Shown here one piece after another: positions 1-64,000 of a DNA stretch of 64,000 nt. The DNA lies in NCBI RefSeq assembly GCF_008365275.1, contig NZ_CP043504.1:1922001-1986000 (forward strand), in the 5' to 3' direction. Origin of the DNA: Protaetiibacter larvae. Lineage in GTDB: Bacteria > Actinomycetota > Actinomycetes > Actinomycetales > Microbacteriaceae. Numbering within the stretch: the stretch's first letter is position 1; each line of letters begins with the position of its first letter. The position numbers and the translations under genes were made by a program. Under the pieces are notes generated by a model, which had not been told where the DNA came from, searched no databases, and saw only the letters and a program-made list of their open reading frames with translations.

Positions 1-194
1 TTGTCGTTGGGCACCGAGGTCTTCTTGGCCTTCTGCACGGCGTCGTACAGGGTCGGGTTGCCCCCGAGGTCCGCCCCGCCCATCTTCGCGGCGACCTCGA
101 TGTTCTTGATGAGCTTCGCGAACGACTTCGCACGACGCTGGTCGATGACCGCCTTCTTGTGCTTGGTCGTCGCCCACTTGGAATGCCCGCTCAC
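1..194 (-). CDS. yebC: YebC/PmpR family transcriptional regulator (3' part beyond window)
   Basis: The minus strand encodes the first 64 codons of a YebC/PmpR protein. The N-terminus reads [20 protein letters not shown], the family hallmark, followed by a stretch ending in [11 protein letters not shown] that is also typical. The start is a GTG at 194 with an AGGAG ribosome-binding site a few bases upstream. Family members are cytoplasmic, about 250 residues long, and have been linked to transcriptional control and to translation of proline-rich stretches. In many actinobacteria yebC follows pdxS-pdxT and precedes ruvC, which fits this position. The gene is cut by the window edge, so the C-terminal two thirds cannot be judged. 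Confidence 0.93.
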
Positions 195-226
195 GGTGCT
201 CCTCTCGAAGAAATCCGCCTGTCAGT

Positions 227-838
227 CTATCGGCGCTCGGGGAGCCGGACTCCGGCAGTGCGCGCCTCGAGGGCGGCGAGCGCGTGGACGGCGCGGGAAT
301 CGCCGTCCCGCCAGTCGCGCAGCGGGTGCGGGGAGATGGCGGCGAGCTCCTTCGATGTCGCGTCGTCGAGCGCCCGCAGCGCGAGGAGCGCCTCGCCGTC
401 CTCGAGTGCCGCGAGCTCGCGCACCTGAGCGGCGCGCCTCGCGAACCGCAGACGCGGCAGCAGCCACGCGAACACCAGGATCACGAGCGGCACCGCCACG
501 ATCGCGATCGCGACGAGGGTCGCGCTCGTCTCGATGATCCCCTGGGTCGCGCGCCCGGCATCCGCCAGGGAGCCGCCCGCCCCGCTCGCGGCGTCGAAGG
601 GACCGCGGATGCCGTCGCCGAGCAGCGGGATCCCGCCGAGCCGATCGCCGATGTCGCCCATCGTGTCGGCGAAGCCCGTGCCCGCGCTCTCGAGCTGGCT
701 GCCGATCGCACCGAGCGCCCAGATCGCGCCGTGCACCACCACCGCGACGGCCACCGCGGCCGCGAGCACGAGCACCGCGATCGCGTCGGCGACGATCTGA
801 GCGGTCCGGCGGGCGGCAAAGTCTGCGTAGAGCCTCAT
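227..838 (-). CDS. Hypothetical membrane protein with two transmembrane segments
   Basis: This 203-residue protein is not one I recognise. It has two hydrophobic helices, at about residues 15-45 and 107-128, separated by a Gly/Ala/Asp-rich loop of about 60 residues that should sit outside the membrane. The C-terminal 70 residues are charged and probably cytoplasmic. The start at 838 is an ATG preceded by CATGCT and exactly six bases, the spacing used by the leaderless genes in this window although the hexamer is weak. It lies between pdxT and yebC, so it may be a lineage-specific insertion into that conserved order. It is divergent from the VOC gene, and a long inverted repeat lies between the two starts. 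Confidence 0.75.
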   Translation of the reverse strand: MRLYADFAARRTAQIVADAIAVLVLAAAVAVAVVVHGAIWALGAIGSQLESAGTGFADTMGDIGDRLGGIPLLGDGIRGPFDAASGAGGSLADAGRATQGIIETSATLVAIAIVAVPLVILVFAWLLPRLRFARRAAQVRELAALEDGEALLALRALDDATSKELAAISPHPLRDWRDGDSRAVHALAALEARTAGVRLPERR

Positions 839-872
839 GCGCCCAGCATGGCCCGTCGGGCCCCCATCCGTG

Positions 873-956
873 CCAGAAATGCAGGAGTTGCGCGCGATCC
901 TCCCCGCACCCTGGCGGAGAAGTCCGCGCGCGGCGCCACATCTCCTGCATTTCTGG
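873..956. repeat. Long inverted repeat in a divergent promoter region
   Basis: Fifteen-base perfect arms, CCAGAAATGCAGGAG at 873-887 and its complement at 942-956, flank a 54-base centre. The centre contains a second possible stem formed by the GCGCG runs near 890-896 and 926-932. It lies between two divergent start codons (838 and 973), so it cannot simply be a terminator. The 8-mer GAGTTGCG occurs at 885-892, as in three other intergenic stretches of this window. Confidence 0.7.
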
Positions 957-959
957 GGC

Positions 960-972
960 TACGCTCTCGGAG
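960..972 (+). promoter_or_regulatory. -10 element TACGCT of a probable leaderless promoter
   Basis: TACGCT at 960-965 stands seven bases before the ATG of the VOC gene, so transcription should begin at or next to the start codon. It overlaps the outer right arm of the inverted repeat 873-956 by no more than the flank. Confidence 0.45.
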
Positions 973-1389
973 ATGTTCAGCCTCGGCCGCGTCACGATCC
1001 TCGTCGAGGACCTCGATCGTTCACTCGCCTTCTACCGCGACCTCCTCGGATTCGCCGTGCTGTACGACGGCGAGTTCGTTCCGGGGGTGCGTACCGCGCA
1101 TCTCGGCACCGCCGGGGTGCGGGACCCGGGCATCTGGCTGCTGCCCGCAGGCGAGCACGATCGCGAGCGCGTCGGCGCGCAGACGGGAGGGGCGCCGGCA
1201 CTCGTGCTCTACACCCCCGAACTGCAGGGCGCGCTTCGGCGCTTGGAGGCCGCGGGGGTCACCGTCGTGAAGCCGCTCGTGCGCGACGGCGACGCGGCGT
1301 TCGCACACGTGCTCGACGACTCCGGCAACGAGCTGCTGCTCGCCGAGCTGGGCGCCGTCGACGAACGGGCCTACCGCCTCATCGACTGA
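973..1389 (+). CDS. VOC family (glyoxalase/bleomycin-resistance fold) protein
   Basis: The 138-residue protein has the two beta-alpha-beta-beta-beta modules of the vicinal-oxygen-chelate fold. The first opens with RVTILVEDLDRSLAFYRDLL and the second covers about residues 75-130, with the typical ending G-N-E-L-L-L-A-E-L. Such proteins are small cytoplasmic metal-dependent lyases, dioxygenases or antibiotic-binding proteins, and the substrate cannot be read from sequence. A metal-binding Glu near the end of each module is plausible (Glu in the LLLAEL strand), but the first-module His is not obvious. The start is an ATG just behind a TACGCT -10. The gene ends four bases before the convergent pdxT stop. 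Confidence 0.85.
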   Translation: MFSLGRVTILVEDLDRSLAFYRDLLGFAVLYDGEFVPGVRTAHLGTAGVRDPGIWLLPAGEHDRERVGAQTGGAPALVLYTPELQGALRRLEAAGVTVVKPLVRDGDAAFAHVLDDSGNELLLAELGAVDERAYRLID

Positions 1390-1393
1390 GCCG

Positions 1394-1987
1394 TCAGGCG
1401 AGCGAGCGCACCTTCTGCAGGAAGCGCTCGTGGAAGCGGTGCTCACCGGTGACCTCCGGGTGGAAGGAGGTTCCCAGCAGGTTCCCCTGCTCCACCGCGA
1501 CGACGCGACCGTCGGCGAGCGAGGCGAGCACCGTCGCCTTCTCCCCCACGCTCTCGACCACAGGCGCGCGGATGAACACCGCGTGCACCGGCACCTCGCC
1601 GAGCTCGGGGATGGCGATGTCGGTCTCGAAGGAGTCGTTCTGGTTGCCGAAGGCGTTGCGGCGCACCGCGACGTCCAGGCCGCCGAAGCTCTCCTGTCCG
1701 CCGATCGCGTCGAGCACCGTGTCGGCGAGCATGATGAGGCCCGCGCAGGTGCCGTAGACGGGCATGCCCGCCGCGATCCGTGCCTTGATCGGCTCCGCCA
1801 TCCCGAACAGGCGGCTCAGCTTGTCGATGACGCTCGACTCGCCGCCCGGGATGATGAGCCCGGCCACCTCGTCGAGCTCGCTCGGGCGCCGCACCGGGAT
1901 GCCCTCGGCGCCGAGCTCGCGCAGCACCGCGAGGTGCTCGCGCACGTCGCCCTGCAGGGCGAGGACGCCGACGCGCGTCTCGGGCAT
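1394..1987 (-). CDS. pdxT: Pyridoxal 5'-phosphate synthase glutaminase subunit PdxT
   Basis: PdxT hydrolyses glutamine and passes ammonia to PdxS, which builds pyridoxal 5'-phosphate from ribose 5-phosphate and glyceraldehyde 3-phosphate. The chain begins with the conserved VGVLALQGDVREH. The glutaminase triad is visible: Cys81 in YGTCAGL, and His176 and Glu178 in SFHPEV. The oxyanion segment IIPGGESS is also present. I chose the ATG at 1987 (197 residues, the usual family length). A GTG at 2008 would add seven residues and overlap the end of pdxS by 11 bases. pdxS lies immediately upstream in the same direction, so the two subunits are surely co-transcribed. Confidence 0.96.
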   Translation of the reverse strand: MPETRVGVLALQGDVREHLAVLRELGAEGIPVRRPSELDEVAGLIIPGGESSVIDKLSRLFGMAEPIKARIAAGMPVYGTCAGLIMLADTVLDAIGGQESFGGLDVAVRRNAFGNQNDSFETDIAIPELGEVPVHAVFIRAPVVESVGEKATVLASLADGRVVAVEQGNLLGTSFHPEVTGEHRFHERFLQKVRSLA

Positions 1988-1997
1988 CCGCCGTGCG

Positions 1998-2924
<927 letters not shown>

Positions 2925-2939
2925 GATGCCCCGATTCTA
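2925..2939 (-). promoter_or_regulatory. -10 element TAGAAT of the pdxST promoter
   Basis: TAGAAT (2934-2939 on the minus strand) lies nine bases before the pdxS ATG, predicting an almost leaderless pdxS-pdxT transcript. Confidence 0.45.
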
Positions 2940-2961
2940 CGGCGGCACCGGGAGGTGCGAG

Positions 2962-3531
2962 TCACCGCGTGACGTCGGGCCACGCCTCGGCGATCTCGGT
3001 GCGCACCTCGCCGAGCAGGCGCGGCAGCGCCTTCGTCTCGGCGATGATCGGGAAGAAGTTGGCGTCCGTCGCCCAGCGGGGTACGAGGTGCTGGTGCAGA
3101 TGCCCCGCGATTCCGGCCCCCGCGATCGCACCCTGGTTCATCCCGATGTTGAAGCCGTCGGCGCGCGAGGTGGCGCGGATGACGCGCATCGCGGTCTGGG
3201 TGATCGCCCCGATCTCGGCCACTTCTTCCTCGGTGGCCTCGTCGTAGGTGGCGATGTGACGGTACGGCACGACGAGCAGGTGGCCGCTGTTGTACGGGAA
3301 CAGGTTGAGCAGTGCGTACGAGACCGCGCCCCGATGCACGATGAGGGCGTCCTCGTCGGATCTGCCGGGGGCCGTGCAGAACACGCACTCGTCGCCGGGG
3401 GCGGCGCCGCCCCGCTCGATGTAGGCGATCCGATGCGGGGTCCAGAGGCGACCGAAGCCGTCGGGGATGCCGGCGAAGGAGTTCGCCGGTTCGGCGTTCG
3501 GGTACTCGGTTCCGTCGTAGTCGCGTGCCAT
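2962..3531 (-). CDS. HIT family nucleotide hydrolase/transferase
   Basis: The 189-residue protein carries the histidine-triad motif HLHQH at residues 144-148 within GHLHQHLVPRW. The preceding strand region has the HIT-typical NLFPYNSGHLLVVPYRH. A CVFC pair near residues 49-52 suggests a zinc site, as in Fhit/GalT-like members. HIT proteins cleave or phosphorylyse nucleoside phosphoramidates and dinucleoside polyphosphates, and actinobacterial orthologues next to thrS resemble AP4A phosphorylases. The start is the ATG at 3531, seven bases behind TAGCCT, so a leaderless mRNA is likely. In related genomes this gene normally follows thrS directly. Here a large subtilase separates the two. Confidence 0.92.
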   Translation of the reverse strand: MARDYDGTEYPNAEPANSFAGIPDGFGRLWTPHRIAYIERGGAAPGDECVFCTAPGRSDEDALIVHRGAVSYALLNLFPYNSGHLLVVPYRHIATYDEATEEEVAEIGAITQTAMRVIRATSRADGFNIGMNQGAIAGAGIAGHLHQHLVPRWATDANFFPIIAETKALPRLLGEVRTEIAEAWPDVTR

Positions 3532-3544
3532 CCCCGACAGGCTA
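3532..3544 (-). promoter_or_regulatory. -10 element TAGCCT of a probable leaderless promoter
   Basis: TAGCCT (3539-3544, minus strand) stands seven bases before the HIT-protein ATG, inside the 24-base gap after the subtilase stop codon. Confidence 0.5.
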
Positions 3545-3555
3545 CCGGGCGTGGC

Positions 3556-6500
3556 TCACCGCACCCGGATGCTCGTCACCTCCACGGGGATGGTGCTGAT
3601 GGCATCCGAGCGCAGGGTCGCGCTCGTCGACCAGGTGCCGCGGATGAGCCCCTTGACCGTGTAGTCGAAGGTGACCGCGCCGCCCGCGGTGGGCGGGCTC
3701 GTGTGGAGCAGATAGGCCTTGTCGGTGTCGACGTCGGCCACCGTGATCCCGCTCGTGCCGTCGCGGTTCTCGGCGCCGGTCAGCGCGCCGACCGAGGCGT
3801 CGGGCGTGAGCGGCCCGCCGTAGGTGACCCAGGCGTTCTCGGTGGCGCCGAGCTGGATCCACACCTGGAAGGAGTTGGCGCCTCCCCCGCTCCACACCGG
3901 CACGTCCTCCCAGTCGACGACGAGCCAGGTGGTCACGCCGTCGCTCAGGGTCGCGACGCGGATGGCGCCTCCGCCGCCCGGGTTGAGGTCCGTCCAGAAC
4001 GGCGCGATCACGTTGTTCGGTCGTGCGGCGTCGGGGAAAGCCGCCGGCGGCTCGAACTCGACGTCCGCCGAGGTGCCGCCGCCGATCACCACGTAGCCGT
4101 TGGAGACCACGCCGATGCTGCTGTACACCTCACCGCCGTACACGAAGCTCGGCACGGTGAAGTTGACGATGCTCTCGTCGCCCACACCCGCGACCGGGGT
4201 GATCCCGTACCCGGAGAGCGGGTCGTAGCCGCTCACCACCTCCGCCGGGTCGACCGCGTCGATCGCATCGATGGTCGGCGGGAGCGCACCGGTGAGCGTG
4301 CCCTTCCAGTTCGCCCCGAGGGCGCGCTTGGTGGCGGGCGCGGTCACCTTCGTCACCTGCAGCAGCGGGTTGGCGATCACGTCGATGGTCGCCTGCACGT
4401 CGACGGGCAGCGTGCTCGACGCCGTCACGGTGCAGGTCGAGATCTTGCCCCTGTCGATCGTGGTCGGCGCGCACGATTGGGCGAGCGCGAGCGAGGCCTC
4501 ACCCACGTTCACGGCGACCGGGATCACCACCGGGAGCGCGCCGCTGCGCGATCCGCTGATGGTCAGCTGCCCCTGGTGCCAGCCGTCTGCCGCCTTCACC
4601 CCGCTCACGATGATCGTGAGCTTCTTGGACGCCCCTGCGCCGAGCGTGAACCGCGCCGGGGTCACGAGCGCCTGGACGCCGTCGGCGAGCGTCGCCTTCA
4701 CGGTGAAGGTCTGGCTCGCGCCGCTGACGTTCGTGACGGTGCGCGTGACGACGGCCGCGCCCGGGAGCGGATCGATGTAAATGCTCGGGATGTTGAGGTC
4801 GATCCGGCCGAGCGGGTCGCCCGCGCTCTCGACGAAGTCCGCGGCCGTCTCGCTGATGGTGAGGGTCGGCGTGACCGCGCGGTTGGCGCGGATGCTGCCG
4901 GCGCCGCGGTCGAAGACGCCGGCCGCCGAGCCGTCCGGGTTGACGACCGACTGCAGCGACGAGGTCATGAGCGCCGACTTCACCTGCCCCGGCGTCCAGT
5001 CCGGGTGGGCCGCGATAAGGAGCGCGGAGACCCCGGCCGCGTGCGGCGACGACATCGAGGTGCCGGCGATCGCCTGGAAGAGCTCACCCTGCGGCCCGGT
5101 CGCGGGATCCGTCGATTCGGGCGTGTGCCCGGCGAGGATCTGCACGCCCGGGGCGGTGACGTCCGGCTTCAGGAACTCGCCGATCGGCCCGCGCGAGGAG
5201 AATCCCGCCATCACGTCGCCCGCGGCGGCCGAGGTGGTGCCCGCGGCCCAGCTCGCGGTGACCCCCGGGTGCGCGCCGAGGAAGGCGAGCAGCTCCGCGT
5301 TGGGACCTTCGAGATGGATCGCCGGGAGGAAGTGGTTGTCGGTCTCGACATCGCTCGCCGTGGGGTTGTAGAGGATGAACCCGGCGGCGTCGCCCTGCAA
5401 GGCGTTGAAGCCCTTCTCGACGCGGCCGTTCTGCCCGCGTTCGCACACGACCACCTGGCCGGTGAGCGATCCGGCGGGGAACGGCTGGAGGCAGAGGGGA
5501 CCGCCGCCGTATCCCGGTACGGCGGCGGCCAGCACGACGGGTAGACCCGAGACGCCCTGCGTGAGGGTCGAGCCCGACTTGCTGAAGCTCGCACCGTCGC
5601 TCGAGGTGAGGGTGAGGGTCGAGGAGAACTGCCGATCGAAGGTCGATGCGGCGACGGTGGTCACCCACGGCGCCGCGTGGTTCGCCGTGGAGGCGCCGGG
5701 TCCGTCGTTCCCCGCGGAGGCGTTCACGGTGATCCCCGCCGCGTAGGCGTCCAGGAAGGCCAGCCCGACGGCGTCGGTGTACACCGAGGCGCTGCCGCTG
5801 ATCGAGTAGTTGATGACGTCGACGCCGTCGACGATCGCCTGCTGCACCGCGTCGAGCAGATCCGAGGTGTAGCCGCCGCCCGGACCGAGTGCGCGGTAGG
5901 CGATGACGGATGCCCCGGGGGCGATCCCGCTGACCGGGCCGCGGTCCACGCCGAAGATGGGCGCGCTGGTCACGTAGTCGCCCACCGCGGTCGTGGCGGT
6001 GTGCGTGCCGTGCCCCTCCGAGTCGCGGGCCGAGCAGCCGTCCGCGGAGCAGAAGTCCTCGGCGCCGATCTCGTTGAGTGCCGCGTAGGTGTCGAGGAAG
6101 GCGTAGGCGCCCACGAGCTTGTCGTTGCAGCTGAAGGCGGGGTCGCCGCCGTCGCCGAACTCGCACGCCCATGGTCCACCCGCCGGGGCGGGGATGCCGT
6201 TGTCGGCGAGCATCGGATGCTCCGGCCAGATGCCCGTGTCGATGACGCCCACGATCACGCCGCGTCCCGCCTTGTCGCGGCCGCCGAGCGACGGCCACAC
6301 GGCGTCCGCGCCGATGAAGGTGCTCGCGTCGTTGTCGATCGCGGCTCCGGCCGCAGCCGCGCCGACCGCCGCGCTCCCCGCCGGGGTGAACCCGGACGAG
6401 GCACCCGTGTCGGACGCCGGCAGCTGGCGCAGCGAGTTGTCCTGGACGGCGGCGACACCCGGGACCGCGAGCACCTTCCGCGCGTCGCGCGCGGCGACCG

Positions 6501-6960
6501 TGAGGGCCAGGCCCCCGTACGCGACCGCGTAGCTCGCGAGCGGTTTCGCGGAGGGCACCGCCCCCAGGATGTCCGCCTGCGTGCTCGCGATGACCTCCTT
6601 CACGTGGGCGAGGTAGCGCGCCACCGCGGGGTCGCTGAGCGACAGCTTCGTGCCGGTGACCTCGGGACTCGTCGCCGGGAACCCGTCGAGACCGCCCGCG
6701 TAGGAGGCGACCGGGTCCACGTCGACCTTCACCATGATCGGCACGACCGCGGCGTCGGCGCGCGCGAGCACGGCCTCGTCGCTCTGCGCGAGCCGCCCGG
6801 TCTTGCTGCGGGCGCCCTCCTGGGGCGGGTCGCTCGGGGTGACGGCTGCCGCCTGGAGGGCGGGACCGGGGTCCGCGGCGAACGCGGGGGCACCGATGCC
6901 CGAGAGGATGAGCGCCGAGACGGCGACGGTGGACACGAGCACAGATCGACGAAGACTCAC
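3556..6960 (-). CDS. Secreted S8 family serine peptidase (subtilase) with PA domain
   Basis: This 1134-residue exported protease has a Sec signal peptide (residues 1-28, ending APAFA-A). Then comes an inhibitor-I9-like propeptide (about 70-178) and a subtilisin domain with the full triad: Asp241 in VIDTGIWPEHP, His317 in EGHGTHTA and Ser635 in GTSMSSPHAAG. The oxyanion Asn is in NASAGNDGPG. A protease-associated domain is inserted at about 445-585. After the catalytic domain come Fn3-like beta-rich modules and a C-terminal domain of about 300 residues. No LPXTG or transmembrane anchor is visible, so it is probably released. The GTG start has a GGAGGGGA ribosome-binding site. It interrupts the usual thrS-HIT-pdxS-pdxT order. 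Confidence 0.92.
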   Translation of the reverse strand: MSLRRSVLVSTVAVSALILSGIGAPAFAADPGPALQAAAVTPSDPPQEGARSKTGRLAQSDEAVLARADAAVVPIMVKVDVDPVASYAGGLDGFPATSPEVTGTKLSLSDPAVARYLAHVKEVIASTQADILGAVPSAKPLASYAVAYGGLALTVAARDARKVLAVPGVAAVQDNSLRQLPASDTGASSGFTPAGSAAVGAAAAGAAIDNDASTFIGADAVWPSLGGRDKAGRGVIVGVIDTGIWPEHPMLADNGIPAPAGGPWACEFGDGGDPAFSCNDKLVGAYAFLDTYAALNEIGAEDFCSADGCSARDSEGHGTHTATTAVGDYVTSAPIFGVDRGPVSGIAPGASVIAYRALGPGGGYTSDLLDAVQQAIVDGVDVINYSISGSASVYTDAVGLAFLDAYAAGITVNASAGNDGPGASTANHAAPWVTTVAASTFDRQFSSTLTLTSSDGASFSKSGSTLTQGVSGLPVVLAAAVPGYGGGPLCLQPFPAGSLTGQVVVCERGQNGRVEKGFNALQGDAAGFILYNPTASDVETDNHFLPAIHLEGPNAELLAFLGAHPGVTASWAAGTTSAAAGDVMAGFSSRGPIGEFLKPDVTAPGVQILAGHTPESTDPATGPQGELFQAIAGTSMSSPHAAGVSALLIAAHPDWTPGQVKSALMTSSLQSVVNPDGSAAGVFDRGAGSIRANRAVTPTLTISETAADFVESAGDPLGRIDLNIPSIYIDPLPGAAVVTRTVTNVSGASQTFTVKATLADGVQALVTPARFTLGAGASKKLTIIVSGVKAADGWHQGQLTISGSRSGALPVVIPVAVNVGEASLALAQSCAPTTIDRGKISTCTVTASSTLPVDVQATIDVIANPLLQVTKVTAPATKRALGANWKGTLTGALPPTIDAIDAVDPAEVVSGYDPLSGYGITPVAGVGDESIVNFTVPSFVYGGEVYSSIGVVSNGYVVIGGGTSADVEFEPPAAFPDAARPNNVIAPFWTDLNPGGGGAIRVATLSDGVTTWLVVDWEDVPVWSGGGANSFQVWIQLGATENAWVTYGGPLTPDASVGALTGAENRDGTSGITVADVDTDKAYLLHTSPPTAGGAVTFDYTVKGLIRGTWSTSATLRSDAISTIPVEVTSIRVR

Positions 6961-7021
6961 GGCTTCCCCTCCGCGGGTGGTGGTGCGGTGTGCGGTGAAC
7001 GACGCGTCCCCCGAGAGCGGG

Positions 7022-7037
7022 TAGACCGAGGGGTCTA
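7022..7037. promoter_or_regulatory. 16-bp palindrome upstream of the subtilase gene
   Basis: TAGACC-GAGG-GGTCTA lies about 62-77 bases upstream of the subtilase start and about 90 bases after the thrS stop. It could be a regulator site for the protease or a small hairpin ending thrS transcription. The short arms favour an operator. Confidence 0.35.
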
Positions 7038-7128
7038 GGAGCGCCTGCTGGTCACGGTAGCGAGCCTTCGATTCCGGCCGCTACCCACGAGCGCGCAAGA
7101 TCGCTGCGAGTTGCGCAGGAATTCTGCG

Positions 7129-9078
7129 TCAGACCTGTGCGTGCGAGTCGATGGCCTCGCGGATGCGCCGCACCGCCTCCTCGACGGGGATGCCGTTGTC
7201 CTGCCGTCCGTCGCGGAAGCGGAAGCTCACCGTGCCCGCGTCGCGGTCCTGCCCCCCCGCGATGAGCTGGAACGGGATCTTCGCGAGGGTGTGCGTGCGG
7301 ATCTTCTTCTGCATCCGCTCGTCGCTCGTGTCGAGCTCCGCACGCACGCCGTCCGCGCGGAGACGATCGACGATCTCGCCGAGGTAGTCGGCGAACTCCT
7401 CCGCCACCGGCACCCCGACCACCTGCACGGGCGACAGCCAGGCGGGGAACGCACCCGCGTAGTGCTCCAGCAGGATCGCGAAGAAGCGCTCGATCGAGCC
7501 GAGCAGGGCGCGGTGGATCATCACCGGCTGGTGCTTCTGGCCGTCCGGGCCGGTGTACTCCAGCTCGAACCGCTCGGGCTGGTTGAAGTCCAGCTGCACG
7601 GTGGAGAGCTGCCAGGTGCGGCCGATCGCGTCGCGGGCCTGCACGGAGATCTTCGGGCCGTAGAACGCCGCGCCCCCCGGATCGGGCACCAGGTCGAGCC
7701 CGGACGCGAGCGCCACCTCGCGCAGGGTCTCGGTGGCCTCCTCCCACAGCTCGTCCGAGCCCACGTACTTGTCGGGATCCTTCGTCGACAGCTCCAGGTA
7801 GAAGTCGTCCAGCCCGTAGCCGCGCAGCGTCTCGAGCACGAACTCGAGCTGGCTGGCCACCTCCGCCTTCACCTGATCCTTGGTCACGTAGACGTGCGCG
7901 TCGTCCTGGGTCAGCCCGCGCACCCGGGTGAGACCCGAGAGCGTGCCGCTCTTCTCGTAGCGGTACACCGTGCCGAACTCGGCAAGACGCAACGGCAGCT
8001 CGCGGTAGCTGCGTCCACGCGCCCGGAAGATCAGGTTGTGGAAGGGGCAGTTCATGGGCTTCAGGTAGTAGTCCTGACCCTGCTTGGTGATGTTGCCCTC
8101 GGCGTCGTGCTCCTCGTCGAGGTGCATCGGGGGGAACATGCCCTCGGCATACCAGGCGAGGTGTCCGCTCGTCTCGAAGAGGTTCGCCTTGGTGATGTGC
8201 GGTGAGTTGACGAGCTCGTAGCCGTTCTTGAGCAGCTGCTTGCGCAGGTACTCCTCCATCTCGTAGCGGATGATGCCGCCCTTGGGATGGAAAACCGCGA
8301 GCCCCGAGCCGATCTCGTCGGGGAAGCTGAAGAGGTCGAGCTCGATCCCGAGCTTGCGGTGGTCGCGCTTGGCGGCCTCCTCCAGGCGCGCGAGGTACGC
8401 GCGCAGCTCGTCCTTCGTCGGCCAGGCGGTGCCGTAGATGCGCTGAAGCTGCTTGTTCTTCTCCGACCCGCGCCAGTAGGCGGCAGCGTTGCGCATGAGC
8501 TTGTGCTGCCCGAGGGCGCCCGTGTTCGGCACATGCGGGCCGCGGCAGAGATCCTTCCACGCGACCGTGCCGTCACGGTCGACGTTGTCGTAGATGGTGA
8601 GCTCGGCGCCCCCCACCTCGACGCTCTCGCCATCCTGACCGTCGGCTGCGGCGCCCTTGAGCCCGATGAGCTCGAGCTTGTACGGCTCACCCGCGAGCTC
8701 GGCGCGCGCCTCGTCTTCGGTCACCACGCGGCGCTGGAAGCGCTGGCCGGAACGGATGATGCGATCCATCTCCTTCTCGATGGCCGCGAGATCCTCCGGG
8801 GTGAAAGGCGTGTCGACGTCGAAGTCGTAGTAGAAGCCGTCGTGCACGGGCGGGCCGATGCCGAGCCTCGCCTCGGGATTGATGCGCTGCACCGCCTGCG
8901 CGAGGACGTGCGCCGTCGAGTGCCGGAGGATGTCGAGGCCGTCGGGCGAGTCGACCTCGACAGGCTCCACGAGGTCGCTCGCCGTCACCGTCGAGGACTT
9001 GTCCTTGAGCTCGCCGTTGACGCGGATCGCGATCACGGCACGGTCGGGGAACAGCTCGAAGCCGGTCTGCGCGCTCAT
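7129..9078 (-). CDS. thrS: Threonine--tRNA ligase
   Basis: ThrS charges tRNA-Thr with threonine in the cytoplasm and edits mischarged serine. The 649-residue chain shows an N-terminal TGS domain (about 1-65) and an editing domain with the [11 protein letters not shown] motif near residue 55-65. The class II catalytic core includes the motif 2 region [17 protein letters not shown] and motif 3 near [14 protein letters not shown], and a C-terminal anticodon-binding domain follows. Zinc ligands are expected at the Cys in MNCPFHN and two downstream histidines. The ATG at 9078 is seven bases behind TACAGT. A T-box leader is not possible because there is essentially no 5' untranslated region. A gap of 28 bases separates it from the upstream protease gene. 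Confidence 0.97.
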
Positions 9079-9091
9079 TCCCCTTACTGTA
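9079..9091 (-). promoter_or_regulatory. -10 element TACAGT of the thrS promoter
   Basis: TACAGT (9086-9091, minus strand) lies seven bases before the thrS ATG, predicting a leaderless message. Confidence 0.5.
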
Positions 9092-9106
9092 CCGGCGGCC
9101 GTGCGC

Positions 9107-10705
9107 TCACTCGCGCGGGACGTCGATCCGGGTGACGGGGGTCGGATTGCCCGCGAGGTCCATCCCGTAGAGGCAGTAGCTGGCCGGAAGCTCGTGCCGC
9201 TCGAGTCGGAGCGGCACGATGAGGAACTCGCGGAATCCGCTCGGGTCGTCGCAGTCGAGCTCGCCGAGCGGACCCCAGCCGTAGCGCACCGCCGCGATCT
9301 CGGGCGGCGAGAAGTGCGGGCGGATGAGCACCGAGCCGTCCTCGGCGCGCGTCACCTCCGCGTCGGCCGGGAGCACGGGGGGCGTGCGGTCGACCTCGAA
9401 GAGCACCGCGGCGGCCCGGTCGTAGCCGTCGTCGCGCACGGCGCACGCGAGATAGTGCCCCTCGTTTTCGGGAAGCGTCACGGGGATGTGGACGCCGAGC
9501 GTCTCCCAGCGCTCGCCGGCCTGCGGAAGCGACACCGACGCCGCGCCGTCGTAGCTCGCGGCGTCGAGGCAGGCGCGCCCGTCGCCGAAGGGGACCACGG
9601 CGGTGCGGACGGTGCCGGCCTCGGCGCCGACCAGCGCCAGCTGAGGAGGGCGGCCGAAGCCGTCGGGCAGCGTGCCGCCGCGGAACGGCCCGCCGCCGCT
9701 CTCGACCCACACATCCCCCGCCGGCAACGGGCAGTTCCCGCCGAGTGCGAACTCCCCGCTGTCGGGGTCGAAGCAGTCGCCGAGCCCGGCGACGCTCTGC
9801 GCGTAGCTCGTGTCCGCGACAAGGCCCGCGACACCGTCGTGCACCTCGCACGGCCGGTTGATGAAGCAGTCTCCCCCGGGCGAGAAGCGGTCGCCCGTCG
9901 TGGTGGTGTTGATGACGGCGACGATCGCCTCCGGCGCCCCGTCCGCATCCGCTCGCAGCAGGGGCGAGCCACTCGAGCCCTGGATGATCCCGGGGCAGTC
10001 GTTCGCCCACACGTCGAACCAGATCCACGACAGCTCGATGAGGGTGCGCTGCCCGTCGAGGGTGCACTCCCCGCGGCGCAGCACCCACTCGTCGTCCATG
10101 AGGTTCTGGACGGGCACGCCGACGTTGACGACGCGCTCCCCGGCTGCGGGCTCCGCATCGGCGATCGGGACCGGACGGATGCCGAGATCCTCCAGCTCGC
10201 CCAGCGTGCCGTCGAGGCGCACGATCGCCGTGTCGGTGAATCGCATGGTCGAGTAGGCGAGCTCGGCGACGTCGCGCGTGAGGGTGCCGTCGAGATTGCC
10301 GTCCGCCCGCAGGAACTCCGCCTCACCCGCCCAGGCCATCCCCACGGTCGTCTGCTGACCGAAGCGGGACAGGTCCCCCGTGCAGTGCCCGTTCGTGAGC
10401 ACCCAGGCCGGGCCGTCCGGCACGCCCGTGTCGACGAGGGTGCCCGAGCAGTTGGCGCCGGCCGTGAGCTTCACGACGCCGCTGAAGGCGGTGAGCTCGT
10501 CGAGCCCCAGGGGCGGTGCGGGCGCCGGGATGCCGGAGTCGGGCGGCGGACCGGGCTCCGGTGTCGGATCCGGCGCCGGAGGCGTCGTGCATCCCGCGAG
10601 CAGCAGCACGGCGGCGGCCGCGACCACGCTCCACCAGCGCTGTCCCCCCGGGTTCTCCGCGTCCGGATAGCGGCCGGCGGGGATCGTGGACGGGCCCTCG
10701 CTCAC
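9107..10705 (-). CDS. Putative lipoprotein with trypsin-like (S1 family) protease domain
   Basis: The 532-residue protein starts with an unusually long hydrophilic stretch (1-24), then a hydrophobic segment and the lipobox LLAGC with Cys39, so it should be lipid-anchored outside the membrane. A Pro-rich linker (42-65) leads to a chymotrypsin-fold domain. His107 lies in LTNGHC, Asp158 in [10 protein letters not shown], and Ser245 in GSSGSPLL. Further cysteine pairs could form disulfides. The last 230 residues are beta-rich and unassigned. The GTG start at 10705 stands six bases behind TAGGGT, which supports this start despite the long N-region. The substrate is unknown. Confidence 0.8.
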
Positions 10706-10717
10706 GCCTCGACCCTA
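10706..10717 (-). promoter_or_regulatory. -10 element TAGGGT of a leaderless promoter
   Basis: TAGGGT (10712-10717, minus strand) is six bases before the GTG start of the protease lipoprotein gene. Confidence 0.55.
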
Positions 10718-10743
10718 GAGCAGATGCCGGCCCCGGAGAACGA

Positions 10744-10766
10744 CGAAACCCCGGAGCATTCCGGGG
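10744..10766 (-). terminator. Intrinsic terminator after the tRNA-Val gene
   Basis: A perfect 7-bp stem, CCCCGGA/TCCGGGG around a 4-base loop at 10749-10766, is followed on the minus strand by TTTCGTC. It lies 17 bases beyond the 3' end of tRNA-Val(GAC) and would end the minus-strand tRNA transcript before the protease promoter. Confidence 0.7.
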
Positions 10767-10783
10767 CCTCGGTGGAGCTTTCG

Positions 10784-10858
10784 TGGTGGGCGATACTGGG
10801 ATCGAACCAGTGACCTCTTCCGTGTCAGGGAAGCGCGCTACCGCTGCGCCAATCGCCC
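10784..10858 (-). tRNA. tRNA-Val (anticodon GAC)
   Basis: The minus strand folds into a 75-nt cloverleaf with acceptor stem GGGCGAT/ATCGCCC, anticodon stem CTTCC/GGAAG and loop CTGACAC. This gives anticodon GAC, reading GUC and GUU valine codons. The T arm has the GGTTCGATCCC core. The 3' CCA is encoded. It is the last gene of a minus-strand group Gly-Cys-Val ended by a hairpin. Confidence 0.96.
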
Positions 10859-10891
10859 GTGTCGATCGCCGGGGCTCTCGATTCGGGAGTG

Positions 10892-10962
10892 AGGTGGCGA
10901 CGGGATTCGAACCCGTGTGGACGGCTTTGCAGGCCGCTGCCTCGCCTCTCGGCCACGCCACC
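10892..10962 (-). tRNA. tRNA-Cys (anticodon GCA)
   Basis: A 71-nt cloverleaf on the minus strand has acceptor stem GGTGGCG/CGCCACC, anticodon loop CTGCAAA (GCA) and the U73 discriminator expected for tRNA-Cys. CCA is not encoded. Confidence 0.95.
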
Positions 10963-11014
10963 AGGTGTGCGGCCCAGTGGCCGGAAATCCGGTGGACCGT
11001 GAGGCTTTACCTCG

Positions 11015-11087
11015 AGCGGATGACGAGACTCGAACTCGCGACCCTCACCTTGGCAAGGTGATGCGCTACCAACTGCGCTACATCCGC
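11015..11087 (-). tRNA. tRNA-Gly (anticodon GCC)
   Basis: A 73-nt cloverleaf on the minus strand has acceptor stem GCGGATG/CATCCGC and anticodon stem TCACC/GGTGA with loop TTGCCAA, giving anticodon GCC. The discriminator is U and CCA is not encoded. It heads the minus-strand tRNA group. Confidence 0.95.
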
Positions 11088-11198
11088 ATGCCCGCCTCGC
11101 GGCGTGCGTGTTCGACTGTAGCCCATCCTCGCGCGGTGTCCAAACCGGCCGCGCCGTGTGACGGAGCACCCCGGCGGGTGTGGCAAGATGGTCGTCGC

Positions 11199-11274
11199 GG
11201 GCGATTGGCGCAGTTGGTAGCGCGCTTCCTTCACACGGAAGAGGTCATCAGTTCGAGTCTGGTATCGCCCACCA
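11199..11274 (+). tRNA. tRNA-Val (anticodon CAC)
   Basis: A 76-nt cloverleaf has the same acceptor stem (GGGCGAT/ATCGCCC), D arm and anticodon stem as the minus-strand tRNA-Val(GAC) 340 bases away, but the loop TTCACAC gives anticodon CAC for GUG codons. CCA is encoded. Its last base (11274) touches the stop codon of the convergent membrane-protein gene, so no terminator can lie between them. The tRNA transcript must run into the antisense of that gene or be trimmed. Confidence 0.96.
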
Positions 11275-12303
11275 TCACCTGGTCCGACGAGTCGCGTCGG
11301 AGGCGCGCCTCGGACCTCGCATCAGCCAGCTCGGCACACTCGTCACGACCCCGAACGCCGCGATCGCGAGGAACGCGGCGAGCGGGGGCAGCAGCGCCGC
11401 GATGCGCCCCGAGAACAGCAGCCCGATGGTGTCCCCGGACACCGCGGGCGCGAGGTAGCCGATCGCGGTGGAGGCGAGCACGACGAGCGCCCAATGGCCG
11501 CCGCGGCCGGCGGATGCGATGCGCCGGGCGCCGTAGACGAGTGCCGCGGCCGCCCCGGCGGCCGCCCCCACAGTCGCCGACCACGGGAACGACACGGTCG
11601 CCGCACCCGGGACGATCGCCACGAGCCCCGCGACGACGCCATCCGCGACCGAACGCAGCGGATGCCGCGAGGCCTGCCGCAGCAGGTCGACGATGAGCCA
11701 CGCCGCTCCCCCGGCGAGCGGCGACAGTAGCGCGGCGAGCAGGATGCGTCCCGTGTAGCTGTCGATCGCACCCTCGAGGCTCATGAGCCACAGCGCACCC
11801 CCGAGCCAGAGCACGAGCACCGGCACGGCGAACCTCGCCCAACCCTGCTCGGCGCCGTGCACGTGCGCCCGCCACGCGAGCAACGCCGATGCCGCGGAGG
11901 ACACGAGCAGCGCGAGCCCGCCGCCGAAGTCCTCCACGCGGCACTCCGGCATGGTGCACGCCGCGAACACGAGCGGCGGGACGATCACGCTCGCCGGGAA
12001 GACGACGAGCGCCCACCCGAGCACGAGGCTCCATGCCACGCGGCGACGCCCAGGAGCTGCCTCCTCCGCCGCGGCCCCGAGCAGTATCGCCACGGGGGCG
12101 ACCGCGAACGAGACGCTCATCAGGAACTCCGGGGTGTCGGCGCGCAGCGCCGTCCCCGCACCCGCGGTCACGACGGTGGCGAGCGCAGTGGCGAGGATCG
12201 CCCGCAGCACGGCGACTCTCCGGCCCGCGGGACGGAACATGGCCGCCACGGCGACGGTCATGACGGCGCTCGCAAGGGCGGCCAGGGCGACGAGCGCGGG
12301 CAT
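11275..12303 (-). CDS. Hypothetical polytopic membrane protein
   Basis: The 342-residue protein has about nine or ten hydrophobic helices with short loops and a basic C-terminus (R-R-A-S-D-A-T-R-R-T-R). I recognise no family signature. Two cysteines near residues 115-121 (AACTMPECR) lie in a periplasmic-side loop and could form a disulfide. The ATG start at 12303 has no strong ribosome-binding site. It is downstream of amt in the same direction, but a 32-base palindrome between the two argues for separate transcripts. Its stop codon abuts the 3' end of tRNA-Val(CAC) on the opposite strand. Confidence 0.7.
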   Translation of the reverse strand: MPALVALAALASAVMTVAVAAMFRPAGRRVAVLRAILATALATVVTAGAGTALRADTPEFLMSVSFAVAPVAILLGAAAEEAAPGRRRVAWSLVLGWALVVFPASVIVPPLVFAACTMPECRVEDFGGGLALLVSSAASALLAWRAHVHGAEQGWARFAVPVLVLWLGGALWLMSLEGAIDSYTGRILLAALLSPLAGGAAWLIVDLLRQASRHPLRSVADGVVAGLVAIVPGAATVSFPWSATVGAAAGAAAALVYGARRIASAGRGGHWALVVLASTAIGYLAPAVSGDTIGLLFSGRIAALLPPLAAFLAIAAFGVVTSVPSWLMRGPRRASDATRRTR

Positions 12304-12351
12304 CGCTGCTCCGTTCGGGGGTCGGGGCGGTGAGAGGTCGGCACAACGATA

Positions 12352-12383
12352 CGGGGCGCCGTCTCAGCTGAGACGGCGCCCCG
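12352..12383 (-). terminator. Perfect 32-bp palindrome, terminator of amt
   Basis: A fully self-complementary 32-base sequence, starting CGGGGCGCCGTCTCAG, lies 26 bases after the amt stop codon. The hairpin is very GC-rich, and on the minus strand it is followed by a T-containing stretch (TATCGTTGTG). It probably ends amt transcription before the membrane-protein gene. Confidence 0.65.
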
Positions 12384-12408
12384 CGTTCGGGTTTCGAGTT
12401 GCGACCGA

Positions 12409-13629
12409 TCAGTCGGCCAGGGCGTAGCCCTCCTCGCCGTGCACGACCGTGTCGACACCGGCGAGCTCATCCTCGTTCTTGATGCGGAAGCCGATCGTCT
12501 TCTCGATGACGAAGCCGATGATGAAGGCCACCACGAAGGAGTACACCAGCACGCCGAAGGCCGCGATCGCCTGAACCGCGAGCTGACCGAAGTCACCGCT
12601 GAACACCAGGCCGGTGCCGATGGCGAAGAAGCCGAGGTACAGGGTGCCGATGAGGCCGCCGACCATGTGGATGCCCACCACGTCGAGCGAGTCGTCGAAG
12701 CCGAGCTTGAACTTCAGCTCGATCGCGAGGGCGCAGAGCGCGCCGGCGAGGATGCCGAGCACGAGAGCCCAGATCGGGTCGAGGTTCGCACAGGACGGGG
12801 TGATCGCGACGAGACCGGCGACGGCGCCCGAGGCGGCGCCCACCGAGGTGGCCTTGCCGTCCTTGAGCTTCTCGACGATCAGCCATCCGAGGACGGCAGC
12901 GGCGGTCGCGCCGAGCGTGTTGACCACGATGAGGCCGGCACCGGTGTTCTCGGGGCCGAGCAGCCCGAAGGTGCCCTCCGCACCGGCGTTGAAGCCGAAC
13001 CAGCCGAACCACAGGATCGAGGCGCCGAGCAGCGTGAGCGGCACGTTGTGCGGCTTCTGGATGCCCTTCTGGAATCCGATGCGCTTGCCGAGCACGAGGG
13101 CCAGCGCGAGCGCCGCGGCACCGGCGTTGATGTGGACCGCCGTTCCACCTGCATAGTCGATCACGGCGGGGAGCCCGATGTTGTCACCCAGGTTGAAGAT
13201 CCAGCCGTCACCCCAGACCCAGGCCGCGACCGGGAAGTAGACGAGAGTCGCCCACAGCCCCGCGAAGATCAGCCACGAACCGAACTTCGCGCGATCGGCG
13301 ATGGCGCCGGAGATGAGCGCGACGGTGATGATCGCGAAGGTGGCACCGAAGGTGGCACCGACGAGGGTCGAGCTGTCGTAGCCCGCCAGAGCGAAGTTCT
13401 CGGTGAAGGGGTTCCCCGAGAAGGCAAGGCTGCCGCCTCCGAGGCTCATGTTGTAGCCGTACAGAATCCAGAGGACGCTGATGAGGCCGAGGGCGCCGAA
13501 GCTCATCATCATCATGCTGACGACGCTCTTGGCCTTGACCAGGCCGCCGTAGAAGAACGCGACCCCGGGGGTCATGAACAGCACGAGTGCCGTTGCCGCG
13601 ATAGACCAGGCGAAGTTGCCGCTATCCAT
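12409..13629 (-). CDS. amt: Ammonium transporter (Amt/Mep/Rh family)
   Basis: The 406-residue protein has eleven predicted membrane helices, as usual for Amt trimers that move ammonium/ammonia inward. The family signature DYAGGTAVHINAGAAALALA includes the first pore histidine. The second pore histidine is in DVVGIHMVGGLIGTLYLG. The N-terminal FMTPGVAFFYGGLV is typical. An acidic C-terminal tail follows the last helix and would be the docking surface for a PII protein. No glnK/glnB or glnD follows here, unlike many actinobacterial amtB operons. The start at 13629 is an ATG with an AGAGAGGTAA ribosome-binding region. A GlnR-like box lies about 118-133 bases upstream. Confidence 0.97.
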   Translation of the reverse strand: MDSGNFAWSIAATALVLFMTPGVAFFYGGLVKAKSVVSMMMMSFGALGLISVLWILYGYNMSLGGGSLAFSGNPFTENFALAGYDSSTLVGATFGATFAIITVALISGAIADRAKFGSWLIFAGLWATLVYFPVAAWVWGDGWIFNLGDNIGLPAVIDYAGGTAVHINAGAAALALALVLGKRIGFQKGIQKPHNVPLTLLGASILWFGWFGFNAGAEGTFGLLGPENTGAGLIVVNTLGATAAAVLGWLIVEKLKDGKATSVGAASGAVAGLVAITPSCANLDPIWALVLGILAGALCALAIELKFKLGFDDSLDVVGIHMVGGLIGTLYLGFFAIGTGLVFSGDFGQLAVQAIAAFGVLVYSFVVAFIIGFVIEKTIGFRIKNEDELAGVDTVVHGEEGYALAD

Positions 13630-13746
13630 TCCTGTTGTTACCTCTCTCGTTGCATTGGACCGAACACCGGGGTGTGCTTCCGGTGAGGCAGCCCTCGGGT
13701 ACGCGCTCAGTTTGGAAGGGGTACGTTTCGGTTCGGCGCGTGACAG

Positions 13747-13762
13747 GTTTCGCGAGTGTTAC
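13747..13762 (-). promoter_or_regulatory. Putative GlnR box upstream of amt
   Basis: On the minus strand the sequence reads GTAAC-N6-GAAAC, a full match to the actinobacterial GlnR half-box gTnAC-N6-GaAAC. Related half sites flank it: GAAAC-N6-TTTAC at 13778-13793 and GTCAC near 13740-13744. The location upstream of an ammonium transporter is where GlnR acts in other actinobacteria. Confidence 0.55.
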
Positions 13763-13849
13763 GGCGATCGGCCGGATGTAAACATCACGTTTCGCGGTGC
13801 TCCCGCTTCGCTGCGAATCCACCGCGCAGACGCATGAAAGAGTGGCCGC

Positions 13850-14992
13850 ATGGCGATCTTCCGCTCCGAGCGCGCAGCAGGGCTGATGCTCGCGATCGCC
13901 GCGGCTGCCGGCCTCGCGATCGCGAACTCCCCCGTCGGCTCGGCCGCCATCGCCTTGCGCGACACCCATGCGAGCACCGGGGTCGCGGTGTTCGACCTCT
14001 CGCCCGGGCATGCGGTGGCCGACGGGCTGCTCGCGCTGTTCTTCCTGCTGGCCGCGATCGAGCTGCGCCATGAGCTCACCCGCGGCGAGCTCGCGAGCCC
14101 GCGCAAGGCGCTCGCCCCTGCCATCGCCGCGACGGGCGGGGTCGTCGTGCCCGCGCTGTTGTTCCTCGCCCTCGTGCGCGATCCGGCCGAGAGCGTCGGA
14201 TGGCCGATCCCGACGGCGACCGACATCGCCTTCGCGCTCGGGGTGCTCGCGCTCGTCGGCCGCGGTCTGCCGCGGCGTGTGCGTGCCTTCCTGCTCGCCC
14301 TCGCCGTGCTCGACGATCTCATCGCGATCGCCATCATCTCCGCGTTCTTCACCCGCGACCTCGCCCCCGTGCCCCTGCTGCTGGCCGTGCCCGCGATCGG
14401 GGCGTTCGGATGGCTCAGCACGCGCACGACGCCCTTCCCCGTCGTGCGCACCGTCCTGCTCGTGGTGCTCGGGATCACCGCATGGGCGCTCGTGCTCACC
14501 TCCGGGGTGCACGCGACCGTCGCGGGGGTGGCGCTCGGGCTGGTGCTCGCGCCACGGACCGCGGTGCGCGTGCGTCACGCGCTCGAACCCTGGGTGAACG
14601 CCCTCGTGCTGCCGCTGTTCGCCCTGACCGCCTCGATGGTGGCAATCCCCGCGGTGCGCGAGGGCGGACTCAGCGCCGTCTTCTGGGGGGTGTTCGTCGC
14701 GCTCCCGGTGGGGAAGCTGCTCGGCATCACCGCCGGCGCGCTCCTCGCGGCACGGCTCGCCCCCCGCGCGGAGCGGGCGTCGGGGCTGCGCCCGCGCGAG
14801 ATCCTCGTCGTCGCCACCCTCGGCGGCGTGGGCTTCACCATCTCCCTGCTCATGGCCGAGCTCGCCTTCCGCGGCGACCCGGAGCTCGTCGCCGCGGCGA
14901 CCCTCGCGGTGCTCAGCGGATCGCTCGTCGCGCTCGTCGTCGGCGGTGTGACGACCGCACTCGTGGCGCGCCGCAGCCGACTCAGCTCGTGA
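13850..14992 (+). CDS. nhaA: Na+/H+ antiporter NhaA
   Basis: The 380-residue NhaA has twelve hydrophobic helices and the landmark AVLDDLIAIAIISAFF with the paired aspartates (about residues 156-157) that bind Na+ and H+. The preceding TATDIAFALGVLALVGR is the other conserved unwound-helix region. The protein exports sodium using the proton gradient. The ATG at 13850 has a weak ribosome-binding site. The stop overlaps the stop region of the convergent zapE by 11 bases. Confidence 0.95.
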   Translation: MAIFRSERAAGLMLAIAAAAGLAIANSPVGSAAIALRDTHASTGVAVFDLSPGHAVADGLLALFFLLAAIELRHELTRGELASPRKALAPAIAATGGVVVPALLFLALVRDPAESVGWPIPTATDIAFALGVLALVGRGLPRRVRAFLLALAVLDDLIAIAIISAFFTRDLAPVPLLLAVPAIGAFGWLSTRTTPFPVVRTVLLVVLGITAWALVLTSGVHATVAGVALGLVLAPRTAVRVRHALEPWVNALVLPLFALTASMVAIPAVREGGLSAVFWGVFVALPVGKLLGITAGALLAARLAPRAERASGLRPREILVVATLGGVGFTISLLMAELAFRGDPELVAAATLAVLSGSLVALVVGGVTTALVARRSRLSS

Positions 14993-15992
14993 GGGCGATG
15001 AGCCGCGAGATCGCGCGCAGGTACTTCTTGCGGTATCCGCCCGCGAGCATCTCCGCGCCGAACACCTCGTCGAGCGGCGTCCCGGAGGACACGATCCGCA
15101 CCTGCTCGTCGTAGAGACGGTCGACGAACGCCACGAACCGCAGCGCGTCCGCCTGGTCGGTCAGGGTGTGCACGCCGCGCAGACCGATCCCGGCGAGCCC
15201 GTCGATGATGCGGATGTACCGGGAGGGATGCACCCGCGAGAGGTGCCGCAGCAGGGCGTCGAAGTCGTCGAGCGTGACCGTGCCGCCCAGGGTGCCGAGA
15301 CGCGCCGCCAGCTCGTCCTCAGCGGTGACGGCGGCGTGCCCCTCGAGCTCGCGGCGCCGGTAGTCGAGTCCGTCGATCCGCAGGATCTCGAAACGGTCGG
15401 CGAGACCCTGGATCTCCCGCAGGAAGTCGACGGCGGCGAAGCGCCCCTCGCCGAGCGCGTTGGGAGGCGTGTTGGAGGTCGCGGCGATGCGGGTCCCGCC
15501 GGCGGCGAGCTCGCCGAGCAGGCGCGTCATCATCATGGTGTCGCCCGGATCGTCGAGCTCGAACTCGTCGATCGCCACGAGGGTGGCGCCCGCGAGCAGT
15601 CTCGCCGCCTGCGCGTAGCCGAGCGCGCCGACGAGCGCGGTGTACTCGATGAAGGTGCCGAAGTACTTGCGGCCGGGGGCGAGCCGCCACAGCGCCGCCA
15701 GCAGGTGGGTCTTGCCCACCCCGAAGCCGCCGTCGAGGTAGATCCCCGGCTTCACCTCGGGACCCTTCCGCCGCCCGAACAGGCCGCGCCCGGCGCCGCC
15801 GCCGCGCATCGCCTCCGCGAAGGCGCGCACCGTCTCCACGGCGGTCGCCTGCGACGGGAAATCGGGGTCCGGCCGGTAGCTCTCGAGGGTCGCGTCCGCG
15901 AACTGGCGCGGCGGGACGAGGGAGGCAGCGATCTCGGCGCCGGTCATCTCGGGAGCGCGGTCGAGGAGCGACGCGATGGTCGGCTGCGGCAT
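14982..15992 (-). CDS. zapE: Cell division protein ZapE (AFG1-like ATPase)
   Basis: The 336-residue protein has a Walker A motif [15 protein letters not shown] (about residues 89-103) after the typical AFG1 phrase [11 protein letters not shown]. Walker [22 protein letters not shown] and sensor segment [18 protein letters not shown] follow. ZapE is a cytoplasmic ATPase associated with the Z ring in Escherichia coli and related to mitochondrial AFG1/LACE1. In actinobacteria it commonly neighbours a thiosulfate sulfurtransferase, as here (divergent sseA). The ATG at 15992 has a GGAAG ribosome-binding site. Confidence 0.93.
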
Positions 15993-16126
15993 GCGGGACT
16001 TCCGGTCGAGGATGGCGGGGCGGGGCGGGGTCGAATCTGTGTCGAACTCTTACGGCACGCCTGCGGCCCCCGGGGCCGGGTGCCTACCCTGGTCGAGCAG
16101 AAGCCTACCCGCAAGGAGATATCGCC

Positions 16127-17026
16127 ATGGCCGTCGAGACCGACCCGAACCCCGCATTCGCCGACTTCGCCCACCCGGGTCGACTGGTCAGCACCGAGTG
16201 GCTTGCGAGCCACCTGGGCACCCCCGGCCTCGTGGTCGTCGAGTCGGACGAGGACGTCCTGCTCTATGAGACCGGCCACATCGAGGGCGCCGTCAAGATC
16301 GACTGGCACACCGACCTCAACGACCCCGTGCTGCGCGACTACCTGGACGGCGCCGGCTTCGCCGCGCTGCTCGGCGGCAAGGGCATCTCGCGCGACGACA
16401 CCGTCGTGATCTACGGCGACAAGAACAACTGGTGGGCCGCCTACGCCCTCTGGGTGTTCACGCTGTTCGGCCACGAGGATGTGCGCCTCCTCGACGGCGG
16501 CCGCGCCAAGTGGGAGGCCGAGGGCCGCGCCTACACGACCGAGGTCCCGGTCCGCGAAGCCGTCTCCTACCCGGTCGTCGAGCGCGACGACACGGCCGTC
16601 CGCGCCTTCAAGGAGGATGTGCTCGCCCACTTCGGCAACCCGCTCGTCGACGTGCGCTCGCCCGAGGAGTACGTCGGCGACCGCACCACCGCCCCCGCCT
16701 ACCCGGAGGAGGGCACCCTGCGCGCCGGCCACATCCCGAGCGCCCAGAACGTGCCGTGGGCGAAGGCCGTCGCCGAGAGCGGCGCCTTCAAGTCGAAGGC
16801 CGAACTGGACGCCATCTACCGCGACGGCGCCGGTCTCAAGGACGGTGATAGCGTGATCGCCTACTGCCGAATCGGCGAGCGCTCGAGCCACACCTGGTTC
16901 GTGCTCACCCATCTGCTCGGCTTCGAGGGAGTACGCAACTATGACGGGTCGTGGACCGAGTGGGGCAGCGCTGTGCGCGTCCCGATCGTCAAGGGTGCCG
17001 AGCCCGGCCCCGTCCCCGCTGTCTGA
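16127..17026 (+). CDS. sseA: Thiosulfate/3-mercaptopyruvate sulfurtransferase
   Basis: This is a two-rhodanese-domain protein of 299 residues. The N-terminal domain (about 18-135) is inactive and holds the conserved [16 protein letters not shown]. The C-terminal domain (about 160-290) carries the catalytic Cys247 in [13 protein letters not shown], the CRxGxRS-type loop of actinobacterial CysA/SseA proteins. It would transfer sulfane sulfur from thiosulfate or mercaptopyruvate to cyanide or to a protein acceptor. The SufE-like gene directly downstream is the likely partner. The ATG has a strong AAGGAG ribosome-binding site, and a TACCCT hexamer about 40 bases upstream could be the -10. Confidence 0.94.
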
Positions 17027-17050
17027 GCTCTCGCGCGGGACGGTGACCGC

Positions 17051-17485
17051 ATGAGCGGCGCCGTCCCCGCCAAGCTCGCCGAGATCCGCGACGACTTCCT
17101 CGCGCTCGAACGCCCCGAGCGTCTGCAGCTGCTGCTGGAGTTCTCGCAGGAGCTGCCCGAGCTTCCCGAGCGCTTCGCGGACCACCCCGACCTCCTCGAA
17201 CGGGTCGAGGAGTGCCAGTCGCCGGTGTTCATCTTCGTCGAGGTGGACGACGACCGCGTCGTGCACCTGCACGCCACGGCGCCCCGCGAGGCGCCCACGA
17301 CGCGCGGCTTCGCCTCGATCCTCGTCCAGGGCCTCGCCGGCCTGACGGTCGATGAGGTGCTTGACGTGCCGTCCGACTACCCGCTCACCCTCGGTCTGAC
17401 CGAGGCCGTGAGCCCCTTGCGCATCCGGGGGATGTCGGGGCTGCTGGGCCGCACCCAGCGGCAGGTCCGGGAACGTTCGGCGTGA
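17051..17485 (+). CDS. sufE: SufE family sulfur-acceptor protein
   Basis: The 144-residue protein matches SufE/CsdE. The sulfur-accepting Cys55 lies in RVEECQSPVFIF, and the fold-typical GFASILVQGLAGLTVDEVL follows. SufE receives persulfide sulfur from a cysteine desulfurase and activates it for Fe-S cluster assembly. The constant pairing with a rhodanese in actinobacteria suggests it can also receive sulfur from SseA. It begins 24 bases after sseA and overlaps the next gene by four bases (GTGA), so the three genes form an operon. Confidence 0.92.
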   Translation: MSGAVPAKLAEIRDDFLALERPERLQLLLEFSQELPELPERFADHPDLLERVEECQSPVFIFVEVDDDRVVHLHATAPREAPTTRGFASILVQGLAGLTVDEVLDVPSDYPLTLGLTEAVSPLRIRGMSGLLGRTQRQVRERSA

Positions 17486-18201
17486 TCCTCACGCCGGTGC
17501 ACCCGGAGCCGGCGGAGCCCATCCGGCTCGGGGAGCCGGATGCCCGGGACCGCTTGCGCGAGCGCTACCGCCGCGCGCCGGGCGCCCACGGCATCCGCGT
17601 CAACCTGATCGCGAGCGTCGACGGCAGCGCCCGGGGTGACGACGGCACCTCCGAGTCGCTCTCCAACCGGGCGGACCGCGCGGTGCTCGGCGCCATCCGG
17701 GCCGAGAGCGATGCCGTGCTCGTCGGCGCCGCGAGCCTGCGCGCCGAAGGCTACCTGCTCCCCCGGACGGCACGACTCGCGGTGCTCACCGCGAGCGGGG
17801 AGTTCGGCTCCGCCCAGGTCGGCGAGGTCACCGACCCCGAGAAGCTGCTCGTGCTCGGCCCCGAGGCGGCCCGCGCCCGCACCGACGCCACGCTCACCAC
17901 ACCGCACCGCTTCATCGCCCTGCCCACGGGCGCGAACGGGCTCGCCGAACTGCCTGCCGCGATCGAGGCGATCGCCGCGGCCGGCGCCCCTGCCATCGTC
18001 TGCGAGGGCGGACCGTCGCTCGCCGCGGCCCTGCTGGATGCGGGACTCGTGGGCGAGCTGTGCCTCTCCACGAGCCCCCGCCTCGTGGGCGGCTCGCTCC
18101 CGGTGCTCGGCGATCGGCGCCGCCCGGCGGTTCCGCTCGAGCTCGCCGGTCTGCTGCTCGACGACGCCGGCGGGCTCTACGCGCGCTGGCTGCTCAGCTG
18201 A
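17482..18201 (+). CDS. RibD C-terminal-like/dihydrofolate reductase family protein (pyrimidine reductase)
   Basis: The 239-residue protein has the RibD reductase fold. RVNLIASVDGSARGDDGTSESLSN binds the substrate. AVLVGAASLRAEGY and the late GAPAIVCEGGPSLAAALLDAGLVGELCLSTSPRLVGG bind NADPH and complete the fold. Such stand-alone reductases act on 5-amino-6-ribosylaminouracil phosphate in riboflavin synthesis or on unknown pterin-like substrates. No riboflavin gene lies nearby, so the substrate is open. The GTG start overlaps the sufE stop. The 3' end overlaps the convergent hydrolase gene by 25 bases. Confidence 0.88.
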   Translation: MILTPVHPEPAEPIRLGEPDARDRLRERYRRAPGAHGIRVNLIASVDGSARGDDGTSESLSNRADRAVLGAIRAESDAVLVGAASLRAEGYLLPRTARLAVLTASGEFGSAQVGEVTDPEKLLVLGPEAARARTDATLTTPHRFIALPTGANGLAELPAAIEAIAAAGAPAIVCEGGPSLAAALLDAGLVGELCLSTSPRLVGGSLPVLGDRRRPAVPLELAGLLLDDAGGLYARWLLS

Positions 18202-19361
18202 TCCAGCCAGTTGCGGATGGCGTCCTCCCACCGCGTGCGGTCGTAGTTCCAGAGCTTCGTGTGGCGGGCGACCGTGAACTCCTCGAAGGTGACGATGTCG
18301 GGGCGCGCCGTCGCGAGGGCGACGGAGGCGGTCGCCGGGACGAACCCGTCGTCGACGCTGTGCAGCAGCAGCACGGGGCGGTCGAGTTCGGCCGCGCGGC
18401 GCACGAAGTCGAGGCGTTCGAGGTCGAGCGGCTCCGCGAGCCCCGTGACGAGACCGCCCCAACGTGAACGGATGAGGGTGTAGACCCCCCAGCGGACCGC
18501 ACCGGGCAGACGGCGCAGGCGCCCCTGGAAGTCGAGGGTCGCGATCCAGTCCACCACCGGCGAGTCGAGCACGACCCCGCTCACGAGCGCGGCGCGCGGC
18601 GATCGGGTGAGCGCCTGGAGCACGGTCGCGCCGCCCATCGACCACCCCATGAGCACGATCTCGCGCGCCCCGCGCGCGATCGCGTACGCCATCGCCGCGT
18701 CCACATCCACCCACTCGCGGTCCCCGAGCGCGTAGCGGTAGTCGGCGCTCCGCGGCGCCTCGCCGTCGTTGCGGTACGAGATGAGCAGGCTGTGGAAGCC
18801 CGCCTCCCGGAACGGGGCGACCGCCCGCAGCGTCTCCGGGCGACGGACGGCCCGCCCGTGCACCTGGATCACCCAGCGCTCCGAGTCGCCGTCGGTCGGC
18901 ACGAACCAGGCGGGCGCGGGGCCGAGCGGGGTCGGCACGGCGACGTTCTCGTAAGGCAGGCCGGCATCCCGCGGGGTGAGCCAGAACCAGCCGCTGAACC
19001 GTCCGCGGGCGGCGTGCGCGAGGTCGCCGAAGTCCACGTCGACGAGTTCGCGGGTCACCCCACCGCGATCGATGCCGAGGATCTGCCCCACGCGGGCATG
19101 CCCCGAATCCCCGGAGAACCAGAAGCTGTACTCGCCCGGGAGCAGGGAGTCCTCGGTCGCGGAGAGGGTGATGCGATGGTTCTCGACATCGAGCCCGAGG
19201 ACGCGGATGTCGTCCTCGCGCCGCGACGGCGGCGTCACGACCGTGCGCGCCACGATCGCGCTGAGCACCGCGATCACGCCCGCGACCAGCACGCCCAGCC
19301 CGAGCAGCCCCCCGGCGATGGCGGCGAGCGGCCGACGTGCGCTCTTCGTCGATGCACCCAC
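18177..19361 (-). CDS. Membrane-anchored alpha/beta hydrolase
   Basis: I chose the GTG at 19361 because it has a GGAGG ribosome-binding site four bases away. Longer open reading towards 19571 would run into the divergent DUF3000 gene. The 394-residue protein has one N-terminal membrane segment (about 10-35), a beta-rich region to about residue 170, and an alpha/beta-hydrolase domain. The nucleophile elbow is GWSMGGATV, with acid LLHSVDDGFVP and histidine VARHTKLWNYD. It is probably a surface-facing serine hydrolase. Family members act on lipids or peptides, and the substrate cannot be predicted. Confidence 0.85.
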   Translation of the reverse strand: MGASTKSARRPLAAIAGGLLGLGVLVAGVIAVLSAIVARTVVTPPSRREDDIRVLGLDVENHRITLSATEDSLLPGEYSFWFSGDSGHARVGQILGIDRGGVTRELVDVDFGDLAHAARGRFSGWFWLTPRDAGLPYENVAVPTPLGPAPAWFVPTDGDSERWVIQVHGRAVRRPETLRAVAPFREAGFHSLLISYRNDGEAPRSADYRYALGDREWVDVDAAMAYAIARGAREIVLMGWSMGGATVLQALTRSPRAALVSGVVLDSPVVDWIATLDFQGRLRRLPGAVRWGVYTLIRSRWGGLVTGLAEPLDLERLDFVRRAAELDRPVLLLHSVDDGFVPATASVALATARPDIVTFEEFTVARHTKLWNYDRTRWEDAIRNWLDQLSSQRA

Positions 19362-19417
19362 GGCGACCTCCGCTCTCCGGGACGGCGTGGCAACGCCGCG
19401 GCCCTCGCTCAGAATCC

Positions 19418-19429
19418 TAGGCTTCTGGG
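19418..19429 (+). promoter_or_regulatory. -10 element TAGGCT of a leaderless promoter, overlapping a divergent -10
   Basis: TAGGCT at 19418-19423 is six bases before the DUF3000 GTG start. On the opposite strand TAGGAT (19414-19419) overlaps it and could serve the divergent hydrolase gene. Confidence 0.55.
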
Positions 19430-20026
19430 GTGGCCACCTCCGCGACCGATTCCGCGCTTCCCGCGCCGTTCCGGCTCGCGGTCGAGTCGATCCGCGCCGC
19501 GCAGCCGCGCCCCGAGACCGAGGTCGTCGAGGTGACGGCGCCCACGGGTCTCGCCCCGCACGCGATCGCACTCGCCGCCGACGTGCGCCCCACCATCCAC
19601 GGAGTCGACTCCCTCCTCGGCACCGGACGTTTCGTGCTGCTCTACGACCCCGAGGAGCCCGACGCCTGGGGCGGCTCGTTCCGGGTCGTCGCCTACGCCC
19701 AGGCCCCGCTCGAGACCGAGATCGGCATCGATCCCTTCATCGCCGACGTGGCGTGGTCGTGGCTCGTCGACGCCCTCGACGCCCGCGGCGCCGAGTACGC
19801 GGCCGCTTCCGGCACCGCCACCAAGGTGCTCTCGACCGGGTTCGGCGAGCTCGCCGGGCAGGGGGATGCGGCGCAGCTCGAACTGCGCGCGTCCTGGTCC
19901 CCCGTCGGCCCCGCGGTCGGCGTGCAGGTCGAGGCCTGGTGCGAGCTGCTGTGCATGCTCGCCGGGCTCCCGCCGTCGGCGGATGCCGTCTCCCTCCTCC
20001 CCCACAGCCGGACGCCGCGTGACTGA
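19430..20026 (+). CDS. DUF3000 family protein
   Basis: The 198-residue protein belongs to DUF3000, an actinobacteria-restricted family almost always found directly before an HRDC-domain RNase D gene, as here. It contains the typical phrases APHAIALAADVRP, GRFVLLYDPEEPDAWGG and EAWCELLCMLAGLPP. There is no signal peptide or membrane segment, so it should be cytoplasmic. The function is unknown. The eight-base overlap with rnd points to translational coupling and a role linked to RNA processing. The start is a GTG at the expected leaderless transcription start. Confidence 0.9.
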   Translation: MATSATDSALPAPFRLAVESIRAAQPRPETEVVEVTAPTGLAPHAIALAADVRPTIHGVDSLLGTGRFVLLYDPEEPDAWGGSFRVVAYAQAPLETEIGIDPFIADVAWSWLVDALDARGAEYAAASGTATKVLSTGFGELAGQGDAAQLELRASWSPVGPAVGVQVEAWCELLCMLAGLPPSADAVSLLPHSRTPRD

Positions 20027-21245
20027 GCACCTCCCCACGACCGCCGACGCCGACCACCCCGAAGTCGAGGTCATCGACACCCGCGAGGGCTACCTCGCCG
20101 CCGTGGATGCCCTCGCCGCAGGGCACGGCCCCTTCGCCGTCGACGCCGAGCGCGCGTCCGGCTTCCGCTACTCCCAGCGCGCGTACCTCATCCAGGTGTA
20201 CCGCCGCGGATCGGGCGTCTTCCTCTTCGACCCGCCCGCCATCGGCTCGTTCGCCGAGCTCGCGGCCGTGATGAGCAACGAGGAGTGGATCCTGCACGCG
20301 GCGAGCCAGGACCTCGCCTGCCTGCGCGAGGTGGGGCTCGACCCGGAGACGGTCTTCGACACCGAGCTCGGCGCCCGACTCGCGGGACTGCCCCGGGTGG
20401 GACTCGCCACCGTGGCCGAGGAGCTGCTGGGCGTGCACCTCGCGAAAGCACATTCCGCCGCCGACTGGTCGACCCGCCCGCTCCCGCAGGACTGGCTCGT
20501 CTACGCGGCCCTCGACGTGGAGCTGCTGCCCGATCTGCGCGATCGCATCGGAGAGCTCCTCGACCAGGCGGGGAAGGGCGAGATCGCACGTCAGGAGTTC
20601 GCCGCCGAGCTCGACAAGGCGCCCGTCGTGCGTCAGGAGCCCTGGCGACGGCTGTCCGGCCTGCACGCGCTCCGCACCCCCCGGCAGCTGGCCATCGCCC
20701 GCGCGCTGTGGGCGGCGCGCGACGAGTTCGCCCAGCAGCAGGACACCGCTCCGGGACGCCTCGTGCCCGATCTCTCGCTCGTCGCCGCGGCGCGCGCGCA
20801 GCCCGCCAGCAAGCGGGAGCTCGCCGCGCTCAAGGACTTCACCGGACGCGCCAGCCGCCGCGAGCTCGACCGCTGGTGGGCCGCCGTCGAGGCCGGTACC
20901 GCGGACCCCGAGCCGCCGTCGGTCCGCGGGACGGGGGACGGCGTGCCCGCGCCGCGTCTGTGGGCGGATCGCAACCCCGACGCCGACCGTCGGCTCAAGA
21001 AGGCCCGGGCCGCGGTCACGGAGCGCGCCGAGCAGCTCGCCATCCCGCTCGAGAACATCCTGACCCCCGACACGCTCCGGCGTCTCGCGTGGGCGCCCCC
21101 CGCCGACCAGTCGCCCGAAGGGATCGATGCCGAACTGGCCAGGCTCGGGGCCCGACCCTGGCAGCGCGCCGAGTTGAGCGGCCTCATCTCGGCCGCCTTT
21201 GTGGAGGCGCGCCAACCCGACGCCGCGGGCTCCCCCGAGGCGTAG
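20019..21245 (+). CDS. rnd: Ribonuclease D with HRDC domain
   Basis: The 408-residue protein has a DEDDy 3'-5' exonuclease domain. The first acidic pair is in FAVDAERASGFRYS, the second Asp in LHAASQDLACLREVG, and the Tyr/Asp pair in WLVYAALDVELLPDL. An HRDC domain follows at about residues 205-285 (LRTPRQLAIARALWAARDEFAQ). RNase D trims the 3' ends of tRNA and other stable RNA precursors, and the HRDC domain binds nucleic acid. The GTG start lies inside the end of the DUF3000 gene (GTGACTGA). Confidence 0.92.
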   Translation: MTEHLPTTADADHPEVEVIDTREGYLAAVDALAAGHGPFAVDAERASGFRYSQRAYLIQVYRRGSGVFLFDPPAIGSFAELAAVMSNEEWILHAASQDLACLREVGLDPETVFDTELGARLAGLPRVGLATVAEELLGVHLAKAHSAADWSTRPLPQDWLVYAALDVELLPDLRDRIGELLDQAGKGEIARQEFAAELDKAPVVRQEPWRRLSGLHALRTPRQLAIARALWAARDEFAQQQDTAPGRLVPDLSLVAAARAQPASKRELAALKDFTGRASRRELDRWWAAVEAGTADPEPPSVRGTGDGVPAPRLWADRNPDADRRLKKARAAVTERAEQLAIPLENILTPDTLRRLAWAPPADQSPEGIDAELARLGARPWQRAELSGLISAAFVEARQPDAAGSPEA

Positions 21246-21253
21246 TAGCTTCC

Positions 21254-21300
21254 GTCGAACGATCCGGCGAGCCCCCAGGGCGCTGCCTAGGATCGTTGAC
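21254..21300 (+). promoter_or_regulatory. Inverted repeat overlapping a -10 upstream of fadA
   Basis: GTCGAACGATCC (21254-21265) and GGATCGTTGAC (21290-21300) pair over 11 bases with a single bulged G. The right arm overlaps TAGGAT (21288-21293), a likely -10 for the fad operon with a leader of about 57 bases. It may be an operator for a fatty-acid-responsive repressor or, alternatively, a hairpin ending rnd transcription. Confidence 0.45.
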
Positions 21301-21356
21301 GAACCCGGATCGGTGCCGTCGCGCCCGGATCCGACCCCAACTGCTGTGGAGGCATC

Positions 21357-22580
21357 GTGGCCCAAGCGCCGTCGACCAATCGCTCGGACGTCGTGTTCGT
21401 GGACGGGGTTCGCACCCCCTTCGGACGCGCCGGAGAGAAGGGTCAGTACTGGAACACCCGCGCCGACGATCTGATCGTCAAGGCCATGATCGGCCTGCTC
21501 GAGCGCAACCCCAACCTGCCCAAGGATCGCGTCGACGATGTCGCGATCGCCGCCACCACGCAGCAGGGCGATCAGGGGCTCACCCTCGGCCGCACCGCGG
21601 CGATCCTCGCGGGCCTCCCGCTCTCCGTGCCGGGCTACGCGATCGACCGGATGTGCGCGGGCGGCATGACGAGCGTCACGACGATCGCCGGGGCGATCGC
21701 CTTCGGCGCCTACGACATCGGCATCGCAGGCGGCGTCGAGCACATGGGGCGCCACCCGATGGGCTTCAACGCCGACCCGAACCCCCGCTTCCTCGCCGAG
21801 AAGCTGGTCTCGCCCGACTCGCTCAACATGGGCAACACGGCGGAACGCCTGCACGACCGCTTCCCCTCCCTCACCAAGGAGCGCTCGGACCGTTTCGGCA
21901 TGCGCAGCCAGCAGAAGGTGGCCGCCGCCTACGCGGCCGGCAAGATCCAGCCCGACCTCATCCCGGTCGCCATCAAGTCGGAGGCCGGATGGGGTCTCGC
22001 CACCCAGGACGAGGGCATGCGCCCCGAGACCACCATGGAGGGTCTCGCCGCCCTCAAGACCCCGTTCCGTCCGCACGGCCGGGTGACGGCAGGCAACGCC
22101 TCGCCGCTCACCGACGGCGCGACCGTCTCGATCATCGCGAGCGAGCAGGCGGCGCGCGAGCTCAACCTGCCCGTCAAGATGCGGATGGTGTCGTTCGGCT
22201 TCGCGGGCGTCGAGCCCGAGGTGATGGGGATCGGGCCGATCCCGTCCACCGAGAAGGCGCTGCGCAAGGCGGGCCTCACGATCGACGACATCGGGCTGTT
22301 CGAGCTCAACGAGGCGTTCGCCGTGCAGGTGCTGAGCTTCCTCGACCACTTCGGCATCGACGACGACGACCCGCGGGTCAACCCCTGGGGCGGCGCGATC
22401 GCGATCGGCCACCCGCTCGCCTCCTCGGGCGTGCGCCTCATGATCCAGCTCGCCCGCCAGTTCGAGGAGCACCCCGAGGTGCGCTACGGCCTCACCGCCA
22501 TGTGCGTGGGCCTCGGCCAGGGCGGCTCGGTCATCTGGGAGAACCCGCACTTCCGCGGCGCGGGCAAGGGAGGCAAGTGA
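21357..22580 (+). CDS. fadA: Acetyl-CoA acyltransferase (thiolase)
   Basis: The 407-residue thiolase catalyses the last step of beta-oxidation, cleaving 3-ketoacyl-CoA with CoA. Cys100 in DRMCAGGMTSV is the acyl-accepting nucleophile. The His in NEAFAVQ, the GHPLASSG loop and the late AMCVGLGQGG cysteine complete the active site. The GTG start is preceded by a good GGAGG. The multifunctional FadB-like gene starts three bases after the stop, so the two form the fadA-fadB trifunctional operon found in actinobacteria. Confidence 0.95.
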   Translation: MAQAPSTNRSDVVFVDGVRTPFGRAGEKGQYWNTRADDLIVKAMIGLLERNPNLPKDRVDDVAIAATTQQGDQGLTLGRTAAILAGLPLSVPGYAIDRMCAGGMTSVTTIAGAIAFGAYDIGIAGGVEHMGRHPMGFNADPNPRFLAEKLVSPDSLNMGNTAERLHDRFPSLTKERSDRFGMRSQQKVAAAYAAGKIQPDLIPVAIKSEAGWGLATQDEGMRPETTMEGLAALKTPFRPHGRVTAGNASPLTDGATVSIIASEQAARELNLPVKMRMVSFGFAGVEPEVMGIGPIPSTEKALRKAGLTIDDIGLFELNEAFAVQVLSFLDHFGIDDDDPRVNPWGGAIAIGHPLASSGVRLMIQLARQFEEHPEVRYGLTAMCVGLGQGGSVIWENPHFRGAGKGGK

Positions 22581-22582
22581 AC

Positions 22583-24739
22583 ATGAGCGCACTGCCCGAC
22601 TACAGCGGCTCCGACTTCGGCAAGCTGCTCGCCCTCGACCCCGACGAGGTGATCACGCACTCCTTCGTGCGCGACATCACCCTCCCGAGCGGCAAGCGAC
22701 TCGCTCTGCTCACGCTCGACAACGGCCGCGACCACACCCGTCCGAACACCCTCGGCCCGCTCACCATGAGCGAGCTCGGGGAACGGCTCGACGAGCTCGC
22801 GGCCCGCGCTGCCGCGGCGGAGATCGATGGGGTCGCGATCACCGGCAAGCCGTTCATCCTCGCGGCCGGCGCCGACCTCTCGAAGGTCGGCGAGATCCCG
22901 GACCGCGAGACCGGTCTGCTCATGGCGCAGCTGGGGCACAAGGTGCTCGGCAAGCTCGGCGAACTGGGTGTGCCGTCGTTCGTGTTCATCAACGGCCTCG
23001 CCCTCGGCGGCGGCACCGAGATCGCCCTCAACGCCGACTACCGCACGATCGACTCCTCGGTGCCGGCGCTCGCGCTGCCCGAGGTGTTCCTCGGCATCAT
23101 CCCCGGTTGGGGCGGCGCCTGGCTGCTGCCGAACCTCATCGGCATCGAGAACGCGCTCGAGGTGATCATCTCGAACCCGCTCAAGAACAACCGGATGCTC
23201 AAGGGGCCGCAGGCCTTCGAGCTCGGCATCGCGGACGCCATGTTCGGCCCCGCGAACTTCCTCGAGGACTCGCTGCGCTGGGCAGACGGCGTGCTCACCG
23301 GCGCGATCAAGGTCAAGCGCAAGAACGAGCCCGGCAAGCTCGAACGGCTCACCAAGTGGGACATCGCGATCGGCATCGCCGAGAAGACCCTCAAGAGCCG
23401 GATCGGCCAGGTCGCCAAGAGCCCCTACAAGGCGCTCGAGCTGCTCAAGGCGGCGAAGAACACCGACAAGAGGACGGGATTCCTCGCCGAGGACGCCGCC
23501 CTCGCCGAGCTCATCGCGGGCGACCAGTTCCGGGCATCCATCTACGCCTTCAACCTCGTGCAGAAGCGCGCCAAGCGCCCCGCGGGGGCCCCCGACAAGG
23601 AGCTCGCGCAGAAGGTCACCCAGGTGGGCGTGATCGGCGCGGGGCTCATGGCGAGCCAGTTCGCGCTGCTGTTCGTGCGGCGCCTCCAGGTGCCGGTCGT
23701 CATCACCGACCTCGACCAGTCGCGTGTCGACAAGGGTCTCGCCTACATCCACGGCGAGATCGCCGAGCTGCTCGCCAAGGGCCGCATCGACTCCGACGAG
23801 GCCAACCGCCTCACGGCGCTCGTCACCGGCACGACCGACAAGGCCGACTTCGCCGACTGCGACTGGGTCATCGAGGCGGTCTTCGAGGAGCTGGGGGTGA
23901 AGCAGGACGTCTTCGCCGACGTCGAGCAGTACATCTCCCCCGAGGCGATCCTCGCCACGAACACCTCCTCGCTCTCGGTGGAGCAGATCGGCGCGAAGCT
24001 CAAGAACCCGGAGCGGCTCGTCGGGTTCCACTTCTTCAACCCGGTCGCCGTCATGCCGCTCATCGAGGTGGTCCGCACCTCGAAGACAACGGACGCCGCG
24101 CTCTCGACCGCCATGGTCACGGCCGCGAAGCTGCGCAAGAACGCCATCATCACGCGCGACACCCCCGGTTTCGTGGTGAACCGCGTGCTCGCCAAGGTGC
24201 TCGGCGAGGCCATGCACGGCGTCGAGCAGGGCATGTCGTTCGAGGATGTCGTGGAGGCCGCCCGCCCCTTCGGCCTGCCGATGGACCCCTTCGTGCTGCT
24301 CGACCTCGTGGGCCTCAAGGTGGGTGCGCACGTGCTCGACACCCACCACTCCGCCTTCCCGGAGCGCTTCTTCGACAGCCCCGCGCTGCACGAGCTGGCC
24401 GAGTACGGTGCGATCTTCGAGAAGGACTCCGCCGGCAAGATCAAGGGATACGACAAGAAGGCGCTCGCGATCGTCGCCGCGCACCGCCCGTCCGGCGCCG
24501 TCGCGCTGACGCCGGAGCAACTGCGCACCCGGCTCGAGGACGGCCTCGCCGACGAGATCCACCGGATGCTCGAGGACGGCGTGGTCGCCGCCGCGGAGGA
24601 CATCGACCTCGGCATGATCCTCGGTGCCGGATGGCCGTTCCAGATGGGCGGCGTGACCCCCTACCTCGACCGGGTCGGCGCGAGCGAGCGAGCCTTCGGC
24701 GACACCTTCCACCACCCGCCGATCCGCGGCGTGCAGTAG
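22583..24739 (+). CDS. fadB: Fatty-acid oxidation complex alpha subunit (enoyl-CoA hydratase/3-hydroxyacyl-CoA dehydrogenase)
   Basis: The 718-residue bifunctional protein has a crotonase domain (about 1-200) with the oxyanion-hole sequences ITGKPFILAAGADLSKVGEI and NGLALGGGTEIALNADY and the catalytic-glutamate region LPEVFLGIIPGWGGAWLLP. A Rossmann NAD-binding domain from about residue 345 (VGVIGAGLMASQFALLF) and a 3-hydroxyacyl-CoA dehydrogenase C-terminal domain (HFFNPVAVMPLIEVV, then GFVVNRVL) follow. It hydrates and then oxidises fatty acyl intermediates, handing them to the FadA thiolase. The ATG at 22583 fits the GGGAGG ribosome-binding site better than a GTG six bases earlier. Confidence 0.95.
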   Translation: MSALPDYSGSDFGKLLALDPDEVITHSFVRDITLPSGKRLALLTLDNGRDHTRPNTLGPLTMSELGERLDELAARAAAAEIDGVAITGKPFILAAGADLSKVGEIPDRETGLLMAQLGHKVLGKLGELGVPSFVFINGLALGGGTEIALNADYRTIDSSVPALALPEVFLGIIPGWGGAWLLPNLIGIENALEVIISNPLKNNRMLKGPQAFELGIADAMFGPANFLEDSLRWADGVLTGAIKVKRKNEPGKLERLTKWDIAIGIAEKTLKSRIGQVAKSPYKALELLKAAKNTDKRTGFLAEDAALAELIAGDQFRASIYAFNLVQKRAKRPAGAPDKELAQKVTQVGVIGAGLMASQFALLFVRRLQVPVVITDLDQSRVDKGLAYIHGEIAELLAKGRIDSDEANRLTALVTGTTDKADFADCDWVIEAVFEELGVKQDVFADVEQYISPEAILATNTSSLSVEQIGAKLKNPERLVGFHFFNPVAVMPLIEVVRTSKTTDAALSTAMVTAAKLRKNAIITRDTPGFVVNRVLAKVLGEAMHGVEQGMSFEDVVEAARPFGLPMDPFVLLDLVGLKVGAHVLDTHHSAFPERFFDSPALHELAEYGAIFEKDSAGKIKGYDKKALAIVAAHRPSGAVALTPEQLRTRLEDGLADEIHRMLEDGVVAAAEDIDLGMILGAGWPFQMGGVTPYLDRVGASERAFGDTFHHPPIRGVQ

Positions 24740-24752
24740 CCGGCGCACCCCG

Positions 24753-24808
24753 CTGAGGTAGGCCGTCCGGAAATAGGGATATCTCCCGATCCGGGCGGCC
24801 TACCTCAG
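24753..24808 (+). terminator. Large hairpin after the fad operon
   Basis: Arms of 18 bases (24753-24770 and 24791-24808, one mismatch that becomes a G-U pair in RNA) enclose a loop that itself contains GGGA-TATC-TCCC. It lies 13 bases after the fadB stop. No T-run follows, which is common in actinobacteria. It probably ends the fad transcript, but it may also belong to a family of intergenic inverted repeats in this genome. Confidence 0.6.
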
Positions 24809-24824
24809 TGCGGATGCTGGCTGC

Positions 24825-25019
24825 ATGGACATCTTCACCGACTACCGCACCTCGCTTCTGACCCCGCGCGAGGACGAGCTCGCCCGCGCGGCGGAGCGCG
24901 CCCGGCTCGCGGCCGAGCGTGCGCCGCGCCCGACCCGCCGCCGGCGTCGTCCGAGCATCCTGCGTCGCCTCCGGCACGTGCTCGGTCGTCGCCTCGCGCC
25001 GCATGCGGTGACCCGCTGA
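24825..25019 (+). CDS. Small basic hypothetical protein
   Basis: An ATG at 24825 opens a 64-residue frame. The first half is amphipathic and charged (TPREDELARAAERARLAAE) and looks helical. The second half is Arg-rich (T-R-R-R-R-R-P, then R-R-L-R-H-V-L-G-R-R), so the protein would be strongly basic and could bind nucleic acid or membranes. There is no Shine-Dalgarno sequence, but GATGCT stands six bases before the ATG, matching the leaderless spacing seen elsewhere. No family is recognised. It lies between the fad hairpin and the LAL regulator. Confidence 0.5.
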   Translation: MDIFTDYRTSLLTPREDELARAAERARLAAERAPRPTRRRRRPSILRRLRHVLGRRLAPHAVTR

Positions 25020-25072
25020 GCGCGGTCGACGCGGTCCGACGCGAGGTCGGTGCCGGGTGGGACGATGGGGGC

Positions 25073-27961
25073 ATGAGCGCGCCCCTCTCCTCGCCGATGG
25101 TCGGCCGCGCGGTCGAGCTCGCCGCGCTCGAGGAGGCGCTCGCGGACGCCGAGGCGGGCTCCGCTCGCATCGAGGTCATCGGCGGCGAGGCGGGCATCGG
25201 CAAGACCCGGCTCCTCGAGGAGTTCCTCGCGCGCGTCGATCCGCGCATCGTCGTCACCCGGGGGCAGTGCGTCGAGTTCGGCGCGGTGACCCCTCCCTAC
25301 GCGCCGCTCACCGGCGTGTTCCGCGGCCTCGCGGCAGCCTTCGGGGAGCAGGCGGTGTTCGATGCGGCCGCGGGTGGTGCCGCCACCCTGCGGGCCCTCG
25401 TGGAGTTGCGCACACCCGTCGAACGCGACGAGCGGCTCGGCGTCGAACGTCTCGACGAGGTCGTCACGACCGTGCTGGAGCAGCTCTCGGCGGATCGGCC
25501 GGTCGTGGTTGCCATCGAGGATCTCCACTGGGCCGACCCGGCCACGCTGCACGTGCTGCGCTTCCTGGCCCGCATGCAGCGCACCGGGCGGCTGCTCGTG
25601 GTGCTCAGCTATCGCAGCGACGACGTCGGGCGCGGCCATCCGCTGCGGGGGCTCCTCGCCGAGCTCGAGCGCAATCGCCGCGCGCGGCGCATCCTGCTGG
25701 ACCGCCTGGATGCGGGAGAAGTGCGCGATCAGGCGCAGGGCATCCTCGGCACCCTCGTGACGCTCGAGAGCACCCGAGAGCTGTTCGAACGCAGCGAAGG
25801 GGTGCCCTTCTTCGTGGAGGAGCTGCTCAGCTGCGGCATCGGCGGCGGGGCAGCGCCCGTGCCGGCGACCCTGCGCGAGCTGCTGCTGGCCCGCTACGAG
25901 ACCCTCGACGAGGCGGCGCGGCGCGTCGCGCGGGTGCTCGCGGCCGGCCGCGGTCGCGTCGGACACGAGGTGTTCACCGAGGTCGCCGAGGCGAGCACGG
26001 CCCTCGACCCCTCCTCACTCGACACGGCGCTGCGCGCGGCCGTCGAGGCGGGCGTCATCTCGATCGTCGGCAACGGCTACGACTTCCGCCACGCGCTCGT
26101 CCGGGACGCGGTGGTCGAGGAGCTCCTGCCTGGGGAGTCGGCGCGCATCCACACGGCATATGCGCGCGTGCTCGAGGCGCGCCCCGGCGAGCCGGCGCGC
26201 CAGGCCGCGCGCGCCGTCCTGATCTCCTCGCACTGGATGGAGGCGCACGCACTCGATGAGGCCTTCCGCGCGTCCGTCGACGGCATGCGCCTCAGTCGTG
26301 CGGCCTTCGCGCACGCGGCGGCGGCTCAACTCGGTGAACGCGCGCTCGCCCTGTGGGACCGGGTGGACGACCCCGACATGGTCGCCGGCATCAGCCACGT
26401 CGAACTGCTGGAGCTCGTCGCCCGCCTCTGGCGCAGCGCCGGCGAACCCGGACGGGCGCGCGCGACGATCGAGCAGGCCGTCGCCGAGGTCGACCGGGCG
26501 GATCCGCGAGCCCACGCGAGCGTGCTGCGGACGCAGGCGCTCATCCTCGACGCCGACGGGCGGAGTGAGGCGCTCGAGCTCTACGAGCAGGCGCTCGCGC
26601 TGCTCCCCGCGGAAGCCGACCCCGTGCTCCGGGCCGCGATCCTCGCGGAGGCCGCGAGCAAGTACATGGTGTCCGGCCGGTCCGAGCTCGCCCTCGAGCG
26701 CGCGACCGAGGCGCTCGCGATCGCCCCGCCCGACGCCCGGCGCAGCCGCTCCGTCGCCGCCAACATCCTCGGCGGAACGCTCACCCATCTCGGTCGCATC
26801 GACGAAGGCGCCGCCCAGTATGCGCTCGCGCTGCGTGAGGCGGGCGACGACCGCGACGCCCTGTTGCGCTACCACGTCAACTATTCCGACACCCTGCACC
26901 TGCTGGGCCGCTTCGAGGAGTCGGTCGCGGTGGCGCTCGAGGGCTGCCGGATCGCCGAGGAGGCCGGTGTGGCGCGCACCTCGGGCGCGATCCTCGCGCT
27001 CAACACGGTCGACCCGCTTTTCGCACTCGGGGAGTGGGATCGCGCCGACGCGCTCATCGAGAACTCGCTCGAACTCGACCCGCCGATCGTCTTCCTCGTC
27101 TACCTGCGCCGGGCGCGCATCCGGTCGGTGCTGTGGCGGGGCGACCCGATGCACGCGCTCGAGCTCTTCGAGCGCTGGCGCGAGGCGATGCTGCAGCTGG
27201 CCGCCTTCGAGGATCAGGTGGCGGCGGGGCTCGCGCTCGACATCGCGGAGGTGCAGCTCGCGCTCGACGACCTCGATGCCGCGTGGGCGTGGGCGGGCCG
27301 GTTGCTGGATCCCGCTCCGCTGGCCTCCGCCCCCTGGGAGCTGCCGATCGCCCCCGTGCTCGCCCGGATCATCGCGCGCCGCCGTGAGCGCGCGGGCGAC
27401 CCGGGCCTGCTGAGCCGGGAGGTCGCGCGGCTCCGGGAGGTGATCGCCCGCGATCAGTGGCCCACCCGCGCCGTGTGGGCGGCGGCCGCCGAGGCGGAGC
27501 TGGGGGGAGGAAGCGGGGCCGGGGACGACGTCGGACTGTGGGTGGCCGCCCTCGCGGCCGCGGCCGCGCCCGGCACGCCGATCGTCACGCGGCTGCGGCT
27601 GCGGTACGGGCTCGCGCGCGCCCAGTTGCTCGCCGGCGACCGCGCGACCGCTGTCGAGACGCTCACCGCGCTGGCCGCTGAGGCGCGGACCCTCGGGGCG
27701 GGACTCATGGTGGACGCGGCGGAGCGACTCGTGCGGGATGCCGGGCTCGTGCCGCACGCGGCGTCCGCCGAGGATCGCGAGCTCACGGCGCGCGAGCGTC
27801 AGGTGCTCGACCTCATCGCCGACGGCCTCAGCAACGGTCAGATCGCCGAGCGGCTCTTCATCAGCCGCAAGACCGTCTCGGTGCACGTCTCGGCGATCCT
27901 CCGCAAGCTCGGCGCCTCGTCGCGCACCGAGGCGGTCGCGCTCTCGGCGCGACGGGTCTGA
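25073..27961 (+). CDS. Large LuxR-family (LAL) transcriptional regulator with ATPase domain
   Basis: The 962-residue protein has the LAL architecture. An N-terminal AAA-type ATPase carries Walker A GGEAGIGKT (37-45) and Walker B VVVAIEDLHWADPATLH. A long helical TPR/MalT-like sensor region (about 300-880) follows. A C-terminal LuxR-type helix-turn-helix reads LTARERQVLDLIADGLSNGQ, then IAERLFISRKTVSVHVSAIL. LAL regulators are ATP-dependent activators responding to metabolites. It is convergent with an efflux transporter gene 18 bases away, but a control link is only a guess. The ATG is six bases behind GACGAT, a weak candidate -10. Confidence 0.92.
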   Translation: MSAPLSSPMVGRAVELAALEEALADAEAGSARIEVIGGEAGIGKTRLLEEFLARVDPRIVVTRGQCVEFGAVTPPYAPLTGVFRGLAAAFGEQAVFDAAAGGAATLRALVELRTPVERDERLGVERLDEVVTTVLEQLSADRPVVVAIEDLHWADPATLHVLRFLARMQRTGRLLVVLSYRSDDVGRGHPLRGLLAELERNRRARRILLDRLDAGEVRDQAQGILGTLVTLESTRELFERSEGVPFFVEELLSCGIGGGAAPVPATLRELLLARYETLDEAARRVARVLAAGRGRVGHEVFTEVAEASTALDPSSLDTALRAAVEAGVISIVGNGYDFRHALVRDAVVEELLPGESARIHTAYARVLEARPGEPARQAARAVLISSHWMEAHALDEAFRASVDGMRLSRAAFAHAAAAQLGERALALWDRVDDPDMVAGISHVELLELVARLWRSAGEPGRARATIEQAVAEVDRADPRAHASVLRTQALILDADGRSEALELYEQALALLPAEADPVLRAAILAEAASKYMVSGRSELALERATEALAIAPPDARRSRSVAANILGGTLTHLGRIDEGAAQYALALREAGDDRDALLRYHVNYSDTLHLLGRFEESVAVALEGCRIAEEAGVARTSGAILALNTVDPLFALGEWDRADALIENSLELDPPIVFLVYLRRARIRSVLWRGDPMHALELFERWREAMLQLAAFEDQVAAGLALDIAEVQLALDDLDAAWAWAGRLLDPAPLASAPWELPIAPVLARIIARRRERAGDPGLLSREVARLREVIARDQWPTRAVWAAAAEAELGGGSGAGDDVGLWVAALAAAAAPGTPIVTRLRLRYGLARAQLLAGDRATAVETLTALAAEARTLGAGLMVDAAERLVRDAGLVPHAASAEDRELTARERQVLDLIADGLSNGQIAERLFISRKTVSVHVSAILRKLGASSRTEAVALSARRV

Positions 27962-27979
27962 GGTCCGTCGCGCCGAGGC

Positions 27980-29473
27980 TCAGTGGTGCGCGACCGGCGC
28001 GAGCTCCTCGTTGGTCACCTCGGGCTGCACGGGGCGACGCACGAAGAACGCCGCCACGATCGCGAGAGGCGACAGAATCGCCCCGCCGAGGAAGGCCCAG
28101 TGGACGCCGGCGATCAGCTCGGCCGACGTCGCCGTCTCGGGGTTCGCGGCCCCCGCTGCCGCGGTCCCGACCGCGAGCAGGGCGATGAACGCGGCCGTGC
28201 CCGCGGCGCCGGCGACCTGCTGGATGGTGGCGATCGTCGCGCTGCCGTGCGAGTACAGGTGCGGCGGAAGCGCGCTCGTCGCGGCGGTGAACACCGGCGT
28301 GAACAGGAATCCGAGCGACAGGCTCAGCACGACATGGGTGACGAGCACGAACCACAGCGGGGTGTGCGCGTCGAACAGCGCGGTCGCGCCGATCGCGAGC
28401 ACCAGCACGAACGATCCGGGCACCACGAGCGGCCGCGGCCCGAAACGGTCATAGAGGCGGCCGACGAGCGGGCCGAGCAGGCCCATGACGAGTCCACCGG
28501 GCAGCAGCGTGAGCCCGATCGTGAGCGCCTCGATGCCGAGGCCTCGCTCGAGGTAGATCGGCAGCAGGATGACGACACCGAACAGCACGGCCATCAGGAT
28601 CGCGAGGAACGCGATCGACACCGTGAAGGTGCGGGCTCGGAAGGTCCGCAGATCGAGGAACGCGGCGTCCTCGCGCTGCAGCCGGAGCTGGCGCCAGATG
28701 AACAGGCCGAGCGCGATGCCGCCGATGGTGAGCGGGATCCAGGACGGCATCATCGCGTGGCCCTCGGCCGCGAGACCCAGGTTGCTGAGCCCGAACACGA
28801 TGCCGCTGAACGCGAAGGCGGAGAGGATGACCGACAGCACGTCGAGCGGCACCTTGCGCGGCTCGGAGACGTTCGGCACCCGCGCGATGCCGATGACGAG
28901 CATGATCGCCGAGATCGGCAGCATGACCCAGAAGAGCCCCCGCCACGGCAGGAACTGCAGGATGAGGCCCGAGACCGCCGGACCGATCGCGGGCGCGACC
29001 GACATGACGATCGAGATGCGGCCCATGATGCGTCCGCGGTCTGACAGTGGCACGAGGGTGAGCACGGTCGTCATGAGCAGCGGCATCATGATCGCCGTCC
29101 CGCTCGCCTGCACGACGCGCCCCACGATGAGCACGCCGAATCCGGACGCGGTCGCCGCGATGAGCGTGCCCGCCGTGAACAGCGACATCGCGGTGATGAA
29201 CACGGGCCGGGTGTTGATGCGCTCGAGCAGGAAGCCCGTGATCGGGATGACGACGGCCATGGTGAGCGCGAACCCGGTGGTGAGCCACTGGCCTTCGCTC
29301 GGCGAGATGCGCAGGTCGTCCATGATCTCGGGAACCGCCACGCTCATGGTGGTCTCGTTGAGGAAGACGACGAAGACGGCGGCGAGCAGCAGCACGATCG
29401 CGACGCGGTTGCGTCGGGCGAGCTCCTCGGAGATCGTCGCCGCGGGAGCGGGGGGTGCGGCGTTCTGGGTCAC
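27980..29473 (-). CDS. DHA2 family (EmrB/QacA-type) efflux MFS transporter
   Basis: I chose the GTG at 29473, which has CTGGAGGAACC just upstream, giving 497 residues. The protein has about fourteen hydrophobic helices. The helix-1 phrase is VVFLNETTMSVAVPEIMDDLRI and the helix-4 region contains GRVVQASGTAIMMPLL. These are EmrB/QacA features of proton-driven multidrug exporters. No adjacent TetR/MarR repressor is present. The neighbours are the convergent LAL regulator and dxs upstream. Confidence 0.9.
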   Translation of the reverse strand: MTQNAAPPAPAATISEELARRNRVAIVLLLAAVFVVFLNETTMSVAVPEIMDDLRISPSEGQWLTTGFALTMAVVIPITGFLLERINTRPVFITAMSLFTAGTLIAATASGFGVLIVGRVVQASGTAIMMPLLMTTVLTLVPLSDRGRIMGRISIVMSVAPAIGPAVSGLILQFLPWRGLFWVMLPISAIMLVIGIARVPNVSEPRKVPLDVLSVILSAFAFSGIVFGLSNLGLAAEGHAMMPSWIPLTIGGIALGLFIWRQLRLQREDAAFLDLRTFRARTFTVSIAFLAILMAVLFGVVILLPIYLERGLGIEALTIGLTLLPGGLVMGLLGPLVGRLYDRFGPRPLVVPGSFVLVLAIGATALFDAHTPLWFVLVTHVVLSLSLGFLFTPVFTAATSALPPHLYSHGSATIATIQQVAGAAGTAAFIALLAVGTAAAGAANPETATSAELIAGVHWAFLGGAILSPLAIVAAFFVRRPVQPEVTNEELAPVAHH

Positions 29474-29571
29474 GGTTCCTCCAGGGGGCACGCACGGCGA
29501 CAGAGCCGATGCGCGGCGGTTCTGACGCGGATGGTGGTTGCGGGGCGGAAGGGCCCGAGAAGGTCAACGCC

Positions 29572-29589
29572 ATGCGCCGGGCGGCGCAT
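29572..29589 (-). terminator. Hairpin after dxs
   Basis: ATGCGCC-GGGC-GGCGCAT forms a perfect 7-bp stem 42 bases beyond the dxs stop on the minus strand and would separate dxs from the efflux-pump gene. The bases following it on the minus strand contain TTGACC, possibly the -35 of the pump promoter. Confidence 0.4.
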
Positions 29590-29631
29590 TCCCGTCGATC
29601 GCATACCCGTCGACCTTCGACGCGTGTCAGC

Positions 29632-31578
29632 CTACGCGCGACCGCCGACATCGAGGTCGGCGCGGGCGGCCTCCCCGGGGAGCGGCCGCGCCACGGGGAT
29701 GCGGGTGCCGAGCACCTGGGCGACGATGTCGCGCGCGATGCGCTGGTCGGTGAGGCCCACGTCCTCGAGGATCTGAGCGCGCGTCGCGTGCTCGAGGAAG
29801 GCGTCGGGAAGCCCCAGCTCGTCGACCGCCGTGTCGACGCCTGCCGCACGCAGATCCTGCCGGATGCGCGTGCCGACCCCGCCGACACGGATGCCGTCCT
29901 CGATGCTCACCACGAGCCGATGCTGCGCGGCGAGCTCGACGACGCTCGGCGGCACCGGGATCACCCAGCGCGGGTCGATCACGGTCGCGCCGATGCCCTG
30001 GGCGGCGAGCCGGTCGGCGACCCGCATCGCGAGGTCGGCCATGGGTCCCACCGCGACGAGGAGCACGTCTCGATGGGGCGCCTCGCGCAGCACGTCGACA
30101 CCGTCGCCGGTGCGGCGCACGGCCTCGAACTCGTTGCCCACCGAGCCCTTCGAGAACCGCAGCACGGTGGGCGCGTCCTCGACCGCGACCGCCTCGCCGA
30201 GCTCCTCCCGCAGGCGGGTCGCGTCGCGCGGCGCGGCGATCCGGATACCGGGCACCACCTGCAGGATCGCGAGATCCCACATGCCGTGGTGGCTCGGTCC
30301 GTCGGGACCCGTGACGCCCGCCCGGTCGAGCACGAAGGTGACGCCCGCGCGATGGAGGGCGACATCCATGAGCACCTGGTCGAAGGCGCGGTTCATGAAG
30401 GTCGCGTAGAGCGCGACGACGGGATGCAGCCCTCCGAAGGCGAGCCCGGCGGCGCTCGTCGCGGCGTGCTGCTCGGCGATGCCCACGTCGAACACCCGCC
30501 CCGGGAATCGCTCCGCGAAGCGATGGAGCCCGGTCGGTCGCAGCATGGCCGCCGTGATGCCGACGAGCCGCGGGTTCTGCTCCGCGAGCGCGAGGATCTC
30601 GTCGGCGAACACCGAGGTCCAGGACGGCTTTCCGGGATGATCGAGGGGCTCGCCGGTCTCCGGATCGATCTGCCCGACCGCGTGGAACTGATCCGCGACA
30701 TCCGAGATGGCCGGCTCGTAGCCGCGGCCCTTCTGCGTGATGACGTGCACGATGACGGGCGCGTCGTAGGCCTTCGCCTGCCCGAGCGCCTCCTCGAGGG
30801 AGCCGAGGTCGTGCCCGTTGACGGGCCCGATGTACTTGATGTCGAGGTTGGAGTAGAGCGCCTCGTTGTTGGAGAACCGCGCCAGGAAGCCGTGCACGGC
30901 GCCCCGGGTGCCGCGATAGAACGCCTGGCCGGGGCGGCCGAGCCTGTCGAAGAAGCGGCGGCTGGAGAAGTAGAGCGATCGATAGGCGCGGCGCGTGCGG
31001 ACGGTGTTGAGGAAGCGCGCCATCCCGCCGATCGTGGGCGCGTAGGAGCGGCCGTTGTCGTTGACGATCATCACGAGGCGGCGCGAGTTGTCGTCGCTGA
31101 TGTTGTTGAGCGCCTCCCACGTCATGCCGCCCGTGAGCGCGCCGTCGCCGACCACCGCGACGACGTAGCGGTCCTCCTGACCGGTCATCGCGAAGGCGCG
31201 GGAGATGCCGTCCGCCCAGCTGAGCGAACTGGAGGCGTGCGAGCTCTCGACGATGTCGTGCTCGGACTCCGCGCGCTGCGGGTAGCCGGCGAGACCGCCG
31301 CGGTCGCGGAGCCCCGCGAAGTCCTGCCGTCCGGTGAGCAGCTTGTGCACGTAGCTCTGGTGGCCCGTGTCGAAGACGATGGCGTCGTGCGGCGAGTCGA
31401 AGACCCGGTGCATCGCGATCGTGAGCTCGACCACCCCGAGGTTGGGCCCCAGATGGCCGCCCGTCTTCGAGACCTCGTGCACCAGGAACTCGCGGATCTC
31501 CCCCGCGAGCTGCGTGAGCTCCTCGCGGGTGAGTGCGTCGAGATCCCGGGGACCGCGGATCGTCTCGAGCAGGCTCAC
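29632..31578 (-). CDS. dxs: 1-deoxy-D-xylulose-5-phosphate synthase
   Basis: Dxs condenses pyruvate and glyceraldehyde 3-phosphate in the first step of the non-mevalonate isoprenoid pathway, using thiamine diphosphate. The 648-residue chain has the histidine-containing FDTGHQSYVHKLLTGR, the ThDP/Mg motif GDGALTGGMTWEALNNI and the transketolase pyrimidine domain with VGIAEQHAATSAAGLAFGG. I chose the GTG at 31578, ten bases after the aconitase stop, because upstream reading lies inside acn. Close spacing suggests read-through from acn. Confidence 0.95.
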   Translation of the reverse strand: MSLLETIRGPRDLDALTREELTQLAGEIREFLVHEVSKTGGHLGPNLGVVELTIAMHRVFDSPHDAIVFDTGHQSYVHKLLTGRQDFAGLRDRGGLAGYPQRAESEHDIVESSHASSSLSWADGISRAFAMTGQEDRYVVAVVGDGALTGGMTWEALNNISDDNSRRLVMIVNDNGRSYAPTIGGMARFLNTVRTRRAYRSLYFSSRRFFDRLGRPGQAFYRGTRGAVHGFLARFSNNEALYSNLDIKYIGPVNGHDLGSLEEALGQAKAYDAPVIVHVITQKGRGYEPAISDVADQFHAVGQIDPETGEPLDHPGKPSWTSVFADEILALAEQNPRLVGITAAMLRPTGLHRFAERFPGRVFDVGIAEQHAATSAAGLAFGGLHPVVALYATFMNRAFDQVLMDVALHRAGVTFVLDRAGVTGPDGPSHHGMWDLAILQVVPGIRIAAPRDATRLREELGEAVAVEDAPTVLRFSKGSVGNEFEAVRRTGDGVDVLREAPHRDVLLVAVGPMADLAMRVADRLAAQGIGATVIDPRWVIPVPPSVVELAAQHRLVVSIEDGIRVGGVGTRIRQDLRAAGVDTAVDELGLPDAFLEHATRAQILEDVGLTDQRIARDIVAQVLGTRIPVARPLPGEAARADLDVGGRA

Positions 31579-31588
31579 GCTCTCGACC

Positions 31589-34423
<2,835 letters not shown>

Positions 34424-34539
34424 TGTCGTCTCCTCTGGCCTACGTCGGATGCGCGCTGCTGCCATCCTGACGGCCTCACGCTGGCCCGTGCCAGCAAGGC
34501 AAGCCTAAGCCCGCCCGCCTCGGCGCACCCGAGTCGATT

Positions 34540-34557
34540 TATCTTGACATCAAGATA
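34540..34557. promoter_or_regulatory. 18-bp palindromic operator upstream of aconitase
   Basis: TATCTTGA-CA-TCAAGATA is a perfect inverted repeat 117-134 bases upstream of the aconitase start and just after the DUF3159 stop codon. Its size and symmetry suit a winged-helix regulator of the MarR type. In Streptomyces coelicolor the MarR protein TamR regulates aconitase, which makes a similar regulator plausible here, but the match to its site was not checked. Confidence 0.5.
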
Positions 34558-34559
34558 TA

Positions 34560-35330
34560 TTACGCCTCGCGCGTCTCCTCCGCGCCACGCGGGGCGGACC
34601 AGGCCGTCCGGATCAGCAACCACGTCACCCAGAGCAGGATCGCGTACAGCGGAACACCCATCACGAGCTTCGTCGCGCCCAGGGCGGCGGCCTGCTCCGT
34701 CAGATAGAGCGGCAGCTGCACGGCGAGGCGCAACGCCGGAAGCACGACCCAGAGAATCGTCGCGATGAGCGCCACGCGGTACTTCGCGGCGTCCGCGCGC
34801 CACACGGCGTCGCCGGTCAGGAGGCCCACGACGACCCCGATGAGCGGCCGCTTGGCGAGGATGCTTCCGACCATCACGAGCACCATGACGACATTGATGA
34901 CGAGACCCGGCACGAAGTTGTCCTCCGCCCGCCCGCTCAGCAGGGCGAGGCCCGCCGAGACGGCGATGCCGAGCGCCCCGGCGATCGCCGAGGTGACCGG
35001 CTGACGGGTGAGCGCCCGCACCACGATGAAGACGACCGCGATCGCGAGCGGTGCGAGCACCGACGGCAGCACCTGCTGGGTGATCGTGAAGACGACCAGG
35101 AACAGCAGTCCCGGAAGGATCGACTCCACGAGCCCGCGCACGCCGCCGATCGCCGCGAGCAGGGCGCCCGCGGTCGGCGCCTGCCCCGGCTCGACGCGCC
35201 CGAGGCCGGAGCGCCGCGCGGCGGCCGCCACGGCATCCGCGAACGACGGCTGCTGCTCGTCCTGCGACCCCTCGCCCGGCGACTCCGCGCCCTGCGACCC
35301 CTCGCCCGGCGACTCCGCGCCCTGCACCAT
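34560..35330 (-). CDS. DUF3159 domain-containing membrane protein
   Basis: The 256-residue protein belongs to DUF3159, an actinobacterial family with six or seven membrane helices (here from about residue 50 to 250). It contains family phrases such as LPSVLAPLAIAVVFIVVRALTRQP and GLLTGDAVWRADAAKYRVALIAT. Function is unknown. The ATG at 35330 overlaps the DUF3710 stop by one base (TGATG), so translation is coupled. Residues 4-23 are a tandem pair of G-A-E-S-P-G-E-G-S-Q encoded by a perfect 30-base duplication. Confidence 0.88.
   Translation of the reverse strand: MVQGAESPGEGSQGAESPGEGSQDEQQPSFADAVAAAARRSGLGRVEPGQAPTAGALLAAIGGVRGLVESILPGLLFLVVFTITQQVLPSVLAPLAIAVVFIVVRALTRQPVTSAIAGALGIAVSAGLALLSGRAEDNFVPGLVINVVMVLVMVGSILAKRPLIGVVVGLLTGDAVWRADAAKYRVALIATILWVVLPALRLAVQLPLYLTEQAAALGATKLVMGVPLYAILLWVTWLLIRTAWSAPRGAEETREA
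35261..35320. repeat. Perfect 30-bp tandem duplication inside the DUF3159 gene
   Basis: Bases 35261-35290 and 35291-35320 are identical. They encode two copies of a ten-residue acidic segment in the cytoplasmic N-terminal tail of the DUF3159 protein and keep the frame. Confidence 0.95.
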
Positions 35331-35950
35331 CAGGATGCGGATCCCGGCGCCGACGCCTGCACGTTCGCCGGAACGTGCAACGGGATGAGGTCGCGCGGCG
35401 GCATGGGGGTCGCGCCGCGCACCACGACGATGCTGCGGAACAGGTCCTCGATCTTCTCCGCCGCCTCGGGGTCGACGGCCGCCTGGCCGCTGATGACGCC
35501 CCGGAGGAACCAGCGCGGTCCGTCCACGCCCACGAAGCGCGCGATCCGCACGCCCGGGCCGTTGCCCGCCGGGGCCGGGATCTCGGCGCGGAGCTCGGGA
35601 CCGAAGGGGCCGTCGAGAGTCTGGGTGGTGCCGCCCTGGCGCGCGATCTGCTCCACGATCTGCTCGCGGATCTCGTGCCACAGCCCGCTCGTGCGCGGCG
35701 CCGCGAAGGGCTGCACCTGCAGGGTCGAATCGGCGTAGTCGAGCGCGACGGCGACGACGCGCTTGCTGCCCTCCTCGATCTCGAGGCGCAGCGCGAGTTC
35801 GGGGCGCGGCAGGATCTTCACCCCGCCGAGATCCACGTAGGGCCGCACCGTGTTGGCCTCGCTCACATCGAGGGGTCCCGCCGTCTCGCGATCGTGCGGC
35901 GCGGACTTCGGCTGATCGATCACGGGATCGCCTGCGGGGGCGTCGCTCAT
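35330..35950 (-). CDS. DUF3710 domain-containing protein
   Basis: The 206-residue soluble protein is DUF3710, conserved in actinobacteria between dut and DUF3159. Landmarks are RPYVDLGGVKILPRPELALRLE, GLWHEIREQIVEQIARQGG and PRWFLRGVISGQAAVDPEAAEKIEDLFRSIVVVRGATPMPPRDLIPLHVP. No enzymatic motif is known to me. The ATG at 35950 has GAGGAGGAACCCC upstream and overlaps the dut stop by four bases (ATGA). dut-DUF3710-DUF3159 thus form one operon. Confidence 0.9.
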   Translation of the reverse strand: MSDAPAGDPVIDQPKSAPHDRETAGPLDVSEANTVRPYVDLGGVKILPRPELALRLEIEEGSKRVVAVALDYADSTLQVQPFAAPRTSGLWHEIREQIVEQIARQGGTTQTLDGPFGPELRAEIPAPAGNGPGVRIARFVGVDGPRWFLRGVISGQAAVDPEAAEKIEDLFRSIVVVRGATPMPPRDLIPLHVPANVQASAPGSAS

Positions 35951-36399
35951 GGGGTTCCTCCTCGGGTCGAGTATCCGGTGGAGCCGAAGCCGCCCTCCCC
36001 GCGATCCGAGCCGGGGAGCTGCTCGACGGGGATGAAGCGGGCACGAGCCACCGGCATGACGATGAGCTGCGCGATCCGGTCACCGGCGGTGATCGCATAG
36101 CTCTCGCGCGCATCCGTATTGAGCAGCGTCACCCGGATCTCGCCGCGGTACCCCGCGTCGACGGTCCCGGGGCTGTTCACGATCGTGATTCCGTGCTTCG
36201 CCGCGAGCCCGCTGCGCGGCACGACGAAGGCCACGAAGCCGTCGGGCAGCGCGATGGCCACCCCGGTGCCCACCGTCGCGCGCTCGCCGGGCGCGAGCAC
36301 GACGTCGTCGGTGGAGGTGAGGTCGGCGCCGGCATCACCCGGATGCGCGTACGCGGGGAGGCGATCGCCGCGGAGCAGCACCTCGACGGACTCGGTCAC
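35947..36399 (-). CDS. dut: dUTP diphosphatase
   Basis: The 150-residue trimeric dUTPase hydrolyses dUTP to dUMP, keeping uracil out of DNA and feeding dTMP synthesis. The five motifs are present: AGDADLTSTD-like AYAHPGDAGADL (motif 1), VPRSGLAAKHGI (2), NSPGTVDAGYRGEI with the catalytic Asp (3), AGDRIAQLIV (4) and the C-terminal RGEGGFGSTG (5). The GTG start lies six bases behind TAGCCT and is almost certainly leaderless. Confidence 0.96.
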   Translation of the reverse strand: MTESVEVLLRGDRLPAYAHPGDAGADLTSTDDVVLAPGERATVGTGVAIALPDGFVAFVVPRSGLAAKHGITIVNSPGTVDAGYRGEIRVTLLNTDARESYAITAGDRIAQLIVMPVARARFIPVEQLPGSDRGEGGFGSTGYSTRGGTP

Positions 36400-36411
36400 C
36401 CCACGAGGCTA
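36400..36411 (-). promoter_or_regulatory. -10 element TAGCCT of the dut operon
   Basis: TAGCCT (36406-36411, minus strand) is six bases before the dut GTG, driving dut-DUF3710-DUF3159. Confidence 0.6.
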
Positions 36412-36432
36412 GTCCATGGTCGAATGGGGGGG

Positions 36433-36882
36433 ATGACCACTCCCGAACCGGCCCCGCGCTACAGCGAGCGGCTCACGCCGTCCCTCTGGGTCTTTCTCGC
36501 GACCGCGCTCGTGGTGCCCGCGAGCCTGCTCGTGTTCCTGCCGATCTCGATCCTCGCCGGCTGCCTCGTGGCCGTCGGGCTGTACGGCGCGATCGTCGCG
36601 GTGCTCGTCGCGACGACGCCGACCGTCGCGGTGGCGGGAGACACGCTGCGCGCCGGACGCGCGCGGCTGCCGTTGCGATTCGTCGCGGACGTTCGGGTCG
36701 CGACGGGCGCGGACGCCGTGCGCGAGCGGGGCGTCGGCCTGCACGCGGACGCCTGGCTGCTGATCCGCGGCTGGATCCCGGGCCTCGTGCGCGTGGAACT
36801 CGCGGACCCCGACGACCCCACCCCCTACTGGATCATCTCCAGCCGGCACCCGGAGGAGCTGGCGGCCGCCATCCGCGGCTGA
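36433..36882 (+). CDS. DUF3093 domain-containing membrane protein
   Basis: The 149-residue protein is DUF3093. It has two adjacent N-terminal membrane helices (about residues 17-60) and then a soluble beta-rich domain with HADAWLLIRGWIPGLVRVELADPDDPTPYWIISSRHPEELAAAI, the family signature. The position between dut and DUF4193 is conserved in actinobacteria. The function is unknown. The ATG follows a G-rich stretch that could act as a ribosome-binding site. The gene ends one base before the convergent DUF4193 stop. Confidence 0.88.
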   Translation: MTTPEPAPRYSERLTPSLWVFLATALVVPASLLVFLPISILAGCLVAVGLYGAIVAVLVATTPTVAVAGDTLRAGRARLPLRFVADVRVATGADAVRERGVGLHADAWLLIRGWIPGLVRVELADPDDPTPYWIISSRHPEELAAAIRG

Positions 36883-36883
36883 C

Positions 36884-37174
36884 TCAGGCGGCGCACTCCG
36901 CGCAGATCGGCCCGAGGTCGGTCTGGTGGTCGAACTGCGACTGGTGCTTCACGAGGAAGCAACTCACGCAGGTGAACTCGTCCTCCTGGGCGGGCAGCAC
37001 GACGACATCGAGGTCGAGGTCCGAGAGATCCTGACCGGCGAGCTCGAAGCCCGGGTTGTCGGCGTCATCGACGTCGACCACGCCCGACAGCTTGTCGGGG
37101 ACACGCTCCTGGAGGGCCTGGATCGACTCCGTGTCGTCGTCGGTCTTCCGCGGGGCGTCGTAGTCGGTAGCCAT
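36884..37174 (-). CDS. DUF4193 domain-containing protein
   Basis: The family usually begins MATDYDAPRKTDDD, so I chose the ATG at 37174 (96 residues). An in-frame ATG at 37180 would add two residues. The C-terminus has a four-cysteine arrangement, FTCVSCFLVKH and GPICAECA, likely one zinc site. The N-terminal half is acidic. DUF4193 is actinobacterial, small and cytoplasmic, of unknown role, and normally sits beside sepH and dut. It is divergent from sepH. Confidence 0.9.
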   Translation of the reverse strand: MATDYDAPRKTDDDTESIQALQERVPDKLSGVVDVDDADNPGFELAGQDLSDLDLDVVVLPAQEDEFTCVSCFLVKHQSQFDHQTDLGPICAECAA

Positions 37175-37378
37175 TCCCATCCATCTCTATCGCTGCGTTC
37201 GGTAAGGCGGCGTCAGTCTGCATCATCGGGTCCCGATACGCAAACCCTCCCAGCTTCCTTGCAGGAAGCCCGGAAACCGCTCCCCGTGCAACTGACGGCA
37301 CGCCCGCGATATTCCCCGGAATCGCCCCTCCGCCGTGGCATCCTTGCCGAGAATCGGTACGGCTGGAGGTCGTTCAGC

Positions 37379-38413
37379 ATGCAAGAGCTCAAGGTCATCG
37401 GGGTCGAGAACGGCTCCCTGCTGCTCAGTTCCGACGACGGCGGGCGGTATCGCGTCGCCGTCGACGAGACGCAGCAGTCTCGCCTGCGCGCCTCCATGCC
37501 CGACGCCGGCCCCACCCGGCGCCTCGCACCGCGCGAGATCCAGGCGCAGATCCGCGCCGGGATGACCGCCGAGGACGTCGCGCGCGTCACGGGCGCCTCG
37601 CTCGACTATGTGCGGCGCTTCGAAGGCCCCGTGCTCGCCGAGCGTGAGTACGTGGTCGAGTCGGCGCTCAACGTGCCGGTGCACATGGCCGTCGAGACCG
37701 ATCCGCTGGCCTCCGGCGCCACGTTCGGCTCGGTGATCCGGGAGCGTCTCGCCTCGGCGGGCGCCACGGCCGAGCGCTGGTCGAGCTGGAAGGAGCAGGG
37801 TGGCGGCTGGATCGTCAAGCTCACCTTCACCGCGAACGAGGTCGACCGCGACGCGCGCTGGGGCTTCGAGCCGAAGAAGCAGTCGCTCTCGCCGCTCAAC
37901 CAGGAGGCGGTGACCCTCTCCCAGCAGGGCGAGCTGCCCCCGAGCCTCATCCCCCGCCTGCGCGCCGTCCCCCTCGACGTGCGCGACGACGCCCGCTTCG
38001 ACAGCGGCGCCTTCGCGGTCGCGGAAGACGCGGACGGCACCGTCCTCGAGGCCGTCGACTTCACCCCCTTCGAGTTCGGCGCCCGCCCCGTCGCGGCCGA
38101 GGAGCCGGTCGGCACGCACCACACCGCCGATCTGCTCGAGGCACTGCGCCGTCGCCGCGGCGAGCGCGAGCCGTTGGACCTGGACGAGGCCGACCCCGGC
38201 CTGGCGACCCACCCGTCCACGGGCGTCGTCAAGCTCATCGACATCCCGCTCGACACAGCCCCCGAGGAGCCGCAGATCGCGAGCATCGCCCCGACGGCGA
38301 AGGCCTCCGGCTCGTCGGGCGCCACCGGACCGCTCGGCAAGCGCCGCGGACGCGCCTCGATGCCCAGTTGGGACGAGATCGTCTTCGGCGCCCGCACCGA
38401 CGACGACCTCTAG
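37379..38413 (+). CDS. sepH: Septation protein SepH
   Basis: The 344-residue protein matches SepH (formerly DUF3071), which in Streptomyces and mycobacteria binds FtsZ and stimulates Z-ring assembly. The conserved N-terminal domain (about 1-190) includes LAPREIQAQIRAGMTAEDVA, the helix-turn-helix-like ASLDYVRRFEGPVLAERE and the W-S-S-W-K-E-Q-G segment. The remainder is a low-complexity linker rich in Pro, Ala and acidic residues, ending with a conserved basic patch KRRGRASMPSWDEIVFG. The ATG at 37379 has GGAGG upstream. Confidence 0.94.
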   Translation: MQELKVIGVENGSLLLSSDDGGRYRVAVDETQQSRLRASMPDAGPTRRLAPREIQAQIRAGMTAEDVARVTGASLDYVRRFEGPVLAEREYVVESALNVPVHMAVETDPLASGATFGSVIRERLASAGATAERWSSWKEQGGGWIVKLTFTANEVDRDARWGFEPKKQSLSPLNQEAVTLSQQGELPPSLIPRLRAVPLDVRDDARFDSGAFAVAEDADGTVLEAVDFTPFEFGARPVAAEEPVGTHHTADLLEALRRRRGEREPLDLDEADPGLATHPSTGVVKLIDIPLDTAPEEPQIASIAPTAKASGSSGATGPLGKRRGRASMPSWDEIVFGARTDDDL

Positions 38414-38425
38414 CCCCCGGCGCGA

Positions 38426-38501
38426 TTTCGCAACTCAGGAGAACGGCGCGGATGCGCGTCGGACGCCGGGAAGCGGGACCGCGACTCCTGAGTTGCGGAA
38501 A
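38426..38501. repeat. Inverted repeat between sepH and a convergent gene
   Basis: TTTCGCAACTCAGGAG (38426-38441) is mirrored at 38485-38501 with one bulged base. The 12-base core GCAACTCAGGAG is perfect, and 43 bases separate the arms. It lies between two convergent genes and may terminate both. It shares GAGTTGCG with three other intergenic sites of the window. Confidence 0.7.
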
Positions 38502-38540
38502 CAGCGGGAGCGCGTGCGGGGGTGCGGGCGGGGGCGCGGG

Positions 38541-39650
38541 CTACGCGAAGGCCCCGAAGCGCAGCAGCGGCACCGCGGTCTCGGCCGGCGTGAGGGAGCC
38601 GTGCTGTCCGACCATGCCGCGCGCCCGGTCGTCCGAATCCGCGTAATACGCGTGGGCACCGCGCGCGAGCACCAGCACCTCGCCGATGCGCGGCAGCACC
38701 TCGGGGTCGACCGGTCCGAACCAATCGGCCGCGACGGCCTCCGAGCGGGTGGCAACCCAGGCCCGCTTCTCCTCCGAGCGCCGCCAGCGCTCGGCCACCT
38801 CGTCCGGATCCACCCCGGATTCCAGATGCAGCTGCAGTCCGCGCGGCTCGCCCGCGACGTGGCGCACCCCGTCGAGGAGCTCGGGCGTGGCGATGCGCTG
38901 GGCATGCTCGGGCACATCGACGATGCCGTGATCGGCGGTGACGACGAGGCCGTCGCGAGGACCGAGGACTCGCAGCGCGCCCGCCAGCTCGGCGTCGAAC
39001 GCCTCGAGCGCCGCCACCCACTGGGCCGATGCCAGCCCGTGCGCGTGCGCCGCGACGTCCAGGTCGGGCACGTAGTAGTACACCAGGGTGGGGTCGGAGG
39101 CGGCGAGGGCATCGCGGAGCCGGGACAGCCTGGTCTCCGCATCCCCGCCCGGGGCGAACTCGGCGCCGCGCAGCACCGCCCGGGTGAACTCCGAGTCGCG
39201 GTAGCGCGGATGCGCGATGGCGACCGAGCGCACGCCGTCCTGCGCCGACCGTTCGAACAGCGTGGGCACCCGCTGCCAGCGGGCGGGATCGATGCCCTCC
39301 CAGCCGCTCAGCTGATTCACCACCCGGTCGTGGGCGGGATCGAGCACCCGGTAACCGACCAGTCCGTGCTGACCGGCGCTTCGCCCCGTGGTGAGCGACG
39401 CGAGCGCTGCGACGGTGGTCGAGGGGAAGCCCGAACCGATCGCCGGATCGAGGGCGAAGCGGCGCGCGAGCGTGCGTGCGTGGCCGAGGTGCTCGCCGAG
39501 CGCCGTGTGCCCGAGCCCGTCGGCGACCACGACCACGACGCGCTCCACCGGGGCGAGACCCATCCGACCGCGCGTGCCGGTCAGCGCGTCGAGACAATTC
39601 GGCAGCACATCGGCAAGGCGGAACCTGTGGGTTTTCGCCGCCGGTAGCAT
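38541..39650 (-). CDS. Alkaline phosphatase/nucleotide pyrophosphatase family protein
   Basis: The 369-residue protein has the alkaline-phosphatase superfamily fold of type I phosphodiesterases. VVVVVADGLGHTALGEH holds the first metal Asp, GSGFPSTTVAALASLTTG holds the nucleophilic Thr, YYYVPDLDVAAHAHG holds Asp/His metal ligands, and VTADHGIVDVP holds the second Asp-His pair. No signal peptide is present, so it is probably cytoplasmic. The substrate (nucleotide, phosphonate or phosphodiester) is unknown. The ATG at 39650 is seven bases behind TAAGAT on the minus strand, only 12 bases from the divergent parC start. Confidence 0.88.
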   Translation of the reverse strand: MLPAAKTHRFRLADVLPNCLDALTGTRGRMGLAPVERVVVVVADGLGHTALGEHLGHARTLARRFALDPAIGSGFPSTTVAALASLTTGRSAGQHGLVGYRVLDPAHDRVVNQLSGWEGIDPARWQRVPTLFERSAQDGVRSVAIAHPRYRDSEFTRAVLRGAEFAPGGDAETRLSRLRDALAASDPTLVYYYVPDLDVAAHAHGLASAQWVAALEAFDAELAGALRVLGPRDGLVVTADHGIVDVPEHAQRIATPELLDGVRHVAGEPRGLQLHLESGVDPDEVAERWRRSEEKRAWVATRSEAVAADWFGPVDPEVLPRIGEVLVLARGAHAYYADSDDRARGMVGQHGSLTPAETAVPLLRFGAFA

Positions 39651-39663
39651 GGCCACGATCTTA
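39645..39663. promoter_or_regulatory. Interlocked divergent -10 elements between a phosphatase gene and parC
   Basis: Plus-strand TAGCAT (39645-39650) would serve parC, with a leader of about five bases. Minus-strand TAAGAT (39658-39663) would serve the phosphatase gene. Each hexamer overlaps the start codon of the opposite gene. Confidence 0.5.
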
Positions 39664-42155
39664 TGACTCCGCCCGAACCCACCCCCGCACCCCCCGTCGG
39701 CGGCAACGTCACCGCCCCCGCCTTCGGCGAACGAATCGAAGACGTCGACGTCTCGACCGAGATGCAGGGCTCGTTCCTCGAATACGCCTACTCGGTCATC
39801 TACTCGCGCGCCCTCCCCGACGCGCGCGACGGGCTGAAGCCCGTGCAGCGTCGCATCCTCTTCCAGATGAACGAGATGGGGCTGCGCCCCGACCGCGGAC
39901 ACGTCAAGAGCGCCCGCGTCGTAGGCGACGTCATGGGGCGGCTGCACCCCCACGGCGACACCGCCATCTACGACGCGCTCGTGCGCCTCGCCCAGGACTT
40001 CACGATGCGCGTGCCGCTCGTGGACGGCCACGGCAACTTCGGCTCGCTCGACGACGGACCCGCCGCCCCCCGCTACACGGAGGCGCGGATGCAGGCCGCC
40101 GCGCTCGCCCTCGTGGAATCGCTCGGCGAGGATGTCGTCGACTTCGTGCCCAACTACGACAACCAGCTCACCCAGCCCGAGGTGCTGCCCGCCGCCTTCC
40201 CGAACCTGCTCGTCAACGGCGCGAGCGGGATCGCGGTCGGCATGGCCACCAACATGGCACCGCACAACCTCATCGAAGTGGCCGGCGCCGCCCGGCACCT
40301 CCTCGAGAACCCCGACGCGACCCTCGACGAGCTCATGGCGTACGTGCCCGGCCCCGATCTGCCGACCGGCGGCACGATCGTCGGGCTCGCCGGCGTCCGC
40401 GACGCGTACGCGACGGGGCGCGGCTCGTTCAAGACGCGCGCGAAGGTGACCGTCGAGCAGCTCTCCGCGCGCCGCACGGGGCTCGTCGTGACCGAGCTGC
40501 CGTATCTCGTCGGCCCCGAGAAGGTCATCGAGAAGATCAAGGACGGCGTCGGCTCGAAGAAGATCACGGGCATCGCCGACGTCACCGACCTGACCGACCG
40601 CAAGAACGGCCTCCGTCTCGTCATCGGCATCAAGACCGGCTTCTCCCCCGAGGCCGTGCTCGAGCAGCTCTACCGGCTGACCCCCCTCGAAGACGGTTTC
40701 TCGATCAACAACGTCGCGCTCGTCGACGGCCGCCCGCAGACCCTCGGGCTGCGCGAGCTGCTGCAGGTCTACCTCGACCACCGCATCCAGGTGGTCACGC
40801 GCCGATCCCGCTACCGGCTGGCCCGTCGGCAGGAGCGCCTGCACCTCGTCGAGGGGCTGCTGATCGCGATCCTCGACATCGACGAGGTCATCCAGGTGAT
40901 CCGCGGCAGCGACGACACCGCTCAGGCCCGCACGCGCCTCATGGAGGTCTTCGATCTCTCGGTGTTGCAGACCGACTACATCCTCGAACTGCAGCTGCGC
41001 CGCCTCACGCGTTTCAGCCGCATCGAGCTCGAGACCGAGCGTGACAGGCTCCGTGCCGAGATCGCCGAACTGGAGGCACTGCTCGCGGACCCCGCGCGGA
41101 TCCGTACGCAGGTGGGCGTCGAGATCGACGAGGTCGCCGAACGCTTCGGCACCCCACGGCGCACACTGCTGACGGAGGCCGGGTCGAGCGTCGCCACGAC
41201 GGCGTCGGCACGCAAGGCCGCGGCGGGAGCATCCCTCGAGATCGCCGATGCCCCGACCCTCGTCGTGCTCTCGAGCACGGGACGCGCCGTACGGGTCGAC
41301 CTGCCGGAGGGCGCGGAGCTCCCGCTCGCCTCGACCCGCCGCGCGAAACACGACGCGCTGCTGTCGACCGTGCGCGGCACGACCCGGGGAGAGCTCGGCG
41401 CGGTGACCTCGCGCGGGCGCCTCATCCGCTTCACGCCCGTCGACCTCCCCGCGGTTCCTCCCAACTCCGTGCAGTTGGCGGCGGGCGCCCGGATCGCCGA
41501 CTATCTGGGCATCGCCGACAAGCGGGAACGCGTGCTCGGCTTCGTCTCCCTCGTCTCCGAGGAGCCCGTCGCGCTCGGCACGCGCCAGGGCGTCGTCAAG
41601 CGTGTCGCGCCGGGCGGCTACCCGAACCGCCCGGATTTCGAGATCATCGCGCTCAAGCCGGGCGACGAGGTGGTCGGGGTCGCCCAGGGCACCGACGCCG
41701 ACGAGCTCGTCTTCGTGGCGAGCGACGCGCAGTTGCTGCACTTCCCGGCCGCGCAGGTGCGCCCGCAGGGAGTCGCCGCGGGGGGCATGGCGGGCATCAA
41801 CCTCTCCGCGAAGGCGAGCGCCCTGTTCTTCGGCGCGGTCGACCCCGAGGATGCGGTGGTGGTGACGATCTCCACGCCGACGGCGATCCTCCCCGGGACC
41901 GACCCGGGACGCGGCAAGGTCTCGGCGTTCGCGGAGTTCCCGGGCAAGGGCCGCGCGACGGGCGGGGTGCGCGCGCACAGCTTCCTCAAGGGCGAGGATG
42001 CCCTCGCCCTCGCCTGGGTGGGCCCCGCCCCGGCCCTCGCGGTCGCGAGCGACGGCACGCCGCGCGCGCTTCCCGAGTCGGGCGCCAAGCGCGACGCCTC
42101 GGGCTCACCGCTCGACGCGGTCGTCGCCTCGGTCGGTCACGCCCTCCCGCGGTAG
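39663..42155 (+). CDS. parC: DNA topoisomerase IV subunit A
   Basis: The 830-residue type IIA topoisomerase A subunit has the catalytic tyrosine region (PAAPRYTEARM, about residue 139) after the quinolone-pocket helix GDVMGRLHPHGDTAIYDALVR. A coiled-coil and C-terminal blades (about 520-820) follow. I call it ParC rather than GyrA because it is paired with a B subunit close to the principal sigma factor, away from dnaA, where actinobacteria with topoisomerase IV keep this pair. The GyrA-box is not obvious. ParC with ParE unlinks daughter chromosomes. The last 19 bases overlap a convergent gene. Confidence 0.88.
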   Translation: MTPPEPTPAPPVGGNVTAPAFGERIEDVDVSTEMQGSFLEYAYSVIYSRALPDARDGLKPVQRRILFQMNEMGLRPDRGHVKSARVVGDVMGRLHPHGDTAIYDALVRLAQDFTMRVPLVDGHGNFGSLDDGPAAPRYTEARMQAAALALVESLGEDVVDFVPNYDNQLTQPEVLPAAFPNLLVNGASGIAVGMATNMAPHNLIEVAGAARHLLENPDATLDELMAYVPGPDLPTGGTIVGLAGVRDAYATGRGSFKTRAKVTVEQLSARRTGLVVTELPYLVGPEKVIEKIKDGVGSKKITGIADVTDLTDRKNGLRLVIGIKTGFSPEAVLEQLYRLTPLEDGFSINNVALVDGRPQTLGLRELLQVYLDHRIQVVTRRSRYRLARRQERLHLVEGLLIAILDIDEVIQVIRGSDDTAQARTRLMEVFDLSVLQTDYILELQLRRLTRFSRIELETERDRLRAEIAELEALLADPARIRTQVGVEIDEVAERFGTPRRTLLTEAGSSVATTASARKAAAGASLEIADAPTLVVLSSTGRAVRVDLPEGAELPLASTRRAKHDALLSTVRGTTRGELGAVTSRGRLIRFTPVDLPAVPPNSVQLAAGARIADYLGIADKRERVLGFVSLVSEEPVALGTRQGVVKRVAPGGYPNRPDFEIIALKPGDEVVGVAQGTDADELVFVASDAQLLHFPAAQVRPQGVAAGGMAGINLSAKASALFFGAVDPEDAVVVTISTPTAILPGTDPGRGKVSAFAEFPGKGRATGGVRAHSFLKGEDALALAWVGPAPALAVASDGTPRALPESGAKRDASGSPLDAVVASVGHALPR

Positions 42156-43714
42156 AACGCCGAGATCCGCGCCAGCTTGCCTGCGTCCTCGTACAGCCAC
42201 ACCTCCTGGGTGGCGCTGCACGCGACGACGCGGTCGGGGTCGCCGAAGCGCTCACGGATCCGCGCGGTGTCGAGCGCCGGCTCGTCTCCGCTGCCGTTGA
42301 GGTAGAAGAAGCTGCCCGCATCGGTGCGGGCGTACGCCGTGTTGGTGAGCCACTCGTGCGCGGTGCCGTCGGTGTTCAGCTGGATGAGCCGGAACGGCGT
42401 ACGCGAGGTGAGCGACAGTCGCCGCGCATCCGAGAAGGTGGCATACCCGACGGCCGAGCCGCCCGCGAGTGCATCGTCGATGCAGGCGGTCTCGGCGTTG
42501 CGATAGCCGAAGTACCGGCCCGCGCTGCCCAGATGCGGGATCGCGCCCGTCGCGAGGGCGATCACGACGATGCCCGCGAGCCCGCCCAGCAGCGCGGGAG
42601 ACACCGCGGGCATCGGCACGGCGAGCAGCACGAGCACGTACGGGAGCACGAGAGCCGGCCAGAAGTAGTAGTAGTGCGTGATCATCGCGAAGAAGGTGGC
42701 CGCGATGCCGCCGAGCGGGATGAGGCCCAGATAGACGACCGCGAGCAGTCGGCGTGCGGGAGCCCCGCCGCGCCGGCGCACCACCAGGACAGCCGCCGCG
42801 ATGGCCGCCAGCAGGCACCCGACCGCGAGCAGCGCCCCGAGGATGAGCACCACTGCCGCCGCGGGGTCGCGCAGCTGGAAGGCGTAGTACGGCCAGAGCA
42901 CCGCGAGCCGGCCGGCGAAGCGGTCCGGATCGATGTAGCTGAGGGGTGAGATCCCCTGCAGGGGCGCGAACACGAGCCGTGCCGCAGCCGCCAGCAGCAG
43001 GGTTCCGGCGACCCAGCCGACGGGGCGAAGCACGGCACGCGGGCCCGCACGCAGGATCCCGACGACGAGTGCGGCGAGAGCGCCGGGCGCCGCGAAGACG
43101 AGGGTGAGCGGGTTGGAGGCGATCGTGAGGGCGAGCGCCGCGCCGGTGAGGATCCGCACCGGCAGGGTGCGCGCGAGCAGCAGCACGGGTGCGAGCAGCA
43201 GCGCCGCGTACTCGCCGAAGTAGTAGCTGGGGGCGAGGTGGAAGGAGAGGATCCACGAGGTGCCGATGAGCGGAAGCACGAGCAGCGGCACCGTGCCGAG
43301 GAGCGCGCGCAGCACGGAGGTGCCGAGCGCGTGCTCGGGCCACAGCACGCGGACGAGTGCGAGAGCGCAGAGGAACAGCACCGCCATGTTGAGCGCAGCC
43401 ACCGCGAGGTAGTAGCCGTACACGTTCCCCGCGCTCACGGCGAAGGCGACGCCGCTGAGCGGCAGTTCCGGGAACACGTACACCTGCGGCGAGAACGACC
43501 AGTCCAGCGGGCGCCCCGCCGCGATGTCCTGGATCACCTGGAAGAGCACCCCGTTGTCGCTCGAACGCAGCTCCCAGCTGATCGGCCAGGTGTCGGCGCC
43601 GGCCGGATCGCCGCCCGCGCGGATGAGGAAGACGATCGCCGTGAGCGCGCCGACGAGCAGGGCACCGCCGGCCACGACGGCCGCCGAGCGCACGCTAGAC
43701 GTCGATGCGCCCAC
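42137..43714 (-). CDS. Hypothetical polytopic membrane protein (possible glycosyltransferase-like)
   Basis: The protein has about 525 residues if the GTG at 43714 is used (a GTG at 43693 just after the parE stop is the alternative). It has around eleven hydrophobic helices and a C-terminal soluble domain of about 130 residues. The first extracytoplasmic loop contains DTWPISWELRSSDNGVLFQV and the C-terminal domain contains CIDDALAGGSAVGYATFSDARRL. The layout resembles GT-C type membrane glycosyltransferases with a terminal sensor-like domain, but I see no clear catalytic D-D/D-E motif, so function stays open. It overlaps parE upstream by about 20 bases and parC downstream by 19. Confidence 0.75.
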   Translation of the reverse strand: MGASTSSVRSAAVVAGGALLVGALTAIVFLIRAGGDPAGADTWPISWELRSSDNGVLFQVIQDIAAGRPLDWSFSPQVYVFPELPLSGVAFAVSAGNVYGYYLAVAALNMAVLFLCALALVRVLWPEHALGTSVLRALLGTVPLLVLPLIGTSWILSFHLAPSYYFGEYAALLLAPVLLLARTLPVRILTGAALALTIASNPLTLVFAAPGALAALVVGILRAGPRAVLRPVGWVAGTLLLAAAARLVFAPLQGISPLSYIDPDRFAGRLAVLWPYYAFQLRDPAAAVVLILGALLAVGCLLAAIAAAVLVVRRRGGAPARRLLAVVYLGLIPLGGIAATFFAMITHYYYFWPALVLPYVLVLLAVPMPAVSPALLGGLAGIVVIALATGAIPHLGSAGRYFGYRNAETACIDDALAGGSAVGYATFSDARRLSLTSRTPFRLIQLNTDGTAHEWLTNTAYARTDAGSFFYLNGSGDEPALDTARIRERFGDPDRVVACSATQEVWLYEDAGKLARISAFYRGRA

Positions 43715-45770
43715 GGTCGAGGCCCTGCCCCGCGACGATGAACTCCTTCCGCGGGGCCACGTCGTTGCCCATGAGCAGCTCGAAGACCCGGTTGGCGGCG
43801 TCGGCATCCTCCACCCGCACCCGACGCAGCGTGCGATGCGCGCGACTCATGGTGGTCTCGGCCAGCTGATCCGCGTCCATCTCGCCCAGACCCTTGTAGC
43901 GCTGGATCGGATCCTGGTAGCTGCGGCCCTGCTTCTTGAGTCCGGCGAGCACCCCCTGCAGCTCGGTCTCCGAGTAGGTGTAGATGATGTCGTTGGGCTT
44001 CGATCCGGGGTTCATCGCGACGACGCGGTGCAGCGGGGGCACCGCGGCGAACACGCGCCCCTCCTCGACCATGGGTCGCATGTAACGGAAGAACAGGGTC
44101 AGCAGCAGGGTGCGGATGTGGGCGCCGTCGACGTCGGCGTCGCTCATGATGATGACCTTGCCGTAGCGGGCCGCCTCCAGGTCGAAGCTGCGGCCGGAGC
44201 CCGCGCCGATCACCTGGATGATGGACGCGCACTCGGCGTTGCCGAGCATGTCGGCCACCGAGGCCTTCTGCACGTTGAGGATCTTGCCGCGGATGGGCAG
44301 CAGCGCCTGGTGCTCGCTGTCGCGCGCGAGCTTCGCGGTGCCGAGCGCGGAGTCGCCCTCCACGATGAACAGCTCGGTATCGGCGACGTCGTTCGAACGG
44401 CAGTCGACGAGCTTGGCGGGCAGCGACGAGCTCTCGAGCGCGTTCTTGCGCCGCTGGGTCTCCTTGTGGGCGCGGGCCGAGATCCGGCTCTTCATCTCGG
44501 CGACGACCTTGTCGAGCACAAGCGAGCTCTGCGCCTTGTCGTCGCGCTTGGGACTCGCGAAGCGCTCGGTGAGCCCCTTCACGACGGCGTTCGAGACGAT
44601 CGCCCGCACCGCCGGGGTGCCGAGCACCTCCTTCGTCTGGCCCTCGAACTGCGGCTCGGGCAGGCGGACCGTGAGCACGGCCGTGAGCCCCGCGAGCACA
44701 TCATCCTTCTCGAGCTTGTCGGAGCCGGCCTTGAGCCGGCGGGCGTTCTTCTCGACCTCGGCACGCAGGAACTTGAGCAGGCCCTGCTCGAAGCCCGCCT
44801 GGTGCGTGCCGCCCTTGGGCGTCGAGATGATGTTGACGAAGCTCTTGAACACGGTGTCGTAACCCGTGCCCCAGCGCAGCGCGAGGTCGACCTCGCACAC
44901 CCGGTTGAGCTCGGTGGGCACCATGTGGCCGTTCTCCTGCAGCACGGGGACCGTCTCGGTGTAGCCGCCGGATCCCTGGATGCGCCAGGTGTCGGTGACC
45001 GCGGCGTCGGAGGCGAGATGCTCGACGAACTCGCTGATGCCACCCGCGAAGCGGAAGGTCTCGGTGCTCGGCTGCTCGCCTCGCTCGTCATGGATCCGGA
45101 TGCCGAGCCCCGGCACGAGGAACGCGGTCTGCCGGGCGCGTCCGAGCAGCTCCTCGGTCTGGAATCCGGCGCCCTTCGTGAAGATCTGACGGTCGGCCCA
45201 GTAGCGCACGCGCGTGCCGGTGACGCCCTTCGCGACCCTGCCGACCTTGCGCAGCTCGCTCCCGGAGGTGAACGGCGTGAACGGGGCATCGGGGGTGGGC
45301 GCTTCGGCGTCGGCGAAGATCCCGGGCTCGCCCCGGTGGAACGACATCGCCCAGGTGACGCCGTCGCGGTCGACCTCGACGTCGAGACGCTCGGAGAGCG
45401 CGTTGACCACCGAGGCACCCACGCCGTGCAGGCCACCCGAGGCCGCATAGGAGCCGCTGCCGAACTTCCCGCCCGCGTGCAGCTTGGTGAACACGACCTC
45501 GACGCCCGTGAGCCCCGTCTTCGGCTCGATGTCGACGGGGATACCGCGGGCGCGGTCACGCACCTCGACCGAGTCGTCGGCGTGGAGCACCACGTCGATC
45601 TCGGTGCCGAAGCCCGCGAGGGCTTCGTCGACGGCGTTGTCGATGATCTCCCACACGCAATGCATGAGCCCGCGCGAGTCGGTCGAGCCGATGTACATGC
45701 CCGGGCGCTTGCGGACCGCTTCGAGTCCCTCGAGAACCGAGAGATGGCGGGCGGAGTAGTCGGTGCTCAC
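43695..45770 (-). CDS. parE: DNA topoisomerase IV subunit B
   Basis: The 691-residue ATPase subunit has the GHKL motifs WEIIDNAVDEALAG, DRARGIPVDIEPKTG and GGLHGVGASVVNALS in the N-terminal domain. A transducer domain and the TOPRIM metal motifs FIVEGDSALGTAK and IIMSDADVDGAHIRTLLLT follow. The C-terminal PGSKPNDIIYTYSETELQ and RYKGLGEMDADQLAETTM are typical. With ParC it forms topoisomerase IV. The GTG start at 45770 is six bases behind TAGGCT, so a leaderless mRNA is likely. parC is nearby but read from the other strand, an unusual split arrangement. Confidence 0.92.
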   Translation of the reverse strand: MSTDYSARHLSVLEGLEAVRKRPGMYIGSTDSRGLMHCVWEIIDNAVDEALAGFGTEIDVVLHADDSVEVRDRARGIPVDIEPKTGLTGVEVVFTKLHAGGKFGSGSYAASGGLHGVGASVVNALSERLDVEVDRDGVTWAMSFHRGEPGIFADAEAPTPDAPFTPFTSGSELRKVGRVAKGVTGTRVRYWADRQIFTKGAGFQTEELLGRARQTAFLVPGLGIRIHDERGEQPSTETFRFAGGISEFVEHLASDAAVTDTWRIQGSGGYTETVPVLQENGHMVPTELNRVCEVDLALRWGTGYDTVFKSFVNIISTPKGGTHQAGFEQGLLKFLRAEVEKNARRLKAGSDKLEKDDVLAGLTAVLTVRLPEPQFEGQTKEVLGTPAVRAIVSNAVVKGLTERFASPKRDDKAQSSLVLDKVVAEMKSRISARAHKETQRRKNALESSSLPAKLVDCRSNDVADTELFIVEGDSALGTAKLARDSEHQALLPIRGKILNVQKASVADMLGNAECASIIQVIGAGSGRSFDLEAARYGKVIIMSDADVDGAHIRTLLLTLFFRYMRPMVEEGRVFAAVPPLHRVVAMNPGSKPNDIIYTYSETELQGVLAGLKKQGRSYQDPIQRYKGLGEMDADQLAETTMSRAHRTLRRVRVEDADAANRVFELLMGNDVAPRKEFIVAGQGLDRGRIDV

Positions 45771-45782
45771 TCGACGAGCCTA
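45771..45782 (-). promoter_or_regulatory. -10 element TAGGCT of the parE promoter
   Basis: TAGGCT (45777-45782, minus strand) is six bases before the parE GTG. Confidence 0.6.
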
Positions 45783-45819
45783 ACCGTGGCCGCTCTCGGC
45801 GCCCGGGAGGCGCACGCTC

Positions 45820-46638
45820 TCAGGAGCCGAACTGCTGCACCCAGTACAGCCGCCCGTCGCCGCCGGCGGCGGAGCAGGCGCCGTGCAGCGTGTAGCCGCC
45901 GTTCAGGATGTTGGCCCGGTGCCCGGCAGAGCCCATCCAGCCCTCGACGACCGCGCTCGCCGAGCCGTACCCCCACGCGATGTTCTCGCCCCAGCTGCTG
46001 AACCCGCCGGGGAAGCTGCTGTGCACGAAGTTGCCGGTCGCCGCCAGCTGCGACGCCCAGGTGCAGGCGTAGCTCACGAGCGTTCCGCTGCGTCCGAGGG
46101 GCGCGAGTCCGGCGGCGGCGCGGGCAGCATTCGTGTGGGTGAGCACCTCACCCGACTCCGTCCCGGCGGGTGGCGGCGGGGGCGGCGGCGGAGGCGGAGG
46201 CGGAGGAGGCGGAGCTGCCGGTGCCGCGGGCGGTGCGGCCTCCTGCTCGCCCGCGGCCGGAGGCTGGGCGGTCGGAGGCTGGGCGGCCGGCACCTCGGCG
46301 GCGGGCACCTCGGCGGCGGGCACCTCGGCGGCGGGCACCTCGGCGGCGGGCACCTTCTCACCGGGGTCGCCGTCGACCGGAGTCTCCGAGGCGGCGTCCT
46401 CGGCCCCGGCAGCGGTGTCGTCCGTGGGCACGGGGGTGGGTGTCGCCGGCACGAGCGCGGCGGCGTCGCGTGGTTCCGGGGCGGAGGTGCGGCCACCTGC
46501 ATCGACGCCGGACGCGAGGGATGCCCCCCAGGCGCCGCCGACGCCCGCGAGCAGCAGGGCGGCCCCCGCCAGCCAGGCGAGCGCGATCACGCGACCGCGC
46601 GGACGCGCGCGTGCCCCGAGCTCCCCCCAGATGCCCAT
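45820..46638 (-). CDS. Exported CAP (SCP/PR-1-like) domain protein with repeat linker
   Basis: I chose the ATG at 46638 because TACAGT ends exactly six bases upstream. The 272-residue protein has an N-terminal hydrophobic segment (about 16-42) serving as signal or anchor. A long low-complexity linker has five V-P-A-A-E/Q repeats and a run of ten or more prolines, and a C-terminal CAP domain (about 155-272) has GENIAWGYGSASAVVEGWMG and GHRANILNGGYTLHGACS. Two cysteines could pair. CAP domains outside eukaryotes are common on actinobacterial surfaces, and their substrates are mostly unknown. Confidence 0.88.
   Translation of the reverse strand: MGIWGELGARARPRGRVIALAWLAGAALLLAGVGGAWGASLASGVDAGGRTSAPEPRDAAALVPATPTPVPTDDTAAGAEDAASETPVDGDPGEKVPAAEVPAAEVPAAEVPAAEVPAAQPPTAQPPAAGEQEAAPPAAPAAPPPPPPPPPPPPPPPAGTESGEVLTHTNAARAAAGLAPLGRSGTLVSYACTWASQLAATGNFVHSSFPGGFSSWGENIAWGYGSASAVVEGWMGSAGHRANILNGGYTLHGACSAAGGDGRLYWVQQFGS
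46291..46350. repeat. Four perfect 15-bp tandem repeats in the CAP-protein linker
   Basis: CACCTCGGCGGCGGG is repeated four times without change, encoding the V-P-A-A-E repeats. A degenerate pair of another 15-base unit (46261-46290) precedes it and encodes P-P-T/A-A-Q. Copy number is likely to vary between strains by slippage. Confidence 0.9.
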
Positions 46639-46650
46639 GCGAGCACTGTA
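46639..46650 (-). promoter_or_regulatory. -10 element TACAGT of the CAP-protein gene
   Basis: TACAGT (46645-46650, minus strand) is six bases before the ATG at 46638 and decides this start over a GTG at 46662. Confidence 0.55.
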
Positions 46651-46773
46651 GAGGCCCGGCACGCCCCCGCGATATACGCGCAGAGCGAAATGCCCGGCCG
46701 CCAGCCGGAATTGTCAGCGTGGCCGTGCTTACATGGGATCACGCACCACCGAACCCGAGGGAAGGAGCAGGAC

Positions 46774-46995
46774 ATGTCACAGTTCGCAGGCGACGGCACC
46801 GTCGAGCTGGAGCGTCCGTCCCTCACCGCCCTCGATCGCTGCGACATGTGCGGCGCCCAGGCCTACGTCCGGGTGACCCTCGCCTCCGGCGAGCTGCTGT
46901 TCTGCGCGCACCACGGCGCCGAGTACAAGCCGAAGCTCATCGGCACGGCGCTCGATTGGCACGACGAGACCGATCGGCTCCTCGAGGACCGCTGA
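46774..46995 (+). CDS. DUF7455 domain-containing small zinc-binding protein
   Basis: The 73-residue protein has the pattern LTALDRCDMCGAQAYVRVTL and then LLFCAHHGAEYKPKL, giving Cys-x2-Cys and Cys-x-His-His ligands for a small zinc ribbon. This family is common in actinobacteria, often close to the principal sigma factor. The start has GAAGGAG seven bases upstream. The following ATP-grasp gene begins directly after its stop codon, so they are translationally coupled. Confidence 0.9.
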   Translation: MSQFAGDGTVELERPSLTALDRCDMCGAQAYVRVTLASGELLFCAHHGAEYKPKLIGTALDWHDETDRLLEDR

Positions 46996-48018
46996 GTGTC
47001 TGACGCCCCCGGCGGCCTCGGCCGCCGACTGCGGTATCTCGCGCGTCGCGCGGCGTCGCTCAATCCGGCCAACGTCTGGCGGATCGCCGGGGCCGCCGCC
47101 CCGTTGACGCGCAAGCCGCGGCTGCTCATCGTGGCCGACATGCTGTGGTGCGCGGTGCGCTACGAGTTCGCCTTCCAGGACTACCTCGACTGGGACGTGG
47201 TCATGCTGACCGCCGCCGAACGGCGAACCTTCATCACGCATCCGAAGTCCAACCATCTCGCGATGACGCTCAACGACCCCCAGTTGCGCCGGATCTTCGC
47301 CGACAAGCTGCAGTTCAACGCGCGCTTCGCAGAGTTCATCGGCCGCGACTGGATCGAGCTGCGCGCGAGCGACGCGGACGCCGTGCGCGCCTTCCTGGAT
47401 CGCCACGGCCGGGCCATGCTCAAGGTCCCCGACAGCCTCTCGGGCTTCGGCATCGAGAAGGTCGAGGCGTCCGAGGTCGTCGACGTCGAGGCGTTCCGCA
47501 CCCGGGCGATCGAGCGCCGGCAGTTCCTCCTCGAGGGCTATATCGTGCAGCATCCCGAGATGGCGGCGCTCTGCCCGACGAGCGTCAACTCGCTGCGCGT
47601 CATCACCTTCTTCGACGGCAGCGAGCTGAAGGTGCTCGCGAGCGTGCTCAAGATCGGCAACGGCGGCGACATCGACAACTTCTCGGGCGGCGGGATGTAC
47701 ACGATGCTCGACGACACGGGCACCGCGCACTTCGCGGCCTTCGACGGCACGGGGGCCACCTACGCCGTGCATCCGCTCTCCGGGGTGTCCATCGTGGGGT
47801 TCACGGTGCCGCTCTACGCCGAGGTGCTCACCCTCCTCGACCGAGCCGCCCGGGTGATCCCCGAGGTGCCGTACGTGGGATGGGATGTCGCGATCACCGC
47901 CACCGGTCCCGTCATCATCGAGGGCAACCCGAACTCGGGCGTCTACCAGTCCAAGCCCTCGGTCTCCGGCATCCGCGAGGGGCTGCTGCCCCGCTACCGC
48001 GCCGCGATCGGCTTCTGA
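46996..48018 (+). CDS. ATP-grasp domain protein (sugar-transfer-associated type)
   Basis: The 340-residue protein looks like the sugar-transfer-associated ATP-grasp family. MLKVPDSLSGFGIEKVEASE gives the nucleotide-binding lysine loop, FLLEGYIVQHPEMAAL the acidic loop, and CPTSVNSLRVITFFDG the family hallmark. GWDVAITATGPVIIEGNPNSG holds the Mg-binding Asp/Glu/Asn. ATP-grasp enzymes join a carboxylate to an amine or thiol through an acyl phosphate. Members are associated with cell-surface polymer loci. It starts with GTG right after the DUF7455 stop and ends one base before the convergent GatD-like gene. A cell-wall role is plausible but inferred. Confidence 0.82.
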   Translation: MSDAPGGLGRRLRYLARRAASLNPANVWRIAGAAAPLTRKPRLLIVADMLWCAVRYEFAFQDYLDWDVVMLTAAERRTFITHPKSNHLAMTLNDPQLRRIFADKLQFNARFAEFIGRDWIELRASDADAVRAFLDRHGRAMLKVPDSLSGFGIEKVEASEVVDVEAFRTRAIERRQFLLEGYIVQHPEMAALCPTSVNSLRVITFFDGSELKVLASVLKIGNGGDIDNFSGGGMYTMLDDTGTAHFAAFDGTGATYAVHPLSGVSIVGFTVPLYAEVLTLLDRAARVIPEVPYVGWDVAITATGPVIIEGNPNSGVYQSKPSVSGIREGLLPRYRAAIGF

Positions 48019-48019
48019 C

Positions 48020-48778
48020 TCAGCGCGCGAGGCGCTCGGCGGGATGCCAGCGGCGCTCGTCCCGGAAGTCGGCGAGACGCGCCTCGTAGGCGGCGACCGC
48101 GAGCGTCTCGTGGGCGAGGACGGGCTCCGCGTCCGGGGCGATCGCGGCGACGAGTGCGCGCGTGTAGTGCGGGTTCGTGACGAGCAGCGGACCGATGAGC
48201 GAGGTCCCGACGAAGTTCTCGCGCCGGACGCCCTCGACGGCGGTGCGCGTGTTGCGGCCGATGCCCCGATCCGCGACGAGGAAGCCGGGGAGCGCCTCGT
48301 CGGCGGTCACCATCGAGAACTGCGACTTGTAGCCCACGATCGGCTGGGAGGCCGGCAGCTCGGGCACCGCGCCGATCACCTTGCCGTTGTAGCGCTCGAA
48401 CATCCGCAGCGTCGCCTCGAGCTCGAACACCCCGACGCCGGCGACGTCGTAGCCCATCTCGTCGTTGCGGATGCGCGTGCCGAGCACCTCGAGGGCGTTG
48501 TGGGTGAAGAGGAACCGCTGACCCGCGTCGATCGCCGCGGCGATGCGATCGCGATGCGGGCGCAGGCGGTCGATCGCCGTGAGCTGTCCACGCTCGGTGA
48601 GTGGGCCGAGGTAGACCAGGCCCACTTCGCGGTCGAGGAACGCCGGTCGGTCGCCGAGCCCCGTTCGGATGAGCTCGGCACCCGGCAGGGACTGCGCGAG
48701 ATAGCTGATGTTGGCGTTGTCGCCGTGCAGATTGGCGATCTCGGGGAAGAGCAGCTCGATGCTCGGCGCGCCGCTCAC
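48020..48778 (-). CDS. GatD-like class I glutamine amidotransferase fold protein lacking the catalytic Cys and His
   Basis: The 252-residue protein has the GatD/CobQ-like amidotransferase fold and is translationally coupled (GTGA overlap) to a MurT-like ligase, the arrangement of the lipid II isoglutaminyl synthase MurT-GatD. The N-terminal LFPEIANLHGDNANI mirrors the GatD opening. However, the nucleophile-elbow segment reads FLFTHNALEVLG, with His93 where the family has the catalytic Cys. The later GTSLIGPLLVTNPHY has Ile195 where GTYLHGPLL-type sequences have the catalytic His. Glutaminase activity is therefore unlikely. It may be a structural or nucleophile-delivering partner. Confidence 0.85.
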   Translation of the reverse strand: MSGAPSIELLFPEIANLHGDNANISYLAQSLPGAELIRTGLGDRPAFLDREVGLVYLGPLTERGQLTAIDRLRPHRDRIAAAIDAGQRFLFTHNALEVLGTRIRNDEMGYDVAGVGVFELEATLRMFERYNGKVIGAVPELPASQPIVGYKSQFSMVTADEALPGFLVADRGIGRNTRTAVEGVRRENFVGTSLIGPLLVTNPHYTRALVAAIAPDAEPVLAHETLAVAAYEARLADFRDERRWHPAERLAR

Positions 48779-50157
48779 GACGATGCTCCGGCTCGTTCGG
48801 CAAGGCGCTCCCGCAGTCGCCGCTGCACGGCGTCGCCGGTCGTGAGCGCGTTGTGGACGCTGTGCAGGTTGAACACCACCGCGGTGCCGTCGAGGTCGAG
48901 CAGCTCCGCGGGCTCCGTCTCGGACGCGACCGTCACGATCCGCGCGGGGTCGACACCCGCGATCGCGAGCCGCAGGGCCTGATCGTGCCGCCGCACTCCC
49001 CCGACCACGATCTGGGCGATCGAGTCGTCGGCGAGGTACTCGTAGTCGGCGTCGTAGATCCACGCGGTGTTCTCGACCTCGGTCTCCCGCTCGCTCCACT
49101 CGTCGATCGAGAGCGCCACCGTCTTGCGTCCCCCGAAGGAGGCGAGGTACTCGAAGGCCCGTGAGCAGGCGACACCGACGAGGCCCTTCGTGAGCAGCCG
49201 CACGAGCGCGACCTCGCCGATGCGCTCAGCGGCGAAGCGCGTCGTCGGCGGGCGCAGCCGATCGAACGCGGCCACGATGCGCTCGCGGGGCACCCCGAGC
49301 ACGTCGAGGGCGGCCGCCACCGCGACCTCGTTGTAGACGTTGACGATGTTGTCGTTGATGAGGTGGGCGCTGCGCGCATCGCCGTCGAAGGCGAGCGTCA
49401 CGCGCGAGCGCTCGGTGTCGAGATCGCGCGCGAGATGGTCGGCCTCGGGCGAGCGGAAGCCGCACGCCGGGCAGTGCACCTTGCCGATGTGGTTGAAGCG
49501 CCAGAAATCCCAGTCGAGCGTGGTCTCGCACACCGGGCAGATCGCCACGTCCACGGCGGTGCCCGTCGGGCGATCGCCGTCCGTCGGCAGGCGGTCCACC
49601 CCGAAGAAGACCCGCGGGTTCGCGTCGCTGCCGAGGGACGCCGTGATGAGGTCGTCCGCATTGAGCACGAGCGTCGTCCGCGGCCCGAGAGCCGAGGAGA
49701 GGATCCAGGCGATATAGCCCGGATGCGCGTTGCGCTTGATCGAGTCGCGCGTGAGATTGGTGCACACGAGCACGTCGGGGTCGAGCCCCGGCAGCACGAG
49801 CTTGCCGGAGCGCTCGTCGAGCTCGAGCACCGCGATGTCGGCCCGCGGGCGCCCGGTCCAGGTCACCGCGCCGATGAGGGTCGCGGCGATCCCCGCGGCG
49901 AGGTTGGAGCCGTTTCGGTTGCTCGCCACGACGAGCCCCTCACCCGTGAGCGCCTCCGCGAGCAGATTCGAGACGGTCGTCTTGCCGTTCGTGCCCGTGA
50001 CGGCGACGACCTGCGCCGGATGCCGGATGGCCCCGATGATGCCCGGGTGCAGGCGGCGCGCCACGCGTCCGGGCACGTGCGTGCCCGCCCGGCCGACGGC
50101 CCTCAGAGCGAGGGCGGTGAGCTTCGTCGCCCAGATCGCCAGGAGGACCCGCACCAC
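48775..50157 (-). CDS. MurT-like Mur ligase family protein (DUF1727 C-terminal domain)
   Basis: The 460-residue protein has the Mur-ligase core: the P-loop VAVTGTNGKTT (54-61), LELDER and TNLTRDS segments, and a four-cysteine ribbon (C207, C210, C229, C232) within CPVCETTLDWD and HCPACGF, as in MurT. The C-terminal DUF1727 region contains NTAWIYDADYEYL. MurT activates the alpha-carboxyl of D-Glu in lipid II. Here residues 321-328 (LLTKGLVG) and 350-364 (the DEWSERETEVEN stretch) differ from the MurT pattern I know (K-N-P-x-G and N-x-x-A-D-G-R-D). A GTG at 50154 is an equally possible start. It lies eight bases after the sigma-factor stop, so it is probably co-transcribed. Confidence 0.85.
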   Translation of the reverse strand: MVRVLLAIWATKLTALALRAVGRAGTHVPGRVARRLHPGIIGAIRHPAQVVAVTGTNGKTTVSNLLAEALTGEGLVVASNRNGSNLAAGIAATLIGAVTWTGRPRADIAVLELDERSGKLVLPGLDPDVLVCTNLTRDSIKRNAHPGYIAWILSSALGPRTTLVLNADDLITASLGSDANPRVFFGVDRLPTDGDRPTGTAVDVAICPVCETTLDWDFWRFNHIGKVHCPACGFRSPEADHLARDLDTERSRVTLAFDGDARSAHLINDNIVNVYNEVAVAAALDVLGVPRERIVAAFDRLRPPTTRFAAERIGEVALVRLLTKGLVGVACSRAFEYLASFGGRKTVALSIDEWSERETEVENTAWIYDADYEYLADDSIAQIVVGGVRRHDQALRLAIAGVDPARIVTVASETEPAELLDLDGTAVVFNLHSVHNALTTGDAVQRRLRERLAERAGASS

Positions 50158-50164
50158 CGCCGGC

Positions 50165-51592
<1,428 letters not shown>

Positions 51593-51725
51593 GCTGACCC
51601 CTTTCGCGTGTGGGGAGGGTGCGTCTGGGCAGTACGTAGACCCGTGTCAAGTCCCCCGCGACGCCGCGCTCGAACTCAATCGGGAGCGGCGATGCGAAAC
51701 GGGGATTCGACCGGGTCTCGGTGTC

Positions 51726-53066
51726 CTATTGTCGCACACCCGGAGGGCGCCTCCGGTCGCGTGCGCCGAAGAGTGCAACCCACAGAGGGGCGATCTCTAT
51801 TCCCTCCTCCTCGTACAGCCGCTTGCGCGTGCGAGCGCGGGAGCGCAGCAGACCGACCGTTCCGACCACCGCGACGAGGTAGACCGCGAGGAACGCGACC
51901 CGGAAGCCGTCGAGGCTGTAGAGCTGCGAGGCCGCGCCCCGAGCGACGCGGGCCGCATCGACGACGTCGAGCACGAGCCCGACGAGGAGCATCGCGACGA
52001 AGGCGCCCACGAATCCGCCCGAGTTCGCGATCCCCGTCGCCGAACCGTGAGAGTGCCGCGGGTTGAAGCTGCGCGCGAGGTCGAGGCCCACGAGCGACGC
52101 CGGACCGCAGATCCCGGCCGTGAAGAACAGGCTCGCCACAAGCCAGACCGGCGGGACCGGCTGCCACAGCAGCACGAGCGTCCAGATGGCGAAGGTGGCG
52201 CCCGTGACGGTCAGCACGAGGTTGCTGCGCCGCAGCGGGAAGCGCGTCACGAGCAGCCCGATGATCGGCCCGGAGACGAGCGAACCCACGACCATCATCG
52301 AGAACACCCCGGATGCCGTCGAGGGGTCGTAGCCGAGCCCCGCCGTGAGGAACGGGAAACCCCAGAGGATCCCGAGCAGCGTCGGCGCCGTCCCGGCGAG
52401 GAGGTGCGCCCAGAAGCCCACCCGCGTCCCGGGCCGCGCGAGGCTCGCGCGCAGGCCGCGTTCGGCCGCATCGACCGTGCTCAGTTCCGCCGTGGTCATT
52501 CGCTCGGGGCCGCGGCGCACGAGCGCCGCCGTCACGCCCGCCGCGACCACGGACACCCCCGCGGCGACACCGAAGGCGATCCCCCATCCGCTCAGATGCA
52601 GCAGCAGCGCGAAGGGGAACGCGGAGGCGATCTGCCCGAGCTGACCCGTCATGCCCACCCACTGCGACAGCTGCGGGAGAATCCTGCCCTCGAACCAGCC
52701 GGGGAGCAGCCGGATCACGCTCACGAAGGTCGCGGCATCCCCGACGCCGACGAGAACACGTGCCGCGAGGGCGAGCCAGAATCCGCTCGAGACGGCCAGC
52801 AACGCCTGCCCGGCAGCCATCACGAGGGCGCCGCCGAGGATGAGCACGGGCGCCCCGATCCGGTCGGCGAGCACCCCGACGGGGATCTGCAGCGCGGCGT
52901 AGACGACGATCTGCACGACCGCGATCACCGAGATGGCAGCGGCGTTGACCGCGAAGCGGTCGGTCGCCTCGACCCCCGCGACCCCGAAGGAGGTGCGCTG
53001 CATGACCGCGATGAGATAGACGAAGGCCGCGCCGCCGAAGACGAGCCAGGCGCGCGCGGAGTTCAC
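51726..53066 (-). CDS. MFS transporter
   Basis: The 446-residue protein has twelve hydrophobic helices with the MFS loop 2-3 signature GVLADRIGAPVLILGG. The N-terminal half resembles nitrate/organic-anion porters (ARVLVGVGDAATFVSVIRLLPGWFEGR). The substrate is unknown. The C-terminal tail after the last helix is basic and charged. The GTG start is six bases behind TAACCT. It is nine bases downstream of the PAC2-family gene, which has its own -10. Confidence 0.88.
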   Translation of the reverse strand: MNSARAWLVFGGAAFVYLIAVMQRTSFGVAGVEATDRFAVNAAAISVIAVVQIVVYAALQIPVGVLADRIGAPVLILGGALVMAAGQALLAVSSGFWLALAARVLVGVGDAATFVSVIRLLPGWFEGRILPQLSQWVGMTGQLGQIASAFPFALLLHLSGWGIAFGVAAGVSVVAAGVTAALVRRGPERMTTAELSTVDAAERGLRASLARPGTRVGFWAHLLAGTAPTLLGILWGFPFLTAGLGYDPSTASGVFSMMVVGSLVSGPIIGLLVTRFPLRRSNLVLTVTGATFAIWTLVLLWQPVPPVWLVASLFFTAGICGPASLVGLDLARSFNPRHSHGSATGIANSGGFVGAFVAMLLVGLVLDVVDAARVARGAASQLYSLDGFRVAFLAVYLVAVVGTVGLLRSRARTRKRLYEEEGIEIAPLWVALFGARDRRRPPGVRQ

Positions 53067-53078
53067 GCGTCCAGGTTA
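53067..53078 (-). promoter_or_regulatory. -10 element TAACCT of a leaderless promoter
   Basis: TAACCT (53073-53078, minus strand) ends six bases before the MFS-gene GTG and overlaps the end of the PAC2 gene. Confidence 0.55.
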
Positions 53079-53990
53079 CGCGCGGGGCTCGTCCTTGCGG
53101 CTCGCGAGGAAGCGCTCGAGCTCGGCCGCGATCGTGTCGGCGCTCGGCAGCTCGCCGTCCTCGTCGACGAGCGGCGAGGGCAGCGGGTTCTCCTCCATAT
53201 AGCTGTCGTGGCGCTCCTCGAGCGTCGCGACGAGCCGCTGCAGCTCCGGGTTGCCGGCGACCTGCTCCTCGACCTTCTGGGTGAACTCGCGACCCTGCTC
53301 GCGCAGCTCGTCGCTCGGGAAGATGAGCCCGGTGGCCGCGCTGATGCTCTCCAGTGCGGCGACCGCGGCGAGCGGGTACTCGGTATCGGCGAGGTAGTGA
53401 GGGATCAGCAGCACGAAGCCGGCGGTGGGGTGGCCGGCCTGCTGCAGGCGGTATTCGAGGAGGTGCAGGACGTTGCCGGGCACCTGGGTGCGCGGACGCC
53501 AGATGGAGTACGCGTCCGCGAGCTCGGTGCGGTTGCCGCTCACCGTCACCCCGATCGCTCGGGTGTGCGGGGTGGGCATGGGGATCGCGTTGATCCATGT
53601 GGTGTCCGCGACGCCGAAACGCTCGACGAGCTCCACGAGGGCGCGGGTGAACGCCTCCCAGCGGAAGTCGGGCTCGTAGCCCGTGAGCAGCAGGAAGGGT
53701 CGGTGCAGTTCATCGTGGGCGAGCGACAGCACGAGCCGTGACGGCTTGTATTCGGAGAGGTGGTCCTCGTCGAAGAACATCACGGGACGCCGCGCGCGGT
53801 AGTCGAGCAGCGCGTCGTTGTCGAAGATGACGAGCTCGCGCACCTCGTGGGCCCCGAGAAGCAGCTCCGACACCTGTGCGACCGCGGATCCGGAGTCGGT
53901 GAAACCGGTCAGCCCCGCGATGAGGTGCAGCCCGGTCGGGACGTCGGAGACGTCGCCGGCGAACTCGTACAGCGCACGCGGATCCTGCAT
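53076..53990 (-). CDS. PAC2 (proteasome assembly chaperone) family protein
   Basis: The 304-residue protein is of the PAC2 family found in archaea and actinobacteria. LHLIAGLTGFTDSGSAVAQVSELLL is the N-terminal signature, FLLLTGYEPDFRWEAFTRALVELVERFG the central one, and GFVLLIPHYLADTEYPLAAVAALESI the C-terminal one. The last 70 residues are charged and helical. Actinobacterial members are thought to have an assembly or quality-control role. No proteasome genes lie in this window. The ATG is six bases behind TAGACT. Confidence 0.9.
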   Translation of the reverse strand: MQDPRALYEFAGDVSDVPTGLHLIAGLTGFTDSGSAVAQVSELLLGAHEVRELVIFDNDALLDYRARRPVMFFDEDHLSEYKPSRLVLSLAHDELHRPFLLLTGYEPDFRWEAFTRALVELVERFGVADTTWINAIPMPTPHTRAIGVTVSGNRTELADAYSIWRPRTQVPGNVLHLLEYRLQQAGHPTAGFVLLIPHYLADTEYPLAAVAALESISAATGLIFPSDELREQGREFTQKVEEQVAGNPELQRLVATLEERHDSYMEENPLPSPLVDEDGELPSADTIAAELERFLASRKDEPRA

Positions 53991-54002
53991 GGCTCGAGTC
54001 TA
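53991..54002 (-). promoter_or_regulatory. -10 element TAGACT of a leaderless promoter
   Basis: TAGACT (53997-54002, minus strand) ends six bases before the PAC2-gene ATG. Confidence 0.6.
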
Positions 54003-54080
54003 GATTCCCCCTCCGTCGCCCCGCCGGTCGCCGCCCGCCTCGCCGTCAAGCTCACAGCGAACAGCGCGGCGCGCGCCGAC

Positions 54081-54092
54081 TAGCCTGGCGAC
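54081..54092 (+). promoter_or_regulatory. -10 element TAGCCT of the pepA promoter
   Basis: TAGCCT (54081-54086) ends six bases before the pepA ATG. Confidence 0.6.
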
Positions 54093-55589
54093 ATGGCCGT
54101 TCCCGAACTCGTCCTGAGCACCGAACCCGTCACCGCGAGCGACGCCGAGCTGATCGTGCTGGGCGCGACGCGCGGCCCGGACGGCGCCGCCGTGCTCGCC
54201 GCCTCCGACGCCGACTTCCCCGGTCTCGGCGCGCTCCTGCCGCTCGTCGGCGTGACCGGGGCAGCGGACGAGTTCCGTCGACTCGGGCCCGTCGCGGGCG
54301 TCGCCGCGCCCGTCGCGGTCGTGGGCCTCGGACCCGCGGCGACGCGCGAGTCCCTGCGCTCGGCGGCCGGGGTGGTCGGGCGCCTCGCGTCCGGCATCGG
54401 CTCGCTCGCCCTCGCGCTCCCGGTCGCCGACGCGGGCGAGGCGGAGGTCGTCCTCGAGGCCGCCGCGAGCGGCGCCTACGCGTTCCTGGAGTACCGCACC
54501 GGCGCGCTCGAGACGAAGCGCCCCCCGCGACGCATCGTGCTGCACCTGGCGGCCCAGCTCGCCGACGACGGCATCGTGGCCCGCGCGGCCTCCACCGCGA
54601 CCGCGACCCACACCGTGCGCGACCTCGTCAACACCCCGGCATCCGACCTCTACCCGGAGTCGTTCGTCGCCCGGGCGCGCGAGCTCGCCGAGGGACTGCC
54701 CGTCGAGTTCGAGGTGCTCGCGGACGAGCAGCTCGTCGAAGGCGGATACGGCGGGATCGCGGCCGTGGGCAAGGGCTCCGCCCGCGGACCCCGGCTCGCC
54801 GTGGTGCGGTACTCCCCCGCGGGTGCCGCCAAGCACCTCGCGATCGTCGGCAAGGGCATCACTTTCGACTCGGGCGGCCTCTCGCTCAAGCCGCCGGCCT
54901 CGATGCCGACCATGAAGTACGACATGACCGGCGCCGCGACGGCCCTCGCCGTCGTTCTGGAGGCGGCGCGCCGACAGCTCCCCGTGAAGGTCTCCGCATG
55001 GCTGTGCCTCGCCGAGAACATGCCGTCGGGATCGGCGCTGCGGCCCGGAGACGTGCTGCGCACCTGGAACGGCACCACGGTCGAGGTGACCAACACGGAC
55101 GCCGAGGGTCGCCTCGTGCTCGCGGACGGCCTCGCCGCGGCCGCCGCCGAGAACCCCGAGCTGCTCGTCGACCTCGCGACCCTCACCGGCGCGGCCAAGA
55201 TCGCGATGGGCGAGCGGACCACCGCGGTCATCGGCGACGACGAGGCCGTCCAGGCGGTGCTGCGCGCCGCCCGCGCCTCCGACGAGCCCATGTGGCCGAT
55301 GCCTCTCCCGCCCGAGCTGCGCTCGGTGCTCGACTCGGAGATCGCGGACCTCGCCAACGCCAAGCCGGGCCACACCGCGGGCGGGATGCTCGTCGCGGGG
55401 CACTTCCTGCGCACCTTCGTCGGCACCGCGGGAGGGGACGGCCCCGGCGCCCGGATCGGCTGGGCGCATCTCGACCTCGCCGGTCCCGCCTACAACTCCG
55501 GCGGCGCCTACGGGGGCGTCGGCAAGGGACCGACGGCCGTCGCGGTGCGCACGATGCTGGCCCTGACGGCGGAGCTCGCGGAGGCGTAG
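54093..55589 (+). CDS. pepA: Leucyl aminopeptidase (M17 family)
   Basis: The 498-residue protein is a cytosolic M17 aminopeptidase that forms hexamers and removes N-terminal residues, often Leu, from peptides. The C-terminal catalytic domain (about 180-495) holds the two-metal site: VGKGITFDSGGLSLKP with Lys and Asp, and the signature NTDAEGRLVLADGL. The N-terminal domain (about 1-165) has the macrodomain-like fold. The length fits. The ATG is at the predicted leaderless transcription start. lpd follows after 96 bases with its own promoter. Confidence 0.95.
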   Translation: MAVPELVLSTEPVTASDAELIVLGATRGPDGAAVLAASDADFPGLGALLPLVGVTGAADEFRRLGPVAGVAAPVAVVGLGPAATRESLRSAAGVVGRLASGIGSLALALPVADAGEAEVVLEAAASGAYAFLEYRTGALETKRPPRRIVLHLAAQLADDGIVARAASTATATHTVRDLVNTPASDLYPESFVARARELAEGLPVEFEVLADEQLVEGGYGGIAAVGKGSARGPRLAVVRYSPAGAAKHLAIVGKGITFDSGGLSLKPPASMPTMKYDMTGAATALAVVLEAARRQLPVKVSAWLCLAENMPSGSALRPGDVLRTWNGTTVEVTNTDAEGRLVLADGLAAAAAENPELLVDLATLTGAAKIAMGERTTAVIGDDEAVQAVLRAARASDEPMWPMPLPPELRSVLDSEIADLANAKPGHTAGGMLVAGHFLRTFVGTAGGDGPGARIGWAHLDLAGPAYNSGGAYGGVGKGPTAVAVRTMLALTAELAEA

Positions 55590-55685
55590 TAGGGTCTTCA
55601 CGGCAAGGAACGCCTTGCCTTCCCCTCCTCGCGACACCACCGATCTCGCGGGGCAAGACACGTGAAGCGCAAGGGAGTTTCTCCA
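55590..55685 (+). promoter_or_regulatory. Structured leader of lpd with mutually exclusive stems
   Basis: TAGGGT (55590-55595) is a likely -10 placing the 5' end near 55602. The leader then starts with GGCAAGG-AACG-CCTTGCC (55602-55619). A second hairpin follows (55627-55633 with 55647-55653). A third copy of GGCAAG (55652-55657) could take over the CTTGCC arm. The ribosome-binding site AAGGGAG is about 12 bases further on. This arrangement could switch expression. Alternatively the first hairpin is the pepA terminator. Confidence 0.4.
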
Positions 55686-57056
55686 GTGTCCGAGCAGACC
55701 TTCGACCTCGTCGTTCTGGGAGCGGGAAGCGGCGGATACGCCGCCGCGCTCCGTGCCGCACAGCTCGGCAAGTCCGTCGCCCTCATCGAGAAGGACAAGG
55801 TGGGCGGCACCTGCCTGCACGTCGGCTGTGTGCCGACGAAGGCGCTCCTGCACTCGGCGGAGGTCGCCGACGTGACGCGCGAATCGGCCAAGTACGGCGT
55901 CGCCGGCCAGTTCGGCGGCATCGACATCGCGGCCGTCACCGCCTACCGCGAGGGCATCGTCTCCGGCAAGTGGAAGGGCCTCCAGGGCCTCATCAAGAGC
56001 CGTGGCATCACGACGATCGAGGGCACCGGCCGCCTCGTCTCGGCCACCACCGTGCAGGTCGGCGACCAGCTCGTGACGGGCACCAACGTCATCCTCGCCA
56101 CCGGCTCCTACTCGCGCTCTCTGCCGGGTCTCGAGATCGGCGGACGCGTCATCACCTCCGAGCAGGCGCTCGCCCTCGACTTCGTGCCGAAGAAGGTCGC
56201 CGTGCTCGGCGGCGGCGTGATCGGCGTCGAGTTCTCGAGCGTGTGGAAGAGCTGGGGTGCCGAGGTCACGATCATCGAGGCGCTCCCCCACCTCGTCCCG
56301 AACGAGGACGAGTCGATCTCGAAGCACTTCGAGCGCGCCTTCCGCCGTCGCGGCATCGACTTCAAGCTCGGCGTGCGCTTCTCGGGCGTCACGCAGCACG
56401 AGGCAGGCGTCGTCGTCTCGCTCGAGAACGGCGAGACCGTCGAGGCGGAGCTGCTGCTCGTCGCCGTCGGCCGCGGCCCGCTCACCGCCAACCTCGGCTT
56501 CGAGGAGGTCGGCGTGCAGCTCGACCGCGGCTTCGTCGTCGTCGACGAGAACCTGCAGACCACGGTCCCCGGCGTCTACGCCGTCGGCGACATCGTCCCG
56601 GGCCTTCAGCTCGCGCACCGCGGCTTCCAGCAGGGCATCTACGTGGCCGAGAAGCTCGCAGGGCTCGACCCCATCCGCGTCGAGGACGTCAACATCCCCA
56701 AGGTCACCTACTCCGACCCCGAGGTCGCATCGGTGGGCCTCACCCAGGCCAAGGCCGAGGAGAAGTACGGCGCCGAGAACCTCACGGTCGTCGAGTACAA
56801 CCTCGCGGGCAACGCCAAGAGCCACATCATCGGCACCGCGGGCGTCGTCAAGGCGATCCGTGTCAACGAGGGTCCCGTGGTCGGCGTGCACATGATCGGC
56901 GCCCGCGTGGGCGAGCTCATCGGCGAGGCGCAGCTCGTGGTGGACTGGGACGCCTACCCCGAAGACATCGCCCCCTACATCCACGCGCACCCGACGCAGA
57001 ACGAGGCGCTCGGCGAGGCCTTCCTGGCTCTCGCCGGGAAGCCCCTCCACGGCTGA
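55686..57056 (+). CDS. lpdA: Dihydrolipoyl dehydrogenase (E3)
   Basis: The 456-residue flavoprotein reoxidises dihydrolipoamide of 2-oxoacid dehydrogenases with NAD+. The FAD-binding GAGSGGYAAALRAAQLG and redox disulfide Cys43-Cys48 in GGTCLHVGCVPTKALLHSAE are clear. The NAD-binding VAVLGGGVIGVEFSSVWKS and the C-terminal HAHPTQNEALGEA with the catalytic His-Glu dyad complete it. The GTG start is preceded by AAGGGAG. It forms a lipoate-linked group with sucB, lipB and lipA. Confidence 0.96.
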   Translation: MSEQTFDLVVLGAGSGGYAAALRAAQLGKSVALIEKDKVGGTCLHVGCVPTKALLHSAEVADVTRESAKYGVAGQFGGIDIAAVTAYREGIVSGKWKGLQGLIKSRGITTIEGTGRLVSATTVQVGDQLVTGTNVILATGSYSRSLPGLEIGGRVITSEQALALDFVPKKVAVLGGGVIGVEFSSVWKSWGAEVTIIEALPHLVPNEDESISKHFERAFRRRGIDFKLGVRFSGVTQHEAGVVVSLENGETVEAELLLVAVGRGPLTANLGFEEVGVQLDRGFVVVDENLQTTVPGVYAVGDIVPGLQLAHRGFQQGIYVAEKLAGLDPIRVEDVNIPKVTYSDPEVASVGLTQAKAEEKYGAENLTVVEYNLAGNAKSHIIGTAGVVKAIRVNEGPVVGVHMIGARVGELIGEAQLVVDWDAYPEDIAPYIHAHPTQNEALGEAFLALAGKPLHG

Positions 57057-57105
57057 GCGTCGCGGCTAAGCTAGAACGACACGGCCTCAAGAAGGAGCAT
57101 CACCG

Positions 57106-58617
57106 ATGAGCGAATCCGTCAGCCTCCCCGCGCTCGGCGAGAGCGTCACGGAGGGAACGGTGACCCGCTGGCTCAAGAAGGTCGGCGACCGTGTGGAGGT
57201 CGACGAGCCTCTGCTCGAGGTCTCGACCGACAAGGTGGACACCGAGGTTCCCTCGCCCGTCGCGGGCATCGTGGAGGAGATCCTGGTCGCCGAGGACGAG
57301 ACCGTCGAGGTGGGCACGCCGCTCGTGCGCATCGGCGACGGTTCGGGCTCGGGCGACGCCGCCCCCGCGGCTCCCGCGGCGGAAGCGCCCGTCGCTGAAG
57401 CGCCCGTCGCCGAGGCACCGGTTGCCGAAGCGCCCGTCGCTGAGGCCCCCGTCGCCGAGGCACCGGTTGTCGAAGCGCCGGTCGTCGAGGCACCGGCTCC
57501 CGCTGCGGCGGTCGCCGAGGCGCCCGCCGTCGAGGCACCTGTCGTCGAAGCGCCCGCCGCCGAAGCCCCTGTAGCCGCCCCGCCGGTCGCCGAGGCACCG
57601 GTTGCTGAGGCACCGGTCGCCGAGGCACCGGTCGTCGAGGCACCGGCTGCCGCTGCGACGGTCGCCGCGGCCCCTGCCGCCGCTCCCGCCTCGCACGCCG
57701 GATACGTGACCCCGATCGTGCGCAAGCTCGCCAACGAGAAGGGCATCGTGCTCGACGAGCTCACCGGCACCGGTGTCGGCGGTCGCATCCGCAAGCAGGA
57801 TGTGCTCGCCGCGGCCACCGCACCCGCCGTCGCCGCACCCGCGGTCGCCCCTGCGGCGCCGCCCGCAGCCCCCGCGGCACCGGCCGCCGTCGAGGTGTCG
57901 CCGCTGCGCGGCACGACCGTTCCCATGACGCGCCTGCGCAAGGTCGTCGCCGAGCGCGCCGTGGTCTCGATGCAGTCCACCGCGCAGCTCACGACCGTCG
58001 TCGAAGCGGACGTCACCCGCATCGCCGCGCTGCGCGACGAGGTCAAGGGCGAGTTCCTCGCGAAGACCGGCACCAAGCTGTCGTTCCTGCCGTTCTTCGC
58101 GCTCGCGACGGTCGAGGCGCTCCGGGCCTTCCCGATCATCAACTCGACCGTCGACGGCGACAGCATCGTCTACCCGGCGACCGAGAACCTCTCGATCGCG
58201 GTCGACACCGAGCGCGGACTGCTCACGCCCGTCATCCGCGACGCGGGCGAGCTCGACATCGCGGGCCTCGCCGGCCAGATCGCCGACCTCGCCGAGCGCA
58301 CGCGCGACAACAAGCTCAAGCCCGACGAGCTCGCCGGCGGCACCTTCACGCTCACCAACACCGGTTCCCGCGGCGCGCTCTTCGACACGCCCGTGGTGTT
58401 CCTGCCGCAGACCGCGATCCTCGGCACCGGCATCGTGTCGAAGAAGCCGCTCGTGGTGAGCGTCGACGGGACCGACTCGATCGCGATCCGCTCGACCGTC
58501 TACCTGGCGCTCTCGTACGACCACCGGATCATCGACGGCGCGGACGCGGCGCGCTTCCTCGGCGCGGTCAAGGCACGCCTCGAAGCGGGCGATTTCCGCT
58601 CCGCGCTCGGCATCTAG
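57106..58617 (+). CDS. sucB: 2-oxoglutarate dehydrogenase E2 component (dihydrolipoyl succinyltransferase)
   Basis: The 503-residue E2 protein has one lipoyl domain (1-80) with the lipoylated Lys43 in [16 protein letters not shown] long Ala-Pro-Val-Glu linker (about 90-195) is built from V-A-E-A-P repeats. A peripheral-subunit binding domain (about 203-240, [20 protein letters not shown]) and a catalytic acyltransferase domain ending in the [16 protein letters not shown] active-site motif follow. Actinobacterial SucB/AceF proteins often have two or three lipoyl domains, and this one has a single one. It sits 50 bases after lpd with a good AAGGAG. The stop codon shares the bases CTAG with the stop of the convergent gene. 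Confidence 0.93.
57376..57690. repeat. V-A-E-A-P repeat linker of sucB
   Basis: Degenerate 12-15 base units encode about twenty V-A/V-E-A-P pentapeptides that form the swinging arm between lipoyl and subunit-binding domains. Codon choice varies between copies, so the array looks older than the CAP-protein repeats. Confidence 0.85.
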
Positions 58618-59969
58618 CCCACCGGCTCGCCCGCGATCCAATCACGGATACGCGATCCGGCCTCGGTCCTCATCAGCAGGATCGAGGCCGGATCCGTCTC
58701 CGGCCCCGCCTCGACGAGCACACTGTCGCCGAGCCGCTCGACGATCACCGCCGTGTCGGCATCCACGGCCACCCGCACCCCCTCGCCCCCCGAGCGTTGC
58801 GCGAGGAGTGCGGCACGATCGGCGGCCAGCGCCGCCGATCCCTGCTGGTCGACCTCGTCGAGGCAGAGGAGCGACGACTCCCGGAAGCACTCCTCGCGAT
58901 GGGCGATGAGCAGCCCGAGTGCCTCGAGCGGGTCGTCGGTGACGGGCTCCGGGTGCGCCGTGGGCGCCGCAGACACCGTCGGTCCGGCCGCGCCGGCGTC
59001 CCTTCGACCCTCACCCGGCATGGTGAGCACGCCGATGGTGAGCGCTGCGACCGCGACGCCCCCGCCGAGCAGCAGCCGACGCCGGGTGGGCGGCAGACCG
59101 TCGAGAGCCGCTCGCGCCCGAGCCACGAGCTCTCGCCCCCGCGCGAGCAGCCCCGCCGGGGCGTGGCCGACGCTCTCCTCCGAGGCGACCACGGCCCGAG
59201 CCGAGGGCTCCCCCGGCTGCCCCTCGGACTCGATCCGGATCGACGGCGGCGGGCCATCCTCATCCCTCGCGACCACCGGCTCGGGAACGAGAGGCACGGG
59301 AGCGGCGAGCTCGCGCACGCCGGTGAGGGCCTCGCGGCACACCTCGTGCGCGGGGAGCACCGCCAGCCGCCGCGCGAGTTCGGCGGCAGCTGCACTGCGG
59401 GCGCCGGCGACCCCGGCGAGCAGCTCCACCGCGAGCGCGCGCACGGCATCACGATCCCGGCCCACGGCCGCCACACCCGCGCGCACGGCCTCGGGTGCAG
59501 CCGCCGCGAACAGCTCCGCGTGACCGAAGTCGATCAGGACCGGCCCCTCCTCCGTGAGCACCACCCGGGACGCGCCGAGGGCTCCGTGCGCGACGCCCGC
59601 GTCGTGCAGGCGCACGACGGTCGCGACGAGCGGTTCGAGAACGCCGACGACCTCCCCCGCCTGCCAGCTCCCGCGCTCGCCGATGACCTCCGAGAGCCGT
59701 GGACCGCGCGGGCGCGTGAGCAGCAGCGCCGGGGCGGCCTCATCGGCGAGCACGTCGAGCACCGTCACGACTCCGGGACCCCGCCCCCGATCCAGGGCGA
59801 GGAGCTCGATGCGACGCAGCCGGGCACCGCGCTCGTCGAGAGCTCGGGCGAGCACCGCGGACACCGCTCCGGGCTCGCCGCCGACGCGCACCAGCAGGCT
59901 CTCGCTGTGCGGAGCGCGGCTGAGGGGGCGCACGATCCGCACGCCGGGCACCTCGAGGAAGGTCGTCAC
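58614..59969 (-). CDS. Membrane-anchored pseudokinase-like protein
   Basis: The 451-residue protein (GTG at 59969; an upstream GTG at 60059 is possible) has a eukaryotic-type protein kinase fold in its first 230 residues. The catalytic loop reads [15 protein letters not shown] and the DFG position reads VLIDFGHA. The loop Asp, Lys and Asn of HGDLKPxN are replaced by Ala, Gly and Arg, so phosphotransfer is unlikely. A Pro/Glu-rich linker, a basic stretch, one membrane helix (about 318-337) and an extracytoplasmic domain of about 110 residues follow. Pseudokinases of this kind scaffold cell-wall proteins in mycobacteria. It is divergent from lipB and convergent with sucB. Confidence 0.8.
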
Positions 59970-60066
59970 CCCGGAATCGTCCCGGAACGCCCCCCGCTCG
60001 CACGGGGTGCAGCGGGAGTCCGTGGACGGAGAGCGCCGCGTGCCGGCCGGGGAGGACACGTGCGGT

Positions 60067-60078
60067 TAGGGTGGACGG
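60067..60078 (+). promoter_or_regulatory. -10 element TAGGGT of the lipB promoter
   Basis: TAGGGT (60067-60072) ends six bases before the lipB GTG, predicting a leaderless lipB-lipA message. Confidence 0.6.
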
Positions 60079-60741
60079 GTGGTCGACTACGTCGTCACGG
60101 GGCTAAGCGCCAACTCCGTGCCGTATCCGACGGCCCTCGAACACCAGCGTGCCCTGCACGCCGAGGTGGCGAGCGGCCGGGCGCCTGACACCGTGCTCCT
60201 GCTGGAGCATCCCTCCGTCTACACCGCGGGGAAGCGCACCGAACCGGAGGAGCGGCCGAGCGACGGCACCCCGGTCATCGACGTCGACCGCGGCGGCAAG
60301 ATCACCTGGCACGGCCCGGGGCAGCTCGTGGGCTACCCGATCGTGCGCCTCGCGGACCCGATCGACGTCGTGGCCTACGTGCGCCGCCTCGAAGAGCTGC
60401 TGATCGGCGTGCTGGCCGACTTCGGCATCCGCGGCACTCGCGTCGAGGGCCGCAGCGGGGTCTGGATCGAACGCCCCGGCGCGCCCGCCGACAAGATCGC
60501 GGCGATCGGGATCCGCGTGGCCGAGGGAGTGACGATGCACGGCTTCGCCCTCAACTGCAGCAACAGCCTCGACGCCTACGCCGCGATCGTGGCCTGCGGC
60601 ATCCGGGATGCCGGGGTCACCACGATGAGCCGCGAACTCGGCCGCGAGATCACCCCCGCGGACGTCGTGGATGCCGTGCGGCGACGCTTCGACGCCGCGG
60701 TCGGTGCGAGCCTCGCCCGACGCGAGGCGGTGCCGGCATGA
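60079..60741 (+). CDS. lipB: Octanoyltransferase
   Basis: LipB moves octanoyl from acyl carrier protein to the lipoyl domains of E2 proteins and GcvH. The 220-residue chain has [17 protein letters not shown], the catalytic Lys139 in [12 protein letters not shown], and the acyl-thioester Cys173 in IVACGI. The GTG start is leaderless by position. It overlaps lipA by four bases, so both steps of lipoate synthesis are coupled and their targets lpd/sucB lie next door. Confidence 0.96.
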
Positions 60742-61727
60742 CGACGCCGCCCGAAGGGCGCAAACTCCTGCGACTCGAGGTGCGCAACGCCCAGACACCC
60801 ATCGAGCGCAAGCCCGAGTGGATCAAGACGCGCGCCCGGATGGGGCCCGAGTACACGGCGCTGCAGTCGCTCGTGAAGTCGGAGGAGCTGCACACGGTGT
60901 GCCAGGAGGCCGGCTGCCCCAACATCTACGAGTGCTGGGAGGACCGCGAGGCGACCTTCCTGATCGGCGGCAGCCAGTGCACGCGGCGCTGCGACTTCTG
61001 CCAGATCGACACCGGCAAGCCGGCCGACTACGACACCGACGAGCCGCGCCGGGTCGCCGAGTCGGTGGCCCGGATGGGGCTGCGCTACGCGACCGTGACG
61101 GGGGTCGCGCGCGATGACCTCCCCGACGAGGGAGCGTGGCTGCACGCCGAGACCGTGCGCGCCATCCACGAGGCCAACCCGGGGACGGGGGTCGAGATCC
61201 TGGCGACCGACTTCTCGGGCAACCCGGACCTCCTCGCCGAGGTGTTCTCCTCGCGCCCGGAGGTCTTCGCGCACAACGTCGAGACGGTCCCGCGCATCTT
61301 CAAGCGCATCCGTCCCGCGTTCCGCTACGACCGCTCGCTCGGCGTCATCACGGCCGCGCGCGAGGCGGGGCTCATCACGAAGTCGAACCTCATCCTGGGG
61401 ATGGGCGAGGAGCGCCACGAGGTGAGCCAGGCGCTGCGCGAGCTGCGGGATGCCGGATGCGACATCATCACCGTCACGCAGTACCTGCGCCCCTCCCCCC
61501 GGCACCTGCCGGTGGCCCGCTGGGTGCGCCCCGAGGAGTTCGTGGAGTTCAAGGAGGAGGCCGAGGCTCTCGGCTTCCTCGGCGTGCTCGCCGGCCCCCT
61601 CGTGCGCTCCAGCTACCGGGCGGGGCGCCTCTGGGCGCGCTCGATGATGGCGAAGGGTCGCGCGATCCCGGAGCACCTCCAGCACCTCGCGGACGCCGAG
61701 CTCGGCTTCGCGCAGGCGGTGTCCTGA
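60738..61727 (+). CDS. lipA: Lipoyl synthase
   Basis: LipA is a radical-SAM enzyme that inserts two sulfur atoms into the octanoyl group. The 329-residue protein has both [4Fe-4S] ligand sets: the auxiliary cluster Cys55, Cys60 and Cys66 in [12 protein letters not shown], and the SAM cluster Cys81, Cys85 and Cys88 in CTRRCDFC. The C-terminal RSSYRAG Ser that completes the auxiliary cluster is also present. The auxiliary cluster is consumed as sulfur donor, which links this locus to the SufE/SseA sulfur genes elsewhere in the window. Confidence 0.97.
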
Positions 61728-61734
61728 CACCCCG

Positions 61735-61746
61735 TAGGCTGGAAGC
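61735..61746 (+). promoter_or_regulatory. -10 element TAGGCT of a leaderless promoter
   Basis: TAGGCT (61735-61740) ends six bases before the DUF4191 ATG, in the 19-base gap after lipA. Confidence 0.6.
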
Positions 61747-62448
61747 ATGGCACGCACCAAGCCCGAGAAGGAGCCCGGCCGCATCAAGCAGATGTGGCAG
61801 GTGCTCCAGATGACCCGCCGTTCGGATCCCGGCATCGTCTGGTACCTGATCCTCGCCTTCCTGCTCCCCGTGGCCGCGGCCGTCGTGCTCTCGGTCTGGC
61901 TCTCGGGCGACAACTGGCTCGGCATCGTGCTGTACATCGTGGCGGGCGTGCTCGCGGGTGTGCTGCTCGCGCTCGTGATCCTCGGACGTCGCGCCGAGCG
62001 TGCCGCGTACTCCCAGATCGCGGGCCAGCCGGGCGCCGTCGGCGCCGTGCTCAAGAACGGGCTGCGCCGCAGCTGGATCGGCAGCGAGGAGCCGATCGCC
62101 TTCAGCCCCAAGACCAAGGACGCGGTGTACCGCGCCGTGGGTCGACCGGGCGTCGTGCTCATCAGCGAGGGCCCGGTGTCGCGCACGCAGCCGATGCTCG
62201 ACAAGGAGCGCGCCAACATCGTGCGCCTGCTGCCGAATGTGCCCGTACACCAGCTGCATGTCGGGCCCGACAGCGACTCGACGGCCCTCTACAAGGTGCC
62301 CGCGGCATTGCGCCGGTTCCCGCGCAAGCTCACCAAGGCCGAGGTCGTCCAGGTCGACAAGCGTCTCACCTCGGTCGGCAAGGTGAAGGGCTTCAAGATC
62401 CCGCCGGGGATCGACCCGCAGCGCATCCGCGCCCCGCGTCCGCGCTGA
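61747..62448 (+). CDS. DUF4191 domain-containing membrane protein
   Basis: The 233-residue protein is DUF4191, which follows lipA in most actinobacteria. It has two closely spaced N-terminal membrane helices (about residues 32-78) and a C-terminal cytoplasmic domain. This contains GQPGAVGAVLKNGLRRSWIGSEEPIAFSPKTKDAVYRAVGRPGVVLISEGP and a basic end with KVKGFKIPPGIDPQRIRAPRPR. Function is unknown, and the constant linkage suggests a role in lipoylation or envelope metabolism. It has its own leaderless promoter. Confidence 0.92.
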   Translation: MARTKPEKEPGRIKQMWQVLQMTRRSDPGIVWYLILAFLLPVAAAVVLSVWLSGDNWLGIVLYIVAGVLAGVLLALVILGRRAERAAYSQIAGQPGAVGAVLKNGLRRSWIGSEEPIAFSPKTKDAVYRAVGRPGVVLISEGPVSRTQPMLDKERANIVRLLPNVPVHQLHVGPDSDSTALYKVPAALRRFPRKLTKAEVVQVDKRLTSVGKVKGFKIPPGIDPQRIRAPRPR

Positions 62449-62466
62449 GCGGGCCGCGCGCGCTGC

Positions 62467-63417
62467 TCACGCCACGCGCGTGAGCAGCCAGACGTGCATG
62501 TTGCTCGAACTCCCGTCGATGCAGGTCTGGTAGTAGCCGTCGTATCCGGCGGGCAGCATCGACGCGTCGGCTCCCAGTACGAGACCGCCCACCTGTCCGG
62601 CCACCTGGTAGACCCCGTAGCCCGGGAACTCCACCTGGGCGCCGGTGCCGATCCCGGCCCAGGCGCGGCCGCCGCACGACCAGTGCTCGGCAGCGTAGAA
62701 CGCACCCCCGAGATAGCCGGCGATCCCCGCGATGTTGACGGATCCGCGGCAGGCGTCGATCTCCGCCTGCCCGCCCGAGGTCCAGATGCCCTCGACGTAG
62801 CGCCCCGCCGGCGCGGGGGCACCGGTTCGCGCCCGGGCGGGATGCGCCGCTGCGGCCGCGGCCGCCTCTGCGGCCCGTTGGGCGGCCTCCCGTTCGGCCG
62901 CGATCCGCGCCTGCTCGGCCTCCCAGGCATCGACCGCCCGGTCCACCGCGCTCGTGGCGTGCGCGAGCTCCTCCGCGGAGCGCAGCTGCGCCTCGAGCGC
63001 GCGCCCCACGCCCCCGTCGGGCGCCGCACCGAGCACCGCCGCGAGCTGGCCCGCGCGCAACGCCGCCGTCCCGCGCGAGATGAGCGCCTCGAGTCGCGTG
63101 CGCACCGCCTCGTCGAGCACCCGCGCCTCGGAGCCCTCGAGCGCGAGCTCCGCGGACGCCAGTTCACCGCGGAGCGAGGCGACCGCGCCGTCGAGCTCAG
63201 CCGCGGATCCCGGAACCGACGAGACGAACCGCGCGCGCAGCTCGGCGACCGGGCTCGTCGTGCTCGGCGCGTGGATCCCGGCCGCGAGCAGCAATGCCGA
63301 CGCGACGGCACCGCCCGCGACGAGGCCGCCGCGCACGTGGTGCGGATGGTGCGGATGCTCGCGTCGATGCGAGGCATGCCGATGAGGTCTCGGGTACCCG
63401 ATTGCGGTGGCAACCAT
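62467..63417 (-). CDS. Hypothetical exported coiled-coil protein with a three-cysteine C-terminal domain
   Basis: I chose the ATG at 63417 (316 residues) because GAGG lies five bases upstream. A GTG at 63438 would add seven residues. A His/Arg-rich cytoplasmic start is followed by one membrane segment (about 30-47), a helical region (about 55-200) rich in Ala, Glu and Arg that should form a coiled coil, and a Pro-rich hinge. A C-terminal domain of about 105 residues contains EIDACRGSVNIAGIAGYLGG, EHWSCGGRAWAGIG and YYQTCIDGSSS. The design (coiled coil plus small terminal domain) resembles peptidoglycan-hydrolase activators or class-D-like surface proteins, but I recognise no family. Confidence 0.75.
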   Translation of the reverse strand: MVATAIGYPRPHRHASHRREHPHHPHHVRGGLVAGGAVASALLLAAGIHAPSTTSPVAELRARFVSSVPGSAAELDGAVASLRGELASAELALEGSEARVLDEAVRTRLEALISRGTAALRAGQLAAVLGAAPDGGVGRALEAQLRSAEELAHATSAVDRAVDAWEAEQARIAAEREAAQRAAEAAAAAAAHPARARTGAPAPAGRYVEGIWTSGGQAEIDACRGSVNIAGIAGYLGGAFYAAEHWSCGGRAWAGIGTGAQVEFPGYGVYQVAGQVGGLVLGADASMLPAGYDGYYQTCIDGSSSNMHVWLLTRVA

Positions 63418-63548
63418 CCACGCCTCGTTCGCTGACACCCCGGCGGCGCGCCGTCGGAGTTCCCGTCAAGAGTGCAGGGTGCCGAGGATTCGGGTTCCTC
63501 GAACTTTCGTCAGTCTCCCCCCGCCGCGGGCGTTCTCGCAAGGGTCGC

Positions 63549-63971
63549 TTAGACGCGCACCAGGATGGTGCCGGCCGCCTTGTCGTGGAAGCCGCGCTGG
63601 TCGCGGTCCCAGATCAGGGCGGGGATCACGAGGCACAGCAGCACGGTGCGCACCGCCGGGCGCCACACCCCGAGGTAGCCGCCCCGCGTGGGCACGACCC
63701 GCAGCCTCACGACGAGGTGCCCGACGCTGCCGTTCAGCACGAGGAGCGCCACGTACTGAAGCGCGGCGAAGATCCCCAGGGTGATGAAGCCGTTGGTGCC
63801 CTCCGGCACCCGGAAGAAGGCCCAGGACAGCAGGGTCGCGATCCCCCAGTCGACGAGCAGCGCGATGACGCGGCGGCCGAGGCGGCCGACCGAGCGCGGA
63901 CCGTGCTCGGGAAGCCCCAGACGCTCCCCCGGCCAGCGGTTCTCGGGGCTCGAGGCGGGGGCGCTGGTCAC
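63549..63971 (-). CDS. RDD family membrane protein
   Basis: The 140-residue protein has three or four membrane helices and the RDD pattern: GRLGRRVIALLVDWGIATLL near the N-terminus (Arg-Asp pair) and WDRDQRGFHDKAAGTILVRV at the C-terminus. RDD proteins are poorly understood; some act in ion or small-molecule transport. In many actinobacteria this gene separates lipA/DUF4191 from glnA, which would lie just beyond the right edge. The GTG start is six bases behind TAGAGT. Confidence 0.92.
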   Translation of the reverse strand: MTSAPASSPENRWPGERLGLPEHGPRSVGRLGRRVIALLVDWGIATLLSWAFFRVPEGTNGFITLGIFAALQYVALLVLNGSVGHLVVRLRVVPTRGGYLGVWRPAVRTVLLCLVIPALIWDRDQRGFHDKAAGTILVRV

Positions 63972-63983
63972 CTGATCACTCTA
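63972..63983 (-). promoter_or_regulatory. -10 element TAGAGT of a leaderless promoter
   Basis: TAGAGT (63978-63983, minus strand) ends six bases before the RDD-gene GTG. Confidence 0.6.
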
Positions 63984-64000
63984 GAGAGGCCCGCGTAACA

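Follow-up and report, generated by a model that had tools for sequence, protein, structure and literature searches.

The window, the 64,000-nucleotide stretch of Protaetiibacter larvae DNA analysed here, carries adjacent murT-like and gatD-like genes in an interval between two conserved genes, which we take from their sequences to encode RpoD and a ParE/GyrB-like topoisomerase subunit. This interval, called the slot below, and its borders contain the following features.

43698..45770, minus strand: ParE/GyrB-like topoisomerase subunit; the conserved far border of the slot
46774..46995, plus strand: conserved 73-aa protein at the slot edge, presumably DUF7455; the marker for the scan of named loci
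46996..48018, plus strand: ATP-grasp ligase (PF14397, 142.9 bits), convergent with gatD
48020..48778, minus strand: GatD-like protein without the glutaminase triad (GTG start, 252 aa; NCBIfam, HMMER)
48775..50157, minus strand: MurT-like ligase of the window type, "B", in the zinc-ribbon lineage (460 aa; PF08353 MurT_C, 58 bits; PF08245)
50165..51592, minus strand: principal sigma factor RpoD; the conserved upstream border of the slot

The murT stop and the gatD start overlap in TCGTGA. The window MurT contains the Mur ligase middle and MurT_C domains and matches S. aureus MurT with 160 bits in HMMER; against its NCBIfam equivalog, it scores 168 bits (cut-off 800). A Pfam scan of the window GatD gave zero matches, while NCBIfam and HMMER both matched it; it has the GatD fold and scores 24 bits against NF045636, far under the NCBIfam cut-off of 400. 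At the search thresholds used, the complete genome holds no second, canonical MurT or GatD, the sole matches being the window pair, and no CofE-like gene matched at E 1e-10. Neither a racemase nor a diaminobutyrate aminotransferase gene is present at the window's locus. Beside the slot, a Pro/Ala-rich ORF (45820-46662, minus strand) has a C-terminal part that may resemble a CAP/SCP domain. Elsewhere in the window, positions 10787-11271 hold a cluster of four tRNAs, three on the minus strand and one on the plus strand.

MurT-GatD ordinarily adds ammonia to the alpha-carboxyl of D-Glu2 of lipid II. In a 97-row MAFFT alignment, His-93 of the window GatD (codon 48502-48500) aligns with Cys-94 of S. 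aureus GatD, and Ile-195 (codon 48196-48194) aligns with His-189. HMMER comparison with S. aureus GatD (5n9m, 6gs2) likewise places His-93 on the Cys of TICGGYQFLG and Ile-195 on the His of GTYLHGP, so the first-pass annotation was exact in reading these two residues in place of the catalytic Cys and His. The third residue of the putative triad is Asp-349, located in MurT, according to the accessible part of PMC6113224. Its place in the window MurT is taken by Asn-363 (codon 49071-49069). Thus, all three glutaminase triad residues are lost in the window pair: C94 to H, H189 to I, and D349 to N. The combination of His with Ile or Leu at the Cys and His places is common to all 8 window-type GatDs found in 120 genomes of the family, so these substitutions are not chance.

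The ligase half is different. In the window MurT, the P-loop (55) and the cysteine pairs of the zinc ribbon (207, 229) are preserved, as had been claimed. The two stretches picked out earlier as altered, LLTKGLVG and DEWSERETEVEN, correspond to the KNP and DNAAD regions, both replaced here: KGL (324) stands at the KNP position, and DEWSERETEVEN (352-363) replaces the loop of S. aureus from DNAAD to D349. Among 101 aligned MurTs, the D349 column is D in 55/55 canonical and 30/30 type-C proteins, N in five and M in one of the 6 window-type proteins, N and T in two divergent proteins of the family (L022 and L023), and Y, R, or F in eight relatives outside the family. The equivalents of N85, E108, and E111 are invariant across all 101 rows, and those of T60, N267, and K315 are kept in 6/6 window-type MurTs. 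Judged from the alignment, the ATP and acceptor-carboxylate site of the window MurT is intact. The type-C MurTs, which keep D349, also mostly keep KNP or QNP, and mostly have S and D at T60 and N267.

Group-B cross-linking is a classic trait in the classification of the Microbacteriaceae, the window's family. MurT was matched at E 1e-20 in 97 of 120 family genomes. Cys is absent from 81 of the 95 aligned GatDs (94 genomes), the column then reading G54 A12 H8 N3 S3 T1; the other 14 keep it, including one with a gap at the His column in the alignment, yet with a sequence that reads YLHGP. The His at the H189 place is still present in many type-C GatDs. Just a canonical, Cys-containing pair occurs in 12/120 genomes, G054 has both a canonical and a dead pair, and G066 has a canonical pair and a second MurT. 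The CofE-like profile matches 17/120 genomes, 16 of them among the 23 without MurT, so that MurT and CofE-like genes overlap in a single genome, G053, away from rpoD (Fisher p 1.3e-13, genome-wide). The remaining seven MurT-less genomes comprise G099, with a type-C fragment at a contig end, and six with neither gene. These six and the 12 canonical-only genomes make up a deep clade of the family. A dead pair or CofE is present in 102/120 genomes and absent from 18, a count that includes four pairs called dead from MurT, with GatD outside the alignment (G038, G066 for its second pair, G079, and G106), and one contig-end fragment. The window-type pair is found in 8/120 genomes; the commoner pair belongs to a different clade. 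Two divergent zinc-ribbon dead pairs were also seen in the family, L136 (G053) and L023 (G005). The G053 pair adjoins a divergent CofE-like gene away from rpoD, and the G005 pair likewise lies outside that genome's rpoD locus.

The gene order around the slot is PAC2-MFS-rpoD-[slot]-(racemase genes)-(ATP-grasp)-DUF7455-parE-parC, where the neighbor names, except for the families searched, are those we assume from the sequences. We used 112 of 139 loci, the 27 dropped having rpoD or parE not in full; four of the 112 are duplicates, leaving 108. The slot holds type C at 60 loci, a CofE-like gene at 29, type B at 8, and none of these at 15, never two together, and its content has changed at least 14 times on the RpoD+ParE tree. 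Sister genomes can differ in slot content, such as the window's genome (G000, type B) and G058 (CofE). In MurT-less genomes, the slot mostly encodes a PF01996 protein (F420_ligase, or CofE, family) with a length of about 232 aa. Four of these proteins score 45-54 bits against PF01996 (cut-off 25), and three reach 30-40 bits with TIGR01916, the CofE equivalog (cut-off 180.65). The CofE family forms amide bonds to amino acids (F420).

No such ligase was found in the slot at the deep-clade rpoD loci (10 canonical-only, 5 neither) or at the named Agrococcus locus. At these loci (L139-L154, L227), apparent ABC transporter genes occupy the slot of G049 and G119, and the Agrococcus slot has three ORFs, similar in number and size to those of G049 and G119. 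Weak ATP-grasp matches in G014 and G051 were considered as a deep-clade substitute and dropped; by eye, their neighbors resemble wall-polymer genes.

The ATP-grasp gene accompanies 27/29 CofE loci and 6/8 type-B loci but 1/60 type-C loci (Fisher p 3.5e-19, with the four duplicates removed and kinship ignored). Six supported independent pairs gave on average 5.3 for the association, 0.0 against, and 0.7 with no difference (median p 0.06). Genes of the alanine racemase family occur at 13/60 type-C, 10/29 CofE, and 0/8 type-B loci. A diaminobutyrate aminotransferase above the TIGR02407 cut-off is present at two CofE loci (G020, G057), and there is no further one among the 140 loci scanned. Paired racemase genes are seen at L088:5115-5726 + 5690-6793 and L097:6245-7853, where one ORF has the Ala_racemase C domain only and the other has a full N and a weak C domain, an arrangement that looks like a split or duplicated racemase.

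Where did the Cys-less pairs come from? In a phylum sample, the GatD profile matches 147 of 296 genomes (four of the family) at E 1e-15. We read 50 of these loci, namely the 30 top scorers and 20 others picked to cover weaker matches as far as 1e-36; matches near E 1e-17 are partial and perhaps cobyric-acid synthases. One of the 50 is of the family; Cys and His are kept in 42, and both are absent in 7. The latter come from seven genomes of two other Actinomycetota families, which probably belong to the Coriobacteriia, and have the window's motif style and zinc-ribbon MurTs. In one of these probable coriobacteria, G229, a CofE-like gene lies directly downstream of the Cys-less pair (L279:2533-3225), so MurT-GatD and CofE-like ligases may also work together. 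CofE-like genes occur in 16/296 genomes outside the family; their contexts vary in the 13 loci viewed, and thus CofE presence alone is not a marker.

In the 101-row MurT tree, which is a quick tree without bootstrap, the type-C MurTs form one clade (SH-aLRT 100) inside a ribbon-less actinobacterial lineage. The window type forms a second clade (SH-aLRT 99) with Vescimonas, the seven outside relatives, and L022 and L023, which are on long branches; this clade lies inside the zinc-ribbon lineage, where the relatives are Oscillospiraceae and probable Coriobacteriia. Since each dead clade is nested in a different canonical lineage, the tree indicates that Cys was lost at least twice. Both dead lineages sit next to rpoD in this family, and the window-type pair is a minority lineage that has spread horizontally.

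Named genera were compared through a scan with the 73-aa marker protein. Among the best 80 matches listed, 53 loci have MurT, 20 have CofE, none has both, and seven have neither, six of these without rpoD in the stretch and one being Agrococcus. The MurT loci, of which a Schumannella MAG is the one window-type case, come from Clavibacter, Rathayibacter, Leifsonia, Agromyces, Cryobacterium, Curtobacterium, Frigoribacterium, Frondihabitans, Herbiconiux, Subtercola, Agreia, Okibacterium, Plantibacter, and others. The CofE loci among these 80 come from Microbacterium (8/10 loci; one is type C and one truncated), Salinibacterium, Lacisediminihabitans, Terrimesophilobacter, Microcella/Yonghaparkia, Homoserinibacter, and Pseudolysinimonas. 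M. resistens is a Microbacterium with type C in the slot. The ATP-grasp gene is present at 18 of the 20 named CofE loci and absent with Homoserinibacter and Pseudolysinimonas. The best-scoring named kin of the window is Homoserinibacter gongjuensis, which shares 83% identity with it across the parE and rpoD stretches, and Yonghaparkia sp. Root332 is about as close.

The ribbon-less (type-C) pairs, almost always without the ATP-grasp gene, are found in genera reported to have B2 walls with a diamino acid in the bridge, explicitly so for Clavibacter; these labels are mostly genus-level (PMC9603630, PMC7033078) and not per sequenced strain. Literature listings, as far as accessible, give Subtercola as B2gamma. 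CofE together with ATP-grasp is found in Microbacterium, Salinibacterium, and Lacisediminihabitans (B1alpha), the last represented by a MAG. The contrast is weakened because Microbacterium with D-ornithine is described (PMC10757982), and Microbacterium mostly carries CofE here. The B1/B2 label by itself is not enough to tell the slot contents apart, since it would group D-ornithine Microbacterium with the type-C genera. The separator would instead be glycine in the bridge, which Microbacterium bridges contain. Leucobacter, which presumably belongs to the same deep clade as Agrococcus, is group B (PMC4804768); the slot of that clade is empty of such ligases at the loci read, and therefore group B can form without this slot. 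Outside the family, the group-B Firmicutes Erysipelothrix and Holdemania are listed as B1delta (table in PMC4062643).

What is the function of a MurT-GatD pair that has lost its glutaminase? The slot as a whole combines a constrained ligase site, at least two losses of glutaminase function, in-situ replacement by CofE, and, at some loci, nearby D-amino-acid genes, which point to one shared job. That job is best explained as the attachment of an amino acid to the D-Glu alpha-carboxyl, which would form the first bond of the group-B bridge. We suggest that the window pair is probably a MurT-GatD complex that has switched from ligating ammonia to ligating an amino acid, the first bridge residue. 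MurT would phosphorylate the alpha-carboxyl of D-Glu2 on the lipid-linked precursor, like ordinary MurT, and the acyl phosphate would react with an amino acid through its amine, so that this amino acid would become the first residue in the interpeptide bridge. GatD would no longer hydrolyze glutamine and would be retained as a partner that completes or gates the MurT site. The adjacent ATP-grasp ligase would then add a second bridge residue in this organism; its presence suggests a two-residue bridge. In this proposal, we infer which amine is donated, which carboxyl is activated, in what order the steps run, and what the dead GatD does. The retention of a dead GatD would be explained because S. 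aureus MurT-GatD still requires GatD when ammonia is supplied directly, according to the accessible part of PMC6085368. A second ligase where bridges have two residues would fit bridge chemistry as it is described for genera. The accessible parts of the open-licence literature searched name no enzyme that loads the D-Glu carboxyl in group B.

The first-pass annotation had proposed a pair using an amino acid instead of ammonia, as a route to group-B cross-links. Comparison supports this in part: the glutaminase is dead in two independent lineages, the ligase half has been conserved, a CofE-like gene can take the place of the pair in the slot, and racemase and diaminobutyrate genes lie near the slot in some relatives. 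A family-wide role for such pairs does not stand, as 16/120 genomes have CofE without MurT and 18/120 have neither a dead pair nor CofE, and the window-type pair, being rare and horizontally spread, is not the family's common one. Collinsella, in the Coriobacteriia, has a group-A wall (A4beta). The accessible part of PMC11382707 lists A4beta and cites a Collinsella paper. The window-type relatives outside the family are in organisms whose walls may be group A, and these dead relatives and the empty-slot deep clade count against our preferred explanation.

Could the pair still make ordinary isoglutamine? If MurT amidated D-Glu with free ammonia and GatD were only a scaffold, the ligase residues would be expected to be intact, as they are, and S. 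aureus MurT-GatD does use ammonia at pH 8.5, with GatD needed even then (accessible part of PMC6085368). Nevertheless, this is unlikely, since the loss occurred in two lineages of a family in which the bridge is attached to the D-Glu carboxyl, a CofE-like amide ligase replaces the pair in the slot of other genomes, and racemase or diaminobutyrate genes are present at some loci. Furthermore, G054 and G066 would then be redundant, with a dead pair and a second MurT, respectively, beside a canonical pair.

Some group-A walls, such as that of Micrococcus, have glycine on the D-Glu alpha-carboxyl without cross-linking. An amino acid ligated there as a terminal substituent would fit the related pairs in probable Coriobacteriia. 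However, the Microbacteriaceae bridge begins at this very carboxyl, and what the slot holds tracks the genus-level bridge type (PMC9603630, PMC7033078), which makes this explanation quite improbable. There is similarly little to be said for action on another carboxyl, of another stem residue or another wall polymer: the DNAAD loop, a suggested contact of the stem-peptide lysine in the accessible part of PMC6113224, is replaced, and CofE-like genes elsewhere have varied contexts, but MurT homology and the acceptor-carboxylate Asn-85 equivalent, conserved in all 101 rows, argue against it. Glutaminase activity retained through another residue is scarcely credible, as nothing positive favors it beyond His-93 being in principle a possible base, 66 of the 81 Cys-less family GatDs have Gly or Ala where the Cys would be, and D349 is also lost in the window type.

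Returning to the amino-acid ligase, a broader reading, which we put forward tentatively and hold at somewhat less than even chances, is that the rpoD-parE interval is an exchangeable cassette setting group-B bridge chemistry. Three separately evolved ligases would add the first residue, two from amidase-dead MurT-GatD lineages (the zinc-ribbon one shared with Clostridia) and one a CofE-like enzyme, with ATP-grasp added for two-residue bridges. If this is true, the number of ligases would equal the number of cytoplasmically made bridge bonds. With the cassette, the determinant of bridge chemistry could be tested directly by genetics, and the cassette would have marker value for taxonomy. A Mur ligase enabled to use amino acids by its dead amidotransferase would clearly exemplify a nucleophile switch, and attachment of an amino acid in place of ammonia could account for the unusual cell-wall cross-links of one bacterial family.

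The closest known system is the MurT-GatD isoglutaminyl synthase of S. aureus and S. pneumoniae, from which the window pair differs in having no Cys-His-Asp triad, in its changed KNP and DNAAD places, in scores far below both equivalog cut-offs, and in a genomic slot shared with other ligases. The pair of Vescimonas fastidiosa (Oscillospiraceae; WP_212820886.1, WP_212820884.1), annotated just as a Mur ligase family protein and a hypothetical protein, is in the same clade, with a MurT 39% identical over 94% of the query. Its GatD is also Cys-less, with Gly replacing the Cys and Leu replacing the His; unlike the window pair, it is not beside rpoD or parE in the 13 kb viewed. CofE (F420-0:L-glutamate ligase, PF01996) is unrelated to MurT, and the same family occupies the slot in sister genomes. 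The group-A bridge ligases, FemXAB and the ATP-grasp Aslfm, also build interpeptide bridges on the precursor, but they act on the amine of residue 3 and not, as proposed for the window pair, on the D-Glu carboxyl.
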